Below, piece by piece: positions 1 through 64,000 of a stretch of 64,000 bases of DNA. The first letter of the stretch is position 1; each line of letters starts with the position of its first letter. A program made the position numbers and the translations under genes. The notes beneath the pieces were generated by a model that was not told where the DNA came from, made no database searches, and saw only the letters and a list, made by a program, of their open reading frames with translations. This stretch comes from Antiquaquibacter soli (GTDB taxonomy: Bacteria > Actinomycetota > Actinomycetes > Actinomycetales > Microbacteriaceae): the NCBI RefSeq assembly GCF_030580675.1, contig NZ_JAUQUB010000001.1:620001-684000 (forward strand), given 5' to 3'.

Positions 1-5
1 GTGAC

Positions 6-554
6 ATGTTCTCGCGCATTCGCCTCGCCGCAGTCCTGCCCGCCGTCGCGCTTGCCGCTGCTCTCGCGGCGTGCACCACCCCGTCGGCGGGCCCCGCTCC
101 CGAGCCGTCGGCCACGCCCACCGCGGAGACGCCGGTCGGCACGGGCGACTTCGTTCCCGACGAGGAATGGTTCGCCGGTCTCGATGAGGCCCGCAACGGA
201 CTGGGCGAGTACGTCGGCTGGTGGAACACACAGAAGTGCACGTACCAGCAGGTGATCGACGGCGACTTCAACTGCAGCATCCACATCGCCGGCATCCAGG
301 AGCAAGTGCTGGCAGTTCAGTCCTACCTGGTCGATGTCGTGGACATCGCTCCCGGCTCTGAGGACCTCGTGGCCGACCTCCCGGAGGCGGCAAGCCGGTC
401 GGCGGAGGCGGCCGCTGCGGCCGAGGCCTTCAGCGACTCGGGTTGCGACTTCAGCCCCGGGGAGTCGTGCACCGATGGAGCCGACTTGCTCGTCTCGCTG
501 GCGACCGCACTGGATGTCGCCCTCGCGGGCTGGGAGACGCCGCCGCTCCGCTAG
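6..554 (+). CDS. Putative lipoprotein, unknown function
   Basis: The 182-residue product starts with a lipoprotein signal: basic residues, a hydrophobic Ala/Leu stretch, then the lipobox LAAC with Cys23. An Ala/Pro/Thr-rich linker of about 25 residues follows. The mature part is acidic, with Cys residues near the middle and C-terminal end that could form disulfides. It should be lipid-anchored on the outer face of the cytoplasmic membrane. I recognise no family. The ATG lies five bases inside the window, so the ribosome binding site and any upstream start are not visible. It is followed after 32 bases by the MarR-GNAT gene, whose palindromic operator occupies the gap. Confidence 0.75.
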   Translation: MFSRIRLAAVLPAVALAAALAACTTPSAGPAPEPSATPTAETPVGTGDFVPDEEWFAGLDEARNGLGEYVGWWNTQKCTYQQVIDGDFNCSIHIAGIQEQVLAVQSYLVDVVDIAPGSEDLVADLPEAASRSAEAAAAAEAFSDSGCDFSPGESCTDGADLLVSLATALDVALAGWETPPLR

Positions 555-559
555 CGCTC

Positions 560-593
560 GATCCATTCTCTGACTAGAGTCAGAGAATGGATC
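560..593. promoter_or_regulatory. 34-bp palindrome over the start of the MarR-GNAT gene
   Basis: Perfect 15-bp arms (GATCCATTCTCTGAC at 560-574 and its reverse complement at 579-593) surround the spacer TAGA. The start codon of the regulator at 587 lies inside the right arm. MarR proteins commonly bind such dyads to repress their own gene, so this is the likely autoregulatory operator. A repressor bound here would cover the translation start and probably the transcription start. Confidence 0.7.
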
Positions 594-1468
594 CCGACGC
601 CGTTGCGCGAGTGCGCCGATTCAACCGCGCCGTCACCCAGCGGGTCGGCGCTCTGGACGACGCCTTCCTTGCTCGGGGCCGCAGCCTCGGTCAGTCGCGC
701 TTGCTCTGGGAGATCGGGGAGTCCGGCGCCGAGCTCAGGGAGCTGCGCGCGCGGCTCGACCTCGACTCCGGCTACCTCACGCGAATGCTTCAGGCGCTCG
801 ACGCGGCGGGCCTCGCCAGCGTCGGTTCGGAGCCCGGAGATGCACGGGTGCGCGTCGCCAGGCTCACCCCCGCCGGCGCGGCCGAACGGCGCGAGCTGGA
901 TCGCCTCTCCGACGCGCAGGCCGAGTCGATGCTCGCGCCCCTCGACGCCACCCAGCGCGCCCGCCTCGTGGAAGCCATGGGCGAGGTAGAGCGGCTCCTG
1001 GCCGTGTCGGCCGTCACCGTCGAGGTGGTGGCGCCGTCGCATCCCGACGCGCGAGCCGCAGTCGGCCACTACTTCGCCGAGCTCGCCACTCGATTCGAGA
1101 GCGGCTTCGACGCGGGCACGACGCTACCTCTCAGCGACGAGTCACTTCAGCTCCCGTCGGGCGCGATGCTCCTCGCGCGGCTGCACGGCGAGCCAGTAGC
1201 GGTCGGGGGCGTCAAGCTGCTCGGCGACGGGGTGGGCGAGATCAAGCGCGTGTGGGTGTCGCCCACCGCACGCGGACTGGGTCTGGGTAGGCGGATGCTC
1301 ACCGAGCTCGAATCCGTCGCGCGCGAGCACGGGCGATCCGTCGTGCGGCTCGACACCAACCGCGCCCTCGTCGAGGCCATCGCCCTGTACCGGTCCGCCG
1401 GCTACCACGAGGTCACCGCGTTCAATGCGGAGCCGTACGCCCACCACTGGTTCGAGAAGGAGCTCTGA
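587..1468 (+). CDS. MarR-type winged-helix / GNAT acetyltransferase fusion
   Basis: The 293-residue protein has two domains. Residues 1 to about 140 form a MarR-like winged helix (the stretch around LDLDSGYLTRMLQALDAAGL is the recognition region). Residues about 150-293 are a GNAT N-acetyltransferase with the acetyl-CoA loop RGLGLGRRML and a C-terminal ALYRSAGY motif typical of the fold. Such fusions are common in actinobacteria; the acetylated substrate is usually unknown. The start codon lies inside a 34-bp palindrome, which points to autoregulation. No clear ribosome binding site precedes the ATG, so translation may be nearly leaderless. The RraA-like gene begins two bases after its stop, suggesting co-transcription. 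Confidence 0.88.
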   Translation: MDPDAVARVRRFNRAVTQRVGALDDAFLARGRSLGQSRLLWEIGESGAELRELRARLDLDSGYLTRMLQALDAAGLASVGSEPGDARVRVARLTPAGAAERRELDRLSDAQAESMLAPLDATQRARLVEAMGEVERLLAVSAVTVEVVAPSHPDARAAVGHYFAELATRFESGFDAGTTLPLSDESLQLPSGAMLLARLHGEPVAVGGVKLLGDGVGEIKRVWVSPTARGLGLGRRMLTELESVAREHGRSVVRLDTNRALVEAIALYRSAGYHEVTAFNAEPYAHHWFEKEL

Positions 1469-1469
1469 G

Positions 1470-2159
1470 ATGGATCGATTCGCGACCCTCACGACGGCGC
1501 ACATCGCCGACGCGTGCGTTCGGCTCGGCGTGCCCCTGAGGGTCGCACCGCCGGGCCTGCGAGCGGTGTCGCCGGGCGACAGGTTCGCCGGCCGAGTGCT
1601 GCCGGTCCGGCACGTCGGCAGCGTCGACCTCTACCTCGAGGCGTTGGAGGGGTCGATCCCGGGGGATGTGCTCGTCGTGGACAACGAGGGGCGCACCGAT
1701 GAGGCGTGCGTCGGCGACCTCGTCGCCCTCGAGGTTCGGGAGGCCGGGCTCGCCGGCATCCTGATCTGGGGCCTGCACCGCGACACGGCGGACATTCGCG
1801 CGATCGGCCTGCCCGTATTCAGCCTGGGATCCACTCCGCCGGGTCCGGTGCGAGTAGATCCCCGCGCGCCAGACGCCCTCGAGGCCGCGACCGTCGGCGA
1901 GCAGGAGGTCACCGCCGAGGATGCCGTCTTCGCCGACGATGACGGAGCCCTCTTCGTCGCGCTCGATCGGCTCGATGACGTCCTCACGGCGGCGGAGGGC
2001 ATCCGCGACACCGAGCGCGCACAAGCGGAACGCATCGCCGCGGGCACGTCGTTGCGTGAGCAGGTCCGGTTCTCCGACTACCTCGCGTCGCGCGCGGCGA
2101 CGCCGACTCTGACGTTCCGCGAGCACTTGCGCTCGGTCGGCGGTGAGATCGAGGTCTAG
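1470..2159 (+). CDS. RraA-like family protein
   Basis: The 229-residue product matches the RraA / HMG-CHA aldolase-like fold: the GDVLVVDN segment (about residues 67-74), the GLHRDTADIR segment corresponding to the family G-x-x-RD motif, and the following PVFSLGSTP strand. Family members act as metal-dependent aldolases or decarboxylases, or (RraA proper) inhibit RNase E; sequence alone does not choose between these. I chose the ATG at 1470, one base after the upstream TGA, because the conserved fold begins right after it; an earlier in-frame start would add unrelated residues. Its stop overlaps the end of the convergent Rv3235-family gene by four bases. Confidence 0.8.
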   Translation: MDRFATLTTAHIADACVRLGVPLRVAPPGLRAVSPGDRFAGRVLPVRHVGSVDLYLEALEGSIPGDVLVVDNEGRTDEACVGDLVALEVREAGLAGILIWGLHRDTADIRAIGLPVFSLGSTPPGPVRVDPRAPDALEAATVGEQEVTAEDAVFADDDGALFVALDRLDDVLTAAEGIRDTERAQAERIAAGTSLREQVRFSDYLASRAATPTLTFREHLRSVGGEIEV

Positions 2160-2638
2160 AGCACGTTGATGGCGCTCGCGCGCCACCGGCGGTCCATGCC
2201 CTCGAGACGCACGGCGACGGCTCGGGTGCGCGCTCTGCCGTGGACGACGACGACAGCCTCGACCACTCCGTCGGCGGGCTCGCACATCGTTGTGGAGCCG
2301 ATAACGAACGCCGGTCGCGCCGGCTTCTGCCCCTTCGCCTGACGGGCTCGGGCTGAGAGCACGACCCGCTTGAGCAGGTGGCGGTAGACGTCGTCGGTGA
2401 CCCAGCGAGAGATCTGCTCGAGGTCGCGCGCTCCCGCGAGGATTTCGATCACGCAGCGCGCGAGGTTCTGAATGAGGGGCTGCGGGTCGGGCAGCGACGA
2501 GGTCGACGTCGGCTGGTGGCCGAAGAAGTCGTCGCTCGCGAACCGGTGACGCAGCACTCGGGAGTCGAGCCGGAGGCCTTCCGGGACGTCGTCGTGCGTC
2601 GGCAGGGGAGCGGGGGAGAGTGCCGTGGTGGGAGTCAA
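2156..2638 (-). CDS. Rv3235 family protein
   Basis: The 160-residue protein has a disordered Pro-rich N-terminus of about 60 residues and a conserved C-terminal domain. The segments QNLARCVIEILAGARDLEQ, SRWVTDDVYRHLL and the final VEAVVVVHGRARTRAVAVRLE are typical of the actinobacterial Rv3235 family, whose function is unknown. The start is the TTG at 2638, preceded by a purine-rich AGGCGG; no in-frame ATG or GTG lies near. It is transcribed towards the RraA gene, and its tail overlaps that gene by four bases. Confidence 0.75.
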   Translation of the reverse strand: MTPTTALSPAPLPTHDDVPEGLRLDSRVLRHRFASDDFFGHQPTSTSSLPDPQPLIQNLARCVIEILAGARDLEQISRWVTDDVYRHLLKRVVLSARARQAKGQKPARPAFVIGSTTMCEPADGVVEAVVVVHGRARTRAVAVRLEGMDRRWRASAINVL

Positions 2639-2784
2639 AGCCGCCTCGATTCAGGTAGACCCAGCTGTCTAGTGAACGTTGCGGTGTCCACACCTAAGCA
2701 GAGTCGGAGGCTGTCGATCCATGACGATCGAGGACATGTGGAGAACGCTCCCGACAGGGACGGCCCTGTGAGTAACCTCGCGGC

Positions 2785-3372
2785 ATGCGGTGGGACAGCC
2801 TCTTCGACGATCTCGAGTCCCAGTTGGAGCGGGAGCTGACGGCAGAGGAGCTCGACCTCGAGCGAGAGGACGAACGGCTCCGTCTGGCGCGGCTTGGGAT
2901 GCGCGATCGACTCCTCGCCGCGGGCGGCAATGCCGTAGTGCTCCACCTGGGCGTGGGGCACCACCGCGTCCGCATTGCCGACGTCGGGCGCGACTGGGCG
3001 GCCGTCGATGCGGAGGGGCCGCCCGCCTGGTCGGGGATCGTGCCGCTCGGCTCGGTCGATTCCGTCGGGATGCCGGCCGTCCTGGCCCGGTCTACCCTGG
3101 GCGGCGGGCCGCTGGCCGACGGTGGTGGCTCGGGCCAGCCATCGCTCACGGAAAGGTTGGGACTCGGTTTCGTCCTCCGCGATCTCGCTCGTCGACGGCG
3201 CTTCGTGCGCATCGAGACGGCATCGGGGATGCTCGCCGGAACCATCGACCGGGTCGGCCGCGACCACCTCGACCTCGCGGTGCACCCTCCGGACGCCCCG
3301 CGTCGTGAGTCAGCCGTCTCCGAGGTGCGACTCATCCCGCTCGAACAGGTTCAACTCGTGCGACTCGCCTAG
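2785..3372 (+). CDS. Conserved hypothetical protein
   Basis: This 195-residue soluble protein has an N-terminal charged helix (LESQLERELTAEELDLERED) and a central and C-terminal beta-rich part (AVVLHLGVGHHRVRIADVG and RRFVRIETASGMLAGTIDRVGRD) that resembles two small-barrel units. There is no signal peptide or membrane segment. I do not recognise a named family. It is divergent from the Rv3235-family gene. The shared upstream region contains a short dyad GGTGTCCACACC at 2683-2694 that could be a control site. Confidence 0.65.
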   Translation: MRWDSLFDDLESQLERELTAEELDLEREDERLRLARLGMRDRLLAAGGNAVVLHLGVGHHRVRIADVGRDWAAVDAEGPPAWSGIVPLGSVDSVGMPAVLARSTLGGGPLADGGGSGQPSLTERLGLGFVLRDLARRRRFVRIETASGMLAGTIDRVGRDHLDLAVHPPDAPRRESAVSEVRLIPLEQVQLVRLA

Positions 3373-3387
3373 AGCGAGGTCGCCTCG

Positions 3388-3666
3388 CTACGGGCGGCGT
3401 CGGTCGAAGCTGATTTCCGTGACGCTCGCGAGATCGGACTGGTTCCAGAGGCTCATGCGGCGCGTCTCCTCGTACATGGCCTCGATGTACGACTCCAGCA
3501 CGCTGCGCTCGATGCGCCACTGGCCGCTCGCGCCCACCTTGATGGCGGGCAGCTCGCCCGATCGGACGAGCGCGTAGGCCTGACGGGGCGTGATGTTGAG
3601 CAGCTCGGCGGTATCTGCGAGGGTCAGGAACCTGCCCAGGTGCTCGGGCGGATTCGACTCCTTCAT
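3388..3666 (-). CDS. Excisionase/MerR-type helix-turn-helix DNA-binding protein
   Basis: The 92-residue product contains an excisionase-family HTH_17 domain: FLTLADTAELLNITPRQAYA, then LVRSGELPAIKVGASGQWRI, then a C-terminal helix. Such domains bind DNA in BldC-like regulators and in phage excisionases. I chose the ATG at 3666 because the domain starts directly after it; a longer frame would add about 30 unrelated residues. No integrase or attachment repeats lie next to it, and it sits among core genes, so a chromosomal BldC-like regulator is more likely than an excisionase. It converges on the 195-residue hypothetical gene. Confidence 0.75.
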   Translation of the reverse strand: MKESNPPEHLGRFLTLADTAELLNITPRQAYALVRSGELPAIKVGASGQWRIERSVLESYIEAMYEETRRMSLWNQSDLASVTEISFDRRRP

Positions 3667-3754
3667 GCCTCGATTATGAGCGCGCTCCCGCAGCCGTGGC
3701 CCGCATGTGGATAACTCCAGGAGTGAGTACCGCAGCGTGCCCGACGATAGCGGC

Positions 3755-4414
3755 ATGGCTTCCCGCGATGCGACCCCCGCGACCTCTCCCGTTCTCCGCC
3801 GACTGCGGGCCGCGCTTGTCGATCCCCGTCTCCTCGTCGGTGTGCTCCTCGTCGCGGGATCGACCGCGGGCGTGGTCGCTCTCGTCGCGACGGCCGACGA
3901 GACGACCCCGGTGTACGTCGCGGAGGGTGCTCTCCTCCCCGGTCAGCCCCTCGACGAATCCGACCTCGTCATCCAGGGCGTCGGTCTGCCGTCGGCGGGC
4001 GAGCACTACCTCGTGCCCGGCGACATCCCCGAAGGCGGTCTCATCGTGACCCGTGCGGTCGCCGACGGCGAGCTCGTGCCCGCGACGGCGGTCGGCTCTC
4101 GTCGCAGTTCGACTCTCGCCTCCGTCGTCATCTCCACGTCGGGCGCGTTGCCCGAATCGGTCGGTGCGGGTGCCGAGGTGGACGTGTGGTCGGCGGCCGA
4201 GGACGAGGAGTCGGGCAAGTATGCGACGCCGACCGTGCTCGTCGACGGGGCGATCGTGGTGCGGCTCGTCTCCACAGAGACGATCGTCGCGGGCGGCGAG
4301 GTCACGGCGGTCGAGGTGCTCGTGTCCCGGTCATCCATCGCCCGCCTGCTCGAGGCGATCGCGAATGATGCCGCCCTCTCGATCGTGCCGACGAGCATGC
4401 CGGCGGGGCGCTGA
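3755..4414 (+). CDS. SAF domain (CpaB-like) membrane protein
   Basis: The 219-residue protein has one N-terminal membrane segment (LLVGVLLVAGSTAGVVALVA, about residues 29-48) followed by a SAF domain (VYVAEGALLPGQPLDESDL through GGLIVTRAVADGELV). CpaB/FlgA-type SAF proteins act outside the membrane in pilus or flagellar assembly. The ATG at 3755 is preferred to an ATG 48 bases upstream because the upstream residues are not conserved in character. The stop is followed after one base by the GTG of the CpaE-like ATPase, so the two are co-translated. No CpaF/TadA, TadB or pilin genes are adjacent, so the pilus link is uncertain. Confidence 0.72.
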   Translation: MASRDATPATSPVLRRLRAALVDPRLLVGVLLVAGSTAGVVALVATADETTPVYVAEGALLPGQPLDESDLVIQGVGLPSAGEHYLVPGDIPEGGLIVTRAVADGELVPATAVGSRRSSTLASVVISTSGALPESVGAGAEVDVWSAAEDEESGKYATPTVLVDGAIVVRLVSTETIVAGGEVTAVEVLVSRSSIARLLEAIANDAALSIVPTSMPAGR

Positions 4415-4415
4415 C

Positions 4416-5615
4416 GTGGCGCGGGTTGCCCTCGCGCTCCCCGATGCGCTCGCCCAGCGACTGGCGCACGACGCGTCGCGCCACGGTCATGAGGTGGTCG
4501 CCGACTGCATCGACGGCGGCGAACTGCGCGAGGCCATGGAACTGCTGCGCCCGTCCTGCGCCCTCGTCCTCGCCGACCCGCGCTACCTCGATGCCGACGT
4601 GCTCGCCTCGGCCGACGCGGTGGGGGTGCGCCTCGTCGCGCTCGCCGGGACCTCGTCGGAGCGCGGACTCGCAGCGCGGCTCGGGGTCCGCGAGACCGCT
4701 GACACCGAGTCGGACTGGGCGGGCCTCGAGCCACTCCTCGGGGGGTTCGGCCGATCCGATACCCCGGCGCCCGCCGCACACGGAACGGTCATCGCGGTCT
4801 GGGGGCCCGGTGGTGCCCCCGGCCGCACGACCGTCGCCATCTCTATCGCCGCGGAGCTCGCCGCGCTCGGCCATCGCGTCGTGCTCGCGGACGTCGACAC
4901 GCACGGCGCCTCGGTCGCGCCCGCGCTCGGCCTGCTCGACGAAGCGCCCGGGTTCGCCGCGGCCTGCCGGCTCGCGGGCACCGACAGCCTCACGCACGAC
5001 GAGCTCGATCGGATCGCCCAGTTCTACGAGTCGCCCGCGGGCGGGTTCCGCGTGCTGACCGGCATCGGGCGCGCGAGCCGCTGGCCCGAGCTGTCGGCAG
5101 AGAAGGTGTCAGCCGCCCTCGAGCGGGCGCGATCGTGGGCCGACGTCGTCGTCGTGGACACGGCGTCGAGCCTCGAGGCGGACGAGGAGATCTCGAGCGA
5201 CTTCTTCGCGCCGCGCCGCAACGCCGCCACGTTCGCCGCGTTGCGCTCAGCCGATCACCTCGTCGTCGTCGGGTCGGCCGACCCCGTGGGGCTGTCTCGG
5301 CTGCTCCGCAGTCACGCCGACATGCTCGAGGCGGCCGAGCGGACGGATGCCGTCGTGGTGATGAACCGCGTGCGGTCGAGCGCGATGGGCCTCGGCGCCG
5401 CGGCCCAAGTACGCCAGGCTCTGGCCCGGTTCGGGGGCATCCACGACGCGGTTCTCGTGCCGTACGACCAACACGCCTTCGACAGCGCAGTGCTCGCCGG
5501 GCGCACCGTGACGGATGCCGCGCCCCGGTCGCCCGCGCGCGTCGTGCTCCGTGATCTCGCCGCGAGCATCCTGCCCCCTCCTCCCCGCCGGGTGCGCTCC
5601 CGCCGCAAGAAGTAG
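4416..5615 (+). CDS. CpaE/MinD-like P-loop ATPase with deviant Walker A
   Basis: The 399-residue protein has an N-terminal receiver-like region (1 to about 115) and a MinD/ParA-type ATPase domain. The P-loop is GPGGAPGRTT (residues 130-139), where Arg137 takes the place of the usual invariant lysine; this form is seen in actinobacterial CpaE-like proteins. Further features are VLADVDTHGAS (Walker A'), VVVVDTASSL (Walker B-like) and a basic C-terminal tail that could contact membrane or DNA. It starts with GTG one base after the SAF gene. CpaE relatives position pilus machinery. With no Tad genes alongside, a role in polar localisation or partitioning is only inferred. Confidence 0.72.
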   Translation: MARVALALPDALAQRLAHDASRHGHEVVADCIDGGELREAMELLRPSCALVLADPRYLDADVLASADAVGVRLVALAGTSSERGLAARLGVRETADTESDWAGLEPLLGGFGRSDTPAPAAHGTVIAVWGPGGAPGRTTVAISIAAELAALGHRVVLADVDTHGASVAPALGLLDEAPGFAAACRLAGTDSLTHDELDRIAQFYESPAGGFRVLTGIGRASRWPELSAEKVSAALERARSWADVVVVDTASSLEADEEISSDFFAPRRNAATFAALRSADHLVVVGSADPVGLSRLLRSHADMLEAAERTDAVVVMNRVRSSAMGLGAAAQVRQALARFGGIHDAVLVPYDQHAFDSAVLAGRTVTDAAPRSPARVVLRDLAASILPPPPRRVRSRRKK

Positions 5616-5641
5616 CGGCGAGCAGCGGCTAGCCTGGAGGG

Positions 5642-7144
5642 GTGTCGACCCTCAGTGACCTCGTCCAGGCGCAGGGCCGCTCGACCGATGAGGACATCGA
5701 GTGGCTCCACTTGCTCGTCGGCGACTGGCAGCTGCTCGCCGACCTCGCGTTCGCCGACATCGTGCTGTGGGTGCCGAGCGCGGAGGGCAGCTTCGTCGCC
5801 GTCGCCCACGCCCGCCCGTCGAGCTCGGCGACACTCTTCTACCGTGACTTCGTCGGCCAAGCGATCAAGCCGGAGTGGAAGGCGCAGGTCACTGAGGCCT
5901 TCGAGACCTCCCGCATCGTCGATACCGCCACCCCGGACTGGTACGAGGAGACGCCGACGCGCGTGCGCGCCGTGCCCGTGCTGCGCCGCTTGAGCCCGAG
6001 CGGGAGCGCGACGACCGAGCATCCCATCGCCGTCATCACGCGGCACACCAACTTGAGCGAGGCCCGTACGCCGAGCCGCCAGGAGCTCACGTTCAACGAG
6101 TGCGCGAACGACCTGTTCGCGATGATCGCCTCAGGGGACTTCCCCGACCTCGGGGCTCCGAGCGGACCGCGCCGTGGCGCGCCCCGAGCATCCGACGGCC
6201 TCATCCGCCTCGACGTGGACGGTATCGTGACCTTCGCGAGCCCGAACGCGCTCTCCGCGTTCAACCGCATGGGCTTCGCGGGCGAGCTCGAGGGCGAGTC
6301 CCTCGCGGAAGTCACCACCGCCCTGCTGCACGGCAGGCTTACGGTCGACGAGTCGCTCCCGCTCGTGGTCACCGGTCGGGCGCCGTGGCGCACCGACATC
6401 GAGTCCCGAGGCGTCACCGTGTCGCTGCGCACCATCCCGATCCGCAACCGCGGCGAGCGGGTGGGCGCGATGGTGCTGTGCCGCGACGTCACCGAGGTGC
6501 GCCACCAGGAGCGCGAGCTGCTGACGAAGGATGCGACGATCCGCGAGATCCACCACCGCGTCAAGAACAACCTCCAGACCGTCGCCTCCCTCCTGCGCAT
6601 CCAGGCCCGTCGTACCCACTCGGATGTCGCGCGCGAGGCCCTCGGGCAGGCGATGCGGCGCGTCGCCGCCATTGCCGTCGTGCACGACACGCTCTCGGAG
6701 GGGCTCACGCAGAACGTCGACTTCGACGTCGTGTTCGACCGCGTGCTCATGCTCATCGCCGAGGTGGCCTCGAGCCACAACACGACCGTGCATCCGAAGT
6801 CCAGCGGCAGCTTCGGGCACCTGCCGAGCGAGTACGCGACCCCGCTCGCGCTCGCGCTCACGGAGCTCGTCACCAACGCCGTGGAGCACGGCCTCGCGGG
6901 CCGCGCCGATGGCGAGGTCGAGATCGTCGCCAAGCGCACCGACGACCAGTTGCGGGTGAAGGTGCGCGACAACGGCGTCGGGCTGCCCGAGGGCCAGGTC
7001 GGGTCGGGCCTCGGCACTCAGATCGTGCGCACGCTCATCCAGGGCGAGCTCGGCGGCACGATCGACTGGCACACCCTCATGGGCAGCGGCACGGAGGTCA
7101 CGATCGAGGTGCCGCTCACCTGGCTCCGAGGCACACGGGACTAG
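5642..7144 (+). CDS. pdtaS: PdtaS-type sensor histidine kinase (GAF-PAS-HisKA_2)
   Basis: The 500-residue soluble kinase has an N-terminal GAF-like domain (about 1-150), a PAS domain (about 185-290) and a HisKA_2/HATPase_c core. The phosphoacceptor is in EIHHRVKNNLQT, with His304 the likely phosphorylated residue. ATP-binding signatures are ALTELVTNAVEHG (N box), DNGVGLPEG (G1) and GSGTEVTIEVP. This arrangement matches PdtaS, which phosphorylates the antiterminator response regulator PdtaR. No response regulator lies in this window. The start is the GTG at 5642, after a GGAGGGG ribosome binding site. The WhiB1 gene lies nearby, as next to mycobacterial pdtaS. Confidence 0.88.
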   Translation: MSTLSDLVQAQGRSTDEDIEWLHLLVGDWQLLADLAFADIVLWVPSAEGSFVAVAHARPSSSATLFYRDFVGQAIKPEWKAQVTEAFETSRIVDTATPDWYEETPTRVRAVPVLRRLSPSGSATTEHPIAVITRHTNLSEARTPSRQELTFNECANDLFAMIASGDFPDLGAPSGPRRGAPRASDGLIRLDVDGIVTFASPNALSAFNRMGFAGELEGESLAEVTTALLHGRLTVDESLPLVVTGRAPWRTDIESRGVTVSLRTIPIRNRGERVGAMVLCRDVTEVRHQERELLTKDATIREIHHRVKNNLQTVASLLRIQARRTHSDVAREALGQAMRRVAAIAVVHDTLSEGLTQNVDFDVVFDRVLMLIAEVASSHNTTVHPKSSGSFGHLPSEYATPLALALTELVTNAVEHGLAGRADGEVEIVAKRTDDQLRVKVRDNGVGLPEGQVGSGLGTQIVRTLIQGELGGTIDWHTLMGSGTEVTIEVPLTWLRGTRD

Positions 7145-7146
7145 TC

Positions 7147-7548
7147 GTGAAGCGAGCGCCGCTTCCGTGGGCTGCCGTCTTCATGACCGGCTTCTTCGGT
7201 GGCGCGCTCGGTGCGACCGCGATCGCCGTCGCGCTCTTCACTTGGTCGCTCGTGCAATCCGGTGGTCAAGGGTGGAGCCTCTTCACCGCGGTGGTGATGA
7301 TCGCCGCACTCGGCGCTGTCATGGGCGTTGCTGGCGCCGTGGGTGCGATCGCAATCGCCCAGCTCACGAGGCTGGCCACGTCGTCGCTACCGGCGGAGAG
7401 CGTCGCACTCGTCGTCGGGAGCGTCGCGGTATCCGTTCTCCTCACCGCATGGCTCGGTCAGTGGATCTTCGGCGCGGTTATCGGCGTGCTCGCCGGAATC
7501 GCGTACGTGATTGTCGTGCGACGCGAGCGGCGCCGGGCGGCCGGCTAG
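7147..7548 (+). CDS. Small membrane protein, four predicted segments
   Basis: A 133-residue hydrophobic protein starts with GTG two bases after the pdtaS stop, so the genes are probably co-transcribed. Four membrane segments are visible (about residues 8-31, 44-72, 82-103 and 104-124), ending in a basic tail RRERRRAAG that should face the cytoplasm. It has no recognisable catalytic motif and no family I can name. Its stop overlaps the end of the convergent 109-residue membrane protein gene by four bases. Confidence 0.65.
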   Translation: MKRAPLPWAAVFMTGFFGGALGATAIAVALFTWSLVQSGGQGWSLFTAVVMIAALGAVMGVAGAVGAIAIAQLTRLATSSLPAESVALVVGSVAVSVLLTAWLGQWIFGAVIGVLAGIAYVIVVRRERRRAAG

Positions 7549-7874
7549 CGGCCGAGAGCCTCCCACTGCGTCGCCGCGATGATCCCGATGAAGAGGAGGG
7601 ATGCGGCGGCGATGCCGATCATGCATCCCGCCATGAGGGCGAGCCGTCGTCGCCCCTCGGGGACGAGTACTCGAACCGCGACCATGGCCACGGAGAGCGC
7701 GAGCACGACCACGAGCCCGGTAATCGCGAGGGCGGTGTCGAGGGTCGTGAGAAACGACAGCAGGATGGCCGAGACTACGGTGAGGAGGCCGCCGACCACG
7801 AGCCAGATCGTTCCGCTGGAGTTGCGGAGGGACGGCTGATCGCGCACCCGCGTGGGGTCGATGGGCTGAGTCAT
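7545..7874 (-). CDS. Small membrane protein, three predicted segments
   Basis: The 109-residue protein has a short polar N-terminus, then three hydrophobic segments (about residues 23-43, 47-68 and 80-101). A basic patch (PEGRRR) between segments two and three marks a cytoplasmic loop. I see no known domain. It lies downstream of whiB1 on the same strand, 84 bases after that stop, and converges with the membrane protein gene next to pdtaS. Confidence 0.6.
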   Translation of the reverse strand: MTQPIDPTRVRDQPSLRNSSGTIWLVVGGLLTVVSAILLSFLTTLDTALAITGLVVVLALSVAMVAVRVLVPEGRRRLALMAGCMIGIAAASLLFIGIIAATQWEALGR

Positions 7875-7958
7875 CCCCTCACGCTAGGCGCCGATCGCGG
7901 CGAGCGCACGGGGCTGGGGCAGCCCGGGAGCGCGGCGTATACTGCCGCGCCGAGCGGC

Positions 7959-8207
7959 TTAGGAGGCGCGGCGGGCGCGTGCGGCCCGGCGCTTGAGGGC
8001 GCGGCGCTCGTCCTCGGAGAGTCCGCCCCACACGCCGGAGTCCTGCGAGGTGTCGAGGGCGTACTGGAGGCACATCTCGGTGACGGAGCAGCGCGCGCAG
8101 ACGGCCTTCGCCTTGTCGATCTGGTCGACGGCGGGGCCGGTGTTGCCGACGGGGAAGAAGAGCTCGGGGTCGGCAGTGAGGCAGGCAGCCTTGTCGCGCC
8201 AGTCCAT
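7959..8207 (-). CDS. whiB1: WhiB1-type [4Fe-4S] transcriptional regulator
   Basis: The 82-residue protein has the four cluster-binding cysteines of WhiB proteins (Cys9, Cys37, Cys40, Cys46), the GVWGG turn at residues 58-62 and a basic C-terminal helix RRALKRRAARARR for DNA contact. The start MDWRDKAAC and the segment ELFFPVGNTGPA closely resemble mycobacterial WhiB1, an essential nitric-oxide-responsive regulator that contacts the primary sigma factor. A strong AAAGGAG site precedes the ATG. Its position near pdtaS repeats the Rv3219/Rv3220c order of Mycobacterium, here with two small membrane genes between them. Confidence 0.92.
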   Translation of the reverse strand: MDWRDKAACLTADPELFFPVGNTGPAVDQIDKAKAVCARCSVTEMCLQYALDTSQDSGVWGGLSEDERRALKRRAARARRAS

Positions 8208-8395
8208 GGTGGTACTCCTTTAGTGGTCGCGGTTAGGGGGCCGCGGACAGGTCAGAGCGCATGGCAGTAGACCTGCTGGATCGGGGTGAGAAGAAATCCG
8301 GGGGACCCGCTCGCGACACTGGGAGCGTGAAATCAACCTCAACTAGAATCGCATACGGTTAGATGCAAATCAATGATTTTTTGCGGGAGAACGCT

Positions 8396-8803
8396 GTGGA
8401 CGAGCCTCGCCGGCACCCGCTTCTGATCATCCTTGCGATCCTGGTGTTCGCCGAATGCGCACTCATGTCGATCGCCGCCGTTTACCTCGTGGTCGAATTG
8501 CTGATCGACGTCCCGGCGTCATTCGCCAGTGCGATCGCCCTCACGGTGCTCGTCGTCATCGCGGCGGTGTGGCTCGGCGTCACCGGGGTCAATACGCTGC
8601 GCGGGGCATCCTGGGTCCGCGGCGCCATCGTGACGTGGCAGGTGCTGCAGATCGCCGTCGCGGTGGGCGCGTTCCAGGGCATCTTCGCGCGGCCCGACAT
8701 CGGCTGGGCGCTGCTGATCCCCTCGCTCGTGGTGCTCGCGCTGCTCTTCACGCGGCCGGTTCTCGCCGCGACGACGCGGCGGGATGACCCGCCTGTGGTC
8801 TAG
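8396..8803 (+). CDS. Hypothetical four-helix membrane protein
   Basis: The 135-residue product has four hydrophobic segments (about residues 7-35, 44-65, 72-95 and 102-123) and short polar ends. I see no catalytic motif. I favour the GTG at 8396 because GGGAGA lies five bases upstream. An in-frame ATG at 8363 would add eleven residues and lacks a comparable site. The sequence TAGAAT at 8345-8350 could be a -10 element. The gene is divergent from whiB1 and its end overlaps the peroxiredoxin gene on the other strand by four bases. Confidence 0.62.
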   Translation: MDEPRRHPLLIILAILVFAECALMSIAAVYLVVELLIDVPASFASAIALTVLVVIAAVWLGVTGVNTLRGASWVRGAIVTWQVLQIAVAVGAFQGIFARPDIGWALLIPSLVVLALLFTRPVLAATTRRDDPPVV

Positions 8804-9273
8804 GCCGCGAGCCCGAGCTTCTTGCGCAGCATCGCGACGTGCCCGGTCGCCTTGACGTTGTAGAGCGCCTGCTGGATGACACCCTGCTCGTCGATCACGA
8901 ACGTCGAGCGCAGCACTCCGACAACCGTCTTGCCGTACATGCTCTTCTCACCCCACGTGCCGTACGCCTCGTGCACGGTGCGGTCGGGGTCGCTGAGGAG
9001 CGTGAAGTTGAGGTGGTCGGTCTCCACCGCCTTCGTGAGCTTGGCCGGGTCATCGCGCGAGACGCCGAGCACCGTGTAGCCGGACGCCTTCAGCGAGTTG
9101 AGGTTGTCGCGGAAGTCGCACGCCTGCTTCTGGCAGCCCTCCGTGAGCGCCTCCGGGTAGAAGTACAGGATGACCTTCTGACCCCGGTAGTCGTGGAGCG
9201 AGACGGGTGCGCCGTCCTGGTCGACGAGCGTGAAATCGGGGGCGGATGCTCCGGCCTCGAGGCGATCGGACAT
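8800..9273 (-). CDS. bcp: Thioredoxin-dependent peroxiredoxin, Bcp/PrxQ type
   Basis: The 157-residue thioredoxin-fold protein reduces hydrogen peroxide and organic hydroperoxides in the cytoplasm. The active site is YPEALTEGCQKQAC: Cys47 is the peroxidatic cysteine and Cys52 the resolving one, the five-residue spacing typical of two-cysteine Bcp proteins. The family N-terminus (GASAPDFTLVDQDG) and the GVLRSTFVID strand are present. I chose the ATG at 9273 because it follows a GGAG-containing site and fits the usual family length. It is divergent from the tRNA-Lys gene 60 bases away. Confidence 0.9.
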   Translation of the reverse strand: MSDRLEAGASAPDFTLVDQDGAPVSLHDYRGQKVILYFYPEALTEGCQKQACDFRDNLNSLKASGYTVLGVSRDDPAKLTKAVETDHLNFTLLSDPDRTVHEAYGTWGEKSMYGKTVVGVLRSTFVIDEQGVIQQALYNVKATGHVAMLRKKLGLAA

Positions 9274-9332
9274 GTGGTCTCTCCTTCGGTCTCGACTCAT
9301 GCTAATCTTGTTCCTCGGCCCGTCAGGGCCAT

Positions 9333-9407
<75 letters not shown>

Positions 9408-9498
9408 TCATTCCGGCCCGGAAAACGTGGGATGTCTCGCGACTCCAGGCCGTTCTGCTTCTCGGGTCAATGAGCGATCCCCTCCGGAACCCCTCGGG

Positions 9499-10137
9499 TC
9501 ACGGATGCTTCGGCGAGAGTGAACCCTCGAAGTAGCCGGTGTCGTGCAGCTTCGGGGTGCCCCTCGGCGTTGTCCAGGTCACACGCAGTCGCACTCGCGC
9601 TTTGAGTGCATGGTCGCTGAGTTCCCATCCGGCTGCCCCACCGAGCTGATCGAGCTCGTCGTGATCGATTGCATCCTTGCGGCGCTCGGCCAGCCGCGGA
9701 ATCTGCAAGCGCACTTCGTGTCGGCCTTCGACGTCGAGCGGACCTGCCGCCTCGGTGAGCCCTTCGAAGAAGAACTGCACGACGACCTCCTTCGCCAAGG
9801 CCTTGCCGATGTTCTTAACCACGACGACGTTCGGCAAGGTCTGGTCCCAGAACCACTCCCAGTCGACGTCGGTTCGTTCGGTCTCGCGCGCCGCTTGCTC
9901 TTGCACGACCGTGTTCGCCGATTCTGCGAGGCCGTTAGCTTCCTTCGAGAGCTTGTTGGCTTGCTTCGCGAGTTTGTTCGCGCCCTTTGCAAGTGTGTTC
10001 GCCTTGCCTGCCGTCTTCTTCGCGCTTCGTGCCTGCGCAAGCCCGATGATTCCAACCACGAGGCCGCCTAAGCCGAACAGAGCCGAGACAGCGACAGCCA
10101 CTACCGTCGCTACAGCCGTGACCTCGTTTGCATCCAT
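9499..10137 (-). CDS. Membrane-anchored coiled-coil protein, unknown function
   Basis: The 212-residue protein has an N-terminal membrane segment (about residues 8-34). A coiled coil follows (about 38-80) built on repeated heptads of the form A-N-x-L-A-K-x. The C-terminal domain of about 120 residues is beta-rich (NVVVVKNIGKALAKEVVVQF, ARVRLRVTW), resembling an immunoglobulin-like or C2-like sandwich. I cannot assign a family. It is the gene closest to attL, on the same strand as and downstream of the integrase remnant, inside the tRNA-Lys element. A role in the element's defence function is possible but not shown. Confidence 0.6.
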   Translation of the reverse strand: MDANEVTAVATVVAVAVSALFGLGGLVVGIIGLAQARSAKKTAGKANTLAKGANKLAKQANKLSKEANGLAESANTVVQEQAARETERTDVDWEWFWDQTLPNVVVVKNIGKALAKEVVVQFFFEGLTEAAGPLDVEGRHEVRLQIPRLAERRKDAIDHDELDQLGGAAGWELSDHALKARVRLRVTWTTPRGTPKLHDTGYFEGSLSPKHP

Positions 10138-10164
10138 GGGACCAGAGTAGTGACAGTTGTTCGT

Positions 10165-10520
10165 CTAGCCGATGCGCGGGATCGGTACCGCTGGCGGTCG
10201 TGCGGCGAGGCTGTCGAGACGGTCCATGTCCTCCGTGGACGAGCCGTTGAACAGCTGGGTGTAGATCGAGTCCGTGGTGTTGATGTTCGCGTGGCCCATC
10301 CACCGGCTGACCTTGCGAATGTCGATGCCCTGCGCGGCACAAGCGCTCGCGTAGAAGTGTGGAAGGTCGTGCCACCGCGCCGGGCGGATGCCGAGCTTCG
10401 CGAGGGTCGGCTTGAAGTGGTACCTGTACACCGAGGACACGTCGAAAGGGCGCGACCAGTCCACTCGGTTACGGGCGTCGCCGTGCCCGCCTTGGAGGAG
10501 GTCAACTCGCGTCGACGGGC
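10165..10520 (-). pseudogene. Tyrosine-recombinase integrase, C-terminal remnant
   Basis: Only the catalytic C-terminal part of a phage-type integrase remains. It shows RWHDLPHFYASACAAQGIDI, RKVSRWMGHANINTTDSIYTQ and a short tail. The family motif is HDLRH, with the R essential; here it is HDLPH, a one-base change (CGA to CCA) that should abolish activity. The nucleophile Tyr in DSIYTQ and the GHA histidine are still present. In frame upstream the remnant stays open until it meets the stop codon of the methyltransferase gene at 10521-10523, so the 5' part was lost by recombination at that point. A GTG at 10464 could start a short 99-residue product. Confidence 0.82.
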
Positions 10521-12158
<1,638 letters not shown>

Positions 12159-12257
12159 TTAGGGAAGCCTGCTGACGTCGTCAGACTGCCGAGCCGAGCG
12201 AAGCGGACACGCTATGAAAAGTTGTCGCGTCTAATCTGTACAGGGCAAGATTCGACT

Positions 12258-13112
12258 GTGAATTGGATTCCCCCGAATGCAGATCCAGCGCAACTAGCCA
12301 GTCTTCACGAAGGTGTCCCGGCGTGGATGGAACGCCCGTTCGCCGCGTGGTTCCAAAGCGCCACCACCTACGTATCCGGGAACTCCCGCCACAAGCGAAC
12401 CGATTGGGTTCAAGAGTTCGACACCCGGACCAGGAGCGAATCCCCGCTCACCAGTCAGTTCTCGACCTATGGGCCGGGACAACTGCTCTCGCTCCTGGGC
12501 ACCGGAGACCGTCTCATTCACTTCGTTGACTTCCTCGTCTACAAGAACGCAGAGAACGAACTTGGGGCCGTCAATGATCGACTAGAGACGATCCTCGCCG
12601 ATGCAGGATCCGCATGGCGGGTCGGTCAGCGACTTGGCAATGCAGGTTTGGAACGACGCGTGCCGGAGGGCGTGGTCGAAGCTGCCGAGAACGTGATGAC
12701 CACCTCGGGTGCAGCGGGTGTTCTCCTGTCGGAGGCATGGCGGGCGCTCTTCGGGCAATCGCCTGACTATGAAGAGGCATACGAGAAGGCGATCAAGGCA
12801 GTCGAAGAAGCGGGAGTGGATGCCGTGTGCCCCAACAACCGGAAGGCTACTCTCGGCACCATGGCTCGCGACATGGAGAATCAGGGTGACTGGTACCTGC
12901 CGCTCGGGGAAGACCTGAAGCATCCGTCCGCCTCAGCGCCCTACATGATGGTGGAGGCGCTCTGGGCTGGACAGGAGAGTCGTCACGGTGGCAACGGTTA
13001 CCGCAAGCCGACTCAGGAGGAAGCCGAGTCTGCCGTTCTGCTCGCCGTGCCGCTCGTTCAGTGGTTCACCTCGGGGGTCCTCGCTCGACGATCTGGCAAC
13101 CCCTCCTCATAA
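12258..13112 (+). CDS. Abi_C/HEPN-like hypothetical protein in the tRNA-Lys element
   Basis: The 284-residue, mainly helical protein shows a middle segment (DRLETILADAGSAWRV) and a helical region (YEEAYEKAIKAVEEAGVD) followed by PNNRKATLGTM. The end is GQESRHGGNGYRKPTQEEAE, then AVLLAVPLVQWF. The arrangement resembles C-terminal domains of abortive-infection proteins (Abi_C/HEPN group, with an RHG-type motif before a hydrophobic helix). This is pattern recognition, not a proven match. I chose the GTG at 12258; an in-frame TTG at 12222 is possible. It is divergent from the methyltransferase gene and ends 132 bases before attR. Confidence 0.6.
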   Translation: MNWIPPNADPAQLASLHEGVPAWMERPFAAWFQSATTYVSGNSRHKRTDWVQEFDTRTRSESPLTSQFSTYGPGQLLSLLGTGDRLIHFVDFLVYKNAENELGAVNDRLETILADAGSAWRVGQRLGNAGLERRVPEGVVEAAENVMTTSGAAGVLLSEAWRALFGQSPDYEEAYEKAIKAVEEAGVDAVCPNNRKATLGTMARDMENQGDWYLPLGEDLKHPSASAPYMMVEALWAGQESRHGGNGYRKPTQEEAESAVLLAVPLVQWFTSGVLARRSGNPSS

Positions 13113-13244
13113 CCCCTCCGACTTTCGGGTAGCCGCCGACATCCTCCGGTGTCCCTTGGTCGCCGCGCGTCTCCCGTGACTCTGCGCCCACGAGTTACGC
13201 GGATCCCCCGACGTGTCCCGCGCTGTCCCTCGGCCCAGAAGTCC

Positions 13245-13286
13245 CTTAATCAGTGGGTTCCGGGTTCAAGTCCCGGGGGGTGTACT
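13245..13286 (+). repeat. attR: 42-bp copy of the tRNA-Lys 3' half
   Basis: The sequence is identical to 9366-9407 but lacks the acceptor, D-arm and 5' anticodon-stem half, so it is not a tRNA gene. It marks the right end of the integrated element. The bases beyond it are the original downstream flank of the tRNA gene and include the terminator at 13288-13330. Confidence 0.9.
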
Positions 13287-13287
13287 G

Positions 13288-13330
13288 AAGGCCCCGATCG
13301 CTCTCGCCGGCGATGCAGGGCCTTTGTCGT
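13288..13330 (+). terminator. Hairpin terminator, probably the original tRNA-Lys terminator
   Basis: AAGGCCC (13288-13294) pairs with GGGCCTT (13318-13324), and an inner ATCGC/GCGAT pair extends the stem. The right arm runs into TTTGTCGTT. It lies directly after attR, so before the integration it would have followed the tRNA. It now also separates the element from the membrane protein gene on the opposite strand. Confidence 0.65.
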
Positions 13331-13340
13331 TGGGTCGCCG

Positions 13341-13724
13341 TCACACGATCGGCGGGGGCGTGGGCGCCGCGGGTGGCGGGGTGCGGCGGTCCTCGGCCGA
13401 GGGTACGAGTGCCGAGGCATCCATGAAGATCTCGAGCTTCTTCTTGCGGGCGCGCTGGATGAGCGCTCCGCCGACGATGAGGATGATGAAGCCGCCGATG
13501 CCGACGACGGCGCCGCCGAGGTCGGCCCACTCGGAGAGGTCGTACCAGATGTCGGTGCGGGCCCAGCCGAACCACGGAATGACGAAGTACCAGATCGCGC
13601 CGGCGATGCCGAGGACGAGGCCGACGAGCACGAGCACGACGCCGAGCACTGTGCGCCCGACCGCGACGACGGGCGCCACCTCCTCCTCGGCGGGCGACGG
13701 CGGGTCGGGCTGCTCTGCGGTCAT
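13341..13724 (-). CDS. Hypothetical membrane protein, two segments
   Basis: The 127-residue protein has an acidic N-terminus, two membrane segments (about residues 25-48 and 67-91) with the loop WFGWARTDIWYDLSEWAD between them, a basic stop-transfer RARKKK and a Pro-rich C-terminal tail. Only the length and two-segment layout can be described; I recognise no family. The ATG at 13724 is the first start that gives a conserved-looking N-terminus; the frame open further upstream has no matching character. It is the first chromosomal gene beyond attR. Confidence 0.6.
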   Translation of the reverse strand: MTAEQPDPPSPAEEEVAPVVAVGRTVLGVVLVLVGLVLGIAGAIWYFVIPWFGWARTDIWYDLSEWADLGGAVVGIGGFIILIVGGALIQRARKKKLEIFMDASALVPSAEDRRTPPPAAPTPPPIV

Positions 13725-13877
13725 GCGGACAATGTAGCGGGCTGCCGCTTGTCCGCGCGACATTCCCTGAACGGATGTCACGTCAACGACTCCCAGGCGG
13801 CTCGGAGGTCGATGCGAAAGCATCGACGGATCGCCAACGGTGCCGGTGAGGCGAGCCTGCACCGAGGGGACGACGGA

Positions 13878-15089
13878 ATGACTGACGCGATCGTGGGAAC
13901 GAGGAAGCGCCTGGACCTCCAGGCGCTGCGTGCCCTCGCCGTCATCGCGGTCGTCCTCAACCATTCGTGGCCCGGCCTCGCCCCCGGCGGCTACCTCGGC
14001 GTCGACATCTTCTTCGTCGTCTCCGGATTCCTCATCACGCAGCAGCTCGTGCGCGAGAGCGAGCGGGAGGGCCGTATTCGGTTGCGGCGGTTCTACCTGC
14101 GCCGCGCCCGCAGGCTCCTCCCCGCGGCCACGATCGTGCTCGTCGCCGTGTCACTGCTGACGATCGCGGTCATCCCGGAGCGCCAGTGGGGGGCCGTCTT
14201 CCAGCAGATCGCCGGCTCGGCGCTCTACGTCCAGAACTGGGTGCTTCTGCTCCCCGGGCACGGCCCCGACGTCGACACCCCCGTGAGGCACTTCTGGTCT
14301 TTGTCGGTCGAGGAGCAGTTCTACCTCGTCTGGCCGCTGCTCATCATCGCCGGGGTGGCGCTCGCCGCGCGAGCGGCCCTGCGGCAGCGCGCCGTTCTGC
14401 TCGCCGGCGGGGGAGTGCTCGCCGCGGCATCCCTGATCTACTGGATCGCCGCGAGCTCCGCGGACTACCAGCTCGCCTACTTCTCGAGCCTCTCCCGCGC
14501 GTGGGAGTTCGCCGTCGGCGGTATGCTCGCCCTGATCCCGGGCCTGCGCTTGCGGGGGCGCTGGGCGGATGCTCTCTTCTGGGCGGGACTCGTGGTCGTT
14601 CTCGCCTCGATCGCTCTCTTCACGGACAACCCGGGACCGTGGTCGACTCTGCCGGTCGCGGGCACGCTCGCGATGATCGCGGCGGCGAACGAGCGGGTCC
14701 CGGCCTCCGTCGAGTGGCTCGTCGCCTGGCGGCCGGTCCAGTTCACCGGCGACATCTCTTATGCGCTGTATCTGTGGCACTGGCCCGTGCTGCTGTTCGC
14801 CCCCTACATCACGGGGGTGCCGAGCGAGACGTGGGTGATGGCCCTGCTCCTGGCCGGTGCCGTGGTGCTGTCGTGGGCGACCACCCGCTTCGTCGAGAAC
14901 CCGGTGCGCCGCGTGCCGCTCGAGGGGGAGCGCTTCCAGCCGCGTCGTCGCCTCGTCACCCTCGCCGTGGGGTCGGGCCTCGCGCTCACCATCGGCATCT
15001 CGGCGGTCGGTAGCGCGATCGACGCGAAGAACGACCCGCGACCGACGGCTTGCCTGGAGCGCGGCGTTCAGACCGTCCCGACCGACTGA
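13878..15089 (+). CDS. Acyltransferase family 3 membrane protein (OafA-like, no SGNH domain)
   Basis: The 403-residue protein belongs to the acyltransferase-3 family. The N-terminal RLDLQALRALAVIAVVLNHS includes the conserved Arg and catalytic His, followed by GGYLGVDIFFVVSGFLIT and FWSLSVEEQFYLVWP, with about ten membrane segments. Such proteins move acyl groups onto surface sugars or peptidoglycan across the cytoplasmic membrane. Many OafA relatives carry a C-terminal SGNH esterase domain of some 250 residues. Here the frame stops about 30 residues after the last membrane segment, so this is the short form or a truncated gene. The ATG follows GAGGGG. The ABC exporter gene begins 32 bases downstream. 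Confidence 0.85.
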   Translation: MTDAIVGTRKRLDLQALRALAVIAVVLNHSWPGLAPGGYLGVDIFFVVSGFLITQQLVRESEREGRIRLRRFYLRRARRLLPAATIVLVAVSLLTIAVIPERQWGAVFQQIAGSALYVQNWVLLLPGHGPDVDTPVRHFWSLSVEEQFYLVWPLLIIAGVALAARAALRQRAVLLAGGGVLAAASLIYWIAASSADYQLAYFSSLSRAWEFAVGGMLALIPGLRLRGRWADALFWAGLVVVLASIALFTDNPGPWSTLPVAGTLAMIAAANERVPASVEWLVAWRPVQFTGDISYALYLWHWPVLLFAPYITGVPSETWVMALLLAGAVVLSWATTRFVENPVRRVPLEGERFQPRRRLVTLAVGSGLALTIGISAVGSAIDAKNDPRPTACLERGVQTVPTD

Positions 15090-15121
15090 ACGAAGTCCCG
15101 GGCGCGCGATAATTGACTCCC

Positions 15122-16867
15122 GTGTCCCCGGTGATCGACGGCCAGCATCCCGTTCGCTCGATCGGTCGTCTGCTCGGCCGGTATCGAGCGTCCGTCGCTG
15201 CCTCCGTGCTGCTCTTCGCTGTCAAGGACAGCCCGCTGTGGGTCATGCCGATCGTCACCTCGGCCGTGATCGACATCGTCGTCGCAGGCGGCCCGATGAG
15301 CCAGCTCTGGGTCTGGGTGATCGTTGCGGCCGTCGTACTCCTGCAGAACTTCCCCGTCCACGTCCTGTGGACACGGCTCTTCCACGGCGCCGTGCGCCAC
15401 CTAGGAGCCGACTTGCGCAACGCACTGGCCTCTCGCTTGCAGAACCTCTCCATCGGATTCCACTCGCGCGCGAGCGCTTCCGTCATCCAGTCGAAAGTCG
15501 TCCGCGACGTCGAGAACGTCGAGCTCATGCTGATGCAGGGCGTGCCGTCCGCCCTCTCGGCACTCCTCGTGCTCATCGGGGCCCTCACGATGACCGCGCT
15601 GCGGGTACCGCAGTTCATCCTCGTCTTCGCCCTCACCGTGCCGTTCGCGGTCGGGCTCTACGCTCTCGTGCGGGTGCGGGCGAACCGTCGCAACGAGCGC
15701 TTCCGCCGCGAGGTCGAGCAGTTCTCCGCCCGCGTCGGTGAGATGGCGACCCTCATGCCGATCACTCGTGCGCACGGGCTGGAGCGCGTCGCCGAGGACC
15801 GCGTCGCCCGGGCCGCCGAGGGCGTGCGGGATGCCGGGCTCACGCTCGACATGCTCAACAGCCGCTTCGGCTCCGCCACGTGGGTGGTGTTCCAGATCCT
15901 CGCCTTCGGCACCCTCGTCGGGGCGGCGTTCGCGTCCATCGGCGGGGTCATCCCGATCACGGCCGGCGAGGTCGTGCTGCTCTCGACCTACTTCACCCTC
16001 CTCACCGGCGGGATCACGAACCTGCTCATGCTCGTGCCCGTCGTGGCGAAGGGGCTCGAGTCGGCCCGCTCGATCGGCGAGGTGATGGCCGAGCCGGACC
16101 TCGAGCTCAACGAGGGCAAGGCGCCGGTGTCCGCGGTCGAGGGCGGGATCGAGCTCGTCGACGTGCACGTGCGGTACGCCGGTGCCGACAGCGATGCGCT
16201 CGACGGCGTGAGCCTCAGCATCCACCCGGGGGAGACTGTCGCGTTCGTCGGCTCGTCGGGCTCCGGCAAGTCGACGCTTCTCAACCTCGTGCTCGGGTTC
16301 CTGAGGCCGACGAGTGGTCGCATCCTCCTCGACGGCTCCGACATGGAGTCTCTCGACATGCGCACCTACCGCTCCTCCGTCTCGGTGGTGCCCCAGGAAT
16401 CGGTGCTCTTCGAGGGGACGATCCGCGAGAACGTCACCTACGGGCTCGAGGGCGTTCCCGATGAGCGCGTCGTCGGTGCGCTGCGCGAAGCGAACGCGCT
16501 CGAGATCGTCGAGTCGCTGGCCGATGGATGGGACACGGTCGTGGGGGAGCGCGGCGCGCGGCTCTCGGGCGGTCAGCGGCAGCGCCTCGCGATCGCCCGC
16601 GCGCTCGTCCGCGACCCGGCGGTGCTGCTCCTCGACGAGGCGACCTCGGCGCTCGACCCGGAGTCCGAGTCGTACGTGCGGGACGCGCTCGCGCACCTGC
16701 TGGCCGACCGGACGGCCCTCGTCGTGGCGCATCGCCTGTCCACCATTCGCTCGGCGGACCGCATCGTCGTGCTCGAGCGCGGGCGCATCGTCGAGGTCGG
16801 CTCGCACGAGGAGCTGCTCGCGGCCGAGGGACGTTACGCAACACTGCATCGTGCCCAATCGGCGTAG
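15122..16867 (+). CDS. ABC exporter, fused permease and ATPase
   Basis: The 581-residue half-transporter has an N-terminal six-helix exporter domain (about 1-320) and a C-terminal ATPase. The ATPase shows Walker A GSSGSGKST, Q-loop VVPQES, signature LSGGQRQR, Walker B VLLLDEATSALD and the switch histidine in VAHRLSTI. All catalytic residues are present, so it should form an active homodimer or heterodimer. The substrate cannot be read from the sequence. The GTG at 15122 gives the usual N-terminus; a TTG nine bases earlier is possible. It follows the acyltransferase gene closely, so the pair may modify and export a surface lipid or glycan, which is inference. Confidence 0.87.
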   Translation: MSPVIDGQHPVRSIGRLLGRYRASVAASVLLFAVKDSPLWVMPIVTSAVIDIVVAGGPMSQLWVWVIVAAVVLLQNFPVHVLWTRLFHGAVRHLGADLRNALASRLQNLSIGFHSRASASVIQSKVVRDVENVELMLMQGVPSALSALLVLIGALTMTALRVPQFILVFALTVPFAVGLYALVRVRANRRNERFRREVEQFSARVGEMATLMPITRAHGLERVAEDRVARAAEGVRDAGLTLDMLNSRFGSATWVVFQILAFGTLVGAAFASIGGVIPITAGEVVLLSTYFTLLTGGITNLLMLVPVVAKGLESARSIGEVMAEPDLELNEGKAPVSAVEGGIELVDVHVRYAGADSDALDGVSLSIHPGETVAFVGSSGSGKSTLLNLVLGFLRPTSGRILLDGSDMESLDMRTYRSSVSVVPQESVLFEGTIRENVTYGLEGVPDERVVGALREANALEIVESLADGWDTVVGERGARLSGGQRQRLAIARALVRDPAVLLLDEATSALDPESESYVRDALAHLLADRTALVVAHRLSTIRSADRIVVLERGRIVEVGSHEELLAAEGRYATLHRAQSA

Positions 16868-16868
16868 G

Positions 16869-16885
16869 TGGTCTAGGTGGTATAC
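16869..16885. promoter_or_regulatory. Putative GntR operator with TGGTNTAS repeats
   Basis: Two direct half-sites, TGGTCTAG (16869-16876) and TGGTATAC (16878-16885), lie just upstream of the GTG of the first GntR gene. Related half-sites occur upstream of the oxidoreductase gene at 20922-20940, in the reverse orientation. The TGGTNTAC pattern fits HutC-type GntR operators. A regulator bound here would block transcription of its own gene. Confidence 0.45.
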
Positions 16886-16892
16886 ATGACTC

Positions 16893-17651
16893 GTGTCAGC
16901 CGCGTCGGAGTCGCCCGCCATCAGGCCTGACTACCCCGAGCCGCTGTGGATCCAAGCGGCGAACCTCATCACCGCGGAGATCGAGAGCGGTGCGCTCAAG
17001 CCGGGGATGCGGCTGCCGCCCGAGCGCGAGCTCTGCGAGCAACTCGGCATCAGCCGGGTGACGCTGCGCAAGGCGCTCACGAAACTCGTCGACGAGGGGC
17101 TGCTCAACGCGTCACACGGCCGCGGCTGGTACGTCGCGTCGACCCCGACGAGCAAGGACTGGCCCAACAGCCTCGAATCGTTCTCCGAGACGGCCCGCCG
17201 CATGGGGCTGACAGCGAGCTCGAGCATCCTGCGCTCGGAGGTCGTGCCGGCGACCATCGACGAGGCCGAGGAGTTCCTCATCGCGCCAGGCAGCCCGCTC
17301 TTCCACCTCGACCGGGTGCGCTCGCTCAACGGGGTGCCGACCGCGATCGACTACACGCGCATCCCCGCCGACTACGTGCCGCGCTTCGTGGACACCGACT
17401 TCACGACCGCATCGCTCTACGAGGAGCTCGAGGCGGCGGGGGTCGCACCCCAGCGCGCCGACTCGACGATCGAGGCACGCGCCGCCGACGACTACGCCGC
17501 CACGCACCTCGATCTCGCCGTCGGCGCGCCGCTGCTCGTCATGAACCAGCGGGTGATGGATGCCTCGGACCGGCCGCTGCTCGCATCCAAGATCCAGTAC
17601 TCGGGAGACCGGTACCGGTTGCGCACGTTCTTCGCGCGTGGCCGCCGCTAG
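16893..17651 (+). CDS. GntR/HutC-family transcriptional regulator (first paralogue)
   Basis: The 252-residue regulator has a GntR winged helix at about residues 10-80 (LPPERELCEQLGISRVTLRKAL) and a UTRA effector-binding domain from about 95 to the end. HutC-type proteins bind sugars, amino sugars or amino acids and usually repress an adjacent catabolic operon. It resembles the second regulator at 22052-22804 along its whole length, down to SLESFSETA and ADSTIEAR. It is convergent with the importer genes. TGGTNTAC half-sites precede its GTG start, suggesting autoregulation or cross-regulation with its paralogue. Confidence 0.88.
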   Translation: MSAASESPAIRPDYPEPLWIQAANLITAEIESGALKPGMRLPPERELCEQLGISRVTLRKALTKLVDEGLLNASHGRGWYVASTPTSKDWPNSLESFSETARRMGLTASSSILRSEVVPATIDEAEEFLIAPGSPLFHLDRVRSLNGVPTAIDYTRIPADYVPRFVDTDFTTASLYEELEAAGVAPQRADSTIEARAADDYAATHLDLAVGAPLLVMNQRVMDASDRPLLASKIQYSGDRYRLRTFFARGRR

Positions 17652-17663
17652 CGCTCCAGCGCG

Positions 17664-18509
17664 CTACTTGCCGTAGCCCGCGCTGAGGCCCTGGATGAAC
17701 TGGCGCGAGAACACCGTGAACAGCAGGATGAGCGGCACGGCCCCGAGCGTAAGCGCGGCCAGGAGCGCGGGGTAGTCGCTCTGGAACTGCCCCACGAACT
17801 GCTGCACGCCGAGCGTCACGGTCTGGTTCTCGCGCGACGGCGCGAGGATGAGCGGGAACCACAGGTCGTTCCACACCGGCAGCATCGTGATGGATGCCAC
17901 GGCAGCGATGCCCGGCCGCACGATCGGTACCGCGATACCGAGCGTGCGAAACTCGCCGGCCCCGTCAATGCGCGCCGCTTCCTTGAGCTCGGTCGGCACC
18001 GAGCGGAAGTAGGTCATCATGAGCGCGACCGCCAGGGGAAGCGTCATCGCGGTGTACACGAGGATGAGGGCGAGCAGCGTGTCGATGATGCCCCACGAGA
18101 TCATCGTCTTGAGGATCGGCACAGTGCCGAGGCGGATCGGGAGCATGATCCCGATGATGAAGAACCCGGCGAGCAGCGGCGCGATCCGCACCTTGTACTC
18201 GGTGAGGGCCCACGCCGCCGCGGTCGCGAGCACGATGACGAGGAGCGTCGTGGCGATCGTGACGATGAGGCTGTTCTGGTAGTTGAGGAAGAACTCGCCG
18301 CGCTTGAAGACGTTCTCGTAGCCCTGCAGGTTGAAGGTCTCCGCGGTCGGCGGCACGAACGGCCCGGTGAAGATTCCCTGCGTCGTCTTGAACGAGTTCA
18401 TGATGACGGTGAGGATCGGGCCGATCGCGAGGATCACGAAGACGATCAGCAGCCCGTGCGTGAGGAGGACGTTCGGCAGCCCGGCCGAGGTGGCTCGATT
18501 CGAGGTCAT
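17664..18509 (-). CDS. Carbohydrate ABC transporter permease (MalG type)
   Basis: The 281-residue membrane protein has six predicted segments and the EAA loop EAARIDGAGEFRTLGIAVPI, which docks the ATPase. It is the inner-membrane partner of the permease encoded upstream and ends with the family-typical LSAGYGK. The ATG at 18509 lies eight bases after the upstream permease stop, so the genes are in one operon. No dedicated ATPase gene is in the locus. As in many actinobacterial sugar importers, a shared MsiK-like ATPase encoded elsewhere probably drives it. Confidence 0.9.
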   Translation of the reverse strand: MTSNRATSAGLPNVLLTHGLLIVFVILAIGPILTVIMNSFKTTQGIFTGPFVPPTAETFNLQGYENVFKRGEFFLNYQNSLIVTIATTLLVIVLATAAAWALTEYKVRIAPLLAGFFIIGIMLPIRLGTVPILKTMISWGIIDTLLALILVYTAMTLPLAVALMMTYFRSVPTELKEAARIDGAGEFRTLGIAVPIVRPGIAAVASITMLPVWNDLWFPLILAPSRENQTVTLGVQQFVGQFQSDYPALLAALTLGAVPLILLFTVFSRQFIQGLSAGYGK

Positions 18510-18517
18510 GGTGGCTC

Positions 18518-19405
18518 CTAGAGCTCGTACGTCTTGAGTCGGCGCTGCAGCACCCAGAAGTACGCGGCGGTCGTGACGAGGATGATGAAGAAGATGACGG
18601 AAGCGACGGTCGCGCCGAGGTCCAGGTTGGCGACCTGCCCGCTCGATCCGAAGAACGTGCGGTAGAAGAGGGTGCCGAGGATGTCCGTCGAGTAGTTCGG
18701 GCCCGGCGCCGAGCCGTTGAGCGCGTAGACGATGTCGAAGCCGTTGAACGTCCAGATGTAGGTGAGGATCGCGATGAGCCCGAACTGCGGCGCGATGAGG
18801 GGGAACTTGATGCGCCAGAACGTGCTCCATCCGGTGGAGCCGTCGATGCGCGCGGCTTCGAGGATGTCGCCGGGGATCGCCAGCAGCGCCGTGTAGAGGA
18901 AGATCATCGGGATACCGACGTACTGCCACACCGACATGAGGGAGATCGTCGGCAGCGCGGTCACCTCGTTGCCGAGCAGCGGGAAGCTCACGATGCCCCA
19001 GAGCGGGCTGATGATGAGGCGCCAGATGAAGCCGACGATGACGACCGACAGGGTCGCGGGGATGAACAAGAGCGTGCGGTAGACGCCCGTCGAGCGGCGC
19101 AGGACGCCGGAGGTCAGCAGCGCCGCCATGAGCAGGCCGACGGGGACCTCGACGACGAGGTGGATGAGGAAGAACACCACGTTGTTGCCGAGCGCGTTCC
19201 AGAAGCGCTCGCTCGTGGCCTCGTTCGTGAACAGGAAGACGTAGTTCTCGAAGCCGACGAAGACACTGCCCACCGGGCCGTCGGAGTCGAAGAAGCTCAG
19301 GACGACCGAGCTGATGAGGGGGTACACGCTGAACGCCACATAGATCGCGAGGGCGGGCAGCACGAAGAGGATGAGGTTGCGGTAGCTGGCTGCCGTGCGC
19401 TTCAT
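18518..19405 (-). CDS. Carbohydrate ABC transporter permease (MalF type)
   Basis: The 295-residue protein has six membrane segments and the EAA loop EAARIDGSTGWSTFWRIKFP. It pairs with the MalG-type permease downstream to form the channel of a binding-protein-dependent importer. It follows the solute-binding protein gene, separated by an 88-base gap that contains a strong hairpin. This order (binding protein, MalF, MalG) is standard for carbohydrate importers of the CUT1 class. The specificity is set by the binding protein and is not known. Confidence 0.9.
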   Translation of the reverse strand: MKRTAASYRNLILFVLPALAIYVAFSVYPLISSVVLSFFDSDGPVGSVFVGFENYVFLFTNEATSERFWNALGNNVVFFLIHLVVEVPVGLLMAALLTSGVLRRSTGVYRTLLFIPATLSVVIVGFIWRLIISPLWGIVSFPLLGNEVTALPTISLMSVWQYVGIPMIFLYTALLAIPGDILEAARIDGSTGWSTFWRIKFPLIAPQFGLIAILTYIWTFNGFDIVYALNGSAPGPNYSTDILGTLFYRTFFGSSGQVANLDLGATVASVIFFIILVTTAAYFWVLQRRLKTYEL

Positions 19406-19442
19406 GCCTGCTCCTTACGGTTGCGGTGTTCGGATGATACGG

Positions 19443-19481
19443 CGATGGGCCGCGCCGGCGTGCGCCAGACGCGGCCCATCG
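19443..19481 (-). promoter_or_regulatory. Intercistronic hairpin between binding protein and permease genes
   Basis: Perfect 12-bp arms (CGATGGGCCGCG at 19443-19454 and its reverse complement at 19470-19481) enclose a 15-base loop. The position, just after the binding-protein stop, is where importer operons often carry a hairpin that protects the upstream message or attenuates read-through. It would give more binding protein than permease. No T-run follows, so it is not a simple terminator. Confidence 0.6.
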
Positions 19482-19493
19482 GTCGTGTGCGGA

Positions 19494-20768
19494 CTAGCCT
19501 GCCGGGACGTACCAGGAGTCCAGGCCCGCCTGGAGCTCGGCCGTGGCCGACTCCGGCGTGAGGGTGCCCGCGTACATCTGCTGCAGGGCGACCCAGATCT
19601 CGTCGTCAAGCGGCGGGGTTCCGGCGCTCAGGCGGTCGAGGGCCAGTCGCGGGGTGAGCTCGGCGTCCGTCTTGAGGTCGCTGAACGCCTGCGCGAGCGG
19701 GTTGTCGTAGGCCGGGGCATCCGTCGTCATCGCGAAGAAGCCGGGAAGCTTGTTGACGTACAGCTCCAGGAACTCCGGGGTGACGAGCCAGTTGAGGAAC
19801 TCGGTCGCCGCGTCCTTGTTCTTGCTCGACGCGTTGAGGCCGATCGCCATGTCGGGCATCTCCTGCTGGTAGCGCTGGTCACCGGCGGCCGGAACCGGGG
19901 CACCGAACACGCCGACATCGAGGCCGGTGCTCGTCAGCTGGTTGATGTTCCACGAGCCGTCGGGGATGATCGCCGCCTGGCCGAGGCTGAACAGCTGCCC
20001 CATGTCGTCGTAGGTGATCGCCTCGTAGCCCTCGGGGAGGAACGGGACGAGCGCCTCGGTGGCCGCGAACGCGTCGACGAAGCCGGGGTCGGTGAGCTTC
20101 TGGGTGCCGTCGATGAGGCCGAGTCGGCCCTCCTCGCCCTTCCAGTAGTTCGGGCCCAGGTTGTAGAGCACGTTGTAGGCGAGCTGCCAGCCGTCGGCCG
20201 AGCCGAGGGCGAGCGGCGTGTAGGTGCCGTCGTCCTTGATCGCCTGCAGCACGTCGATGAAGTCCGCCTGCGTCTCCGGGACCTCGAGGCTGAGCTCGTC
20301 GAAGATCGCCTTGTTGTAGTAGAAGCCGGCGAGAACGGATGCCACGGGCACGCAGTACGTCGCGCCGTCGGCGCCCTGCCACGCGGCCTGGGCCGTCGGA
20401 GTGAAGGAGTCGAGCGCCTCGAGACCGGTGAGGTCGTCGAAGTAGCCGTCGGCGATCCACGCGCGGTTGACGTCGAACGGGCGGCACGTGATGAGGTCGG
20501 GCGCGTTGCCGCCCTCGACCTGCGACTGGATGGCCGCGTTGTAGTCGTTGGTGTCGGTCGCCGCGAACTCCACCTCGATGTTCGGGTGGCTCTCGTGGAA
20601 CGCGGGGAGGATCTCGTCCTCCCACATCGCGATGTCCTCCGTGCGCCAGCTGCCGAGGGTGAGCTTGACGGTGTCGCCGCTGTCGGAGCCTCCCGTCGCG
20701 CAACCGGCGAGGGTCAGGCCCATGGCGGTGACGGCGAGCGCTGCGAGTGGTGCAAGTCGTGAACGCAT
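19494..20768 (-). CDS. Extracellular solute-binding lipoprotein of a sugar-type importer
   Basis: The 424-residue precursor has a lipoprotein signal with lipobox LAGC and Cys23. The mature protein has the two-lobe family-1 solute-binding fold: KLTLGSWRTEDIAMWED at the start, EVEFAATDTNDYNAAIQ, then LNWLVTPEFLE near the end. It captures a sugar or sugar derivative outside the cell and hands it to the two permeases. The ATG at 20768 follows AGAGGAC. An in-frame start 48 bases upstream would add a non-signal N-terminus. Its mRNA leader contains a tandem 19-bp repeat that forms small hairpins. Confidence 0.9.
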   Translation of the reverse strand: MRSRLAPLAALAVTAMGLTLAGCATGGSDSGDTVKLTLGSWRTEDIAMWEDEILPAFHESHPNIEVEFAATDTNDYNAAIQSQVEGGNAPDLITCRPFDVNRAWIADGYFDDLTGLEALDSFTPTAQAAWQGADGATYCVPVASVLAGFYYNKAIFDELSLEVPETQADFIDVLQAIKDDGTYTPLALGSADGWQLAYNVLYNLGPNYWKGEEGRLGLIDGTQKLTDPGFVDAFAATEALVPFLPEGYEAITYDDMGQLFSLGQAAIIPDGSWNINQLTSTGLDVGVFGAPVPAAGDQRYQQEMPDMAIGLNASSKNKDAATEFLNWLVTPEFLELYVNKLPGFFAMTTDAPAYDNPLAQAFSDLKTDAELTPRLALDRLSAGTPPLDDEIWVALQQMYAGTLTPESATAELQAGLDSWYVPAG

Positions 20769-20797
20769 TGTGTCCTCTCTGTACACATCGTGCTGTT

Positions 20798-20835
20798 GTG
20801 CTTCGGGTGAAGCCACGTGCTTCGGGTGAAGCCAC
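20798..20835. repeat. Tandem 19-bp repeat in the binding-protein gene leader
   Basis: Two exact head-to-tail copies of GTGCTTCGGGTGAAGCCAC lie at 20798-20816 and 20817-20835, 30 bases upstream of the binding-protein start on the opposite strand. Each copy contains the dyad CTTC-GGGT-GAAG. They may be a recent duplication, regulator half-sites, or a leader structure in the importer mRNA. Confidence 0.75.
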
Positions 20836-20921
20836 CGCTCTGTGGGTGCCGAGCGCGTGTGCTGGTCAGCATATAGATGTCATCGAGAGGTAGCAAGAGG
20901 TATTTACAAACTCGAAACCTA

Positions 20922-20940
20922 GTAGACCAAAGGTGTACCA
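20922..20940. promoter_or_regulatory. Putative GntR operator in the divergent promoter region
   Basis: On the minus strand this site reads TGGTACAC then TGGTCTAC, matching the half-sites before the first GntR gene. It lies between the divergent binding-protein and oxidoreductase genes, a sensible place to control both directions of the catabolic locus. Confidence 0.45.
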
Positions 20941-20996
20941 ATCAGTATCATGTGGTGTGCGTGCCCGATCGGGGCGCACAGCACCGAGGAGGACGC

Positions 20997-22055
20997 ATGG
21001 TTGGCATTGGAATTCTGGGATCTGGATTCATCAGTGACCAGTACGTCGACGGGCTGCAGGATGTGCGCGCGGCCGACATCGTCGCCAACTACTCCCGCGA
21101 CCTCGACCGGGCACAAGAGTTCGCCGCCAAGTGGTCGCCGGTCGTCTCCCTCTCGCGCGGCATGACCTCGTACGACGACATGGAGGCGCTGTGCGCCGAC
21201 CCCGCCGTCGAGCTCGTCATCATCGCCCTGCCCAACGAGGTGCACGTCGAGGCCGTCGGCCTCGCGGCGAAGTACGGCAAGGGCGTCATCTGCACCAAGC
21301 CGCTCGCCCGCACCGGGGCGGAGGCGAAGCAGATCCTCGACATCGTCGAGTCGAGCGGCATCTGGGCCGCCTACGCGGAGTGCTCCGTGTTCTCGCCCAA
21401 CATCGTCAAGGCCTACGACATGGTCCAGGCCGGCGGTATCGGCGACCTCTTGACCATGCGCGCCCGCGAGGGTCACTCCGGTCCGCACGCCCCCCACTTC
21501 TGGGACGCCGAGACCGCCGGGGGCGGGGCGCTGCTCGACATGGGCTGCCACACCGTCGAGTCGGCCCGCCACTTCTTCGGCAAGGACAACCCCGTCACCG
21601 AGGTCTGGGCGTGGGGCGCGACCCTCGTGCACGGCGACAAGACCACGGGGGAGGACGTCGCGACCGCGATCCTCAAGTTCGCCGGCGGCCAGGTCGCGAC
21701 CGTCGAGTCGTCGTGGATCGAGAAGGGCGGGATGCAGCTGCGCCACGAGTTCGTGGGGACGGCCGGGCGCCTCTACACCGACAGCTCCGCGACTCCCGTG
21801 TGGGGGTTCATCCAGAATCCCGTCGGCTACCTCGTCGAGAAGTCGGACGCGGAGACCGGCTGGGTCTACCCGGTGCCCGAGGAGGCCCGCGCCTACGGCT
21901 TCTCGCAGCAGTTCCGCAGCTTCGTGACCTCCTTCGAGAAGGGGGAGCAGCCGGTGGAGACCTTCCAGGACGGCTTCATCGTCAACTGCATCCTCGACGC
22001 CTGCTACGCCTCGATGACGTCGGGCGTCTGGGAGAAGGTCAGCTACGAGCGATGA
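20997..22055 (+). CDS. Gfo/Idh/MocA family oxidoreductase
   Basis: The 352-residue protein has an N-terminal Rossmann domain (GIGILGSGFISDQYVDGL) and the family motif in the form CTKPLARTGAEA, where the usual EKP lysine is kept. The C-terminal domain has GGGALLDMGCHTVESARHFFG. Members oxidise sugars, inositols or related polyols with NAD(P). It would act on the imported compound or a product of it. The ATG at 20997 follows GAGGAGGAC. The stop overlaps the next gene by four bases (ATGA), beginning a translationally coupled run from oxidoreductase to amine oxidase. Confidence 0.9.
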   Translation: MVGIGILGSGFISDQYVDGLQDVRAADIVANYSRDLDRAQEFAAKWSPVVSLSRGMTSYDDMEALCADPAVELVIIALPNEVHVEAVGLAAKYGKGVICTKPLARTGAEAKQILDIVESSGIWAAYAECSVFSPNIVKAYDMVQAGGIGDLLTMRAREGHSGPHAPHFWDAETAGGGALLDMGCHTVESARHFFGKDNPVTEVWAWGATLVHGDKTTGEDVATAILKFAGGQVATVESSWIEKGGMQLRHEFVGTAGRLYTDSSATPVWGFIQNPVGYLVEKSDAETGWVYPVPEEARAYGFSQQFRSFVTSFEKGEQPVETFQDGFIVNCILDACYASMTSGVWEKVSYER

Positions 22056-22804
22056 CCCTTCTCGTCCGAACCGACTACCCGGACCCGTTGTGGCTCCAGG
22101 CGGTCGACGTCATCCGGCGCGATGTCGCCGACGGCCGGCTGCCGGTCGGGTCGCGGCTGCCGCCCGAGCGCGAGCTGTGCGAGGCGCTCAGCATCAGCCG
22201 CGTCACCCTGCGCAAGGCGCTCGCCCGGCTCGTCGACGAGGGCGTGCTGCGCTCGTCGCACGGCCGCGGCTGGTTCGTCGCGTCCGGTGGGGGAACCGAT
22301 TGGCCGAACAGCCTCGAGTCGTTCAGCGAGACCGCCGACCGGATGGGGCTCCGCGCGTCATCCCGGATCCTCCGACAGGAGATCGTGCCCGCGACGATCG
22401 ACGAGGCCGAGGAGCTCTCCGTGGCCCCGGGAAGTCCGCTCTTCCACCTCGAGCGCGTGAGGCTCCTCGACGACGTGCCGGTGGCGATGGATGACTCGCG
22501 CGTGCCCGCCGCCCTCGTCCCCGGTATCGAGCACATCGACTTCGGGCTCGCCTCCCTCTACGAGCGGCTCGCATCCGAGGGCGTCGACCCGCACCGTGCC
22601 GACTCCACCATCGAGGCGCGCAGCGCAGACGACTCCCTCGCGACCCACCTCTCCGTGCAGCCGGGCACCCCCGTGCTCGTCATGCACCAGCTCGTCGTCG
22701 ACTCGCTCGAGCATCCCGTGCTCGCCTCGACCATCCGCTACGCGGGCGAGCGCTACCGCCTGCGCACCGCCTTCGCCCGCTCACAGAAAGCAGACCACCG
22801 ATGA
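22052..22804 (+). CDS. GntR/HutC-family transcriptional regulator (second paralogue)
   Basis: The 250-residue regulator has the same architecture as the one at 16893-17651: winged helix with LPPERELCEALSISRVTLRKAL and a UTRA domain from about residue 90. The two are clearly paralogues. This copy is inside the catabolic operon, overlapping the genes on both sides by four bases (ATGA), so its level rises with the operon it probably controls. The effector is unknown. HutC relatives such as FrlR and NagR respond to phosphorylated amino-sugar compounds. Confidence 0.88.
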   Translation: MTLLVRTDYPDPLWLQAVDVIRRDVADGRLPVGSRLPPERELCEALSISRVTLRKALARLVDEGVLRSSHGRGWFVASGGGTDWPNSLESFSETADRMGLRASSRILRQEIVPATIDEAEELSVAPGSPLFHLERVRLLDDVPVAMDDSRVPAALVPGIEHIDFGLASLYERLASEGVDPHRADSTIEARSADDSLATHLSVQPGTPVLVMHQLVVDSLEHPVLASTIRYAGERYRLRTAFARSQKADHR

Positions 22805-24768
22805 CCAGCCCCAGCATCGCCGCCGCCCTCTCGACGATCACCGCGGCCGAGATCGCCGCCAACCGCGCCATCCTCGAGCGGGAGGGAATCGCCAGCCCGA
22901 CCGTGCAGTACTCCTACGTGGGGCTGCAGGAGCCGGACAAGCGCGAGCTTCTCGCGTCGGGGGTTGCGGACCGGCGCATCCGGTCGATGCTCGTCGACAT
23001 GGCGACCAATGTCTCGCGCGACGTCGTCGTCTCGATCGCCGAGGACCGCGTCGTCTCCGACCGCGTGCTCGACCACGCGGTCGACGGACAGGTGCCGGTT
23101 GTCGTCGACGAGTTCATCGTCGTGGCCGAGATCAAGAAGAACGCCGAGTGGCAGGCGGCCATGGTCAAGCGCGGTCTCACAGACTTCGACAAGCTCGTGA
23201 TCAACCCCCTGTCGGCGGGCGTGCTGAGCGATGCCGAGTCGGGTCGTCGCATCCAGCGCTGCTTCACGTTCGTCATGGATTCGCCGGACGACCTCGGCTG
23301 GGCGCACCCGGTCGACGGAGTCACCGTCATGTTCGATGTCGTGACGAAGGAGGTGCTCGAGGTCGTCGACTACGTCGAGCTGCCGGTTCCCCTCGAGAGC
23401 GGCAACTTCCACCTCGAGTCGTGGCGCGGGCCCGACCGGCAGGGCCTCAAGCCCATCGAGATCACCCAGCCCGAGGGGCCGAGCTTCACGATCGACGAGA
23501 ACGGCACGCTGTCGTGGCTCGGCTGGAACCTCCAGGTCGGCTTCGACCAGCGCGAGGGCCTCGTGTTCCACAACGTCACGATCGATGACAAGGGAGTGGC
23601 TCGGCCCGTGATCTACCGCGCCTCCATCGCCGAGATGATGGTGCCCTACGGCGACCCGAGCCCCCAGCGCTGGTTCCAGAACTTCTTCGACTGCGGCGAG
23701 TACCTGCTCGGCGGCTACGCGAACTCGCTCGAGCTCGGGTGCGACTGCGTGGGCGACATCACCTATCTCGATGCGGTCGTCGCCGGCAACGACGGGGCGG
23801 CGAAGATCATCCCGCAGGCCATCTGCATCCACGAGGAGGACGCCGGAATCCTCTGGAAGCACTTCGACAACTGGAACGGGTCGAGCGAATCCCGCCGCAA
23901 CCGCCGGCTCGTGGTGTCGTTCTTCGTCACCGTCGGCAACTACGACTACGGCTTCTACTGGTACTTCGGCCTCGACGGCACCATCGAGTTCGAGGTCAAG
24001 GCGACGGGTGTCGTCTTCACGTCGGCGTACCCGGGGGAGGGCTACAAGTTCGCCTCCGAACTCGCGCCGGGCCTCGGAGCCCCGTACCACCAGCACCTGT
24101 TCAGCGCCCGCCTCGACATGATGGTCGACGGGCTCGACAACGCGGTGGACGAGCTCGAGGCGGTGCTCGTGCCCCGCGGACCCGAGAACCCGACAGGCAC
24201 CGGCTTCACCCAGACCGTCACGCGGTTGCGGACCGAGCAGGATGCCCAGCGCCTGGCCTCCACCGAGACCGGCCGTGTCTGGCTCGTCTCCAACCCCGGC
24301 GTCAAGAACCGGCTCGGGCGCGATGTCGGCTGGGTGCTCTACCCGGAGGGGCGGCCCACGCTGCTCGCCGACGCCGAGTCCGACATCTACCAGCGCGCCA
24401 CCTTCTGCACGAAGCACCTGTGGGTCACGCCCTACGAGCCGTCGGAGCTGTACCCGGCAGGCGACTTCGTCAACATGCACCCGGGTGGCGCCGGCCTCCC
24501 GGCGTGGACGGCGGCGAACCGCTCGGTCGACACCACCGACATCGTTCTGTGGCACACCTTCGGCTTGACGCACTTCCCGCGCGTCGAGGACTGGCCGATC
24601 ATGCCCGTCGACACGTGCGGCTTCGTGCTCAAGCCGCACGGCTTCTTCGGCGCGAATCCGGCCATGGACATTCCTGCGTCGACGAGCGACCACTGCGCTC
24701 CGGGCGGCGCCGCGGACCACGACCACGGCGGGCACGGCGGGCACGAGCACCACGGACACGGGCACTGA
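22801..24768 (+). CDS. Copper-containing primary amine oxidase
   Basis: The 655-residue enzyme oxidises primary amines to aldehydes, releasing ammonia and hydrogen peroxide. The cofactor site is T-V-G-N-Y-D-Y, with Tyr381 the residue converted to topaquinone. The catalytic base matches Asp297 in FDCGEY. Copper ligands fit His430 and His432 (HQH) and His591 (THFPR). The sequence resembles Arthrobacter phenylethylamine and histamine oxidases. No signal peptide is seen, so it is cytoplasmic. The C-terminus ends in a tail rich in His (DHDHGGHGGHEHHGHGH), perhaps for copper binding. It overlaps the GntR gene by four bases. Confidence 0.94.
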   Translation: MTSPSIAAALSTITAAEIAANRAILEREGIASPTVQYSYVGLQEPDKRELLASGVADRRIRSMLVDMATNVSRDVVVSIAEDRVVSDRVLDHAVDGQVPVVVDEFIVVAEIKKNAEWQAAMVKRGLTDFDKLVINPLSAGVLSDAESGRRIQRCFTFVMDSPDDLGWAHPVDGVTVMFDVVTKEVLEVVDYVELPVPLESGNFHLESWRGPDRQGLKPIEITQPEGPSFTIDENGTLSWLGWNLQVGFDQREGLVFHNVTIDDKGVARPVIYRASIAEMMVPYGDPSPQRWFQNFFDCGEYLLGGYANSLELGCDCVGDITYLDAVVAGNDGAAKIIPQAICIHEEDAGILWKHFDNWNGSSESRRNRRLVVSFFVTVGNYDYGFYWYFGLDGTIEFEVKATGVVFTSAYPGEGYKFASELAPGLGAPYHQHLFSARLDMMVDGLDNAVDELEAVLVPRGPENPTGTGFTQTVTRLRTEQDAQRLASTETGRVWLVSNPGVKNRLGRDVGWVLYPEGRPTLLADAESDIYQRATFCTKHLWVTPYEPSELYPAGDFVNMHPGGAGLPAWTAANRSVDTTDIVLWHTFGLTHFPRVEDWPIMPVDTCGFVLKPHGFFGANPAMDIPASTSDHCAPGGAADHDHGGHGGHEHHGHGH

Positions 24769-24795
24769 TGACAACTGAACAGAGGGGGGCGGCTC

Positions 24796-25830
24796 ATGGT
24801 CGCTGACTACATCACCTACGCGAGCGCGCGCGCCACCCAGGCCGATGCGCTCGAGGCCGCCATCGCGCGGATCTCCGAGGAGGTGCTTCGCCAGCAGGAC
24901 GCGGGCGGGCTCCGCGGCCCCGGGCCGATCTTCGTCGGCATCGGAGCGAGCCTCGCCGCGGCATCCGCGCCGGTCTGGACGCTGCGTTCGCGCGGCATCC
25001 ACTCCTGGCGGCTGGGCGCGGGCGACTACCCGCTGCCGTGGCCCCTGAGCGTGCATCCCATCGTCGGCATCTCGCAGTCGGGCAAGAGCACGGAGACCCT
25101 CGCGGTGTTCGAGTCGATTGCCCCCGAGCTGCGCTACGCCGTCGTCAACACGCACCCGTCGCCCGTGTCGACGCTCGCGGCCACGACACTGTCGCTCGGC
25201 AACATCCCCGACAGCTACGCGTCGACGATCGGCTACACGGCGACGGTCACCGGACTCGGGATGCTCGCCGAGGCGTGGGACGGCGGCGCGCTCGACGCGG
25301 GCTGGCAGTCGCTCCCGGAGCTCTTCCGCTGGACGGAGCAGACCGTGGGCGCCCGGGCGGCGGAACTCGCCGCGACGTTCGCCGGCCGCGTCACCGCCGA
25401 CTTCGTCGGAGCCGGCCCCTCCGTCGGATCGGCCGAGGCCGGCGCCCTGCTGTTCCGCGAGGTCGCCCGGGTGCACGCCGCGGGCATGAGCACCCGGCAG
25501 TACCTCCACGGGTCGATGGAGTCGGCGGGCGGCGGAGTGCACGTGCTCTTCGGCGAGGAGCGCGAGCTCGACGCGGCCCGCATGCTCGCGGATGCCGGGC
25601 ACAGCGTCATCCTCATCACCTCTCTCGAGGTCCCGGAGGCGGAGCGGCTGCAGGTCGTCGCGCTCCCCTCGGTCGCCCCGAACCAGCGGGCGATCCTGGA
25701 GGCTCTCGTCATGCAGATCCTCGTCGGCGAGGTCGCCACCCAGGCGGGCGTCGAGATCGAGGAGTTCGTGTTCTTCCACACCGACACGAAGGTGTCCGAC
25801 GGCACCGACACGAAGGTGGCTGACGGCTGA
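24796..25830 (+). CDS. Double-SIS-domain sugar isomerase/deglycase-like protein
   Basis: The 344-residue protein has two SIS domains, as in the isomerase half of GlmS and in FrlB-type deglycases. The first contains GPIFVGIGASLAAA and the phosphosugar loop SQSGKSTET; the second contains DFVGAGPSVGSAEAGALLFREV and HGSMES. It lacks the GlmS glutaminase domain. Its length is close to fructoselysine-phosphate deglycase. The C-terminus ends with a short tandem repeat TDTKVSDG/TDTKVADG. The ATG at 24796 follows an AGAGGGGGG site. Its TGA shares one base with the kinase ATG. A role in splitting or isomerising a phosphorylated amino sugar is inferred. Confidence 0.82.
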   Translation: MVADYITYASARATQADALEAAIARISEEVLRQQDAGGLRGPGPIFVGIGASLAAASAPVWTLRSRGIHSWRLGAGDYPLPWPLSVHPIVGISQSGKSTETLAVFESIAPELRYAVVNTHPSPVSTLAATTLSLGNIPDSYASTIGYTATVTGLGMLAEAWDGGALDAGWQSLPELFRWTEQTVGARAAELAATFAGRVTADFVGAGPSVGSAEAGALLFREVARVHAAGMSTRQYLHGSMESAGGGVHVLFGEERELDAARMLADAGHSVILITSLEVPEAERLQVVALPSVAPNQRAILEALVMQILVGEVATQAGVEIEEFVFFHTDTKVSDGTDTKVADG

Positions 25831-26717
25831 TGGTCTCGGTCATCGTGGGTCTCGACGTCGGCGGCACCAAGACCGCCGTCGTCGTCGAGACCGTGGACGG
25901 GGATCGCCTCGTCGACACCGTGCTGCCGTCGGACGGCTGGGATGCCGAACCCCTCCACCACGGTGTGCGCTGGGTCGCCGACCGCATCGCCGCGGTGCTC
26001 CCGTCCGACGCCGCGGTGGCCGCCGTCGGGATCGGTGCCCAGGGCCTCGACACCCCGGAGATCGCGGACGATTTCGCGCGCGCACTCGGGGCGGGCTACC
26101 CGGCGGTGGCCGTCAACGATGCCGCGCTGCTCGTTCCCGCGGCCGGCCACGACGACGGCATGGGCCTCATTTCGGGCACCGGGGCGATCGGCGTGGGGCG
26201 CGCGGCATCCGGCGTTCCTCTCATCACGGGCGGCTGGGGGTGGGTGATCGGCGACGAAGCCGGTGCCGCGGGCATCGTCCGCGAGGCGAGTCGGGCCGCC
26301 CTGCTCGCCCACGACGACGGGATGCCCGATGACGGGCTGCTCGGCGCCCTGCTCGCTGCCTTCGGCGTGGACGACGCCGAACGCCTCGCCCGCGCCGTCA
26401 ACGACGAGCCGACCATGGACAACTGGGGTCCGCGCGCCCCGGCGGTGTTCGCCGCCGCCGACGCCGGGTCGGCGCTGGCCGCGACCGTGATCGACGGGGC
26501 CGCGCTCCACCTCGCACGGCTCGTCGACCAGCTCCTCGCCCGCGGAGCGGTCGGATCCGTGGTCGTCGCCGCGGGCGGCGTGATCACTCGGCAGCCGCGC
26601 CTGTTCGACGCGCTGTCGCGATATGTGGGGGAGCGGCATCCGTCGCTCTCCGTCGACCTGCTGACCCGCGCCCCCGTCGAGGGCGCCGTCCGTCTCGCCC
26701 GCCGGGCGCTTTCCTGA
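25830..26717 (+). CDS. BadF/BadG/BcrA/BcrD-type (N-acetylglucosamine-kinase-like) kinase
   Basis: The 295-residue protein has the ASKHA sugar-kinase fold: phosphate-1 loop VGLDVGGTKTAVV at the N-terminus, catalytic-side VAVNDAALL, phosphate-2 LISGTGAIGVG, and GWGWVIGDEAGAAG. Relatives phosphorylate N-acetylglucosamine or similar sugars with ATP. Coupled directly to the SIS protein (one-base overlap), it probably phosphorylates the imported sugar derivative so that the SIS enzyme can act on it. The substrate is unproven. Confidence 0.85.
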   Translation: MVSVIVGLDVGGTKTAVVVETVDGDRLVDTVLPSDGWDAEPLHHGVRWVADRIAAVLPSDAAVAAVGIGAQGLDTPEIADDFARALGAGYPAVAVNDAALLVPAAGHDDGMGLISGTGAIGVGRAASGVPLITGGWGWVIGDEAGAAGIVREASRAALLAHDDGMPDDGLLGALLAAFGVDDAERLARAVNDEPTMDNWGPRAPAVFAAADAGSALAATVIDGAALHLARLVDQLLARGAVGSVVVAAGGVITRQPRLFDALSRYVGERHPSLSVDLLTRAPVEGAVRLARRALS

Positions 26718-26736
26718 TCGAACGAAGGAGTTCACC

Positions 26737-28113
26737 ATGGCCATCGCCACCCTCAACCCCACCACCGGTCTCGTCGAGAAGACGTTCGAGCCGCACTCGC
26801 CGGATCAGGTCGAGCAGATCCTCGAGCGCGCGCGGCTCGCCAATGCCGCACTGCGCGCGACGACCTTCGCACAGCGCCGGGAGTGGATGCATCGCGCGGC
26901 CGACCTCATGGACGCCGACCTCGAGCACCTCGCCGCGCTCGCCGCGACCGAGATGGGCAAGACGATCGGCACCGCGAAGTACGAGGTGACGAAATCGGCG
27001 AACGGCATGCGGCACTACGCCGACCACGCCGAGGAGTATCTCGCCGACGAGACGCCGGTCGAGGCATCCGCCGTCGGGGCATCCGTCGCTCGCGTCATCT
27101 TCCAGCCCATCGGCACCGTGCTCGCGGTCATGCCGTGGAACTACCCGTTCTGGCAGGTGATCCGCTTTGCCGCCCCCGCGCTCATGGCGGGCAACACCGG
27201 CCTGCTCAAGCACGCGTCGAGCGTTCCGCAGGTTGCGCTCTACCTCGGGGAGCTCTTCGAGCGGGCGGGATTCCCGGCGGGAGCCTTCCAGACGCTGCTC
27301 ATCGAAGGGGCCGCGGCCTCGGCGCTCATCGACGACCGGCGGATCGCCGCCGTGACCCTCACCGGCTCGGTCGGAGCGGGCGCTGCGGTCGCCGAGGCGG
27401 CGGGGCGCAACATCAAGAAGAGCGTTCTCGAGCTCGGCGGGACCGACGTGTTCGTCGTCGCCCCGTCGGCGGACATCGCCAAGTCGGCGCAGTTCGGAGC
27501 GAACTCCCGCACCCAGAACTCGGGTCAGTCGTGCATCTGCGCGAAGCGCTTCTACGTGCACGAGGACGTCTACGACGAGTGGTTCGCGGCGTTCCTCCAG
27601 GCGATGACGGCGACGGTGGCGGGCGATCCGTTCGACCCCGAGACCTCCTTCGGGCCGATGGCTACCGAGTCGGTGCGCGCCGAGGCGCACGAGCTCGTCG
27701 CCGACGCCATCGCGAAGGGCGTCACCGTCCACACCGGCGGCGAGCTGCCCGACGGCCCCGGCTGGTTCTACCCGGCGACCGTGCTCACCGGGGTCACCCC
27801 CGAGATGCGCATCTACCGCGAGGAGTGCTTCGGACCCGTGGCGTGCGTCTACAAGGTCGCGTCGATCGACGAGGCCATCGCACTCTCGAACGACTCCGAG
27901 TTCGGTCTCGCCGCCTCCGTCTGGTCGTCCGACGCGGCCGAGCTCGACCGGCTCCAGCGCGAGCTCGAGTTCGGCGCCGTCTTCGCCAACGGCAACACCG
28001 CGTCGTTCTTCGGCCTGCCCTTCGGCGGGGTCAAGGACTCCGGCTACGGCCGCGAGCTAGGCAAGTTCGGCATCCGCGAATTCGTCAACGCGAAGACGGT
28101 GTGGACGGCGTAG
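26737..28113 (+). CDS. NAD(P)-dependent aldehyde dehydrogenase (succinate-semialdehyde type)
   Basis: The 458-residue enzyme has the full ALDH set: VMPWNYPFWQVIRFAAPAL (cofactor cleft), LTGSVGAGAAVAEAAG, catalytic Glu in LELGGTDVF and catalytic Cys266 in SGQSCICAKR. It most resembles the succinate-semialdehyde dehydrogenase group. Placed 19 bases after the kinase with the site GAAGGAG, it would oxidise the aldehyde made by the amine oxidase of the same operon to a carboxylic acid. The precise aldehyde is unknown. Confidence 0.9.
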   Translation: MAIATLNPTTGLVEKTFEPHSPDQVEQILERARLANAALRATTFAQRREWMHRAADLMDADLEHLAALAATEMGKTIGTAKYEVTKSANGMRHYADHAEEYLADETPVEASAVGASVARVIFQPIGTVLAVMPWNYPFWQVIRFAAPALMAGNTGLLKHASSVPQVALYLGELFERAGFPAGAFQTLLIEGAAASALIDDRRIAAVTLTGSVGAGAAVAEAAGRNIKKSVLELGGTDVFVVAPSADIAKSAQFGANSRTQNSGQSCICAKRFYVHEDVYDEWFAAFLQAMTATVAGDPFDPETSFGPMATESVRAEAHELVADAIAKGVTVHTGGELPDGPGWFYPATVLTGVTPEMRIYREECFGPVACVYKVASIDEAIALSNDSEFGLAASVWSSDAAELDRLQRELEFGAVFANGNTASFFGLPFGGVKDSGYGRELGKFGIREFVNAKTVWTA

Positions 28114-28139
28114 CGCGTCCCACCGACCGGGGTCTTGCA

Positions 28140-28535
28140 GTGCTGCGCCGCGAGGCCCCGGTCCACACGCTGATGATCGCTCTCATGGGCGCGGCCCTCG
28201 TCGCCGGCTCGGCGTTCTGGATGCTCGCGATCGCGGGAGTGCTCATCGTCCTCGCCGTGGTCTGCGCTCTGCTCTCGCGCCGCGCGGGACACTTCGGCGC
28301 CCAGTGCCTCGACCTGTGGGCGATGGCCCTCGGGATGCTCGCCCTCGTCGTCCACCCTGCGGCGGGCCACCACGGCGCGGGTGCCCCCGGCGCCCTGCTC
28401 TACGCCGCCGTGGTGACGGCGTGGGCGGTGGGGCGCGTCGCGCTCGCGCTGCGCTCGCGCTCGTCGTGGCGGGGGAGCGCGGCATCCGGCGCCGTCACCG
28501 CGCTCGGGTTCGCCCTCATGCTCGCCCTCCACTGA
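28140..28535 (+). CDS. Small hypothetical membrane protein
   Basis: The 131-residue hydrophobic protein has four predicted segments (about residues 9-47, 57-72, 82-99 and 113-130) and His residues in a loop (HPAAGHHG). It may start at the GTG at 28140; an in-frame GTG at 28101 would overlap the aldehyde dehydrogenase end. I see no ribosome binding site of note. It could be the last gene of the catabolic operon. It converges on the AbiEi-like gene, with a 44-bp palindrome between them. Confidence 0.5.
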   Translation: MLRREAPVHTLMIALMGAALVAGSAFWMLAIAGVLIVLAVVCALLSRRAGHFGAQCLDLWAMALGMLALVVHPAAGHHGAGAPGALLYAAVVTAWAVGRVALALRSRSSWRGSAASGAVTALGFALMLALH

Positions 28536-28555
28536 GCCCGCGGCCTCTCTGCTCG

Positions 28556-28599
28556 TTTCGGCGGAATCCGCACCCCGAGGCGTCCGGATTCCGCCGAAA
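28556..28599. repeat. 44-bp palindromic element, copy 1
   Basis: Perfect 15-bp arms (TTTCGGCGGAATCCG at 28556-28570 and its reverse complement at 28585-28599) enclose a 14-base loop. A related element with the same 15-14-15 design is at 29616-29659 in the opposite orientation. It lies between convergent genes and could also work as a bidirectional terminator. Confidence 0.8.
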
Positions 28600-28611
28600 G
28601 CCGCAGGTCGG

Positions 28612-29541
28612 TCAGAGGACGACCCTGTGTTCACGAAGCAGTGCGGACAGACGTCGCCGATCGAGGGCTTCGGCCCACTCGACCCGCATGACGTCAGAGA
28701 CAAGGCGTCTCAATCGATTCTCTCGACGTTTCTCGCGCAGGACGAGCTCGGCCTCCGATAGCTCTGGGTGGAACGCGCGTCCTCTCAGATACTTGCCGAC
28801 GCCGTCGAACTCAACCGCCAGATCCCAGCGTTCGAAGTAGAAGTCCGGGATGATCTGCCCCCGGCGATCGGCGAACACCCGCTGCAATTCCGGGGCAGGC
28901 AGTCCCAGAGCGTGGAACTGCACGCGGCAGAGAGATTCCCCTAGCGATTCTGCACGCGCGTCCGCGAAGTCGAGCACCCTCCCTGCTCGCACGGCACCGG
29001 TTCGACCGGACGCCCGCGCCAGATGGAGCTGCAGCGCCGATGGATCTATCGGCTCCCATCCGATCTCGTCGCCGACACGTCCGCGAAGCGCGGCGTCGGC
29101 CATGCCGACTGCACGCACGAACGAAGTCGACCGGGCCATGTCGACCACCGTCCGAGCGAGAGACGTCACGGGGAGGCCCTCAATGACAACAGCGTCAGGA
29201 TCGAGTCCCCACTCATGTCGAGTCAGTGGTCCGGCCGGGCGCTGAGACCGATTCTCTGACACGGTCGCATGAGCGCGAGCGGGCCACGCCCCCAGGCTCG
29301 GGAGTCGCCACAGCGCAGCAGCCGAGTCGTGGGAGGCCTGCCCTGCCGGAAAGCGGCTCAAGGCGGCGTGGGTCAGCAGCCGGTACCGTGCATCGGGATC
29401 GAGAGCCTCCCACGATGCGCGCGGAGCATAGATGCCCCGGGCGATCCGAACAGTCTCTCCCCGGCTGTGCGCTCGGCGCAGGTCCCGATCCGCACCCAGC
29501 CGGGCTGCTTCAGTCGACAGGTAATACTCGAGGTTCGTCAT
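28612..29541 (-). CDS. AbiEi-antitoxin-like / DUF559 nuclease-like protein
   Basis: The 309-residue protein starts with a winged-helix region like type IV AbiEi antitoxins (LRRAHSRGETVRIARGIYAP) and a middle part with GLPVTSLARTVVDMAR. It ends in a DUF559/Vsr-like fold with PDFYFERWDLAVEFDGVGKY and EKRRENRL, carrying the Asp, Glu and Lys pattern of PD-(D/E)xK nucleases. Such proteins are scattered through actinobacteria, often without a partner toxin; none is adjacent here. The ATG at 29541 fits the family start. The gene is bracketed by two related 44-bp palindromes, which suggests that it moved as a unit. Confidence 0.72.
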   Translation of the reverse strand: MTNLEYYLSTEAARLGADRDLRRAHSRGETVRIARGIYAPRASWEALDPDARYRLLTHAALSRFPAGQASHDSAAALWRLPSLGAWPARAHATVSENRSQRPAGPLTRHEWGLDPDAVVIEGLPVTSLARTVVDMARSTSFVRAVGMADAALRGRVGDEIGWEPIDPSALQLHLARASGRTGAVRAGRVLDFADARAESLGESLCRVQFHALGLPAPELQRVFADRRGQIIPDFYFERWDLAVEFDGVGKYLRGRAFHPELSEAELVLREKRRENRLRRLVSDVMRVEWAEALDRRRLSALLREHRVVL

Positions 29542-29615
29542 CCCGAGAGCATGCGCTCGGCATCCGGTGCCGGTCGCGGCATCGATCGGGGTCGTGGAGG
29601 AAGTCGACCTGTGGA

Positions 29616-29659
29616 TTCCGGCCGAATCCGAACGCCGGGGCACCCGGAATCCGCCGGAA
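29616..29659. repeat. 44-bp palindromic element, copy 2
   Basis: TTCCGGCCGAATCCG (29616-29630) pairs with CGGAATCCGCCGGAA (29645-29659) at 13 of 15 positions, around a 14-base loop. Reverse-complemented, it resembles the element at 28556-28599 in both arms and loop. It lies between the AbiEi-like start and the end of the next gene. Confidence 0.72.
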
Positions 29660-29674
29660 GTCGCGGATGGCGCG

Positions 29675-29926
29675 TCAGCGCAGCGTGCGCGCCAAGTCCT
29701 CCACCGCGTCCTTCGCCTCCTTGAGACCCGCGCCGGTCTGCTCCCGGTAGAGCTTGATCGCCACGATGATCTGACCCGAGCGGATCGCATCGACGATCGC
29801 CGGATTCGGCCCGGATGACGCGGCCGCAAGCTGCCCGATGCCGAGGTGCTTGTACAGCACGCCGACCTGCTCGCGCAGACGGGCGACTTCTCGTTCGAGT
29901 TCTTCGATGCGTTCGTCGGGGGTCAC
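29675..29926 (-). CDS. Ribosomal L7/L12 C-terminal-like small protein
   Basis: The 83-residue protein has an N-terminal coiled coil (ERIEELEREVARLREQV, about residues 4-24) and a C-terminal segment VAIKLYREQTGAGLKEAKDA that matches the L7/L12 C-terminal fold (in the ribosomal protein this helix-turn-helix contacts translation factors). It lacks the ribosomal dimerisation domain and hinge and is not next to ribosomal genes. Similar stand-alone proteins exist in actinobacteria with unknown roles. The ATG at 29926 gives a sensible N-terminus. Confidence 0.75.
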   Translation of the reverse strand: MTPDERIEELEREVARLREQVGVLYKHLGIGQLAAASSGPNPAIVDAIRSGQIIVAIKLYREQTGAGLKEAKDAVEDLARTLR

Positions 29927-29935
29927 CGCACCAAC

Positions 29936-31453
29936 CTACTCGCACGGCTCCGTCGGTGTGAGCGTGTACTGCAGGTCGACGGGGGAGTCGGCGGTGATGC
30001 CGTCCGGCGTGGTCAGGGTGCTGTCTCCCGACGCGTGCAGCGCGGTCGCCACGCCGTCCGCGTCGTGCGACACGGAGTAGTCGCCGTCGCCCACGAACGT
30101 GAGGTCGTACCGTGCCCCGCTCATCCGGAACGTGCCACTGCCCTCGCCCGCGGGCGTGAAGGAGAACGTCAAGCCCGATCCAGTGATCTCGAACGGCTCG
30201 GTGAGGCTGCAGATGGTGTCGTGGGCGGTGTACTCGTCGACCGTGACATCCGCGATGTAGGCGCCGCCGCCGGTGGTGAGCGGGATGCTCGCCCGCCCCA
30301 CTCCCCGGATCGAGCGCGACTCGACCGTGAGCACGCCGGTGCGACCCTCCTCGTCCGCCGCCCGGTAGTCGAAGGTCGCCGGCGCCGGAACGCGGCTCCC
30401 GTCCGAGCCGAGGTCGCCCTCTCCCGACAAGGTCGGAAAGAGCGTGCCCCCCGTCGCCTGGCCGTCGAGGCGGGCGTGGGCATCCGCGTCGATGGTGATG
30501 TTCGCCTCCGGTTCGAGGCTGCCGGGGTCCTCCGAGGGGGTGAGGGTCACGTCGACGCAGCGCCCCGACGTCCAGCCGGTCTCCGCTGCGGCGAGCAGGT
30601 CGTGCGAGACGAGATAGGCGAGCGACGCCGCCATCTCCGCCGCCCCCTTCGCGAACTCGGCGGTCGCCTTGCTGCTCCAGCGGTTGACCGTCACCTGGCC
30701 CGCCGAGTTGCCGCTGTGATCGAGGAACTCGCCGGTTCCGTCGGCCGTGGAGGAATGCTGCTGCCGGTAGCTGTACTCGCTGGATGCGAGAGCCGCCGTC
30801 TCATCGAGGCGACCGGTGGTCTCGACCTCGAGCTCGATGGACCCGCCCGCGCTGCCGACACCGACGCGCACGGACACCTCGGCCGAGAGCTCGACCACGC
30901 CGTCCGCATCCGGGCAGGGCTGGATCTCGGAGGCCGCGGAAATGTCCACGGACAGGCCGCCCTCTGCACCACCTGCCGTGTAGGTGGTCGAGACGGTGCC
31001 GTCCGCGCCGACCGAGACCGTCGCCGACCCACCCGGCGTGCCCGTCGTGTCGGTGCCTCGCGCTCCCTCGTTGCTGTATTCGACACCCGACTTGCCGAGT
31101 GAGCCGATCGCGACGAAGCCGATGCCGAAGGCCGAGCCGATGTCGGTGGCGCTCGCCGAGAGGCTCGCGAGCTGCATCTCGTGCGGCGCTTCTCGCTCCG
31201 CGAGGACCCAGTCCGACAGGGTCGCGAGTGCACCGGGCACCCCCGACGGGTCGACCCCCCACTCGCTCCAGGCCGCCAACTCCTCCCGCGCGGCGATCGT
31301 GATGACGGCGGCCTCACGATCGGCCGGATCGAGCGCCTCGAGAGACTCCAGCACCTCGCGAGCGGCGGGGCCGAGCGGGTCGGCCGGGACGCACCCGGTG
31401 AGCAGAGCGGCGATGAGGAGCGCGGGAAGGAGAGTGCGAACGGGCCGGGGCAT
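29936..31453 (-). CDS. Large putative lipoprotein, unknown function
   Basis: The 505-residue precursor has a lipoprotein signal with lipobox LTGC (Cys21). A helical region of about 100 residues (LESLEALDPADREAAVITIA) is followed by a long Gly/Ser/Thr-rich, beta-type region with repeated strand patterns, ending with TEPCE. Four Cys residues in the mature part may pair. It should sit on the outer membrane face. I recognise no family. Its stop lies just upstream of the L7/L12-like gene start on the same strand, so the two may be co-transcribed. Confidence 0.7.
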   Translation of the reverse strand: MPRPVRTLLPALLIAALLTGCVPADPLGPAAREVLESLEALDPADREAAVITIAAREELAAWSEWGVDPSGVPGALATLSDWVLAEREAPHEMQLASLSASATDIGSAFGIGFVAIGSLGKSGVEYSNEGARGTDTTGTPGGSATVSVGADGTVSTTYTAGGAEGGLSVDISAASEIQPCPDADGVVELSAEVSVRVGVGSAGGSIELEVETTGRLDETAALASSEYSYRQQHSSTADGTGEFLDHSGNSAGQVTVNRWSSKATAEFAKGAAEMAASLAYLVSHDLLAAAETGWTSGRCVDVTLTPSEDPGSLEPEANITIDADAHARLDGQATGGTLFPTLSGEGDLGSDGSRVPAPATFDYRAADEEGRTGVLTVESRSIRGVGRASIPLTTGGGAYIADVTVDEYTAHDTICSLTEPFEITGSGLTFSFTPAGEGSGTFRMSGARYDLTFVGDGDYSVSHDADGVATALHASGDSTLTTPDGITADSPVDLQYTLTPTEPCE

Positions 31454-31527
31454 GCTCCGACGCTACGGTCGGGCATCCGCTGCATCGCCGCCCGTGGGTC
31501 TCCCGCAACGCACCGGCAACGTTAACG

Positions 31528-31564
31528 CGGTCGGCCCCCGCCCGAGAGGGGCGAGGGCCGACCG
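31528..31564 (-). terminator. Strong hairpin terminator after the permease gene
   Basis: CGGTCGGCCC (31528-31537) is exactly complementary to GGGCCGACCG (31555-31564), and an inner CGCCC/GGGCG pair closes on a GAGA loop. It lies 17 bases past the permease stop, as expected for a transcription terminator. There is no marked T-run. Confidence 0.65.
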
Positions 31565-31580
31565 GTGGTGCCGATGGATG

Positions 31581-33146
31581 CTACTTCTTCGGGTCCTCCG
31601 CCTTCCCGTCGAAGACCTCGCCTTCCATCGCGTCGTAGCCCTCGACTTGCGGGTCGCCGTGGAGACCGCCGCTCAGGGCGTACTCCTCCTCGGGCGAGAG
31701 AACGAGGCGGTGGCGACCCCAGACGGCGAAGCCGATGAGGATGACGATGTACACGATCGCGATCGCGACGATCGCCGGCTGGAACGCCGAGTTGAGCAGG
31801 AAGCCGACGAAGATGAGGGCCGAGATCACCGCAGCGACGACCGCGCCCGGGATGCCCCACGGCGACTTGTAGGGGCGGTTCGCGTTCGGGAACTTCCGGC
31901 GCAGGATGATGTACGAGATCATCTGCAGGAGGTAGGCGAGCACCGCGCCCCACACGGCGATGTTCAGGATGATCGCCCCGGCGACGGCACCCGCGCCCTC
32001 CGGGTCGGCCTTGCTCAGCAGATCGAGCACGACGAGGGCGACGAACCCGATCACGGCCCCGACGATGAGCGCGACCCACGGGGTCTGCCGCTTGCCGGTG
32101 AGGGAGAAGAACTTCGGGTAGTAGCCGGCGCGCGAGAGCGAGTACATGTTGCGTCCGTAGGCGAACATGATGCCCTGCAGGGATGCCAGGAGCCCGACGA
32201 GCGCGAAGAGCGCAAGCACTGCCGCCGCCCCGTCGCCGACCATAGCGCGGAACCCGTCCAGCAGCGGCTCGAGGGAGACGCCCGTCGCCTCCGCGCCGAG
32301 CACGCCGGTGTTGAGGAAGAGGATGAGCAGACCCGTCACGATGAGCGTGCCGCGTGCCCACAGACCCGCCTTCGGGATGTCCCGGGTGGGGTTGTGGGAC
32401 TCCTCCGCCGCGAGCGGCAGCTCCTCGATGCCCAGGAAGAACCACATCGCGAAGGGCAGGGCGAAGAGGATCGGCAGCACGCCGTGGGGGAGGAACGTCG
32501 ACTGACCCTCGTCCGGCGGGATGTTCCACAGCGAGTCCCAGCTGAACGCGCCGGTGAAGAGCGCCATCGCGGAGAAGACGAGCAGGATTGCGATGGAGAT
32601 GATCGACACGACGATCGCGAACTTGAACGAGATGTTCGCGCCCGCCGAGTTGAGGGCGATGAAGACCACGTAGAGCACGACCCACCAGATCCACATGTTC
32701 GCCGAGAGGTCGAAGCCGAGGAGCTCGGTCGTGATGCCGTTGGCGTACTGCGCCGAGAAGAACACGATGACGCCCGTGGTCGCGACGTACTCGATCGTCT
32801 CGGCGAGGCCGGTGACGAGACCGCCCCACGGTCCCATCGCCGATCGCGCGAACGAGTAGGCACCGCCGGTGTGGGGCTGCGCGGCCGCCATCTCGCCGAT
32901 GGAGAAGATGAGGCCGTAGTACATCGCGACGAGGATGACGAACGCGATGAGCATCCCGCCGAAGCCGGCGAAGTCGATGCCGAAGTTCCACCCGGAGAAG
33001 TCGCCCGAGATGACGGCGGCGACGGCGAGGCCCCACAGGCCCCAGACCCCGGCGGAGCGCTTGAGCGTCCGCTTCTCGAAGTACTCCTGACCCGCCTTCG
33101 TGTACGTGACGCCGGACACCTTGGTGGTGTCCTTGCTTTCCGCCAT
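31581..33146 (-). CDS. eat: APC-family amino acid/ethanolamine permease
   Basis: The 521-residue protein has about twelve membrane segments and the APC signature VISGDFSGWNFGIDFAGFGGML in its first helices. The end, EEEYALSGGLHGDP, is typical of actinobacterial ethanolamine permeases (Eat). It would import ethanolamine or a similar small amine by proton symport. I chose the ATG at 33146 because TGGAGG precedes it. It is divergent from the glutamine-synthetase-like gene, so both probably share control from the 188-base region between them. Confidence 0.85.
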   Translation of the reverse strand: MAESKDTTKVSGVTYTKAGQEYFEKRTLKRSAGVWGLWGLAVAAVISGDFSGWNFGIDFAGFGGMLIAFVILVAMYYGLIFSIGEMAAAQPHTGGAYSFARSAMGPWGGLVTGLAETIEYVATTGVIVFFSAQYANGITTELLGFDLSANMWIWWVVLYVVFIALNSAGANISFKFAIVVSIISIAILLVFSAMALFTGAFSWDSLWNIPPDEGQSTFLPHGVLPILFALPFAMWFFLGIEELPLAAEESHNPTRDIPKAGLWARGTLIVTGLLILFLNTGVLGAEATGVSLEPLLDGFRAMVGDGAAAVLALFALVGLLASLQGIMFAYGRNMYSLSRAGYYPKFFSLTGKRQTPWVALIVGAVIGFVALVVLDLLSKADPEGAGAVAGAIILNIAVWGAVLAYLLQMISYIILRRKFPNANRPYKSPWGIPGAVVAAVISALIFVGFLLNSAFQPAIVAIAIVYIVILIGFAVWGRHRLVLSPEEEYALSGGLHGDPQVEGYDAMEGEVFDGKAEDPKK

Positions 33147-33334
33147 GCTTCCTCCAAAGTTGCCCAAGTTGCCTGATTCGGGTGCAGGCGCCATTGCCTG
33201 CGGAATTCCCATGAGTTTGTCGGCTATTGGTACTCGGTGTCTACCTTTGGATGTAAATTGCGCGTTACGGTAGGCCCGAGCGGCCCTACGTCGTCGTGAT
33301 GTAATGGTCGGCAGGCACTCGGGAGGAGTCGCAA

Positions 33335-34705
33335 GTGGCGAAAGAACGCACGGGCAATCTCACGGTCGAGGAGCTGTCGGCCCTCGTCGCGGCGAAAGAG
33401 ATCGACACGGTCATCATCGCGTTCACCGACATGCAGGGCCGGTTGATCGGGAAGCGGGCATCCGCTCGCCTGTTCCTCGAGGAGCTCGCGCAGCACGGTG
33501 CCGAGTGCTGCAACTACCTGCTCGCCGTCGACGTCGAGAACAACACGGTGGCCGGGTACGCCATCTCCTCCTGGGAGCGCGGGTACGGCGACATGGCGAT
33601 GATGCCCGACCTCGACACGTTGCGGCTCGCGCCGTGGCTGCCCGGTACCGCCATCGTCACCGCCGATCTGACGTGGCTCGACGGCACCCCGGTGAATCCC
33701 GACCCCCGGCAGATCCTCAAGCGCCAGCTCGAGCGGCTCGCCGAGCGCGGCCTCGAGGCGTTCGTCGGCACCGAGCTCGAGTTCATCGTGTTCGAGGACA
33801 GCTTCCGCGAGGCGTGGGCGAAGGGCTACCGCGACCTGACGCCGGGCAGCGACTACAACATCGACTACGCGCTGCTCGCCTCGACCCGCATGGAGCCGCT
33901 GCTGCGCGACATCCGCAACTCGATGGACGGGGCGGGGATGTACTGTGAGGGCGTCAAGGGCGAGTGCAACCTCGGCCAGCAGGAGATCGCATTCAAGTAC
34001 CGCGATGCGCTCGGCACGTGCGACAACCACTCGATCTACAAGAACGGCGCGAAGGAGATCGCCGACAAGCACGGCAAGTCGCTCACGTTTATGGCGAAGT
34101 TCAACGAGCGCGAGGGCAACTCGTGCCACATCCACCTGTCGGTGCGCGGCACGGACGGCTCGGCGGTCATGGCCGACAAGGACCGCCCCTACGGATTCTC
34201 GAAGCTCATGGAGCACTGGCTCGCGGGTCAGCTCGCCACGATGCGCGAGCTCTCGCTGTTCTTCGCCCCCAACATCAATTCGTACAAGCGCTATGTCGAG
34301 GGCAGTTTCGCCCCCACCGCTGTGGCCTGGGGGCTCGACAACCGCACGTGCGCGCTGCGCGTCGTCGGGCAGGGCCACTCGCTGCGAGCCGAGAACCGCG
34401 TGCCGGGCGGCGACGTCAACCAGTACCTCGCGGTCGCCGCGCTCATCGCGGGCGGGCTGTACGGCATCGAGCACGAGCTCGAGCTCGAGCCGATCTTCGA
34501 GGGGAACGCCTACGCGTCGGATGCCCCCCGCGTCCCCTCGTCGCTGCGCGAGGCGGCGCGGCTCTTCCAGGAGTCCGAGGTAGCGGTGGCGGCCTTCGGG
34601 GAGGACGTCGTCGCGCACTACCTCAACAACGCGCGAATCGAACAGGCGGCGTACGACGCCGCCATCACCGACTGGGAGCGGGTGCGTGGGTTTGAGCGGC
34701 TCTGA
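33335..34705 (+). CDS. Glutamine-synthetase-like gamma-glutamylamine ligase
   Basis: The 456-residue protein has the glutamine synthetase fold: GTELEFIVFED with metal-binding glutamates, GECNLGQQEIAFKY, GNSCHIHLSV and NRTCALRVVGQGHSLRAENR. GlnA3/GlnA4/PuuA relatives do not make glutamine but ligate glutamate to polyamines or ethanolamine. The adjacent ethanolamine-type permease and the downstream hydrolase and dehydrogenase support a gamma-glutamylethanolamide or gamma-glutamylpolyamine synthetase. The GTG at 33335 follows GGGAGGAG. Its end overlaps the hydrolase gene by 20 bases. Confidence 0.88.
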   Translation: MAKERTGNLTVEELSALVAAKEIDTVIIAFTDMQGRLIGKRASARLFLEELAQHGAECCNYLLAVDVENNTVAGYAISSWERGYGDMAMMPDLDTLRLAPWLPGTAIVTADLTWLDGTPVNPDPRQILKRQLERLAERGLEAFVGTELEFIVFEDSFREAWAKGYRDLTPGSDYNIDYALLASTRMEPLLRDIRNSMDGAGMYCEGVKGECNLGQQEIAFKYRDALGTCDNHSIYKNGAKEIADKHGKSLTFMAKFNEREGNSCHIHLSVRGTDGSAVMADKDRPYGFSKLMEHWLAGQLATMRELSLFFAPNINSYKRYVEGSFAPTAVAWGLDNRTCALRVVGQGHSLRAENRVPGGDVNQYLAVAALIAGGLYGIEHELELEPIFEGNAYASDAPRVPSSLREAARLFQESEVAVAAFGEDVVAHYLNNARIEQAAYDAAITDWERVRGFERL

Positions 34706-35501
34706 GTTTTCTGGCGCGCCGGTCCCCACCCGGCGCGCGGCCGACGAGGCTTCGGCCAAGCCGGCGCCTCGTCGCAGCGCGCCGGTGATCGGCCTGACGA
34801 CCTACCTCGAGCAGGCGCAGACCGGCGTGTGGGACGTGCCCGCATCCTTCCTGCCGAAGGTGTACTTCGACGCGGTCAACCGCGCCGGGGGGATCGCCGT
34901 GCTGCTTCCGCCGCAGCCGGTGGACGAGGCGGTGGCATCCCGCGTCCTCGACGGCCTCGACGGGCTCATCATCACCGGCGGCAAGGACGTCGACCCGGCT
35001 CGCTATGGCCAGGAGCCGCATCCGACGACGGATGCCCCGCGCCGGGACCGCGACGCCTGGGAGGATGCTCTGCTCACCGCCGCGATCGATCGCGGCCTCC
35101 CGTTCCTCGGCATCTGCCGCGGAGCGCAGCTCCTCAACGTCGCGCGGGGCGGCACGCTCATCCAGCACCTTCCCGACGTGATCGGGTCGACCCGCTACAA
35201 CCTCGGCAACGGCGTCTTCGCCGAGAACGAGGTCGCCGTCGAGTCCGGCAGCCGCCTCGCGCGGCTCGTGGGCGACGATCTCGAGGTGAAGAGCTACCAC
35301 CACCAGGCCATAGATGAGCTCGGCGACGGTCTCGTCGTGACGGCCCGATCCGACGACGGGATCGTCCAGGCCGTCGAGCTCGAGGGCGTTCCCTTCGGCG
35401 TCGCGGTGCAGTGGCACCCCGAGGAGGACGCCGCCGAGGATGCCCGGCTCTTCGAGGGCCTCGTCGAGGCCGCCCGCGACTACCGGGAGCAGATGGCATG
35501 A
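34686..35501 (+). CDS. Gamma-glutamyl-gamma-aminobutyrate hydrolase-like class I amidotransferase (PuuD type)
   Basis: The 271-residue enzyme has the triad of class I glutamine amidotransferases: Cys144 in GICRG, and His244 and Glu246 in QWHPE. The N-terminal TTYLEQ and the segment GLIITGGKDVDPARYG place it with PuuD-type hydrolases, which split the gamma-glutamyl group from the oxidised product. It starts at GTG 34686 or TTG 34692 within the end of the ligase gene. The first 30 residues are low-complexity. The ATGA at 35498-35501 couples it to the aldehyde dehydrogenase gene. Confidence 0.86.
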   Translation: MGLSGSEFSGAPVPTRRAADEASAKPAPRRSAPVIGLTTYLEQAQTGVWDVPASFLPKVYFDAVNRAGGIAVLLPPQPVDEAVASRVLDGLDGLIITGGKDVDPARYGQEPHPTTDAPRRDRDAWEDALLTAAIDRGLPFLGICRGAQLLNVARGGTLIQHLPDVIGSTRYNLGNGVFAENEVAVESGSRLARLVGDDLEVKSYHHQAIDELGDGLVVTARSDDGIVQAVELEGVPFGVAVQWHPEEDAAEDARLFEGLVEAARDYREQMA

Positions 35502-36859
35502 CCAGCACCACCCTCATCAACCCGGCCGACGCGACGCCGATCCGCGACGTCGAGCACTCGACCCTCGAGCAGGTCGACGACGCGATCGCTCGAGCCCTCG
35601 TCGCTCAAGCGGCGTGGCGGGCGCTCACCCCGGCGCAGCGCGGCGGCGCGCTGCGCGACTTCGCCCGGGTCGTCGAGGAGCACATCGAGGAGCTCGCCCA
35701 GCTCGAGGTGCTCAACTCCGGGCATCCGATCGGCCAGGCCCGGTGGGAAGCAGGCCACGTGCGCGACGTTCTCACCTACTACTCGGCCGCCCCGGAGCGG
35801 ATGATCGGCAAGCAGATCCCCGTCGCGGGCGGGCTGGATGTCACCTTCCTCGAGCCGATCGGCGTCGTGGGCGTCATCGTGCCGTGGAACTTCCCCATGA
35901 CGATCGCGAGTTGGGGGTTCGCGCCCGCGCTCGCCGCGGGCAACGCCGTCGTGCTCAAGCCCGCCGAGTGGACGCCGCTGACCGCGATCAGGCTCGGAGA
36001 GCTCGCTCTCGAGGCGGGCCTCCCGGTCGGCCTGTTCCAGGTGCTGCCCGGCAAGGGGTCGTTGGTCGGCAACCGCTTCGTCACCCACCGCGACGTGCGC
36101 AAGGTCGTCTTCACGGGCTCCACCGAGGTCGGCAAGCAGGTCATGGCAGGGTGCGCGGACCAGGTCAAGCCCGTCACCCTGGAGCTCGGCGGCAAGAGTG
36201 CCAACATCGTGTTCGCCGACTCGGACCTCGAGAAGGCGGCGGCGACCGCGCCGTACTCGGTGTTCGAGAACGCCGGCCAGGACTGCTGCGCGCGCAGCCG
36301 CATCCTCGTCGAGCGCAGCGTCTACGACCGCTTCATGGAGTTGCTCGAACCCGCCGTGAAGGGGGTGCGCGTCGGCGATCCCGGCGACGAGGGGACCGAG
36401 ATGGGACCTCTCGTGTCGAAGGCGCACTTCGACTCGGTCGCCGCCTTCGTGCCGGATGACGCGGCCGTCGCCTTCCGCGGGTCCGCCCCCGAGGGCCCCG
36501 GCTACTGGTTCGCGCCAACGGTACTGACGCCCGGGTCGCGCACCGACCGAGTGGTCACCGAGGAGATTTTCGGCCCGGTCGTCGCCGTCCTGCCCTTCGA
36601 CGACGAGGCGGATGCGATCGCCCTCGCCAACTCGAGCATCTACGGGCTCTCGGGCTCGATCTGGACGCGCGACGTCGGTCGGGCCATCCGTGTCGCGCGC
36701 GGGGTGGAGAGCGGCAATCTCTCCGTGAACTCGCACTCGAGTGTTCGTTACTCGACGCCGTTCGGCGGTTTCAAGCAGAGCGGTCTCGGCCGAGAGCTCG
36801 GGCCCGACGCGCTCGACGCGTTCACCGAGACCAAGAACGTCTTCATCAGCACCGACTAG
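35498..36859 (+). CDS. NAD(P)-dependent aldehyde dehydrogenase (PuuC type)
   Basis: The 453-residue enzyme carries VVGVIVPWNFPMTIASW, VFTGSTEVGKQV, catalytic Glu in LELGGKSANIVF, and catalytic Cys263 in NAGQDCCARS. It would oxidise the gamma-glutamylated aldehyde formed during amine breakdown. Its start is the ATG at 35498, overlapping the hydrolase stop by four bases. The start chosen gives the usual N-terminus for the family, while the frame open upstream has no conserved residues. Confidence 0.9.
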   Translation: MTSTTLINPADATPIRDVEHSTLEQVDDAIARALVAQAAWRALTPAQRGGALRDFARVVEEHIEELAQLEVLNSGHPIGQARWEAGHVRDVLTYYSAAPERMIGKQIPVAGGLDVTFLEPIGVVGVIVPWNFPMTIASWGFAPALAAGNAVVLKPAEWTPLTAIRLGELALEAGLPVGLFQVLPGKGSLVGNRFVTHRDVRKVVFTGSTEVGKQVMAGCADQVKPVTLELGGKSANIVFADSDLEKAAATAPYSVFENAGQDCCARSRILVERSVYDRFMELLEPAVKGVRVGDPGDEGTEMGPLVSKAHFDSVAAFVPDDAAVAFRGSAPEGPGYWFAPTVLTPGSRTDRVVTEEIFGPVVAVLPFDDEADAIALANSSIYGLSGSIWTRDVGRAIRVARGVESGNLSVNSHSSVRYSTPFGGFKQSGLGRELGPDALDAFTETKNVFISTD

Positions 36860-36885
36860 ACCTCACCGACTAATCAAGGGACACC

Positions 36886-37674
36886 ATGACCATCGAGAAG
36901 ATCGACCTCACCCAGCGGCTGAAGGGCAAGGTCGCCGTCATCACGGGCGGAGCGAGCGGCATCGGCCTCGCCACCGCCAAGCGCTTCGCCGCCGAGGGAG
37001 CGACCGTCGTCATCGGCGACTTCAACGCCGAGACCGGCGAGGCCGCGGCCGAGCTCGTCGGCGGACTGTTCGTTCAGGTGGATGTGACGGACGAGGAGCA
37101 GGTCAACAACCTCTTCGACACGGCGAAGTCGACCTACGGGTCGGTGGACATCGCCTTCAACAACGCGGGCATCTCGCCGCCCGATGACGACTCGATCGAG
37201 ACGACTGAGCTCCCCGCGTGGAACAAGGTGCAGGACGTCAACCTGAAGAGCGTCTACCTCTGCTCGCGGGCGGCGCTGCGGCACATGGTCGCGCAGCAGT
37301 CGGGATCCATCATCAACACGGCCTCGTTCGTGGCGGTCATGGGTTCAGCGACGTCGCAGATCAGCTACACCGCATCGAAGGGCGGGGTCCTCGCGATGAC
37401 GAAGGAGCTCGGCGTCCAGTTCGCGAGGCAGGGCATCCGGGTGAACGCCCTGTGCCCCGGCCCGGTCAACACCCCTCTGCTGCAGGAGCTCTTCGCGAAG
37501 GACCCTGAGCGCGCCCAACGCCGGCTCGTGCACATCCCGAAGGGCCGCTTCGCGGAGCCCGAGGAGCTCGCGGCGGCGGTCGCGTTCCTCGCGAGCGACG
37601 ACGCGAGCTTCATCACGGCGTCGACGTTCCTCGTCGACGGCGGCATCAGCTCGGCGTACGTGACGCCGCTGTAG
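36886..37674 (+). CDS. SDR family oxidoreductase
   Basis: The 262-residue classical short-chain dehydrogenase has the cofactor motif TGGASGIGLA, NNAG, the catalytic Ser in NTASFVAVMGS, and YTASK (Tyr and Lys). The position behind the aldehyde dehydrogenase suggests that it oxidises an alcohol intermediate, for example gamma-glutamylethanolamide to its aldehyde; this is inference. The route otherwise lacks an enzyme for that step in the cluster. A site AAGGG precedes the ATG. Confidence 0.9.
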   Translation: MTIEKIDLTQRLKGKVAVITGGASGIGLATAKRFAAEGATVVIGDFNAETGEAAAELVGGLFVQVDVTDEEQVNNLFDTAKSTYGSVDIAFNNAGISPPDDDSIETTELPAWNKVQDVNLKSVYLCSRAALRHMVAQQSGSIINTASFVAVMGSATSQISYTASKGGVLAMTKELGVQFARQGIRVNALCPGPVNTPLLQELFAKDPERAQRRLVHIPKGRFAEPEELAAAVAFLASDDASFITASTFLVDGGISSAYVTPL

Positions 37675-37684
37675 GGTCGGGATC

Positions 37685-38407
37685 GTGGCGGAGGGGGATG
37701 GCGGGCTCGCCGACGAGGTGATCTTCCGTCCCGTGCGGTCCGGCAATGCGTTCGAGGACACGGTCTCGAGGCTGCTGCAGACGATCCGCCTCGGCATCGT
37801 CGAGCCCGGGGGAGCGCTGCCGCCGGAGCGCGACCTCGCGACGAGGTTCTCGGTGAGCCGCGACACGGTGCGCGAAGCCATCCGCTCGCTCTCCGACGCC
37901 GGCTACCTCGTCGCCCGACGCGGCCGCTACGGCGGGACCTTCGTGAGCGACCCGCTGCCGGCGCCGGGCGCGCTCGAGGCACCCCAGCCGACGGCGGTGG
38001 AGATCGAGGATGTCCTGGGCCTGCGGGAGATCCTCGAGGTCGGGGCCGCGCGGGCCGCCGCCCGTCGGGACCTCACGGCCTCCGATCGCGAGCTGCTGTG
38101 GTCGCGGCTCCGGGAGACGGCTGCAGCATCCGTCGAGGACTACCGTCGACTGGACTCGAGACTCCACCTCACGATCGGGGAGGTCGTCGGCGTGCCGTCC
38201 CTCGTCTCGCTGCTCGCGGACAACCGCAGCCACGTCAATGCGCTGCTCGACGGCATCCCGCTCTTGGCGCGGAACATCGAGCACTCCAACCAGCAGCACG
38301 AGGACATCGTCGTGGCGATCCTCACCGGCAATGCCGATCGCGCCGCCGACGCGATGAGCGAGCACTTGGCCGGCTCGGCCGCGCTGTTGCGCGGCTTCCT
38401 CGGCTAG
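37685..38407 (+). CDS. FadR-type GntR regulator with FCD domain
   Basis: The 240-residue regulator has a winged helix at about residues 20-85 (LPPERDLATRFSVSRDTVREAI) and a helical FCD effector domain (LREILEVGAARAAARRD, QQHEDIVVAILTGNADRA). It starts with GTG 10 bases after the SDR stop, so it belongs to the amine operon and probably represses it until the amine or a glutamylated product binds. Its end overlaps the convergent YdeI-like gene by four bases. Confidence 0.88.
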   Translation: MAEGDGGLADEVIFRPVRSGNAFEDTVSRLLQTIRLGIVEPGGALPPERDLATRFSVSRDTVREAIRSLSDAGYLVARRGRYGGTFVSDPLPAPGALEAPQPTAVEIEDVLGLREILEVGAARAAARRDLTASDRELLWSRLRETAAASVEDYRRLDSRLHLTIGEVVGVPSLVSLLADNRSHVNALLDGIPLLARNIEHSNQQHEDIVVAILTGNADRAADAMSEHLAGSAALLRGFLG

Positions 38408-38838
38408 CCTGCCGCCTCGATCATCTTCGCGAGGTTCTTGTCGCGCGTCGCGTCCGACTTCGCCGCGACCCAGGGGTCGACGAGCGCTCGCTGCTTCGAG
38501 TAGGAGAGGGCCGTGAAGCGCTCGAGCACGCCCGCGTCGGCGAGCCGAGACTTCAGGGCATCCGGGATCTCGACGACCCGCGGAGCGTCGTCGATCTCGA
38601 GGCTCACCTCGACCGTGTCGCCGCGCGTCACTCCGGAGGCCTTCTCGTGCTCGCCGCTGAAGGCGATGCGATAGGCGCCCTTGTACCAGCTGACCGAGTT
38701 GCGATACGTGTAGCCGCCGATCGTAACCACGACGGGGTAGCGCTTCGCGGGGCCGAGCGCCGCCATCGCCTCTTCGGGCACGGTGATGCCGATCGGCCCC
38801 GGTCCGGTGTCGAGCGTGGTCGTGAACGTGACGCTCAT
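38404..38838 (-). CDS. YdeI/OmpD-associated, DUF1905-containing protein
   Basis: The 144-residue protein combines a DUF1905-like N-terminal barrel (PVVVTIGGYTYRNSVSWYKGAYRIAF) with a C-terminal helix typical of YdeI-type proteins (FTALSYSKQRALVDPWVAAKSDATRDKNL). Their biochemical role is not settled. I chose the ATG at 38838, two bases after the stop of the Ala/Pro-rich membrane protein gene, so the two are likely in one operon. It is soluble, with no signal sequence. Confidence 0.78.
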   Translation of the reverse strand: MSVTFTTTLDTGPGPIGITVPEEAMAALGPAKRYPVVVTIGGYTYRNSVSWYKGAYRIAFSGEHEKASGVTRGDTVEVSLEIDDAPRVVEIPDALKSRLADAGVLERFTALSYSKQRALVDPWVAAKSDATRDKNLAKMIEAAG

Positions 38839-38840
38839 CG

Positions 38841-39251
38841 TCAGGCGGTCGGCGGGGTCTTCGGGGTGCGCGGCTTCGTCGCGGGCTTCGGGGCGGTCGC
38901 CGGCTTCGGTGCTGCGGCGGGCTTCGTCGTGGCGGCGGGCTTCGTCGCCGGCGCGGGCGCGGCGGCAGCTGGCGCGGCGGCAGCCGGCGCGGGCGCGGCG
39001 GCCGGGGCCGTCGGAGCTGTCGGCGCCGCGGGGGTCGTGGGAGCCGCCGTCGTGGGGGCCGCCGGCTTGGCCGGGGTGTTCTTCGCGACGTAGATCTGCG
39101 CTGCGCGCGTGCCGACGAGCAGGAAGCGCACGAGCAGGAAGATGAGCGCGACTACGGCGAGCACGAGGAAGAAGGAGAAGAGTCCCCACACGATCGCACC
39201 GAAGAAGTGCATCACACTGCCGTACCAGTTCCCGGGTCCGTCAAAGAACAT
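38841..39251 (-). CDS. Membrane protein with long Ala/Pro/Thr/Lys-rich tail
   Basis: The 136-residue protein has one membrane segment (about residues 13-46) and a cytoplasmic or external tail of about 75 residues made almost only of Ala, Pro, Thr and Lys. The matching DNA is a GC-rich low-complexity repeat (38850-39080). Such tails resemble histone-H1-like disordered domains, or linkers that reach across the cell wall. I cannot say which side it is on. It lies between a 68-residue membrane protein gene and the YdeI-like gene on the same strand. Confidence 0.6.
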   Translation of the reverse strand: MFFDGPGNWYGSVMHFFGAIVWGLFSFFLVLAVVALIFLLVRFLLVGTRAAQIYVAKNTPAKPAAPTTAAPTTPAAPTAPTAPAAAPAPAAAAPAAAAPAPATKPAATTKPAAAPKPATAPKPATKPRTPKTPPTA

Positions 39252-39252
39252 C

Positions 39253-39459
39253 TCAATCCTCCAGTTCGTTGCCCGACAGCAGGTCGCCGTCTTGAGCTTC
39301 CTTGGCGACGGTGCCGACGGCGACCGCGACGGTGAGCGCCCAGCTCACCCACATGGCGACGAGCCGCCAGTCCCGAGGTCCGCGGCGGGTCGCCTGGACG
39401 ACCCCCCACACGCCGATGACGGAACTGAGGATGCTCGTGTTGAAGATGAACCGCCGCAT
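39253..39459 (-). CDS. Small membrane protein (68 residues)
   Basis: This short protein has two hydrophobic stretches (about residues 6-23 and 33-52), a basic loop RRGPRDW and an acidic C-terminus. It is followed after one base by the Ala/Pro-rich membrane protein gene, a tight arrangement that supports it as real. No family is recognised. It is divergent from the transporter gene at 39542. Confidence 0.55.
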   Translation of the reverse strand: MRRFIFNTSILSSVIGVWGVVQATRRGPRDWRLVAMWVSWALTVAVAVGTVAKEAQDGDLLSGNELED

Positions 39460-39541
39460 GCTCCGCTCCCGTCGTCCGTCACGACCACGCTACCCGCTCA
39501 CCCTGTCAGTTCCCACCCGCGGGACGGGGAATACTGTCCTG

Positions 39542-40696
39542 GTGAGATCAGCGATCGTCGGCGCCGTGCTGCTCGCGGTCGGCGGAGTGCTGATCGCCAC
39601 CGGCGTGCTGCCCCTCGAGGATGCCGCGGCCGTCGGCGAGCGCGTGTGGCCCATCCTGCTCTTCGTCGTTGCGATCACGATCGTCTCCGAGTTGTGCGCG
39701 GAGGCGGGGGTCTTCGCGGCGATCGCGCATCGCGCCGCCGAGTGGGGCCGCGGTCGCACGCTCGTGCTCTGGCTGCTGGTCGTGGTGATCGCGGTGGTCA
39801 CGACGGTGTTCCTGTCGCTCGACACCACTGCGGTGCTGCTCACCCCGGTGGTCGTCGTGCTCGCTCGCCACGTCGGCGTGCCTCCGCTGCCCTTCGCTCT
39901 CACGACGGTGTGGCTCGCGAACACGGCATCCTTGCTCCTCCCCGTCTCGAACCTCACGAACCTCCTCGCGCAGCACCGGCTGGGCGGCCCGAGCCCCATC
40001 GAGTTCGCGGCGCTCATGGCCCTGCCCGCGCTCGTCGCGATCCTCGTGCCTGGTGCGGTGATCGCGGTGCTCCATCGCCGGATGCTCGTCTCGAGGTATC
40101 ACCCCGACGAGCCCTCGGTAGCCGTGGATCCCGTGCTGTTCCGTTCGAGCATCGTCGTCCTGGCCCTGCTGCTGCCGGCGCTCGTCTCCGGCGTGGACGT
40201 GTGGATCCCGGCTGTCGTCGCCGCGATCGTGCTGGTGGTGTTCTTCGCGGTGCGCCGCCGCGAGGTGCTGCGCTTCTCGCTCGTGCCCTGGCAGCTCGTG
40301 GTGTTCGCGGCCGGGCTGTTCCTCGTGGTGGACGCGGCGAACTCTCTCGGGCTCGTCCGGCTGGTGGACGCGGTCGCAGGCTCGGGGGAGGGGTTCGTCG
40401 ACCTGCTGCGGCTGGCGGGCACCTCCGCGGCGGGCGCGAACGCGATCAACAACCTGCCTGCCTACCTCGCGCTCGAGGGGGTGGCCTCGAGCCCCCACCG
40501 GATGGCGGCGCTGCTGATCGGTGTCAACGCGGGCAGTCTCATCACACCCTGGGCCTCGCTCGCGACGATGCTCTGGCACTCTCGGCTCGTGGGGCTCGGG
40601 GTGGAGGTCTCGTGGTGGCGGTATGCCGCGCTCGGCGCGGTGGTGGCACCGCTCACCGTTGTCGGCGCTGTGGCGGTGCTGACTCTCGCTCCCTGA
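39542..40696 (+). CDS. ArsB/SLC13-type ion transporter
   Basis: The 384-residue protein has about ten membrane segments and the family pattern VFLSLDTTAVLLTPVVVVLA in the N-terminal half, with GTSAAGANAINNLPAYLAL near the C-terminal half. These are the two inverted hairpin regions of the ArsB/NhaD-like superfamily. It probably moves arsenite, dicarboxylates or sodium. No arsenic genes are near, so the substrate is open. The start is a GTG at 39542 preceded by GGGGA. Confidence 0.82.
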   Translation: MRSAIVGAVLLAVGGVLIATGVLPLEDAAAVGERVWPILLFVVAITIVSELCAEAGVFAAIAHRAAEWGRGRTLVLWLLVVVIAVVTTVFLSLDTTAVLLTPVVVVLARHVGVPPLPFALTTVWLANTASLLLPVSNLTNLLAQHRLGGPSPIEFAALMALPALVAILVPGAVIAVLHRRMLVSRYHPDEPSVAVDPVLFRSSIVVLALLLPALVSGVDVWIPAVVAAIVLVVFFAVRRREVLRFSLVPWQLVVFAAGLFLVVDAANSLGLVRLVDAVAGSGEGFVDLLRLAGTSAAGANAINNLPAYLALEGVASSPHRMAALLIGVNAGSLITPWASLATMLWHSRLVGLGVEVSWWRYAALGAVVAPLTVVGAVAVLTLAP

Positions 40697-40708
40697 GAGT
40701 TCGCCGCC

Positions 40709-40746
40709 AAACTGACCGATCGGTTAGTTTCTGACCGATCGGTCAG
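40709..40746. promoter_or_regulatory. Double TetR operator
   Basis: CTGACCGATCGGTTAG (40712-40727) and the perfect palindrome CTGACCGATCGGTCAG (40731-40746) lie in tandem with centres 19 bp apart, directly before the TetR gene. This is a typical autoregulated TetR site, likely controlling the TetR-MMPL-YhgE operon. Confidence 0.82.
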
Positions 40747-40760
40747 TTAGCGTGAGGTCC

Positions 40761-41315
40761 GTGTCCACGAGCCAGGAAGACCTCCGCCGCATCGCCCTCG
40801 CCGAGTTCGCCTCGGCCGGCTATGGCGCGACCTCCCTGCAGCGCATCGCCGAGCTCGCGGGCCTGTCGAAGTCGAGCGTGCTCTACCACTACGGTTCGAA
40901 GGAGCAGCTCCTCGAAGCCGCCATCGGCCCGGCCATCGACCGCATGGACGAGATCCTCGCCCCGCTCGAGCGGGGCGGCCTCAGCGAGTCCCGCACGGAG
41001 TTCCTCGAGGAGTTCGTCGACTTCCTGCTGCAGTACCGGCTCGAGGTCAACATGTTCATCAATCAGGGCCCGTCGCTCGAAGACGTGCCGGTGATCGACC
41101 GGGCGAACGCGCTCATCCTGCGCCTCGCGGAATTCCTCACCGCGAACACCGCGTCGGTCGAGGAGAAGATGCGCTTCGGCATCGCCCTCGGCGGCGCCGC
41201 CTACATGCTGTGCACCGTCCACGCCCGCGGCTTGGACGCGCCCCCCATCGACGAGACCAGGGCTGCTCTCGTGACGATCATGAGCGAACTGCTCACCCCC
41301 GTCCGAATCCCCTAG
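40761..41315 (+). CDS. TetR-family transcriptional regulator
   Basis: The 184-residue protein has an N-terminal TetR helix-turn-helix (LAEFASAGYGATSLQRIAEL, GLSKSSVLYHYGSKEQLL) and a C-terminal ligand domain. Two palindromic operators precede it. It is followed by MMPL and YhgE genes, so it likely represses a membrane lipid or drug export operon until an inducer binds. A GTG at 40752 would add three residues; the GTG at 40761 gives MSTSQEDLRR, which I prefer. Confidence 0.88.
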   Translation: MSTSQEDLRRIALAEFASAGYGATSLQRIAELAGLSKSSVLYHYGSKEQLLEAAIGPAIDRMDEILAPLERGGLSESRTEFLEEFVDFLLQYRLEVNMFINQGPSLEDVPVIDRANALILRLAEFLTANTASVEEKMRFGIALGGAAYMLCTVHARGLDAPPIDETRAALVTIMSELLTPVRIP

Positions 41316-41333
41316 CAGCCCCTCGGAGCCCTC

Positions 41334-44267
41334 ATGGCAACCCTTCTCTACCGGCTCGGCCGATTCTCCTACCGTCACGCCTGGCGGGTCATCGCCGTCT
41401 GGGCCGTGCTCCTCCTCGGTATTCTCGGCGGCGGCTTCGCCCTCGGCGGGCAGACGCAGGAGTCGTTCGCGATTCCGGGTACCGAGTCGCAGAACGCGCT
41501 CGACCGCCTGGAAGCGGTCTTCCCGTCGGTGGCGGGCGCGAGTGCCTCCGTCGTCCTCGTCGCGCCGGACGGGGAGTCCGTGACGGATGACTCGAGCAAG
41601 GCGATGATCGACGACCTGGTCACCGAGATCGAGGGCATCCCCGGCGTCGACTCGGTCGTCTCGCCGTTCTCCGAGTATGCGGGCGAAGCAGTGACCGACG
41701 ACGAGCACATGGCGATCGTGCGCGTGCAGTTCGACGGCCCCTCGACGGAGGTCACCGACGAGACGCTCGACGAGCTCAAGGCGACGGCGCCCATCGCCGA
41801 GGACGCGGGCTATCGCATCGAGTTCGGCGGCCAGGTGTTCCAGGACACGAGCTTCGGCATCACGATCACCGAGGTCTTCGGAGTGGTCTTCGCCGGCATC
41901 GTCCTCTTCATCACCTTCGGATCGCTGCTGGCGGCCGGGATGCCCCTGCTCTCGGCACTCGTGGGCGTGGGCATCGCGATCGGCGGCATCACGGCGTACA
42001 CCGCCTTCGCGACGGTTTCCAGCACGGCTCCGCTGCTCGCGCTCATGATCGGTCTCGCCGTCGGCATCGACTACGCCCTGTTCATCCTGTCGCGCCACCG
42101 GAATCAGCTCGCCAACGGCGAAGACCCGGAGGAGTCGGCGGCCATGGCCGTCGGCACCGCGGGCAGCGCGGTCGTGTTCGCCGGGGTCACCGTGATCATC
42201 GCGCTCCTCGGGCTCCTCGTGGTGGGCATCCCGTTCCTCTCGGTCATGGGCGTCGGAGCCGCGTTCGCGGTGCTCGTGGCGATCGGCGTCGCCGTGACGC
42301 TCCTACCCGCGCTCCTCGGTCTCGCGAAGGGGCGGCTCATCCCGAAGGAAGGGTCCCGAGCCTGGAAGCGCGCGCAAGTCTCGACGGACGGCGGCGACAA
42401 GCCGAGGTCGATGGGGCAGCATTGGGTCCGCGGCGTCATGAAGCGGCCCGTCCTCGCGACCCTCGGCGTCGTCGCCCTCCTCGGCACCCTCGCCATCCCG
42501 GCCCTGAGCCTCGACTTGAATGTGCCGGACGGCGGGTCCGAGCCGACCGGCTCCACGCAGCGGGAGGCCTACGACCTCATCTCCGACGGCTTCGGTCCCG
42601 GCTACAACGGTCCGCTCATCGTCGCCGTCGACATCACCCAGACCACGGACATCCTCGACGACCTCGACGCGATCCGGGGCAAGCTCGAGAAGCTCGACGA
42701 CGTCGCCTACGTGCAGCAGGGCTTCCCCGACGAGGGGCTCGACACCGCGATCATCCAGGTCACTCCCGAGAGCGCACCCGACTCGGCGGAGACGAAGGCC
42801 CTGGTCCAGTCGATCCGCGACCTGGCGCCGGAGATCGAGGACGAGTTCGACACCCCCATCTCGGTGACCGGCACGACGGCGGTCGCGATCGACATCTCCA
42901 ACCGCCTCACGAACGCGCTCCTGCCGTTCGCGCTCGTGGTGGTCGGCCTCTCGATCGTGCTGCTCATGATGGTCTTCCGGTCGGTGCTCGTGCCGATCAA
43001 GGCCGCCCTCGGCTTCCTCCTGTCGGTGGTCGCGTCGTTCGGCGTCGTCGTCGCGATCTTCCAGTGGGGATGGCTCGCCGAGCTGCTCCACGTCGACAAC
43101 CCCGGCCCCATCCTGAGCTTCCTGCCCATCCTGCTCATGGCGGTGCTCTTCGGACTCGCGATGGACTACGAGGTGTTCCTCGTCTCGGGGATGCGCGAGG
43201 AGTTCGTGCACACCGGCGACGCGCGGCACTCCGTCGAGAAGGGCTTCTCGGGTGCCGCCCGAGTGGTGACCGCGGCGGCGCTCATCATGTTCTTCGTCTT
43301 CTTCGCATTCGTGCCCGAAGGCTCCGGGATGATCAAGCCGATCGCCCTCGGGCTCGCCGCCGGCATCGCATTCGATGCCTTCCTCGTCCGCATGACCCTG
43401 GTGCCCGCCCTCATGACGCTCTTCGGTCGCGCCGCGTGGTGGATGCCGACGTGGCTCGGCAGGCTTCTGCCGAACGTCGACATCGAGGGCGAGCAGCTGC
43501 GCGAGCACCGTCACGCCGTCGACTGGGCGCGCTCCGAGGGCGACATCGCCCTGAGCGCCGAGTACCTCGTCGCGGGATCGCCCGATCGCGAGGTCGGCCC
43601 GCTATCGCTCTCCGTGCCGCGCGGGGCGGTCGTGCTCGCGAGCGGTGATGTGGTCGACCGCAGGCTCGTCGCCGCGACGCTCTCCGGCCGCCTCGACCCG
43701 GTGTCGGGTCGGGCACAGGTGGGCGGGCATCCGCTTCCCTCGGAGGCGGCGCGCGTGCGCTCGCTGGTCGCGCTCGCCGACGTCGGGGGAGCCCAGCGCG
43801 TCGAGCACGTCGTCTCCCTCGGCGAGCTCCTCGTCGAGCGGCTCGAGATGACCCTGCCCTGGTACCGGGTCTTCCGCGCCAGGCGCCGAGCGCGGCTGTG
43901 GCTGGAGCGCGCGAACGACGTCCTTCGCGAGGTCGTGGGCCGGGATGCCGTGCCCCTTCGTCTCGACAGCACCCTCGTCGAGCTGCCTCAGCTCGAACGC
44001 GCCGTCGCGCTCTCCGTGGTCGCTCTCGCGGAGCGAACCCCCGTCGTCATGCTCGACCAGCTCGACCCCTTCGGCGACGCCGACCACGAGGCCGCGTTCG
44101 CGACCATCGTGGCCCGGCTCGCTCCCGCCACGACGACGCTCGTGCTCGGAACGCCGGTGCCCGCTCGGGTCACCGATCTCGGCGACCTCGGCCGCCCGAT
44201 TCTCGACGTCGATCTCTACTCCCTCTCCCAGGCCGGGTCGCCCAGCCAGGAAGGACTCCTCCGATGA
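41334..44267 (+). CDS. MMPL transporter fused to a degenerate ABC-ATPase-like domain
   Basis: The 977-residue protein has an MMPL/RND transporter region (1 to about 715) with twelve segments. The proton-relay motifs GIDYALF and AMDYEVF are in segments 4 and 10. Residues about 750-960 look like an ABC ATPase: PLSLSVPRGAVVLASGDVVD, LSGRLDPVSGRAQVGG and VVMLDQLDPFGD. However, the Walker A lysine loop is missing and the signature motif is not recognisable, so it should not hydrolyse ATP. MMPL proteins export lipids or siderophores. The extra domain may regulate or dock a partner. It overlaps the YhgE gene by four bases. Confidence 0.87.
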   Translation: MATLLYRLGRFSYRHAWRVIAVWAVLLLGILGGGFALGGQTQESFAIPGTESQNALDRLEAVFPSVAGASASVVLVAPDGESVTDDSSKAMIDDLVTEIEGIPGVDSVVSPFSEYAGEAVTDDEHMAIVRVQFDGPSTEVTDETLDELKATAPIAEDAGYRIEFGGQVFQDTSFGITITEVFGVVFAGIVLFITFGSLLAAGMPLLSALVGVGIAIGGITAYTAFATVSSTAPLLALMIGLAVGIDYALFILSRHRNQLANGEDPEESAAMAVGTAGSAVVFAGVTVIIALLGLLVVGIPFLSVMGVGAAFAVLVAIGVAVTLLPALLGLAKGRLIPKEGSRAWKRAQVSTDGGDKPRSMGQHWVRGVMKRPVLATLGVVALLGTLAIPALSLDLNVPDGGSEPTGSTQREAYDLISDGFGPGYNGPLIVAVDITQTTDILDDLDAIRGKLEKLDDVAYVQQGFPDEGLDTAIIQVTPESAPDSAETKALVQSIRDLAPEIEDEFDTPISVTGTTAVAIDISNRLTNALLPFALVVVGLSIVLLMMVFRSVLVPIKAALGFLLSVVASFGVVVAIFQWGWLAELLHVDNPGPILSFLPILLMAVLFGLAMDYEVFLVSGMREEFVHTGDARHSVEKGFSGAARVVTAAALIMFFVFFAFVPEGSGMIKPIALGLAAGIAFDAFLVRMTLVPALMTLFGRAAWWMPTWLGRLLPNVDIEGEQLREHRHAVDWARSEGDIALSAEYLVAGSPDREVGPLSLSVPRGAVVLASGDVVDRRLVAATLSGRLDPVSGRAQVGGHPLPSEAARVRSLVALADVGGAQRVEHVVSLGELLVERLEMTLPWYRVFRARRRARLWLERANDVLREVVGRDAVPLRLDSTLVELPQLERAVALSVVALAERTPVVMLDQLDPFGDADHEAAFATIVARLAPATTTLVLGTPVPARVTDLGDLGRPILDVDLYSLSQAGSPSQEGLLR

Positions 44268-45958
44268 GCCCCCGAAACTCCCGCATCCTCAAGTGGACCG
44301 GCCTCGCCGCCGTCGTCCTCGTGCCCCTCGCGTTCGCCGGGCTGTTCGTCGGCGCGCTCGCCCAGTCCGACTCGGCGATCGACCGCATCCCCGCTGCGAT
44401 CGTCAACGAGGACACGATGATCACGACGACCGACGCGAACGGAGACGACCAGATCGTCTTCGCCGGCCGCCAGCTCGTGACGGAGCTCACCGGCGCGGAC
44501 GGCTTCGATTGGACGATCACCAACGCGGAGTCCGCGCAGGAGCTCCTCGACTCCGGGCAGGTCTACGCGATCCTCACGGTGCCGGAGGACTTCTCGGAGT
44601 CGATCCTGTCCCTGCAGTCGAGCGACCCCGTCAAGGCGGACATCTCCATCAAGACCGACGACTCCCACAGCTACCTCACCGGCTCCGTCGCCCAGGTCGT
44701 GGGTCAGACGATGACCGACACCTTCGGCAAGGCGATCACAGCGCAGTACATCGGCGGGATCTACGCGTCGATGGGTGACCTGGGCACCTCTCTCACTCAG
44801 GCGGCGGATGGCGCGACCGAGCTGTCGAACGGCGCGACTCAGCTGAGTTCGGGCCTGCAGCAGTACTCGGACGGCGTGTCATCCCTCGAGAGCGGGCTGT
44901 GGCAGATGAGCGACCAGACCGCCGCGCTCGGCCAGTTGTCGAGCGGCGTGAGCCAGTACACGGCGGGGGTATCCCAGTTGTCGAGCGGGCTCTCCGCGAT
45001 CGCGCCCTACCTGTCAGCGCCGACGCCCGAGCTGCAGGCGAAGTTGGATGCGATCGTCGGAGGGCTCGCGACCACCGCCGCTCAAGGCCCCGCCCTTGCC
45101 TCCGGCGCCGCCGGGCTCCCCGCCCTCCACGACGGCATCACCCAGGCCGCGTCGGGCGCCTCCGACCTCGCCGACAACGGGCCCGCCCTCGTCTCGGGAG
45201 CCACCGGGCTCGCAACCGGAGCCAGCCAGCTCGCGACAGGCCTGCAGTCCGGCGCCGACCAGATCCCCTCGACGGACACGGATGCTGCCGCCGACGCCGC
45301 TGAGGTTGTGGCCGACCCCGTCGGGCTGAACGTGAGCACCGAGAACGCCGTCACCGACGTCGGCCAGGGCGTCGCGACGTTCTTCATCCCGCTCGGGCTC
45401 TGGGTCGGCGCCCTCGCGGTGTTCCTGGTGCTGCGGCCGGTCACTCGGCGCGCCCTGACGTCGACCGCGCGCAACGGTCGGCTCGTGGCATCCGCCATCG
45501 GTCGCGCAAGCCTCGTGACGGGGGCCCAGGCGCTCCTGCTGGTCGCGCTCCTCCACGGCGCACTCGGTGTCGGGTGGCACCTGCTGCCCGCGACGCTCGG
45601 ATTCTCACTGCTCACCGCGCTCGCGTTCACCGCGTTCCACTACCTGCTGACGATCGGGCTCGGTCGTGGCGGGCTCGTGGTGTCGCTGTTCGTCCTCGCG
45701 GTGCAGGTGACATCCACGGGCGGTATCTACCCGATCCAGCTGCTGTCCACGCCGTTCCAGGTGATCAGCCCGTTCCTCCCGCTCACCTACGCGGTGCAGG
45801 GGATGCAGGGCATCATCGCGGGCGGCTCGCCCGGGTCCGTCGTGTCGGCCGCGGCCATCCTGCTGGGCTTCGGTGTGGTCAGCGTGCTGCTCGCGCTCGT
45901 CGCGATCCGTCGGACCCGTCGCGCGACGGCGCTCGGGTTGGTGCCGTCGGTCGTGTAG
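44264..45958 (+). CDS. YhgE/Pip domain-containing membrane protein
   Basis: The 564-residue protein has an N-terminal membrane segment (about residues 12-34), an extracellular YhgE-type region with coiled-coil repeats (ASMGDLGTSLTQAADGATEL, then repeated LSSG units), and a C-terminal block of five or six membrane segments starting near residue 365. Pip/YhgE proteins are related to ABC-2 permeases and ESX-like secretion parts. The ATGA overlap with the MMPL gene shows that they form one unit, presumably moving lipid or protein across the envelope. Confidence 0.86.
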   Translation: MSPRNSRILKWTGLAAVVLVPLAFAGLFVGALAQSDSAIDRIPAAIVNEDTMITTTDANGDDQIVFAGRQLVTELTGADGFDWTITNAESAQELLDSGQVYAILTVPEDFSESILSLQSSDPVKADISIKTDDSHSYLTGSVAQVVGQTMTDTFGKAITAQYIGGIYASMGDLGTSLTQAADGATELSNGATQLSSGLQQYSDGVSSLESGLWQMSDQTAALGQLSSGVSQYTAGVSQLSSGLSAIAPYLSAPTPELQAKLDAIVGGLATTAAQGPALASGAAGLPALHDGITQAASGASDLADNGPALVSGATGLATGASQLATGLQSGADQIPSTDTDAAADAAEVVADPVGLNVSTENAVTDVGQGVATFFIPLGLWVGALAVFLVLRPVTRRALTSTARNGRLVASAIGRASLVTGAQALLLVALLHGALGVGWHLLPATLGFSLLTALAFTAFHYLLTIGLGRGGLVVSLFVLAVQVTSTGGIYPIQLLSTPFQVISPFLPLTYAVQGMQGIIAGGSPGSVVSAAAILLGFGVVSVLLALVAIRRTRRATALGLVPSVV

Positions 45959-45982
45959 TCGCCGGGAGGTGGGGCGATCCCG

Positions 45983-46339
45983 CTAGGCGGCGCGAACGGC
46001 GACGGGGATGGCGGCGTCGCCGGTGCGCTGACGGAGGAGCTCGGCCTCCACGTGCTTCCAGAAGACCTCGTGCTCCGGCACGGGGTCGGCGGCGGTGACG
46101 TCGACGTGCTGCGGTTCGTGGGCGCGCTCCGGCTCCATCGCTGCGGCGACGTGCCACGCGATCGAGTCCGCAATGGTCGAGACGAAGACGGCGTCATCGC
46201 CGGTGGCGTGCCCCAACGTGATCCTGAAGCTGCCTCCGGGGCCGAACAAGCGGGAGAGCTCCGCGCGGATCAGGTCGAAGACCGCCTGCTGGTCGACGGT
46301 CGGGTTGACCGGCTGTTCTGCCTCGTGACGCTCCGACAT
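45983..46339 (-). CDS. Hypothetical soluble protein
   Basis: This 118-residue protein has a helical region (DQQAVFDLIRAELSRLFGPG) followed by a strand segment (FRITLGHATGDDAVFVSTIADSIAW) and a C-terminal helix. It shows no signal sequence or membrane segment, and no family is recognised. It converges with the YhgE gene. The ATG at 46339 is chosen because the frame open upstream has an arginine-rich, non-conserved character. Confidence 0.55.
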   Translation of the reverse strand: MSERHEAEQPVNPTVDQQAVFDLIRAELSRLFGPGGSFRITLGHATGDDAVFVSTIADSIAWHVAAAMEPERAHEPQHVDVTAADPVPEHEVFWKHVEAELLRQRTGDAAIPVAVRAA

Positions 46340-46389
46340 GTCCTCAGTGTGGGGGACTCGATCACGGGTTGAGGGTAGACACGCCGCCC

Positions 46390-47406
46390 TTAGAGCCAGC
46401 CGCGCTTCTTGAAGACGAAGAACAGCGCGGTGCCCGACACGAGCATGAGTCCGAGAGCGAAGGGGTAGCCGAAGGCCCAGTGCAGCTCGGGCATGTGGTC
46501 GAAGTTCATTCCGTAGATCGAGCCGACGAGGCCGGGCACGAACAGGATGGCCGCCCACGACGAGATCTTCTTGACCTGGTCGCCCTGCTCAATGCTCGCC
46601 CGGGAGAGCGTGCGCATCTCCTCGTTCTGCGCCTGGGTCACGAGCGTCGCCTGCACGGTGAGGGCGTTCTGAAGGACGGCGCGGAAGCCGTCCGCACGCT
46701 CGACGGTCTTGAGCGCGTGATCGGCGACGTCGCGGAAGTCGCGGCGCAGCTCGAGGTCGACGCCGTACTTCTCGAATCCCTGCTCGAGGGAGTCGAGCAT
46801 CCCGACGAGCGGATGGGTGGCGCGCTGGAAGGCCATCGCCTCCCGGGCGAGGTCGTAGATGCGGCGCGACACGGCGGGGTCGCCGCGGAAGATCTGGTCC
46901 TCGATCTCGTCGATGTCGTTCTCGAGTCCCGCCATGACGGGGCCGTACTCGTCGACCACCTCGTCGAAGACGGCGTAGAGCACCGCTTGAGGTCCGAGCG
47001 AGACGAGGGATGGCGTGTTCTCCACACGCTTGCGCACCCGGCCGAGGTCGGGCGATTCGGCGTGCCGGACGGTGATCGCGAAGTTGGGGCCGATGAACAG
47101 GTGGACCTCGCCGAACTCGACCTCCTCCGGGGCATCCAGGTAGCGGGCCGAGCGCAGCACGATGAAGGTGACGTCGCCGTATCGCTCGAGCTTGGGCCGC
47201 TGGTGGCCGGTGAGGGCGTCCTCGACGGCGAGCGGGTGCAGCGTGAACTCCGTGGCGACCGCGCGCAGCTCCTCCTCGGTCGGTCGGTACAGGCCGATCC
47301 AGGCGAATCCGCCCCCGTCGCGGAGCTCCTCGAACGTCTGGTCGAGCGTGACGGGCCGGGCCTGCCGGACTCCGTCGCGGTAGATGGCGTTGTCGACGAT
47401 GGGCAT
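46390..47406 (-). CDS. corA: CorA-type magnesium/cobalt transporter
   Basis: The 338-residue protein has the long cytoplasmic funnel domain of CorA and, near residue 298, the signature YGMN with the following loop FDHMPEL, between two C-terminal membrane segments. It ends in the basic FKKRGWL. It forms a pentameric channel for Mg2+ (and Co2+). I see no M-box-like leader in the 84 bases upstream of its start. Its neighbour is the divergent DM13 gene. Confidence 0.93.
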   Translation of the reverse strand: MPIVDNAIYRDGVRQARPVTLDQTFEELRDGGGFAWIGLYRPTEEELRAVATEFTLHPLAVEDALTGHQRPKLERYGDVTFIVLRSARYLDAPEEVEFGEVHLFIGPNFAITVRHAESPDLGRVRKRVENTPSLVSLGPQAVLYAVFDEVVDEYGPVMAGLENDIDEIEDQIFRGDPAVSRRIYDLAREAMAFQRATHPLVGMLDSLEQGFEKYGVDLELRRDFRDVADHALKTVERADGFRAVLQNALTVQATLVTQAQNEEMRTLSRASIEQGDQVKKISSWAAILFVPGLVGSIYGMNFDHMPELHWAFGYPFALGLMLVSGTALFFVFKKRGWL

Positions 47407-47489
47407 GGCGGCCTTCCTGGCGGGTGGGAGTCGGGACGATCTCAGGGGAGTCCCGACCTCGATCGCTATCCTCCCGCCAGGGAGGCATC

Positions 47490-48041
47490 ATGCGCCGGTG
47501 GATCGTCGGGAGTGTCGCGGTTGTCGCGGCGGCGGGGCTCATCGTGGGAGCGGTCGTGTTCCAGCCCTGGCTGCTGTTCGTGAATGTGGCGGTGGATGAC
47601 GCGCTGCCCCCGGTCGCCACTGCCCCCGCGCCGACCTCGACCTCCCCCGCGGAGCCCTCCGCGTCCCCGACCCCCGCGGTGGCGGTCGAGCTCTCGACCG
47701 GTGCCCTCATCAGTCACGAGCACGACACGACGGGGACGGTGAGCATCATCGAGAATCCCGACGGATCGCGCGTGCTCGCGCTCGAGAACCTCGCGACGAG
47801 CAGCGGACCCGACGTGCACGTCTGGCTCGCGTCGACGCCCGTCGTCGAAGGCGTCGACGGCTGGTTCCTCGGTGACGACGGCCCGGTCGTCGACCTCGGA
47901 CCGATCAAGGGCAACCTCGGCAACCAGGTGTACGACATCCCCGCGGACGTCGACCTCTCGGCCTACCCGGCGGTATACCTGTGGTGCGTCCAGTTCGCCG
48001 TCTCGTTCGGGGCAGCGCCGCTGGCGCCCGCGGGCGGCTGA
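47490..48041 (+). CDS. DM13-domain membrane-anchored protein
   Basis: The 183-residue protein has an N-terminal membrane anchor (about residues 5-29), a Pro/Ser/Thr-rich linker (about 40-68) and a C-terminal DM13 domain (STGALISHEHDTTGTVSIIE, VHVWLAST, VYDIPADVDLSAYPAVYLWC) facing outside. The DM13 cysteine is present near the end; this domain is linked to redox or haem binding in other proteins. I chose the ATG at 47490 because GGGAGG precedes it. The role here is unknown. Confidence 0.8.
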   Translation: MRRWIVGSVAVVAAAGLIVGAVVFQPWLLFVNVAVDDALPPVATAPAPTSTSPAEPSASPTPAVAVELSTGALISHEHDTTGTVSIIENPDGSRVLALENLATSSGPDVHVWLASTPVVEGVDGWFLGDDGPVVDLGPIKGNLGNQVYDIPADVDLSAYPAVYLWCVQFAVSFGAAPLAPAGG

Positions 48042-48056
48042 TACCGTGGAACGAAG

Positions 48057-49553
48057 ATGTCGAACAACGGAACACGTGAATACGACTTCGTCGTGGTGTC
48101 GAACCGCCTCCCTGTCGACCGGGTGGTGGCGGCAGACGGCACGGAGAGCTGGGCGACCTCGCCGGGCGGCCTCGTCACCGCGCTCGAACCCGTCATGCGG
48201 GCCGCCGACGGTGCGTGGGTGGGGTGGGCCGGCCAGCCCGACCTGAAGCTCTCGCCGTTCGAGAGCGGGGGCATCCACATCGTCCCCGTCGAGCTGAGCG
48301 CGCAGGACATCGAGGACTACTACGAGGGCTTCAGCAACGACACACTGTGGCCGCTCTACCACGACGTGATCGCGCCGCCGAGCTACCACCGCGTGTGGTG
48401 GGACTCGTATGTCGACGTCAACCGGCGCTTCGCCGAGGCGGCCGCGGCCGTGGCATCCCGCGAGGGCATCGTCTGGGTGCAGGACTACCAGCTCCAGCTG
48501 GTGCCGCGCATGCTCCGCGAGATCCGGCCCGACCTCACGATCGGCTTCTTCAACCACATCCCGTTCCCGCCGTACGGGATCTTCTCGCAGCTGCCGTGGC
48601 GCACCCAGGTCGTCGAGGGCCTGCTCGGCGCCGACGTCATCGGATTCCAGCGGCAGGCGGATGCCTCGAACTTCTCCCGGGCCGTGCGCCGGCTCACCTC
48701 GCACTCCACCCGCAACCCGGTGATCGAGGTCGGGTGGGAGCGCAGCCCCACTCGCCGGGTGATCGCGAAGGCGTTCCCGATCTCGATCGACTCTGCGAGC
48801 TTCGAGTCCCTTGCGCGCGAGCCGCGCATCCAGCGTCGCGCCCGTGAGATCCGTGAGGCGCTCGGCAACCCGAAGACGGTCATGCTCGGTGTCGACCGCC
48901 TGGACTACACGAAGGGCATCGGCCACCGGCTGAAGGCGTTCGGCGAGCTGCTCGCCGACGGCGAGCTCGCGGTCGAGGACGTCACCCTCGTGCAGGTGGC
49001 GAGTCCGAGCCGCGAGCGCGTCGAGGCCTACATGAACCTCCGTGACGAGATCGAGCTCACGGTCGGCCGCATCAACGGCGACTTCGCGACGATGAGTCAC
49101 CAGCCGATCAGCTACCACCATCAGGGCTATCCCCGCGACGAGATGGCCGCGCTCTACCTCGCTGCCGACGTGCTGCTCGTGACGGCGCTGCGCGACGGCA
49201 TGAACCTCGTCGCGAAGGAGTACGTAGCATCCCGTTTCGACGAGGACGGCGTGCTCGTGCTGAGCGAGTTCACGGGGGCATCCGACGAGCTCAAGCGCGC
49301 GCTGCTCGTCAATCCCCACGACATCGACGGGCTGAAGTCCACGATCCTGCGCGCGATCAGCATGCCGCGGGAGGAGCGCCGATCGCGGATGCGCGCCTTG
49401 CGCAAGCGTGTCACCGAGCACGACGTGGCCCGCTGGTCGCAAGCGTTCATCGATACGCTGAGGCAGGCGGCGCACGACAGGTTCGAGCGCACCGCCCCGA
49501 TGGAGCTGCCCGACGACCTCGAGTGGACCATCGACAGAAGGAAGGCCGACTGA
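48057..49553 (+). CDS. otsA: Alpha,alpha-trehalose-phosphate synthase
   Basis: The 498-residue glycosyltransferase family 20 enzyme makes trehalose-6-phosphate from UDP-glucose (or GDP/ADP-glucose) and glucose-6-phosphate. Recognisable segments are NRLPVDR, TSPGGLVTALEP, VWVQDYQLQLVPRML, GFFNHIPFPPYGIF, and VDRLDYTKGIGHRL (Arg and Lys of the active site). LRDGMNLVAKEYVA is in the C-terminal lobe. Seven bases separate it from otsB, so the two act as one pathway. Trehalose serves as an osmolyte and reserve. Confidence 0.95.
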   Translation: MSNNGTREYDFVVVSNRLPVDRVVAADGTESWATSPGGLVTALEPVMRAADGAWVGWAGQPDLKLSPFESGGIHIVPVELSAQDIEDYYEGFSNDTLWPLYHDVIAPPSYHRVWWDSYVDVNRRFAEAAAAVASREGIVWVQDYQLQLVPRMLREIRPDLTIGFFNHIPFPPYGIFSQLPWRTQVVEGLLGADVIGFQRQADASNFSRAVRRLTSHSTRNPVIEVGWERSPTRRVIAKAFPISIDSASFESLAREPRIQRRAREIREALGNPKTVMLGVDRLDYTKGIGHRLKAFGELLADGELAVEDVTLVQVASPSRERVEAYMNLRDEIELTVGRINGDFATMSHQPISYHHQGYPRDEMAALYLAADVLLVTALRDGMNLVAKEYVASRFDEDGVLVLSEFTGASDELKRALLVNPHDIDGLKSTILRAISMPREERRSRMRALRKRVTEHDVARWSQAFIDTLRQAAHDRFERTAPMELPDDLEWTIDRRKAD

Positions 49554-49560
49554 GCTCCAC

Positions 49561-50373
49561 ATGGTCGACATCGACACCCCGCCGCGCTACTCCCGGATCC
49601 CTGACCCTCTCGTAGGCGCCCTGCGGGAGCTCGCCCGCTCGCGCCGGCTCCTCGTCGCGCTCGACTTCGACGGCACCCTCGCGCCGGAGGTCGACGACCC
49701 CGCCCAGGCGCGTGCCCTTCCGGAGGCGCGCGAAGCGGTGCTGCGCCTGCTCCGGATGCCCCGCACTCGTGTTGCCCTCGTCTCGGGTCGCAGCCTCGCG
49801 AGCCTCACCGCCGTCGCCGACCTGCCGGACACCGTGCTGCTCGTCGGATCCCACGGCATCGAACTCCGCCTCGACGCGGAGCCGGCGGTGAGCCTCGACA
49901 CCACGGAGCTGCGGCAGGTCGACGTGCTGAGCACGGTACTCGGCGAGGTCGCCGACGCGGTCGACCAGGTCTGGCTCGAGCCGAAGCCGGCCGGCTTCGC
50001 CCTGCACACACGGCTGGCGACCGAGCACAACAGCCGTGTCGCCCACCTCGTCGCCCGCAGCGAGGCGAGCGCGGAGATCGAGGACCTGACGATCCGGGAG
50101 GGCAAGAACGTCCTGGAGTTCTCCGTCCGCTCGACGACGAAGGGGGAGGCCGTCGAGCACTTGCGCCGCTACACGGAGGCCGACGCCGTCTTCTACGCGG
50201 GTGACGACGTCACCGACGAGGATGCGTTCGCGGCGCTCGGCGCGGACGACGTGGGCCTCAAGAGCGGCGAGGGGGCGACCCTCGCGAACTACCGGCTGCC
50301 GGGGCCCACCGAGGTCGCTCGCGCGCTCACCCTGCTCGCGGACCTCCGGGAGGGCGACGTCCACGAGCAGTAG
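49561..50373 (+). CDS. otsB: Trehalose-6-phosphate phosphatase
   Basis: The 270-residue HAD-family phosphatase removes phosphate from trehalose-6-phosphate. The nucleophile motif is DFDGTLAP (Asp35, Asp37), and the last acidic motif is AGDDVTDEDAF. LVSGRSLASL is the second conserved region. It is the second gene of the otsAB pair. It starts at ATG 49561, seven bases after the otsA stop. Confidence 0.94.
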   Translation: MVDIDTPPRYSRIPDPLVGALRELARSRRLLVALDFDGTLAPEVDDPAQARALPEAREAVLRLLRMPRTRVALVSGRSLASLTAVADLPDTVLLVGSHGIELRLDAEPAVSLDTTELRQVDVLSTVLGEVADAVDQVWLEPKPAGFALHTRLATEHNSRVAHLVARSEASAEIEDLTIREGKNVLEFSVRSTTKGEAVEHLRRYTEADAVFYAGDDVTDEDAFAALGADDVGLKSGEGATLANYRLPGPTEVARALTLLADLREGDVHEQ

Positions 50374-50398
50374 CCCTCGATGGTCGGCAGCGCACCCG

Positions 50399-50404
50399 TA
50401 TAAT
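50399..50404 (+). promoter_or_regulatory. Candidate -10 box for the Mrp operon
   Basis: A perfect TATAAT lies 70 bases upstream of the first Mrp gene. I see no clear TTGACA at the usual spacing, so only the -10 element is supported. The hundred-base gap after otsB is the natural place for the Mrp operon promoter. Confidence 0.45.
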
Positions 50405-50473
50405 AGGTAGCGCCGCCGCTGCGTTGCCCCGGACTCGAGCCGGAGCATCCAGCCCCGACCGCTGGGAGGACCG

Positions 50474-53338
50474 ATGATCTTCCTGCTCGTCGCGTTCGGC
50501 CTCGGCTCCCTCCTCGTGGCCGCACTCACGCGCTGGCTCGGCACTCGGGTCTTCCTCGTCGCGGCGATCGTGCCCACGGCGTCCTTCGCGTGGGCTCTCG
50601 CCCAGTCGCCCGCGGTTCTCGGCGGTCGCGTCGTCGAGGAGTCCTTCTCGTGGATCCCGCAGCTCGGCCTCACGCTCGACGTGCGGCTCGACACGCTCTC
50701 CTGGGTGATGGCTCTCGTGGTCTCGGGCGTCGGCGCGCTCGTCATGGTCTACTGCGTGCGCTACTTCGGCGACGACGAGCCCTCGCTCGGTCGATTCGCC
50801 GGCGTGCTGCTCGCGTTCGCCGGATCGATGTTCGGCCTCGTGGTCGCCGACGACGTCTTCCTCCTGTTCATCCTGTGGGAGGCGACGAGCGTCTTCTCCT
50901 ACCTGCTCATCGGGCACCGCACGGCGAGCAAGGCCAGCCGCGGAGCGGCCCTGCAGGCGCTTCTCGTGACGACGTTCGGCGGGCTCGTCATGCTCGTCGG
51001 CCTCGTCATCCTGTCGGTGAACGCAGGCACGACGAGCCTCTCGGCGATCATCGGGGGCGCCGACGCCGCGCAGCCCGCGACGGTCGTGGCCGTCTTCCTC
51101 GTGCTCGTCGGGGCGCTCTCCAAGTCGGCGGTGTTCCCGTTCCACTTCTGGCTGCCGGCGGCGATGGCGGCCCCGACACCAGTGAGCGCCTACCTGCACG
51201 CGGCGGCGATGGTGAAGGCCGGCGTGTACCTCATCGCCCGGCTCGCGCCGGGCTTCGCGGATGTGCCGGGGTGGCGCGAGTCGCTCGTCGTGCTCGGCGT
51301 TGCGACGATGCTCCTCGGCGGATGGACCGCACTCAAGCAGAACGATCTCAAGCTCGTGCTCGCCTACGGCACGGTAAGCCAGCTCGGGTTCCTCACCGTC
51401 GTCATGGGCTTCGGGACTCGGGATGCCGCGCTCGCCGGCCTCGCCCTGCTCCTGGCCCACGCCCTGTACAAGTCGACCCTGTTCCTCGTCGTGGGAATCA
51501 TCGACCACCGCACCGGCACCCGCGACCTCCGCCGGCTCTCCGGCCTCGGTCGGGAGATGCCCGTCGTCTCGACGGTGACGGCTCTCGCCCTCGCCTCGAT
51601 GGTCGGGCTCCCGCCCCTGCTGGGCTTCGTCGCCAAGGAGGCGGTGCTCACCTCGCTCCTCGACGGCGCCCTCGAGCTGGGGGCGATCGGGTGGGTCGCG
51701 CTCGGGGGCGTCGTGCTCGGGTCGGTGCTGACGGTCGCCTACGCTGGTCGGTTCTTCTGGGGCGCGTTCTGGTCCAAGGCGGGAGTCGATCCGGTGCGGC
51801 GAGAGCGGGAGCATCCCGATTTCCTCGTGTCGCCCGTGCTGCTCGCGGCGAGCGGCCTCGCTCTGGGCTTGCTCGCCCCGCTCGTCGACGGATGGCTCGG
51901 CGGGTACGCCGCCGAGTTCGGGGAGGTCGAGCATCCGTACCACCTCGCGCTGTGGCACGGGCTGGAGCCCGCTCTCGGCCTCTCCGCACTCACGATCGCG
52001 CTCGGCGCCGTGGTCTTCGCGGCGCGCGCCCGGCTCGCCGTGACGCAGGATGCCCTCTCCTTGCGCTTCTCCGCCGCAGAGGGCTACGGCCTGACCATGC
52101 GCTCGATCGACCGTCTCGCGGCGCGCACGACGAGCCTCACCCAGCGGGGCTCGCTGCCCTTCTACCTCGGCGTCGTCTTCCTCGTGTTCGGAGGCGCGGT
52201 CACCGCCGCTCTCGTGCTCAACCGCTCCTGGCCGAGCGAGGTGCGGCTGTGGGACTACCCGGGCCAACTCGCGATCGGCGCGTTCATGGTCGTCGCGGCG
52301 GTCGCCGCCGTGCGAGCGACGAAGCGCTTCCAGGCGGTCGTGCTCGTGGGGATCACCGGGTTCGGGATGTCCGCGCTCTTCGCCCTCCAGGGCGCCCCCG
52401 ATCTCGCCCTCACCCAGATCCTCGTCGAGGTGGTCACGCTCATCGCCTTCGTGCTCGTGCTGCGCCGACTGCCCGCGCGCCTCGGGGAGAAGCACGGGAG
52501 CACGCACCGTCTCGTCCGGGCAGCGATCGGCATCGGCGTCGGCGTGCTCATGGCGGTCGTCGCCGTCGTGTCCCTCGGTGCGCGAAACGACCTGCCGATC
52601 TCTCTCGAGTGGCCGGAGCTCGCCTACGAGGGCGCCCACGGCCTCAACGTGGTCAACGTCGCGCTCGTCGATCTCCGCGGGTGGGACACCATGGGGGAGC
52701 TCTCGGTCATCATCGCCGCGGCCACGGGCGTCGCGAGCCTCATCTTCATCTCCACGCGCACCGACAACCTGCCGCGGGTGCCGCGCAAGGCCGCTCGCAA
52801 GGATCTGCGCGCGCGGCTCACCGCCGACCGGGACCAGCAGGAGCGCACGTCGTGGCTGCTCGCGGGGCGCACACTGGCAGCGCGCAACCGCTCGATCCTG
52901 CTCGAGGTCGTCGTGCGGCTCATCTTCCACGCGCTCATCGTCGTCTCGCTGTATGTGCTCCTCGTCGGGCACAACGCGCCCGGCGGTGGTTTCGCCGGCG
53001 GACTCGTCGCGGGGATGGCGCTCGTCGCCCGGTATCTCGCGGGGGGACGGGTCGAGCTCGGCGCCGCCGCGCCGATCGACGCGGGCAAGCTCCTCGGCGC
53101 GGGCCTGCTCCTCGCCGCGGGAACCGCCCTCACCCCGCTGTTCTTCGGCGTCGACGCCTTGACGTCGACGTGGTTCACGATCGAGCTCGGCCCCCTGGGC
53201 AGCCTCGACTTCGTCACCTCGACGGTCTTCGACATCGGCGTCTACCTCGTCGTCATCGGACTCGTGCTCGACGTGCTGCGCAGCCTCGGCGCCGAGGTGG
53301 ACCGCCAGCAGGAGGAGGAAGCGGGGGTGTCGTCGTGA
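50474..53338 (+). CDS. mnhA: Na+/H+ antiporter (Mrp) subunit A with fused subunit B domain
   Basis: The 954-residue subunit is homologous to complex I NuoL. It has many membrane segments, with proton-channel motifs such as VVADDVFLLFILWEATSVFS and FPFHFWLPAAMAAPTPVSAY. The C-terminal quarter (from about residue 800) carries the MnhB-type domain, so a separate mnhB gene is missing as expected. The Mrp complex exchanges Na+ for H+ and supports pH and salt tolerance. It is the first of six genes (A, C, D, E, F, G) linked by four- to eight-base overlaps. Confidence 0.93.
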   Translation: MIFLLVAFGLGSLLVAALTRWLGTRVFLVAAIVPTASFAWALAQSPAVLGGRVVEESFSWIPQLGLTLDVRLDTLSWVMALVVSGVGALVMVYCVRYFGDDEPSLGRFAGVLLAFAGSMFGLVVADDVFLLFILWEATSVFSYLLIGHRTASKASRGAALQALLVTTFGGLVMLVGLVILSVNAGTTSLSAIIGGADAAQPATVVAVFLVLVGALSKSAVFPFHFWLPAAMAAPTPVSAYLHAAAMVKAGVYLIARLAPGFADVPGWRESLVVLGVATMLLGGWTALKQNDLKLVLAYGTVSQLGFLTVVMGFGTRDAALAGLALLLAHALYKSTLFLVVGIIDHRTGTRDLRRLSGLGREMPVVSTVTALALASMVGLPPLLGFVAKEAVLTSLLDGALELGAIGWVALGGVVLGSVLTVAYAGRFFWGAFWSKAGVDPVRREREHPDFLVSPVLLAASGLALGLLAPLVDGWLGGYAAEFGEVEHPYHLALWHGLEPALGLSALTIALGAVVFAARARLAVTQDALSLRFSAAEGYGLTMRSIDRLAARTTSLTQRGSLPFYLGVVFLVFGGAVTAALVLNRSWPSEVRLWDYPGQLAIGAFMVVAAVAAVRATKRFQAVVLVGITGFGMSALFALQGAPDLALTQILVEVVTLIAFVLVLRRLPARLGEKHGSTHRLVRAAIGIGVGVLMAVVAVVSLGARNDLPISLEWPELAYEGAHGLNVVNVALVDLRGWDTMGELSVIIAAATGVASLIFISTRTDNLPRVPRKAARKDLRARLTADRDQQERTSWLLAGRTLAARNRSILLEVVVRLIFHALIVVSLYVLLVGHNAPGGGFAGGLVAGMALVARYLAGGRVELGAAAPIDAGKLLGAGLLLAAGTALTPLFFGVDALTSTWFTIELGPLGSLDFVTSTVFDIGVYLVVIGLVLDVLRSLGAEVDRQQEEEAGVSS

Positions 53339-53760
53339 GCGTCTCCCTCGTCCTCGTCATCGTCATGGCCGTGCTGTACGCGTGCGGCGTCTACCTCATG
53401 CTCGAGCGCAGCATGACGAAGGTGCTCCTCGGCTTTCTGCTCGTCGGCAACGCGACGAACCTCCTGATCATCACGATGGCCGGGAAGGCGGGGCTCGCGC
53501 CGATCGTCTCCGAGGGAGTCGCGCCGGAGGAGATGACCGACCCGCTGCCCGAGGCGCTCATCCTCACCGCGATCGTCATCACGTTCGGTGTCTCCGCGTT
53601 CCTCCTCGCCCTCATCTATCGCTCATGGCGGCTCGGCAAGGAGGACAGCCTCGGCGACGACGCCGACGACGTGGCGATGCGCGGGGGCGCCGTCACGATG
53701 CAGGGCGAGGACACGGATGCTCTTCCCGGCGACACCGAGTTCGAGGAGCGCCCGTCGTGA
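53335..53760 (+). CDS. mnhC: Na+/H+ antiporter (Mrp) subunit C
   Basis: The 141-residue NuoK-like subunit has three membrane segments, with the family start LVIVMAVLYACGVYLMLERS and GFLLVGNATNLLI. A hydrophilic tail of about 40 acidic residues follows the last segment, somewhat longer than typical. It starts at GTG 53335, overlapping the mnhA stop by four bases, and its own stop overlaps the mnhD start. Confidence 0.92.
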   Translation: MSVSLVLVIVMAVLYACGVYLMLERSMTKVLLGFLLVGNATNLLIITMAGKAGLAPIVSEGVAPEEMTDPLPEALILTAIVITFGVSAFLLALIYRSWRLGKEDSLGDDADDVAMRGGAVTMQGEDTDALPGDTEFEERPS

Positions 53761-55322
53761 CCGCCCTCGTCCCCCTCGTCGTCCTCATCCCGCTGCTCGG
53801 CGCGGCGACCGCGCTCACCCTCGGTCGTCGGCCCCGCGCGCAGCGGATCGTGACGGTGCTGTCGCTCACCGTGGTGCTCGCCATCGGCGCCGTGCTCGTC
53901 TGGGCTGTGGACACGCAGGGCGCGCTCGTCATGGAGGTGGGCGGCTGGGCGGCGCCGTTCGGAATCGTCCTCGTCGTCGATCGGCTCTCGGCTCTCATGA
54001 TCGTCGTCTCGGCTCTCGTGCTGCTCGCCGTGCTCGTGTTCTCGATCGGCCAGGGTCTGGCCGATGGTGACGAGGAGACGCCGGTGTCGATCTACTTCCC
54101 GACCTACCAGATCCTCGCCGCGGGCGTCTTCACGGCCTTCGTCGCGGGCGACCTCTTCAACCTCTACGTGGGCTTCGAGATCCTGCTGGTGTCGAGCTAC
54201 GTGCTCATCACCCTCGGGGGCACCGAGCCCCGCATCCGCGCGGGCGTGACGTACATCGTCGTGAGCCTCGTCTCGTCGATGATCTTCCTCGCCTCGATCG
54301 CCATGATCTACGGCGCGGTGGGCACGGTCAACATCGCGCAGATCTCGGTGCGGATGGCGGAGATTCCCGTCGACGTGCAGATCATCCTGCACATCATGCT
54401 GCTCGTGGCCTTCGGCATCAAAGCCGCGGTCTTCCCGCTCTCGTTCTGGCTGCCGGACTCCTACCCCACGGCGCCTGCCCCGGTCACGGCGGTCTTCGCG
54501 GGCCTGCTCACCAAGGTCGGCGTGTATGCGATCATCCGCACCGAGACGGTGATCTTCCCCGGAACCGAGCTCAATCCGGCGCTGATGATCGTCGCGCTCC
54601 TGACCATGGTCGTCGGCGTGCTCGGTGCAGTCTCGCAAGCCGACATCAAGCGGATGCTCTCCTTCACGCTCGTGAGCCACATCGGCTACATGATCCTGGG
54701 CGTCTCCCTCGGCTCCGCGATTGGCACGGCGGCGGCGATCTACTACATCGTCCACCACATCATCGTCCAGACGACCCTCTTTCTGGCCGCCGGGCTCATC
54801 GAGCGCCAGGGCGGCACGACGTCGATCACGAAGCTCGGAGGGCTTCTGAAGGCCTCGCCGGTGATCGCGGTTCTGTTCTTCATCCCCGCCCTGAACCTGG
54901 GGGGCATCCCCCCGTTCTCTGGCTTCATCGGCAAGGTCGCGCTCTTCCAGGCCAGTGCGGAGCAGGGCACGGCGCTCGCCTTCGTGCTGATCGGCGCCGG
55001 AGCGCTCGTCTCGCTCCTCACGCTCTATGCGCTCATCCGCGTCTGGAACATGGCCTTCTGGCGTCCCGCCGAGGACGTGGAGGGCTACGAGTCGACGATG
55101 CTCGACAACGTGTCGGAGGCTCCGGGCCGCACCGCGGTGAAGGAGAAGCGCGCCATCCCGCGGCTCATGACCGCAGCGACCGCGGGGATGGTCGCCGCCT
55201 CGGTCGCCCTCACCGTCTTCGCCGGCCCGCTCTACGACGTGAGCGCCCGCGCCGGCGACAACCTCGAGGGGCCGGGGCAGTACGTCGAGCTGGTCTTCCC
55301 GAACGGGGGAGCCGATGACTGA
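53757..55322 (+). CDS. mnhD: Na+/H+ antiporter (Mrp) subunit D
   Basis: The 521-residue NuoM/NuoN-like subunit has about fourteen membrane segments and the proton-channel motif FPLSFWLPDSYPTAPAPVTA. It begins at GTG 53757 in a GTGA overlap with mnhC. A glutamate in LYVGFEILLVSSYVLI and the lysine in LTKVGVYAIIR match residues known to be essential in this subunit family. The stop overlaps the mnhE start by eight bases. Confidence 0.92.
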   Translation: MTALVPLVVLIPLLGAATALTLGRRPRAQRIVTVLSLTVVLAIGAVLVWAVDTQGALVMEVGGWAAPFGIVLVVDRLSALMIVVSALVLLAVLVFSIGQGLADGDEETPVSIYFPTYQILAAGVFTAFVAGDLFNLYVGFEILLVSSYVLITLGGTEPRIRAGVTYIVVSLVSSMIFLASIAMIYGAVGTVNIAQISVRMAEIPVDVQIILHIMLLVAFGIKAAVFPLSFWLPDSYPTAPAPVTAVFAGLLTKVGVYAIIRTETVIFPGTELNPALMIVALLTMVVGVLGAVSQADIKRMLSFTLVSHIGYMILGVSLGSAIGTAAAIYYIVHHIIVQTTLFLAAGLIERQGGTTSITKLGGLLKASPVIAVLFFIPALNLGGIPPFSGFIGKVALFQASAEQGTALAFVLIGAGALVSLLTLYALIRVWNMAFWRPAEDVEGYESTMLDNVSEAPGRTAVKEKRAIPRLMTAATAGMVAASVALTVFAGPLYDVSARAGDNLEGPGQYVELVFPNGGADD

Positions 55323-55875
55323 GCTCCGCGGTTCCGAAGTGCGCAAGCGCATCGGCTGGCGCCTCTGGCAGCAGCTCCCCCTGCTCGTCGCGCTCGTCGT
55401 GCTCTGGATGCTCCTGTGGGGCACCGTCAGCTGGATCAGCGTCCTGAGCGGAGTCGTGGTCGCGATCGCCGTGACCCGCGTCTTCTACCTCCCGCCGGTG
55501 GAGCTCTCGGGCCGACTCAACCCGTTCTGGCTCCTCGTCTTCCTCTGCCGGTTCTTCTTCGATGTCGTCGTTGCCTCGTTCCAGGTCGCGGGCCAAGCGT
55601 TCCGCCCGCGCGGTGTGCGATCGAACGCCGTCATCGCGGTGGACCTCGTCACGGTGTCGGACTTCATCACGACCCTCACCGCGATCACCATCTCGCTCAT
55701 CCCTGGTTCGCTCGTGCTCGAGGTGGACCGCGACCGCTCGATCCTCTACCTTCACGCGATCGGCGTCGAGAGCGTCGAGGAGGCCGAGCGGGTCCGGTCG
55801 AAGGTGCTCAGTGTCGAGCGTGCGATCGTTCGGGCCATCGGCTCGGCCGACGATGTGGAGAGGACGCGCGCATGA
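55315..55875 (+). CDS. mnhE: Na+/H+ antiporter (Mrp) subunit E
   Basis: The 186-residue protein has two or three N-terminal membrane segments and a soluble C-terminal part containing LTAITISLIPGSLVLEVD, the conserved core of MnhE. It overlaps mnhD by eight bases and mnhF by four. Its role within the complex is structural. Confidence 0.9.
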   Translation: MTELRGSEVRKRIGWRLWQQLPLLVALVVLWMLLWGTVSWISVLSGVVVAIAVTRVFYLPPVELSGRLNPFWLLVFLCRFFFDVVVASFQVAGQAFRPRGVRSNAVIAVDLVTVSDFITTLTAITISLIPGSLVLEVDRDRSILYLHAIGVESVEEAERVRSKVLSVERAIVRAIGSADDVERTRA

Positions 55876-56186
55876 TCGTCGAGTCCGTGCTGCACTGGAT
55901 GGCGGGAGGCCTGTTCACGGCGGCCGCGGCGCTCGCCCTCGTGCGCGTCGTACGGGGGCCGAGCATCCTCGACCGCATGATCGCGTCCGATGTGCTGCTC
56001 ACGACGCTCATCCTCGTCGTCGGCGCGGAGATGGTCGTCAACGGGCACACCCGCACGGTGCCGCTGATGCTCGTGCTCTCGGGCGTCGCGATCTTCGCGA
56101 CCGTCGCGGTGGCCCGGTACGTCTCCAAGCAGGACCGCGGGGACGGCTCGACCGACTCCGCCCGATCGCCGGGGGAGGAGCCATGA
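55872..56186 (+). CDS. mnhF: Na+/H+ antiporter (Mrp) subunit F
   Basis: The 104-residue subunit has three membrane segments and the conserved stretch RVVRGPSILDRMIASDVLLT. The ATG at 55872 overlaps the mnhE stop by four bases. A polar tail of about 20 residues follows the third segment. A second ATGA overlap leads to mnhG. Confidence 0.9.
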   Translation: MIVESVLHWMAGGLFTAAAALALVRVVRGPSILDRMIASDVLLTTLILVVGAEMVVNGHTRTVPLMLVLSGVAIFATVAVARYVSKQDRGDGSTDSARSPGEEP

Positions 56187-56548
56187 CGCTCGACGACTGG
56201 CTCGACCTCGCCGCTGCCCTGCTTCTCGTGCTCGGCGGATTCCTCTCGCTCGCGGCCGGCGTCGGTCTGCTGCGGTTCCCGGATGCTCTCAGCCGCCTGC
56301 ACGCGGCGACCAAACCCCAGGTACTCGGTCTCATCTTCATCCTCGCGGCCATCGCCCTTGAGGCGCGGAGCTGGTCGACGCTCCTCGTGCTCGCGCCGGT
56401 GCTCGTCTTCCAGATGCTCACGGCGCCGATCTCGGCGCACATGGTCGGTCGGGCGGGCTACCGCACCGGCAACTTCCGCGAGGATCTGCTCGTCACGGAT
56501 GAGCTCGACGAGGCCATCGAGCGGGCGTCGAAGGAGACGGGGCCGTAA
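56183..56548 (+). CDS. mnhG: Na+/H+ antiporter (Mrp) subunit G
   Basis: The 121-residue subunit has three membrane segments, with the family pattern LRFPDALSRLHAATKPQVLG. It ends the Mrp operon. A 69-base gap then separates it from ilvD. Confidence 0.9.
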   Translation: MTLDDWLDLAAALLLVLGGFLSLAAGVGLLRFPDALSRLHAATKPQVLGLIFILAAIALEARSWSTLLVLAPVLVFQMLTAPISAHMVGRAGYRTGNFREDLLVTDELDEAIERASKETGP

Positions 56549-56617
56549 CGGGCGACCCGGTTGACCCCTCTCTTCCGCCCGCGCGAGTGCCTCCCGCGGA
56601 AGCGGTACCCTCGTAAC

Positions 56618-58315
56618 ATGCCGGAAACGCCCGATATCAAGCCGCGCTCCCGCACGGTCACCGATGGAATCGAAGCCACCACCTCCCGCGGAATGCTCCG
56701 TGCCGTCGGCATGGGCGACGCGGACTGGGAGAAGCCCCAGATCGGTATTGCGAGCTCGTGGAACGAGATCACTCCGTGCAACCTGAGCCTCGACCGGCTC
56801 GCGCAGGCGGCGAAGGAGGGCGTCCACTCCGGCGGCGGCTATCCGCTCCAGTTCGGCACCGTCTCCGTCTCCGACGGCATCTCGATGGGCCACGAGGGGA
56901 TGCACTTCTCCCTCGTCTCCCGCGAGGTCATCGCCGACTCCGTCGAGGTCGTCATGCAGGCGGAGCGCCTCGACGGCTCGGTGCTCCTCGCCGGCTGCGA
57001 CAAGTCGATCCCCGGCATGCTCATGGCGGCGGCCCGTCTCGACCTGGCCTCGGTGTTCCTCTACGCCGGCTCGATCGCTCCGGGCTGGGTGAAGCTCTCC
57101 GACGGCACGGAGAAGGACATCACCATCATCGACTCGTTCGAGGCGGTCGGCGCGGTGAAGGCCGGCAAGATGAGCCTCGAGGACGCCAAGCGCATCGAGT
57201 GCGCGTTCGCCCCCGGCGAGGGCGCCTGCGGCGGCATGTACACCGCCAACACGATGGCGTCGGTCGCGGAGGCGCTCGGGCTGTCGCTTCCGGGATCGGC
57301 GAGCCCGGCATCCGCCGACCGCCGCCGCGACTACTTCGCCCACCGATCGGGAGAGGCTGTGGTCGGGATGCTCGAGCGCGGTCACACCGTGCGCGACATC
57401 CTCACGAAGGAGGCGTTCGAGAACGCCATTGCCGTGGGCATGGCGCTCGGCGGCTCGACCAACATCGTGCTCCACCTCCTGGCGATCGCGCACGAGGCGG
57501 AGGTCGAGCTCACCCTCGACGACTTCAACCGCATCGGCTCGAAGGTGCCGCACATCGGCGACCTGAAGCCCTTCGGCAAGTACGTCATGAACGACGTCGA
57601 CCGGCACGGCGGCATCCCGGTGCTCATGAAGGCGCTCCTGGACGCGGGTCTCATCCACGGCGACTGCCTCACGGTCACCGGCAAGACTGTCGCGGAGAAC
57701 CTCGCCGAGCTGAACCCCGACCCGCTCGACGGCCAGGTGCTCCGCACGCTCGACAACCCGATCCACAAGACGGGCGGTCTGACGATCCTCCACGGCTCCC
57801 TCGCCCCCGAGGGCGCGGTCGTGAAGACGGCGGGCTTCGACGCCGAGGTCTTCGAGGGCCCGGCCCGCGTCTTCGAGCGCGAGCGCGCCGCCCTGGATGC
57901 TCTGACCGAGGGCACCATCAACCCGGGAGAGGTCGTCGTCATCCGCTACGAGGGGCCGAAGGGCGGCCCGGGCATGCGCGAGATGCTGGCCATCACCGCT
58001 GCCATCAAGGGCGCAGGCCTCGGTAAAGATGTACTACTCTTGACGGACGGACGATTCTCAGGCGGCACAACCGGCCTGTGCATCGGCCACATAGCTCCCG
58101 AAGCGGTAGACGCAGGTCCTATCGCCTTCGTGCGCGATGGTGATCTCATACGGGTCGATATCGCAGCTCGCTCCCTCGACCTACTTGTCGAGCCAGCAGA
58201 GCTGGAAGCCCGCCGCAACGGCTGGGCTCCGCTTCCTCCGCGCTATACCCGTGGCGTTCTCGCGAAGTACTCGCGTCTGGTGCACTCCGCCGCAGAGGGT
58301 GCCGTGACGGGGTAG
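56618..58315 (+). CDS. ilvD: Dihydroxy-acid dehydratase
   Basis: The 565-residue iron-sulfur enzyme converts 2,3-dihydroxy acids to the keto acids of valine and isoleucine. Cluster cysteines are in [17 protein letters not shown] and [12 protein letters not shown], and the C-terminal half has [12 protein letters not shown] chose the ATG at 56618 because it gives the normal family N-terminus. Codons from about 58021 to 58270 are much richer in A/T-ending forms (GTA, CTA, TCA, ACA, ATA) than the rest of the gene, although the protein stays intact and conserved. Confidence 0.95.
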
Positions 58316-58358
58316 CTCCGCGCTCTCCTCACCATTTCCAGTACTAAGGACAACTTGC

Positions 58359-60143
58359 ATGTCAAGCGACCAGGCCCCGAGGCCCAAGTCGACCGCGCCC
58401 GAGATCCTCACCGGGTCGGGCGCGATCCTCAAGTCCCTCGAGCACCTCGGCATCACTGACGTCTTCGGCCTCCCCGGCGGCGCCATCATGCCCTTCTACG
58501 ACGAGCTCATGGCCTCGACGGCCATCCGCCACATCCTCGTCCGCCACGAGCAGGGCGCCGGCCACGCGGCCGAGGGCTACGCCGCCGCCTCCGGCAAGGT
58601 CGGCGTCGCCATCGCGACGAGCGGCCCCGGCGCGACGAACCTCGTGACGGCGATCGCCGATGCCCACATGGACTCGGTACCGCTGCTGGCGATCACCGGC
58701 CAGGTGTTCTCGACGTCGATGGGCACGGACGCGTTCCAGGAGGTCGACATCGTCGGCATCACGATGCCGATCACGAAGCACTCGTTCCTCGTGAGCCGCC
58801 CCGAGGACGTCCCGGCCACGCTCGCCGCGGCGTACCACATCGCGACGACCGGCCGACCGGGTCCGGTGCTCGTGGACGTCACCAAGGACGCCCAGCAGAA
58901 GACGGCGCCCTTCATCTGGCCGCCCAAGGTCGATCTGCCCGGCTACCGACCCGTCATCAAGGCGCACGGCAAGCAGGTTCAGGCGGCGGCCCAGTTGCTC
59001 GTCGAGGCCGAGAAGCCGGTGTTCTACGTCGGTGGCGGAGTCATCCGTGCCGAGGCGTCGGCGGAGCTGCTCGAACTCGCCACCCGCGTGGGCGCGCCGA
59101 TCGTCACGACGCTCATGGCCCGGGGTGCCTTCCCCGACTCGAACCCGCTGCACCTCGGCATGCCGGGCATGCACGGCTCGGTTCCCGCGGTGCTCTCGCT
59201 CCAGGAGTCCGACCTCATCATCTCGCTCGGAGCGCGCTTCGACGACCGCGTCACGGGCAAGCCGAGCGAGTTCGCCCCGCACGCGAAGATCGTGCACGTC
59301 GACATCGACCCCGCTGAGATCGGCAAGATCCGGGCCGCGGATGTCCCGATCGTTGGCGACGCGAAGGACGTGATCGTCGACCTGACCGCGGCGTTCGCCG
59401 AGGCATCCCGCGACCACAAGCCGGACTACTCGGCATGGTGGAAGCGGCTCGACACCCTCCGCAAGCAGTATCCGCTCGGCTACACGATGCCCGACGACGG
59501 GCTGCTGTCGCCGCAGAAGATCATCGAGCGCATCGGCGAGCTCTCCGGCCCCGAGGCGATCTACGCGGCCGGCGTCGGTCAGCACCAGATGTGGGCGGCG
59601 CAGTTCATCAAGTACGAGCGCCCGCACGCGTGGCTGAACTCCGGCGGCGCCGGGACCATGGGCTACTCGGTGCCCGCGGCGATGGGTGCGAAGGTCGCCC
59701 AGCCCGACCGCGTGGTGTGGTCGATCGACGGCGACGGCTGCTTCCAGATGACCAATCAGGAGCTCGCCACCTGCACGATCAACAACATCCCGATCAAGGT
59801 CGCGATCATCAACAACTCGTCGCTCGGCATGGTGCGCCAGTGGCAGACGCTGTTCTACGACGGCCGCCACTCGTTCACCGACCTCAACACGGGCCACGAC
59901 ACGATGATGATCCCCGACTTCGTCAAGCTCGCCGAGGCGTACGGCTGCCTCGCGATCCGCGTGACGAAGGAGGAAGAAGTCGATGCCGCGATCACGCTCG
60001 CCCTCGAGACGAACGACCGCCCCGTGGTCATCGACTTCGTCGTGAGCCGCGACGCGATGGTCTGGCCGATGGTTCCGCAGGGCGTCGGCAACTCGAGCGT
60101 CCAGTACGCCCGCGACCACGCCCCCGAGTGGGAAGAGGAGTAA
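58359..60143 (+). CDS. ilvB: Acetolactate synthase, large subunit
   Basis: The 594-residue thiamine-diphosphate enzyme makes acetolactate and acetohydroxybutyrate. It shows the catalytic Glu64 in [14 protein letters not shown], and the cofactor motif [15 protein letters not shown] with the following [12 protein letters not shown]. The FAD domain lies in the middle. Four bases separate its stop from ilvN. No leader peptide or attenuator is evident in the 43 bases between ilvD and this gene. Confidence 0.95.
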
Positions 60144-60147
60144 GCCC

Positions 60148-61709
<1,562 letters not shown>

Positions 61710-61722
61710 TCCGACCCAGTCA

Positions 61723-61763
61723 GAAGGGCGTCGGGGCTTCGGCTCCGGCGCCCTTCGTCGTTT
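61723..61763 (+). terminator. Intrinsic terminator of the ilv operon
   Basis: GAAGGGCG (61723-61730) pairs with CGCCCTTC (61749-61756), with further GGGG/CTCC pairing inside around a CTTCGG loop. The right arm is followed by GTCGTTT. It lies 14 bases past the ilvC stop. Confidence 0.75.
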
Positions 61764-61815
61764 GGGCCCGGCTCCCGCTCGATAGGCTGAGCGAACCCGA
61801 TCGAAGGATGACCCG

Positions 61816-62907
61816 ATGCGCCCGAATCTCCTCCGCCGCGCCGCCGCGACTACCGCGGTCGCCGTCGTTCTCGTCTCCGTCACCGCGATGCCGGCCTCGG
61901 CCGACCCGTGGGATGGCAACGCGATCGACTTCGGTCTGGGCAAGTGGTACCCCACGGTGAACCCCTTCGCCCTGGAAGACGTCGACCTCCGCTACCCCAA
62001 CAGCTCCCTCGAGGTCACCGACCTGTGGGACGGCATGGGGTCCCAGCGCATCACGGCGACCGCCTCGAACATCGACGACGTACCGCTGGACTGCGGCAGT
62101 GCGGCCGACATGGATGTCTCGGTCGACTCCGAGACCGGCGACCTCGTGCTCCAGTGCTCGGTGTACCCGCTCGCCTTCGCCGAGGCGCACCTCTTCGTCA
62201 CGGCGCAGATCCGGATCTACGCGGCCAGCGACCTCATCCGGGTCTCCTCGATCCTGAGCAACATCGGCGAGTCGGCTGTCACGGTCGACGCCGTCACGTT
62301 CGATACGAACTTCGGCAGCGACGGCGAGCTCTGGGGATACCAGGGTCAGAGCGACTCGGTGCTTCCCGTCCCGGCGGCGGAGGACGAGGCGAGTCGAGCC
62401 GCGCTGGTGGGCGCGGGCGCCCAGTGGGCGGTCCACTACCAGGAGTACGACGCTCCGGGCGGGATCGCGTGGGGGGCTGCAGGCGCGAGCACGCCGAGCG
62501 GGCTCAGCGATCTCGACGGAGACGACTACGAGGTGACGGTGGCGCCGTTCTCGATCCCACGAGGCGAGTCGCGGGCCGTCGCCTACTTCGCGCTGTGGAA
62601 TCCGCAGACCCTCATCGACCTGGATTACACGCAGAACGACAACCTGAGCCAGGTGGCGGCCGCTGACGCGCTCGTCACGGCGATGAGCGAGTTCGACTCG
62701 TTCGACGGACGCCTGACCGACGGGCTCGAAGGTCTCGACGTCGTGAACTGGGGGAGCATCCCCGGCGACGCGGAGGAGCCTCCGGCGGCGCCCCAGCTCG
62801 CTGCGACAGGGGCTGACTCAGCGACGGGAGCCCTCGCGGCGCTCGTGCTCGCCGTGCTCGGTGCTGGCGCGCTCATCGCCGCTCGGCGTCGGGCGACCTC
62901 CCGCTAG
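61816..62907 (+). CDS. Surface protein with LAATG sortase signal
   Basis: The 363-residue precursor has a Sec signal (RRAAATTAVAVVLVSVTAMPASA, cleaved after the ASA at about residue 30). The large extracellular part is beta-rich (SSLEVTDLWDGMGSQRI, HLFVTAQIRIYAASDLIRV). The C-terminus ends with PQLAATGADS, a hydrophobic stretch and RRRATSR. LAATG fits the class E sortase signal (LAxTG) of high-GC actinobacteria, so the protein is expected to be linked to peptidoglycan. The body has no family I can name. Confidence 0.75.
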   Translation: MRPNLLRRAAATTAVAVVLVSVTAMPASADPWDGNAIDFGLGKWYPTVNPFALEDVDLRYPNSSLEVTDLWDGMGSQRITATASNIDDVPLDCGSAADMDVSVDSETGDLVLQCSVYPLAFAEAHLFVTAQIRIYAASDLIRVSSILSNIGESAVTVDAVTFDTNFGSDGELWGYQGQSDSVLPVPAAEDEASRAALVGAGAQWAVHYQEYDAPGGIAWGAAGASTPSGLSDLDGDDYEVTVAPFSIPRGESRAVAYFALWNPQTLIDLDYTQNDNLSQVAAADALVTAMSEFDSFDGRLTDGLEGLDVVNWGSIPGDAEEPPAAPQLAATGADSATGALAALVLAVLGAGALIAARRRATSR

Positions 62908-62911
62908 TGGG

Positions 62912-63727
62912 TCAGTCGCCGAGTACGTCCTTGGCATAGGCGTCGCGGACGGCGGGGTCGCCGCCGAGACCGATGTTGTCGCTGCCGGCCCGGTCGTCAA
63001 TCCAGTCCTGCCACGAGAACGGCAGCAGCTTGGAGATGCGCAGCACCGGACCCAGCCCGCGCGGCACGACGACCCAGAATCGCCCGCGCTCGATGGCCCG
63101 AACCGTTGCGCGGCTCACGTCGGCGGCCGACACGGCACCCGTGAGCCGCGGAGGAGTGATGCCCGCACCCATGGCGGTCGTCACGAGGTTGGGCATGACG
63201 ACTGTCACGCGCACCCCCGTCTTCCGCAGCTCGCGGCGCAGGGCGTCGCTGAAGGCGATCACCGCCGCCTTCGTGCCCGAGTAGACGGCGACGCCGGCGA
63301 GAGGCTTGATGCCCGTGGCACTCGCCATGTTCACGAGAGTGCCGCGCCCGCGAGCGACCATGCGCGGAACGACGAGGGCGCTCGCCGTCACGACAGCCGC
63401 ATAGTTGATCGCGATGATGCGCTGCTGCGCGTCACCCGCCTGTCCGACGAACGGCCCCGTCGGCATGATCCCGGCGTTGTTGATCCAGAGGTCGATGGGG
63501 CCGATCTCGGTCTCGATGCGCTCGATCGCCTCAGCGAGGAGTGCAGCATCCGTCACGTCCAGCCGGATCGGGGTCGCGGCTTGCCCGAGTTCCGTCGCCG
63601 TGGCCGTCGTCGCGGCGAGGTCGAGGTCGCCGATGACGACTCGGTAGCCCTCGGTGATGAGGTCCTGCGCAAGCTGGCGTCCGATGCCGCGGGCGGCGCC
63701 CGTGATGACGGCGAGAGGAGGGGTCAT
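62912..63727 (-). CDS. SDR family oxidoreductase
   Basis: The 271-residue classical short-chain dehydrogenase shows TGAARGIGRQLA (cofactor loop), NNAGIMPTG, the catalytic serine in NMASATG, and YSGTK (Tyr and Lys). It is NAD(P)-dependent; the acidic residue after strand 2 (GDLDLAA) favours NAD. I chose the ATG at 63727, which overlaps the upstream stop by four bases (ATGA), so it is coupled to the partial gene before it. It converges with the surface protein gene. Confidence 0.9.
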   Translation of the reverse strand: MTPPLAVITGAARGIGRQLAQDLITEGYRVVIGDLDLAATTATATELGQAATPIRLDVTDAALLAEAIERIETEIGPIDLWINNAGIMPTGPFVGQAGDAQQRIIAINYAAVVTASALVVPRMVARGRGTLVNMASATGIKPLAGVAVYSGTKAAVIAFSDALRRELRKTGVRVTVVMPNLVTTAMGAGITPPRLTGAVSAADVSRATVRAIERGRFWVVVPRGLGPVLRISKLLPFSWQDWIDDRAGSDNIGLGGDPAVRDAYAKDVLGD

Positions 63728-64000
63728 CGCTGCACGTCCATTCCGAAGATGATCGAGGCGTCGCGGATGGCGGCGCTGAAGAAGGGGGAGCGCCCCGCGA
63801 GAAAGCCCAGCGGCCCGGCGGGGTCGAAGGTCCAGGATGCCTCGAGCGCGCACACCCGACCGACGGCGTAGTTGCGCGACACCGTCCGTCGGCCCTCCAG
63901 GGTCTGCAGTGTCGTGAGCGGGAGCTGCGTCATCCCGGGCAGGATGCGGCGGCCGTAGCTTGCGTCGATGGAAGCCGTGGTTCCCATCGACATCTGCACT
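63724..64000 (-). CDS. Partial gene, C-terminal 91 residues, unrecognised
   Basis: The reading frame enters from the right edge of the window and ends at a TGA at 63724-63726, overlapping the SDR start by four bases. The visible part includes GTTASIDASYGRRILPG, RTVSRNYAVGRVCALEAS and GPLGFLAGRSPFFSA. I do not recognise the family. Close coupling to the SDR suggests a shared pathway, perhaps lipid or alcohol oxidation, but the N-terminal part is needed to name it. Confidence 0.55.
   Translation of the reverse strand, partial: VQMSMGTTASIDASYGRRILPGMTQLPLTTLQTLEGRRTVSRNYAVGRVCALEASWTFDPAGPLGFLAGRSPFFSAAIRDASIIFGMDVQR

Follow-up and report, generated by a model that had tools for sequence, protein, structure and literature searches.

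Why should a copper amine oxidase (CAO) and an aldehyde dehydrogenase (ALDH) be encoded among genes predicted to serve the uptake and phosphorylation of a sugar? The question is raised by positions 16893–28113 of the window, the 64,000-nucleotide stretch of Antiquaquibacter soli DNA analysed here. Pfam and NCBIfam searches identify in this interval a sugar ABC importer, two GntR/UTRA regulators, a Gfo/Idh/MocA dehydrogenase, a CAO, a double-SIS protein, a BadF-type kinase and an ALDH, so that every gene named in a preliminary description of the DNA is present where it had been placed. That description proposed a pathway for an Amadori-type (fructosamine) conjugate. Its coupled operon, its conserved cluster and its link between amine oxidation and sugar genes hold, while the analogy with FrlB finds no support. 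We favour, with a probability of about 0.4, the view that co-regulated genes at this locus degrade a compound that would contain both an amino sugar, most likely of the glucosamine type, and a primary amine.

Layout of the locus and its sugar genes

The locus begins with GntR/UTRA regulator 1 (GntR1; 16893..17651, + strand; Pfam UTRA 127 bits, GntR 72 bits), followed on the − strand by the sugar ABC permeases PermC (about 17664..18509, start codon provisional) and PermB (18518..19405), each matching BPD_transp_1 at 43 bits, and by a sugar-type solute-binding protein (19494..20771; SBP_bac_1 126 bits). The remaining six genes lie on the + strand and form, by their layout, a single coupled operon: Gfo/Idh/MocA dehydrogenase (Gfo; 20997..22055; assigned by Pfam, with NCBIfam IolG at 114 bits against a cut-off of 355), GntR/UTRA regulator 2 (GntR2; 22052..22804; UTRA 125 bits), CAO of the AGAO subfamily (22801..24768; Cu_amine_oxid 495 bits, AGAO-like_N2 73 bits), the double-SIS sugar-phosphate enzyme (SIS; 24796..25830), whose C-terminal DTK motif emerges from an alignment of 13 orthologues, the BadF-type sugar/amino-sugar kinase (25830..26717) and ALDH of the AldH/GabD1 type (26737..28113; NCBIfam AldH 792 bits, slightly below the cut-off of 800). 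Gfo and GntR2, as well as GntR2 and CAO, overlap by 4 bases; 27 bp separate CAO from SIS, SIS and BadF overlap by 1 base, and 19 bp separate BadF from ALDH. Overlaps of 1–4 bases and gaps of 19–27 bp from Gfo to ALDH thus bear out the one coupled operon described earlier, and the layout alone speaks against an amine oxidase expressed apart from its neighbours, which the preliminary description had named as evidence against itself. Pfam detects no deacetylase among the ten genes of the locus.

Several sugar-side proteins point in one direction. The kinase is of the BadF type (BcrAD_BadFG 66 bits), as had been noted, and not of the FrlD type; its nearest solved structure is the MurNAc/GlcNAc kinase 8zo3 (68 bits), in keeping with NAGK/MurK kinship, and its subfamily is left unassigned because NagK_SO3507 scores just 50 bits against a cut-off of 370. 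The solute-binding protein matches the sugar-binding structure 6pql at 84 bits and the chitin-oligosaccharide-binding proteins NagB1 and NagB2 at 77 and 70 bits, respectively. Related loci may carry an alternative importer, and the one binding protein tested from these is nearest to a chitin-oligosaccharide-binding protein (167 bits). Additionally, 11 of the 58 complete related loci have a GH9 gene no further than 9.5 kb away, and the one GH9 tested falls in the exo-glucosaminidase subgroup, as delimited in PMC6096475; against this, a search run without a positive control found no GH9 in the window's genome. Together, the kinase, the binding proteins and the GH9 neighbours suggest, at the level of sequence similarity, a glucosamine-type sugar. 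The best solved structure for Gfo is 6jw6 (97 bits).

The double-SIS protein and its DTK-tail clade

The Pfam match of SIS is weak (22.6 bits, under the 25-bit cut-off), and the nearest NCBIfam models, glmS, PRK00331 and NagB_SO3506 (NagB-II), all score far under their cut-offs. The assignment is nevertheless upheld because these NCBIfam matches agree with a profile search against solved structures, which returns 25 sequences at E<=0.01, and with the predicted fold (pLDDT 84; Foldseek TM 0.67–0.77 on the query among the 50 matches listed). E. coli FrlB matches SIS at 31.6 bits, compared with 110–162 bits for nine distantly related proteins of the same clade as SIS. In a tree that omits L095, L105 and L118 for stops or length, this DTK-tail clade is supported and stands apart from both FrlB and GlmS/NagB-II, subject to long-branch warnings. 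On the low score and the separate clade we reject membership of SIS in the FrlB family, and the proposed analogy with Amadori pathways finds no support in the sequence, the partner genes suggesting a glucosamine-type sugar instead.

SIS residues E222 and H238 are equivalent to GlmS E488 and H504 and are invariant in the 13 orthologues; the pair is not diagnostic for FrlB/FraB, since it is common to all 19 SIS rows compared. All 12 DTK-clade rows have L or M (L in the window's SIS) at the position of GlmS K485, which we take to be a defining residue of the GlmS/NagB-II family; GlmS, AgaS and the NagB-II-like SIS of A. fabrum retain the lysine. The lysine of the DTK motif (GTK in L047) shows no column-for-column alignment with GlmS K603, and the model tail has pLDDT <50. 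Loss of the K485 equivalent argues against a plain glucosamine-6-phosphate deaminase. A housekeeping role of that kind is further weakened by a NagB-like protein encoded elsewhere in the genome, which scores 219.5 bits, below the 236.9 cut-off.

The NagK/NagB-II glucosamine route of the Shewanella type combines a BadF-type kinase with an SIS deaminase. The locus resembles it in combining a BadF kinase with a double-SIS protein, a pair whose closest NCBIfam matches are NagK_SO3507 (kinase) and glmS, PRK00331 and NagB_SO3506 (SIS); it differs in scoring far under those cut-offs, in the lost K485 equivalent, in lacking a deacetylase and in the added amine oxidase. With the frl pathway of E. coli and B. 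subtilis it shares the grouping of importer, kinase, double-SIS protein and regulator (compared with the E. coli frl genes) and the SIS Glu/His pair. However, it lacks the FrlD-type kinase of frl/gfr operons, FrlD presumably being a PfkB-type enzyme, its SIS belongs to another clade, and it adds Gfo, CAO and ALDH.

These likenesses bear on an Amadori/Heyns-type conjugate, for which SIS would act as a deglycase on an N-substituted sugar phosphate and release an amine for CAO, with BadF replacing FrlD. A Heyns-type deglycase resembling GfrE is counted within this reading. We consider it unlikely. Like the FrlB-like rows, the SIS clade has the Glu/His pair and lacks GlmS K485, and distant SIS relatives (31–34% identity) occur with amino-acid ABC importers (L124, L129), a YfcC transporter (L123) and PLP amino-acid enzymes (L130), with FrlB-like SIS genes nearby in L123, L125 and L129. 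Against these stand the score to FrlB and the separate clade, the GH9 and chitin-oligosaccharide-type importers that indicate glucosamine, and the distant plasmid relatives L125, L128, L130 and L135, which, among those read, carry sugar rather than amino-acid ABC importers. Use of sugar–amine conjugates by Arthrobacter and Rhizobiaceae through soc (santhopine/Amadori opine) catabolism is described in PMC8262997; the users belong to some of the same families as the locus hosts, although the references given there on this point concern fructosyl-amine oxidases.

Genomic linkage of the amine-oxidation and sugar genes

The survey of conserved clusters proposed in the preliminary description yields 66 related loci, distributed in Actinomycetota and rhizobia. 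Among 398 genomes of the window's family, an SIS orthologue (at least 55% identity) is present in 14 and a locus-type CAO (at least 73%, the next best CAO reaching 57%) in 14, with both in 12. The Fisher value for this co-occurrence (p=3e-19) is uncorrected for phylogeny; all such values here ignore relatedness, and near-identical loci come from several genera. In nine other genomes drawn from the window's genus, no SIS match appears at E<=1e-20, and this patchy spread suggests a niche-specific nutrient. In 63 of the 66 loci, BadF lies no more than 150 bp downstream of SIS. An actinobacterial-type CAO occurs in 45, always upstream of SIS and on its strand, at <=700 bp in 27 loci and at 1.4–2.3 kb in 18.

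Eight loci too short for gene counts were dropped, leaving 58, in which genes within 9.5 kb of SIS were scored, most of them against a minimum identity. Of these loci, 43 carry a CAO, which in four (L098, L100, L103, L111) is of the rhizobial type. ALDH at any identity is present in 36, of which 19 matches are partly chance because their identity is only 30–50%. The two occur together in 34 loci, with CAO alone in nine, ALDH alone in two and neither in 13 (Fisher p=1e-5, relatedness uncorrected). The DUF993/Gfo/TIM-barrel trio was discarded as a locus part: it lies within 9.5 kb in only 8 of the 58, and the genome's own copy, although on the same contig, is ~586 kb distant. No mention of DUF993 was found in a search of open-access PMC papers.

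The CAO is the sole match to its family in the window's genome. It matches PRK11504 at 828 bits (NCBIfam cut-off 651) and the phenylethylamine oxidase structure 1rjo at 720 bits, and it has full-length CAO domains with the aligned NYD, HQH and H positions kept, which we take to be the TPQ motif and the copper histidines. It therefore belongs to the subfamily of AGAO, the phenylethylamine oxidase of Arthrobacter globiformis. Unlike AGAO, it is bound to a sugar pathway by its operon and by operator-like elements, belongs to a CAO clade of its own, and has F in the QN(Y/F)FD stretch, where the AGAO Y is, we assume, a gate. Actinobacterial locus CAOs form one clade with support 100/100, and nine other CAOs from the same genomes fall outside; the tree drew on 20 of 31 match rows from the related-locus survey, omitting L111 and L118 as partial and L151 and L162 as copies of included rows.

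A second link between amine oxidation and SIS/BadF comes from rhizobia: another CAO (40% identical), accompanied by ALDH, lies no more than 9.4 kb from the same operon of SIS and BadF in L098, L100, L103, L111 and L122, and ~13 kb from it in L106. Mere neighbourhood without a common pathway is very improbable. The modularity of CAO/ALDH and SIS/BadF is all that speaks for it, and it is opposed by the joint occurrence and ordering of the genes in dozens of loci and by a CAO clade of their own; the gene set is more than a chance neighbourhood.

Candidate regulatory elements provide a further connection. GntR1 and GntR2 are paralogous (64% identical), and both combine a GntR HTH with a UTRA domain, as in HutC-type regulators. 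The divergent SBP/Gfo promoter contains the tandem element AGAGGTAGCAAGAGGTAT (20886..20903, + strand), whose strict pattern recurs in 27 of the 66 related loci, always beside Gfo and 68–130 bp from the Gfo match, and an operator-like TTGGTAC-N4-TTGGT (20926..20941, − strand) of the kind that precedes CAO in related loci. The latter pattern, written after viewing the promoters of L062, L063, L072, L073, L088, L166 and the window, has 15 matches in 1.44 Mb, whereas ten Markov-shuffled controls give 0–1 each; of the 15, 12 lie upstream of CAO in named loci and one upstream of CAO in L166. Matches outside the promoters already viewed are those in L060, L082 and L100, the last lying within the SIS/BadF region, and in six loci closely related to L073. 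A matrix built from the listed sites gave 131 matches at an 11-bit threshold against ~80 expected, so only scores of 20 or more were used. Neither pattern was found before the rhizobial CAO operon. These putative operators, common to the sugar promoter here and to CAO upstream regions elsewhere, link the two sets of genes and, with the operon and the clusters, strengthen the connection drawn earlier between the sugar genes and the amine oxidase and ALDH.

The two halves are also separable. Two of the 14 genomes have CAO and ALDH but no SIS orthologue: in G220 the pair occurs with GntR1, an operator-like element and an APC permease, and in G170 its neighbours are an ethanolamine-permease-like gene and genes of the gamma-glutamylation type. 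SIS and BadF occur in genomes lacking any CAO (three Kutzneria, two Mycetocola and L112), in Mycetocola and Kutzneria with GntR and GH9. Four rhizobial genomes carry the CAO operon and SIS/BadF on different contigs. Because each half occurs alone or on separate contigs, neither requires the other. One regulon may accordingly serve two nutrients, SIS/BadF/Gfo/ABC an amino sugar (chitosan-like material being one conceivable source) and CAO/ALDH a free amine from the same material, with one GntR family controlling both and no conjugate involved. This is a serious rival because of the SIS-less genomes, though we judge it rather unlikely. The rhizobial CAO operon has its own importer, with a putrescine/polyamine-type binding protein in the one case tested, and an L037-like APC permease (at least 55%) occurs in L060, L064 and L120. 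That importer type, the only one searched, is however confined to these 3 of 66 named loci, and the position of CAO upstream of SIS in 45 loci and its 4-base overlap with GntR2 in the window favour joint use.

Proposed pathway

For the preferred compound of amino sugar and amine, both presumably derived from one molecule, the ABC importer would effect uptake and Gfo would oxidise a hydroxyl on the sugar part, at C3 if analogy is a guide, as we assume. BadF would phosphorylate the amino sugar, and SIS would cleave the C–N bond on the sugar phosphate through its conserved Glu/His pair, yielding a hexose phosphate. CAO would convert the primary amine to aldehyde, ammonia and peroxide, and ALDH would oxidise the aldehyde to an acid. 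The two GntR proteins may repress the divergent promoters via tandem TGGTA-type half-sites.

CAO might alternatively act directly on the amino sugar's own amino group, either in a CH2-NH2 sugar or an unusual secondary-carbon amine, with ALDH taking the sugar aldehyde. L166, in which CAO/ALDH and GntR1 lie near the sugar-type DUF993/Gfo/TIM-barrel trio and SIS is absent, is consistent with such chemistry, but it is improbable for a CAO that falls in the phenylethylamine-oxidase subfamily and keeps the conserved motifs; we know of no amino-sugar oxidation by CAOs of this type.

In agreement with the preliminary description, no published pathway matching the gene set was found in the open-access literature. 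No paper there combines three of amine oxidase, SIS domain, BadF and gene cluster, and BadF is not mentioned among the listed matches on deglycases, fructosamine or Amadori compounds. Tentatively, the locus may represent an undescribed pathway for amino-sugar/amine conjugates, with the DTK-tail SIS as a third SIS family cutting sugar–nitrogen bonds, beside FrlB deglycases and GlmS/NagB-II, and with CAO burning the released amine; the clade is BadF-paired in Actinomycetota, rhizobia and Klebsiella plasmids. If so, a mobile pathway common to soil and rhizosphere bacteria would use both halves of a sugar–amine compound, and a function would be gained for an SIS/BadF clade that the plasmid records examined label 'phosphosugar isomerase', 'SIS domain-containing protein' or hypothetical.

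Organization, conservation and probable co-regulation of the locus

All ten genes that the preliminary description had assigned to positions 16893–28113 are present at those places. GntR1 stands by itself on the + strand, the importer genes SBP, PermB and PermC all lie on the − strand, and Gfo, GntR2, CAO, SIS, BadF and ALDH occupy the + strand with overlaps or spacings of at most 27 bp. GntR1 and GntR2 share 64% identity, and the CAO family has a single match in the whole 3.22 Mb genome. A putative ABC-exporter-like ORF (15113–16867, family assigned by reading) stops ~25 bp ahead of GntR1.

The gene set is a real, conserved catabolic locus, and no paper describing it was found in searches of the open-access PMC literature. 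A scan of named genomes yielded 66 distinct loci: 11 are rhizobial, and the 55 actinobacterial ones come from Microbacteriaceae, Streptomycetaceae, Streptosporangiaceae, Micromonosporaceae and Pseudonocardiaceae, among others. In 63 of the 66, BadF lies no more than 150 bp behind SIS, and an actinobacterial-type CAO is found in 45, on the SIS strand and upstream every time. Among the 58 complete loci, GntR is present in 57, BadF in 55, Gfo in 49, CAO in 43, ALDH of any kind in 36, sugar SBP in 34 and SBP5 in 21. CAO matches are split into two or three pieces in loci L042 (5574–7473) and L046 (5788–10565), in the latter together with SIS, reflecting broken copies or sequencing errors. The L114 genome carries a CAO in two pieces (G413:C1:1197540-1198747); should C1 be the contig of L114, this CAO would sit ~12 kb ahead of the SIS gene.

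Across 398 genomes of the family, the same set serving both SIS and CAO searches, SIS matches (E≤1e-20) occur in 32, including 14 (own genome included) with orthologues at 55% or more, and are absent from all nine other same-genus genomes drawn. An AGAO-like CAO of some kind (E≤1e-100) is present in 124 and a locus-type CAO (at least 73%; next best 57%) in 14. SIS orthologue and locus-type CAO coincide in 12 genomes (Fisher p=3e-19, uncorrected for kinship); G170 and G220 hold the CAO without a SIS orthologue, and G098 and G210 a SIS orthologue without CAO. Gfo (E≤1e-90, at least 64%) is found in 12 of the 398, 11 sharing a genome with a SIS orthologue and the remaining one being G041.

The locus genes are very probably co-regulated. 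A tandem element, AGAGGTAGCAAGAGGTAT, matches its strict pattern at 20886 and in 27 of the 66 named loci (27/55 actinobacterial), beside Gfo in every case; in L055, L056, L058, L059 and L061, high-scoring variants occupy the CAO–SIS interval, and in both Mycetocola loci they are placed ahead of SIS. A second element, TTGGTAY-N3/4-(T/G)TGGT, composed after part of these promoters had been inspected, has 15 matches in 1.44 Mb, whereas ten shuffled controls had 0–1 each. Upstream of a CAO lie 12 of the matches in named loci and one in G220; the other two fall in the Gfo/SBP promoter of the window (20926, − strand) and inside a rhizobial SIS/BadF region. The GntR proteins would bind both candidate elements.

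The SIS enzyme and the sugar moiety

The SQSG loop, E222 and H238 are kept in 13/13 aligned SIS orthologues, and the predicted model (pLDDT 84) resembles GlmS-type double-SIS structures. The E488/H504 pair (E. coli GlmS numbering) is kept across all SIS groups compared. K485 is retained in GlmS, AgaS and one NagB-II-like SIS; its position holds T, Y, I or V in four FrlB-like rows and L or M in 12 rows of the group named for its C-terminal DTK motif. These DTK rows, the window's SIS among their clade, group together (100/99), separate from the FrlB-like rows and from GlmS plus the NagB-II-like row; several long branches make both the deeper branching and the position of distant DTK rows within the clade uncertain. 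The Amadori (fructosamine) label proposed earlier is not supported.

Among the distant plasmid-borne DTK relatives (31–34%), two records show amino-acid importers alongside, one a YfcC transporter and four sugar importers, with amino-acid enzymes as well in one of the four; a FrlB-like SIS lies nearby in three. Such varied neighbours suggest that clade members may differ in the group carried on the sugar nitrogen. On a Klebsiella plasmid (L123:7988-20804), the DTK-type SIS is accompanied by a BadF kinase and a YfcC transporter, and beside them lies a second sugar-amine-type operon made up of LacI, FrlB-like SIS, PfkB kinase and amino-acid ABC importer.

Two architectures occur: type A, the window's kind, with a sugar ABC importer, and type B (Streptomyces, Actinacidiphila, part of Microbacteriaceae) built around an SBP_bac_5 importer, which ThuA, an epimerase, TIM-barrel (AP_endonuc_2) proteins and a further Gfo frequently accompany. 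This accompanying set, in recurrent similar order in loci such as L062, L078, L082 and L117, is in our view reminiscent of 3-keto-glycoside cleavage pathways. The type-B binding protein of L035, the single one tested, is closest among solved structures to the chitin-oligosaccharide-binding protein 1zty (167 bits); the window's SBP best matches the sugar-binding protein 6pql (84 bits), followed by the chitin-oligosaccharide binders NagB1 (77 bits) and NagB2 (70 bits). Additionally, a GH9 gene lies near 11 of the 58 complete loci (Kutzneria, Mycetocola, Agromyces, Actinacidiphila and one Streptomyces); a search of the window's own genome, run without a positive control, returned none. The one GH9 tested, from Kutzneria, matches 3h7l at 430 bits, 6gdt at 426 and 5dgq at 402; PMC6096475 reports that this subgroup acts on chitosan oligosaccharides and beta-glucosides. 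Binding-protein kinship and this chitosan-oligosaccharide activity point to glucosamine as the probable sugar, with beta-glucosides also possible.

The amine side: one pathway or two

The best-supported substrate class is an amino sugar plus a primary amine, and we put the probability that both belong to one molecule at roughly 0.4. The actinobacterial locus CAOs form one clade (100/100) of 49 rows, comprising the window, 44 loci, three zero-distance locus copies and one G414 CAO outside its SIS locus; nine further CAOs from the same genomes fall outside. CAO is missing from 6 of 25 genomes searched (three Kutzneria, two Mycetocola and that of L112).

In rhizobia, a SIS/BadF/Gfo/GntR/ABC operon lies near a separate operon that encodes another kind of CAO (40% identical) together with ALDH, a DUF2182/PpoB2-type copper chaperone and an importer; the binding protein of this importer, tested for L098, is closest to putrescine/polyamine-binding proteins (189 bits). 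The two operons are neighbours in L098, L100, L103 and L122, and in L111 with a DUF993 trio intervening; the CAO lies ~13 kb away in L106 and on a different contig in L095, L105, L116 and L119. A CAO was found in 9/9 rhizobial genomes searched (11 named).

In G170 (L165:1-6892), the locus-type CAO/ALDH pair adjoins glutamine-synthetase-like, PuuD-like and ALDH genes and a permease scoring 348 bits against an ethanolamine-permease model (cut-off 382). In G220, the pair is accompanied by GntR1, a small membrane protein and an APC permease, with no SIS, BadF or Gfo in the portion read. CAO/ALDH is thus a module able to act for a free amine, and SIS/BadF one able to function without CAO. Such separability argues for two distinct nutrients placed under one regulator, an arrangement we consider somewhat less likely than a single molecule; the joint operon of CAO and SIS/BadF in 45/66 loci argues for one pathway.

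A trio of DUF993, Gfo/Idh/MocA and TIM-barrel (AP_endonuc_2) genes, complete or partial and often with a LacI regulator, recurs beside several of the loci; no mention of DUF993 was found in the open-access PMC literature. The trio occurs at L121:8300-13300, beside loci L034, L037, L040, L043, L046 and L166 (the G220 stretch), and also elsewhere in the window's own genome, in each case whole or in part.
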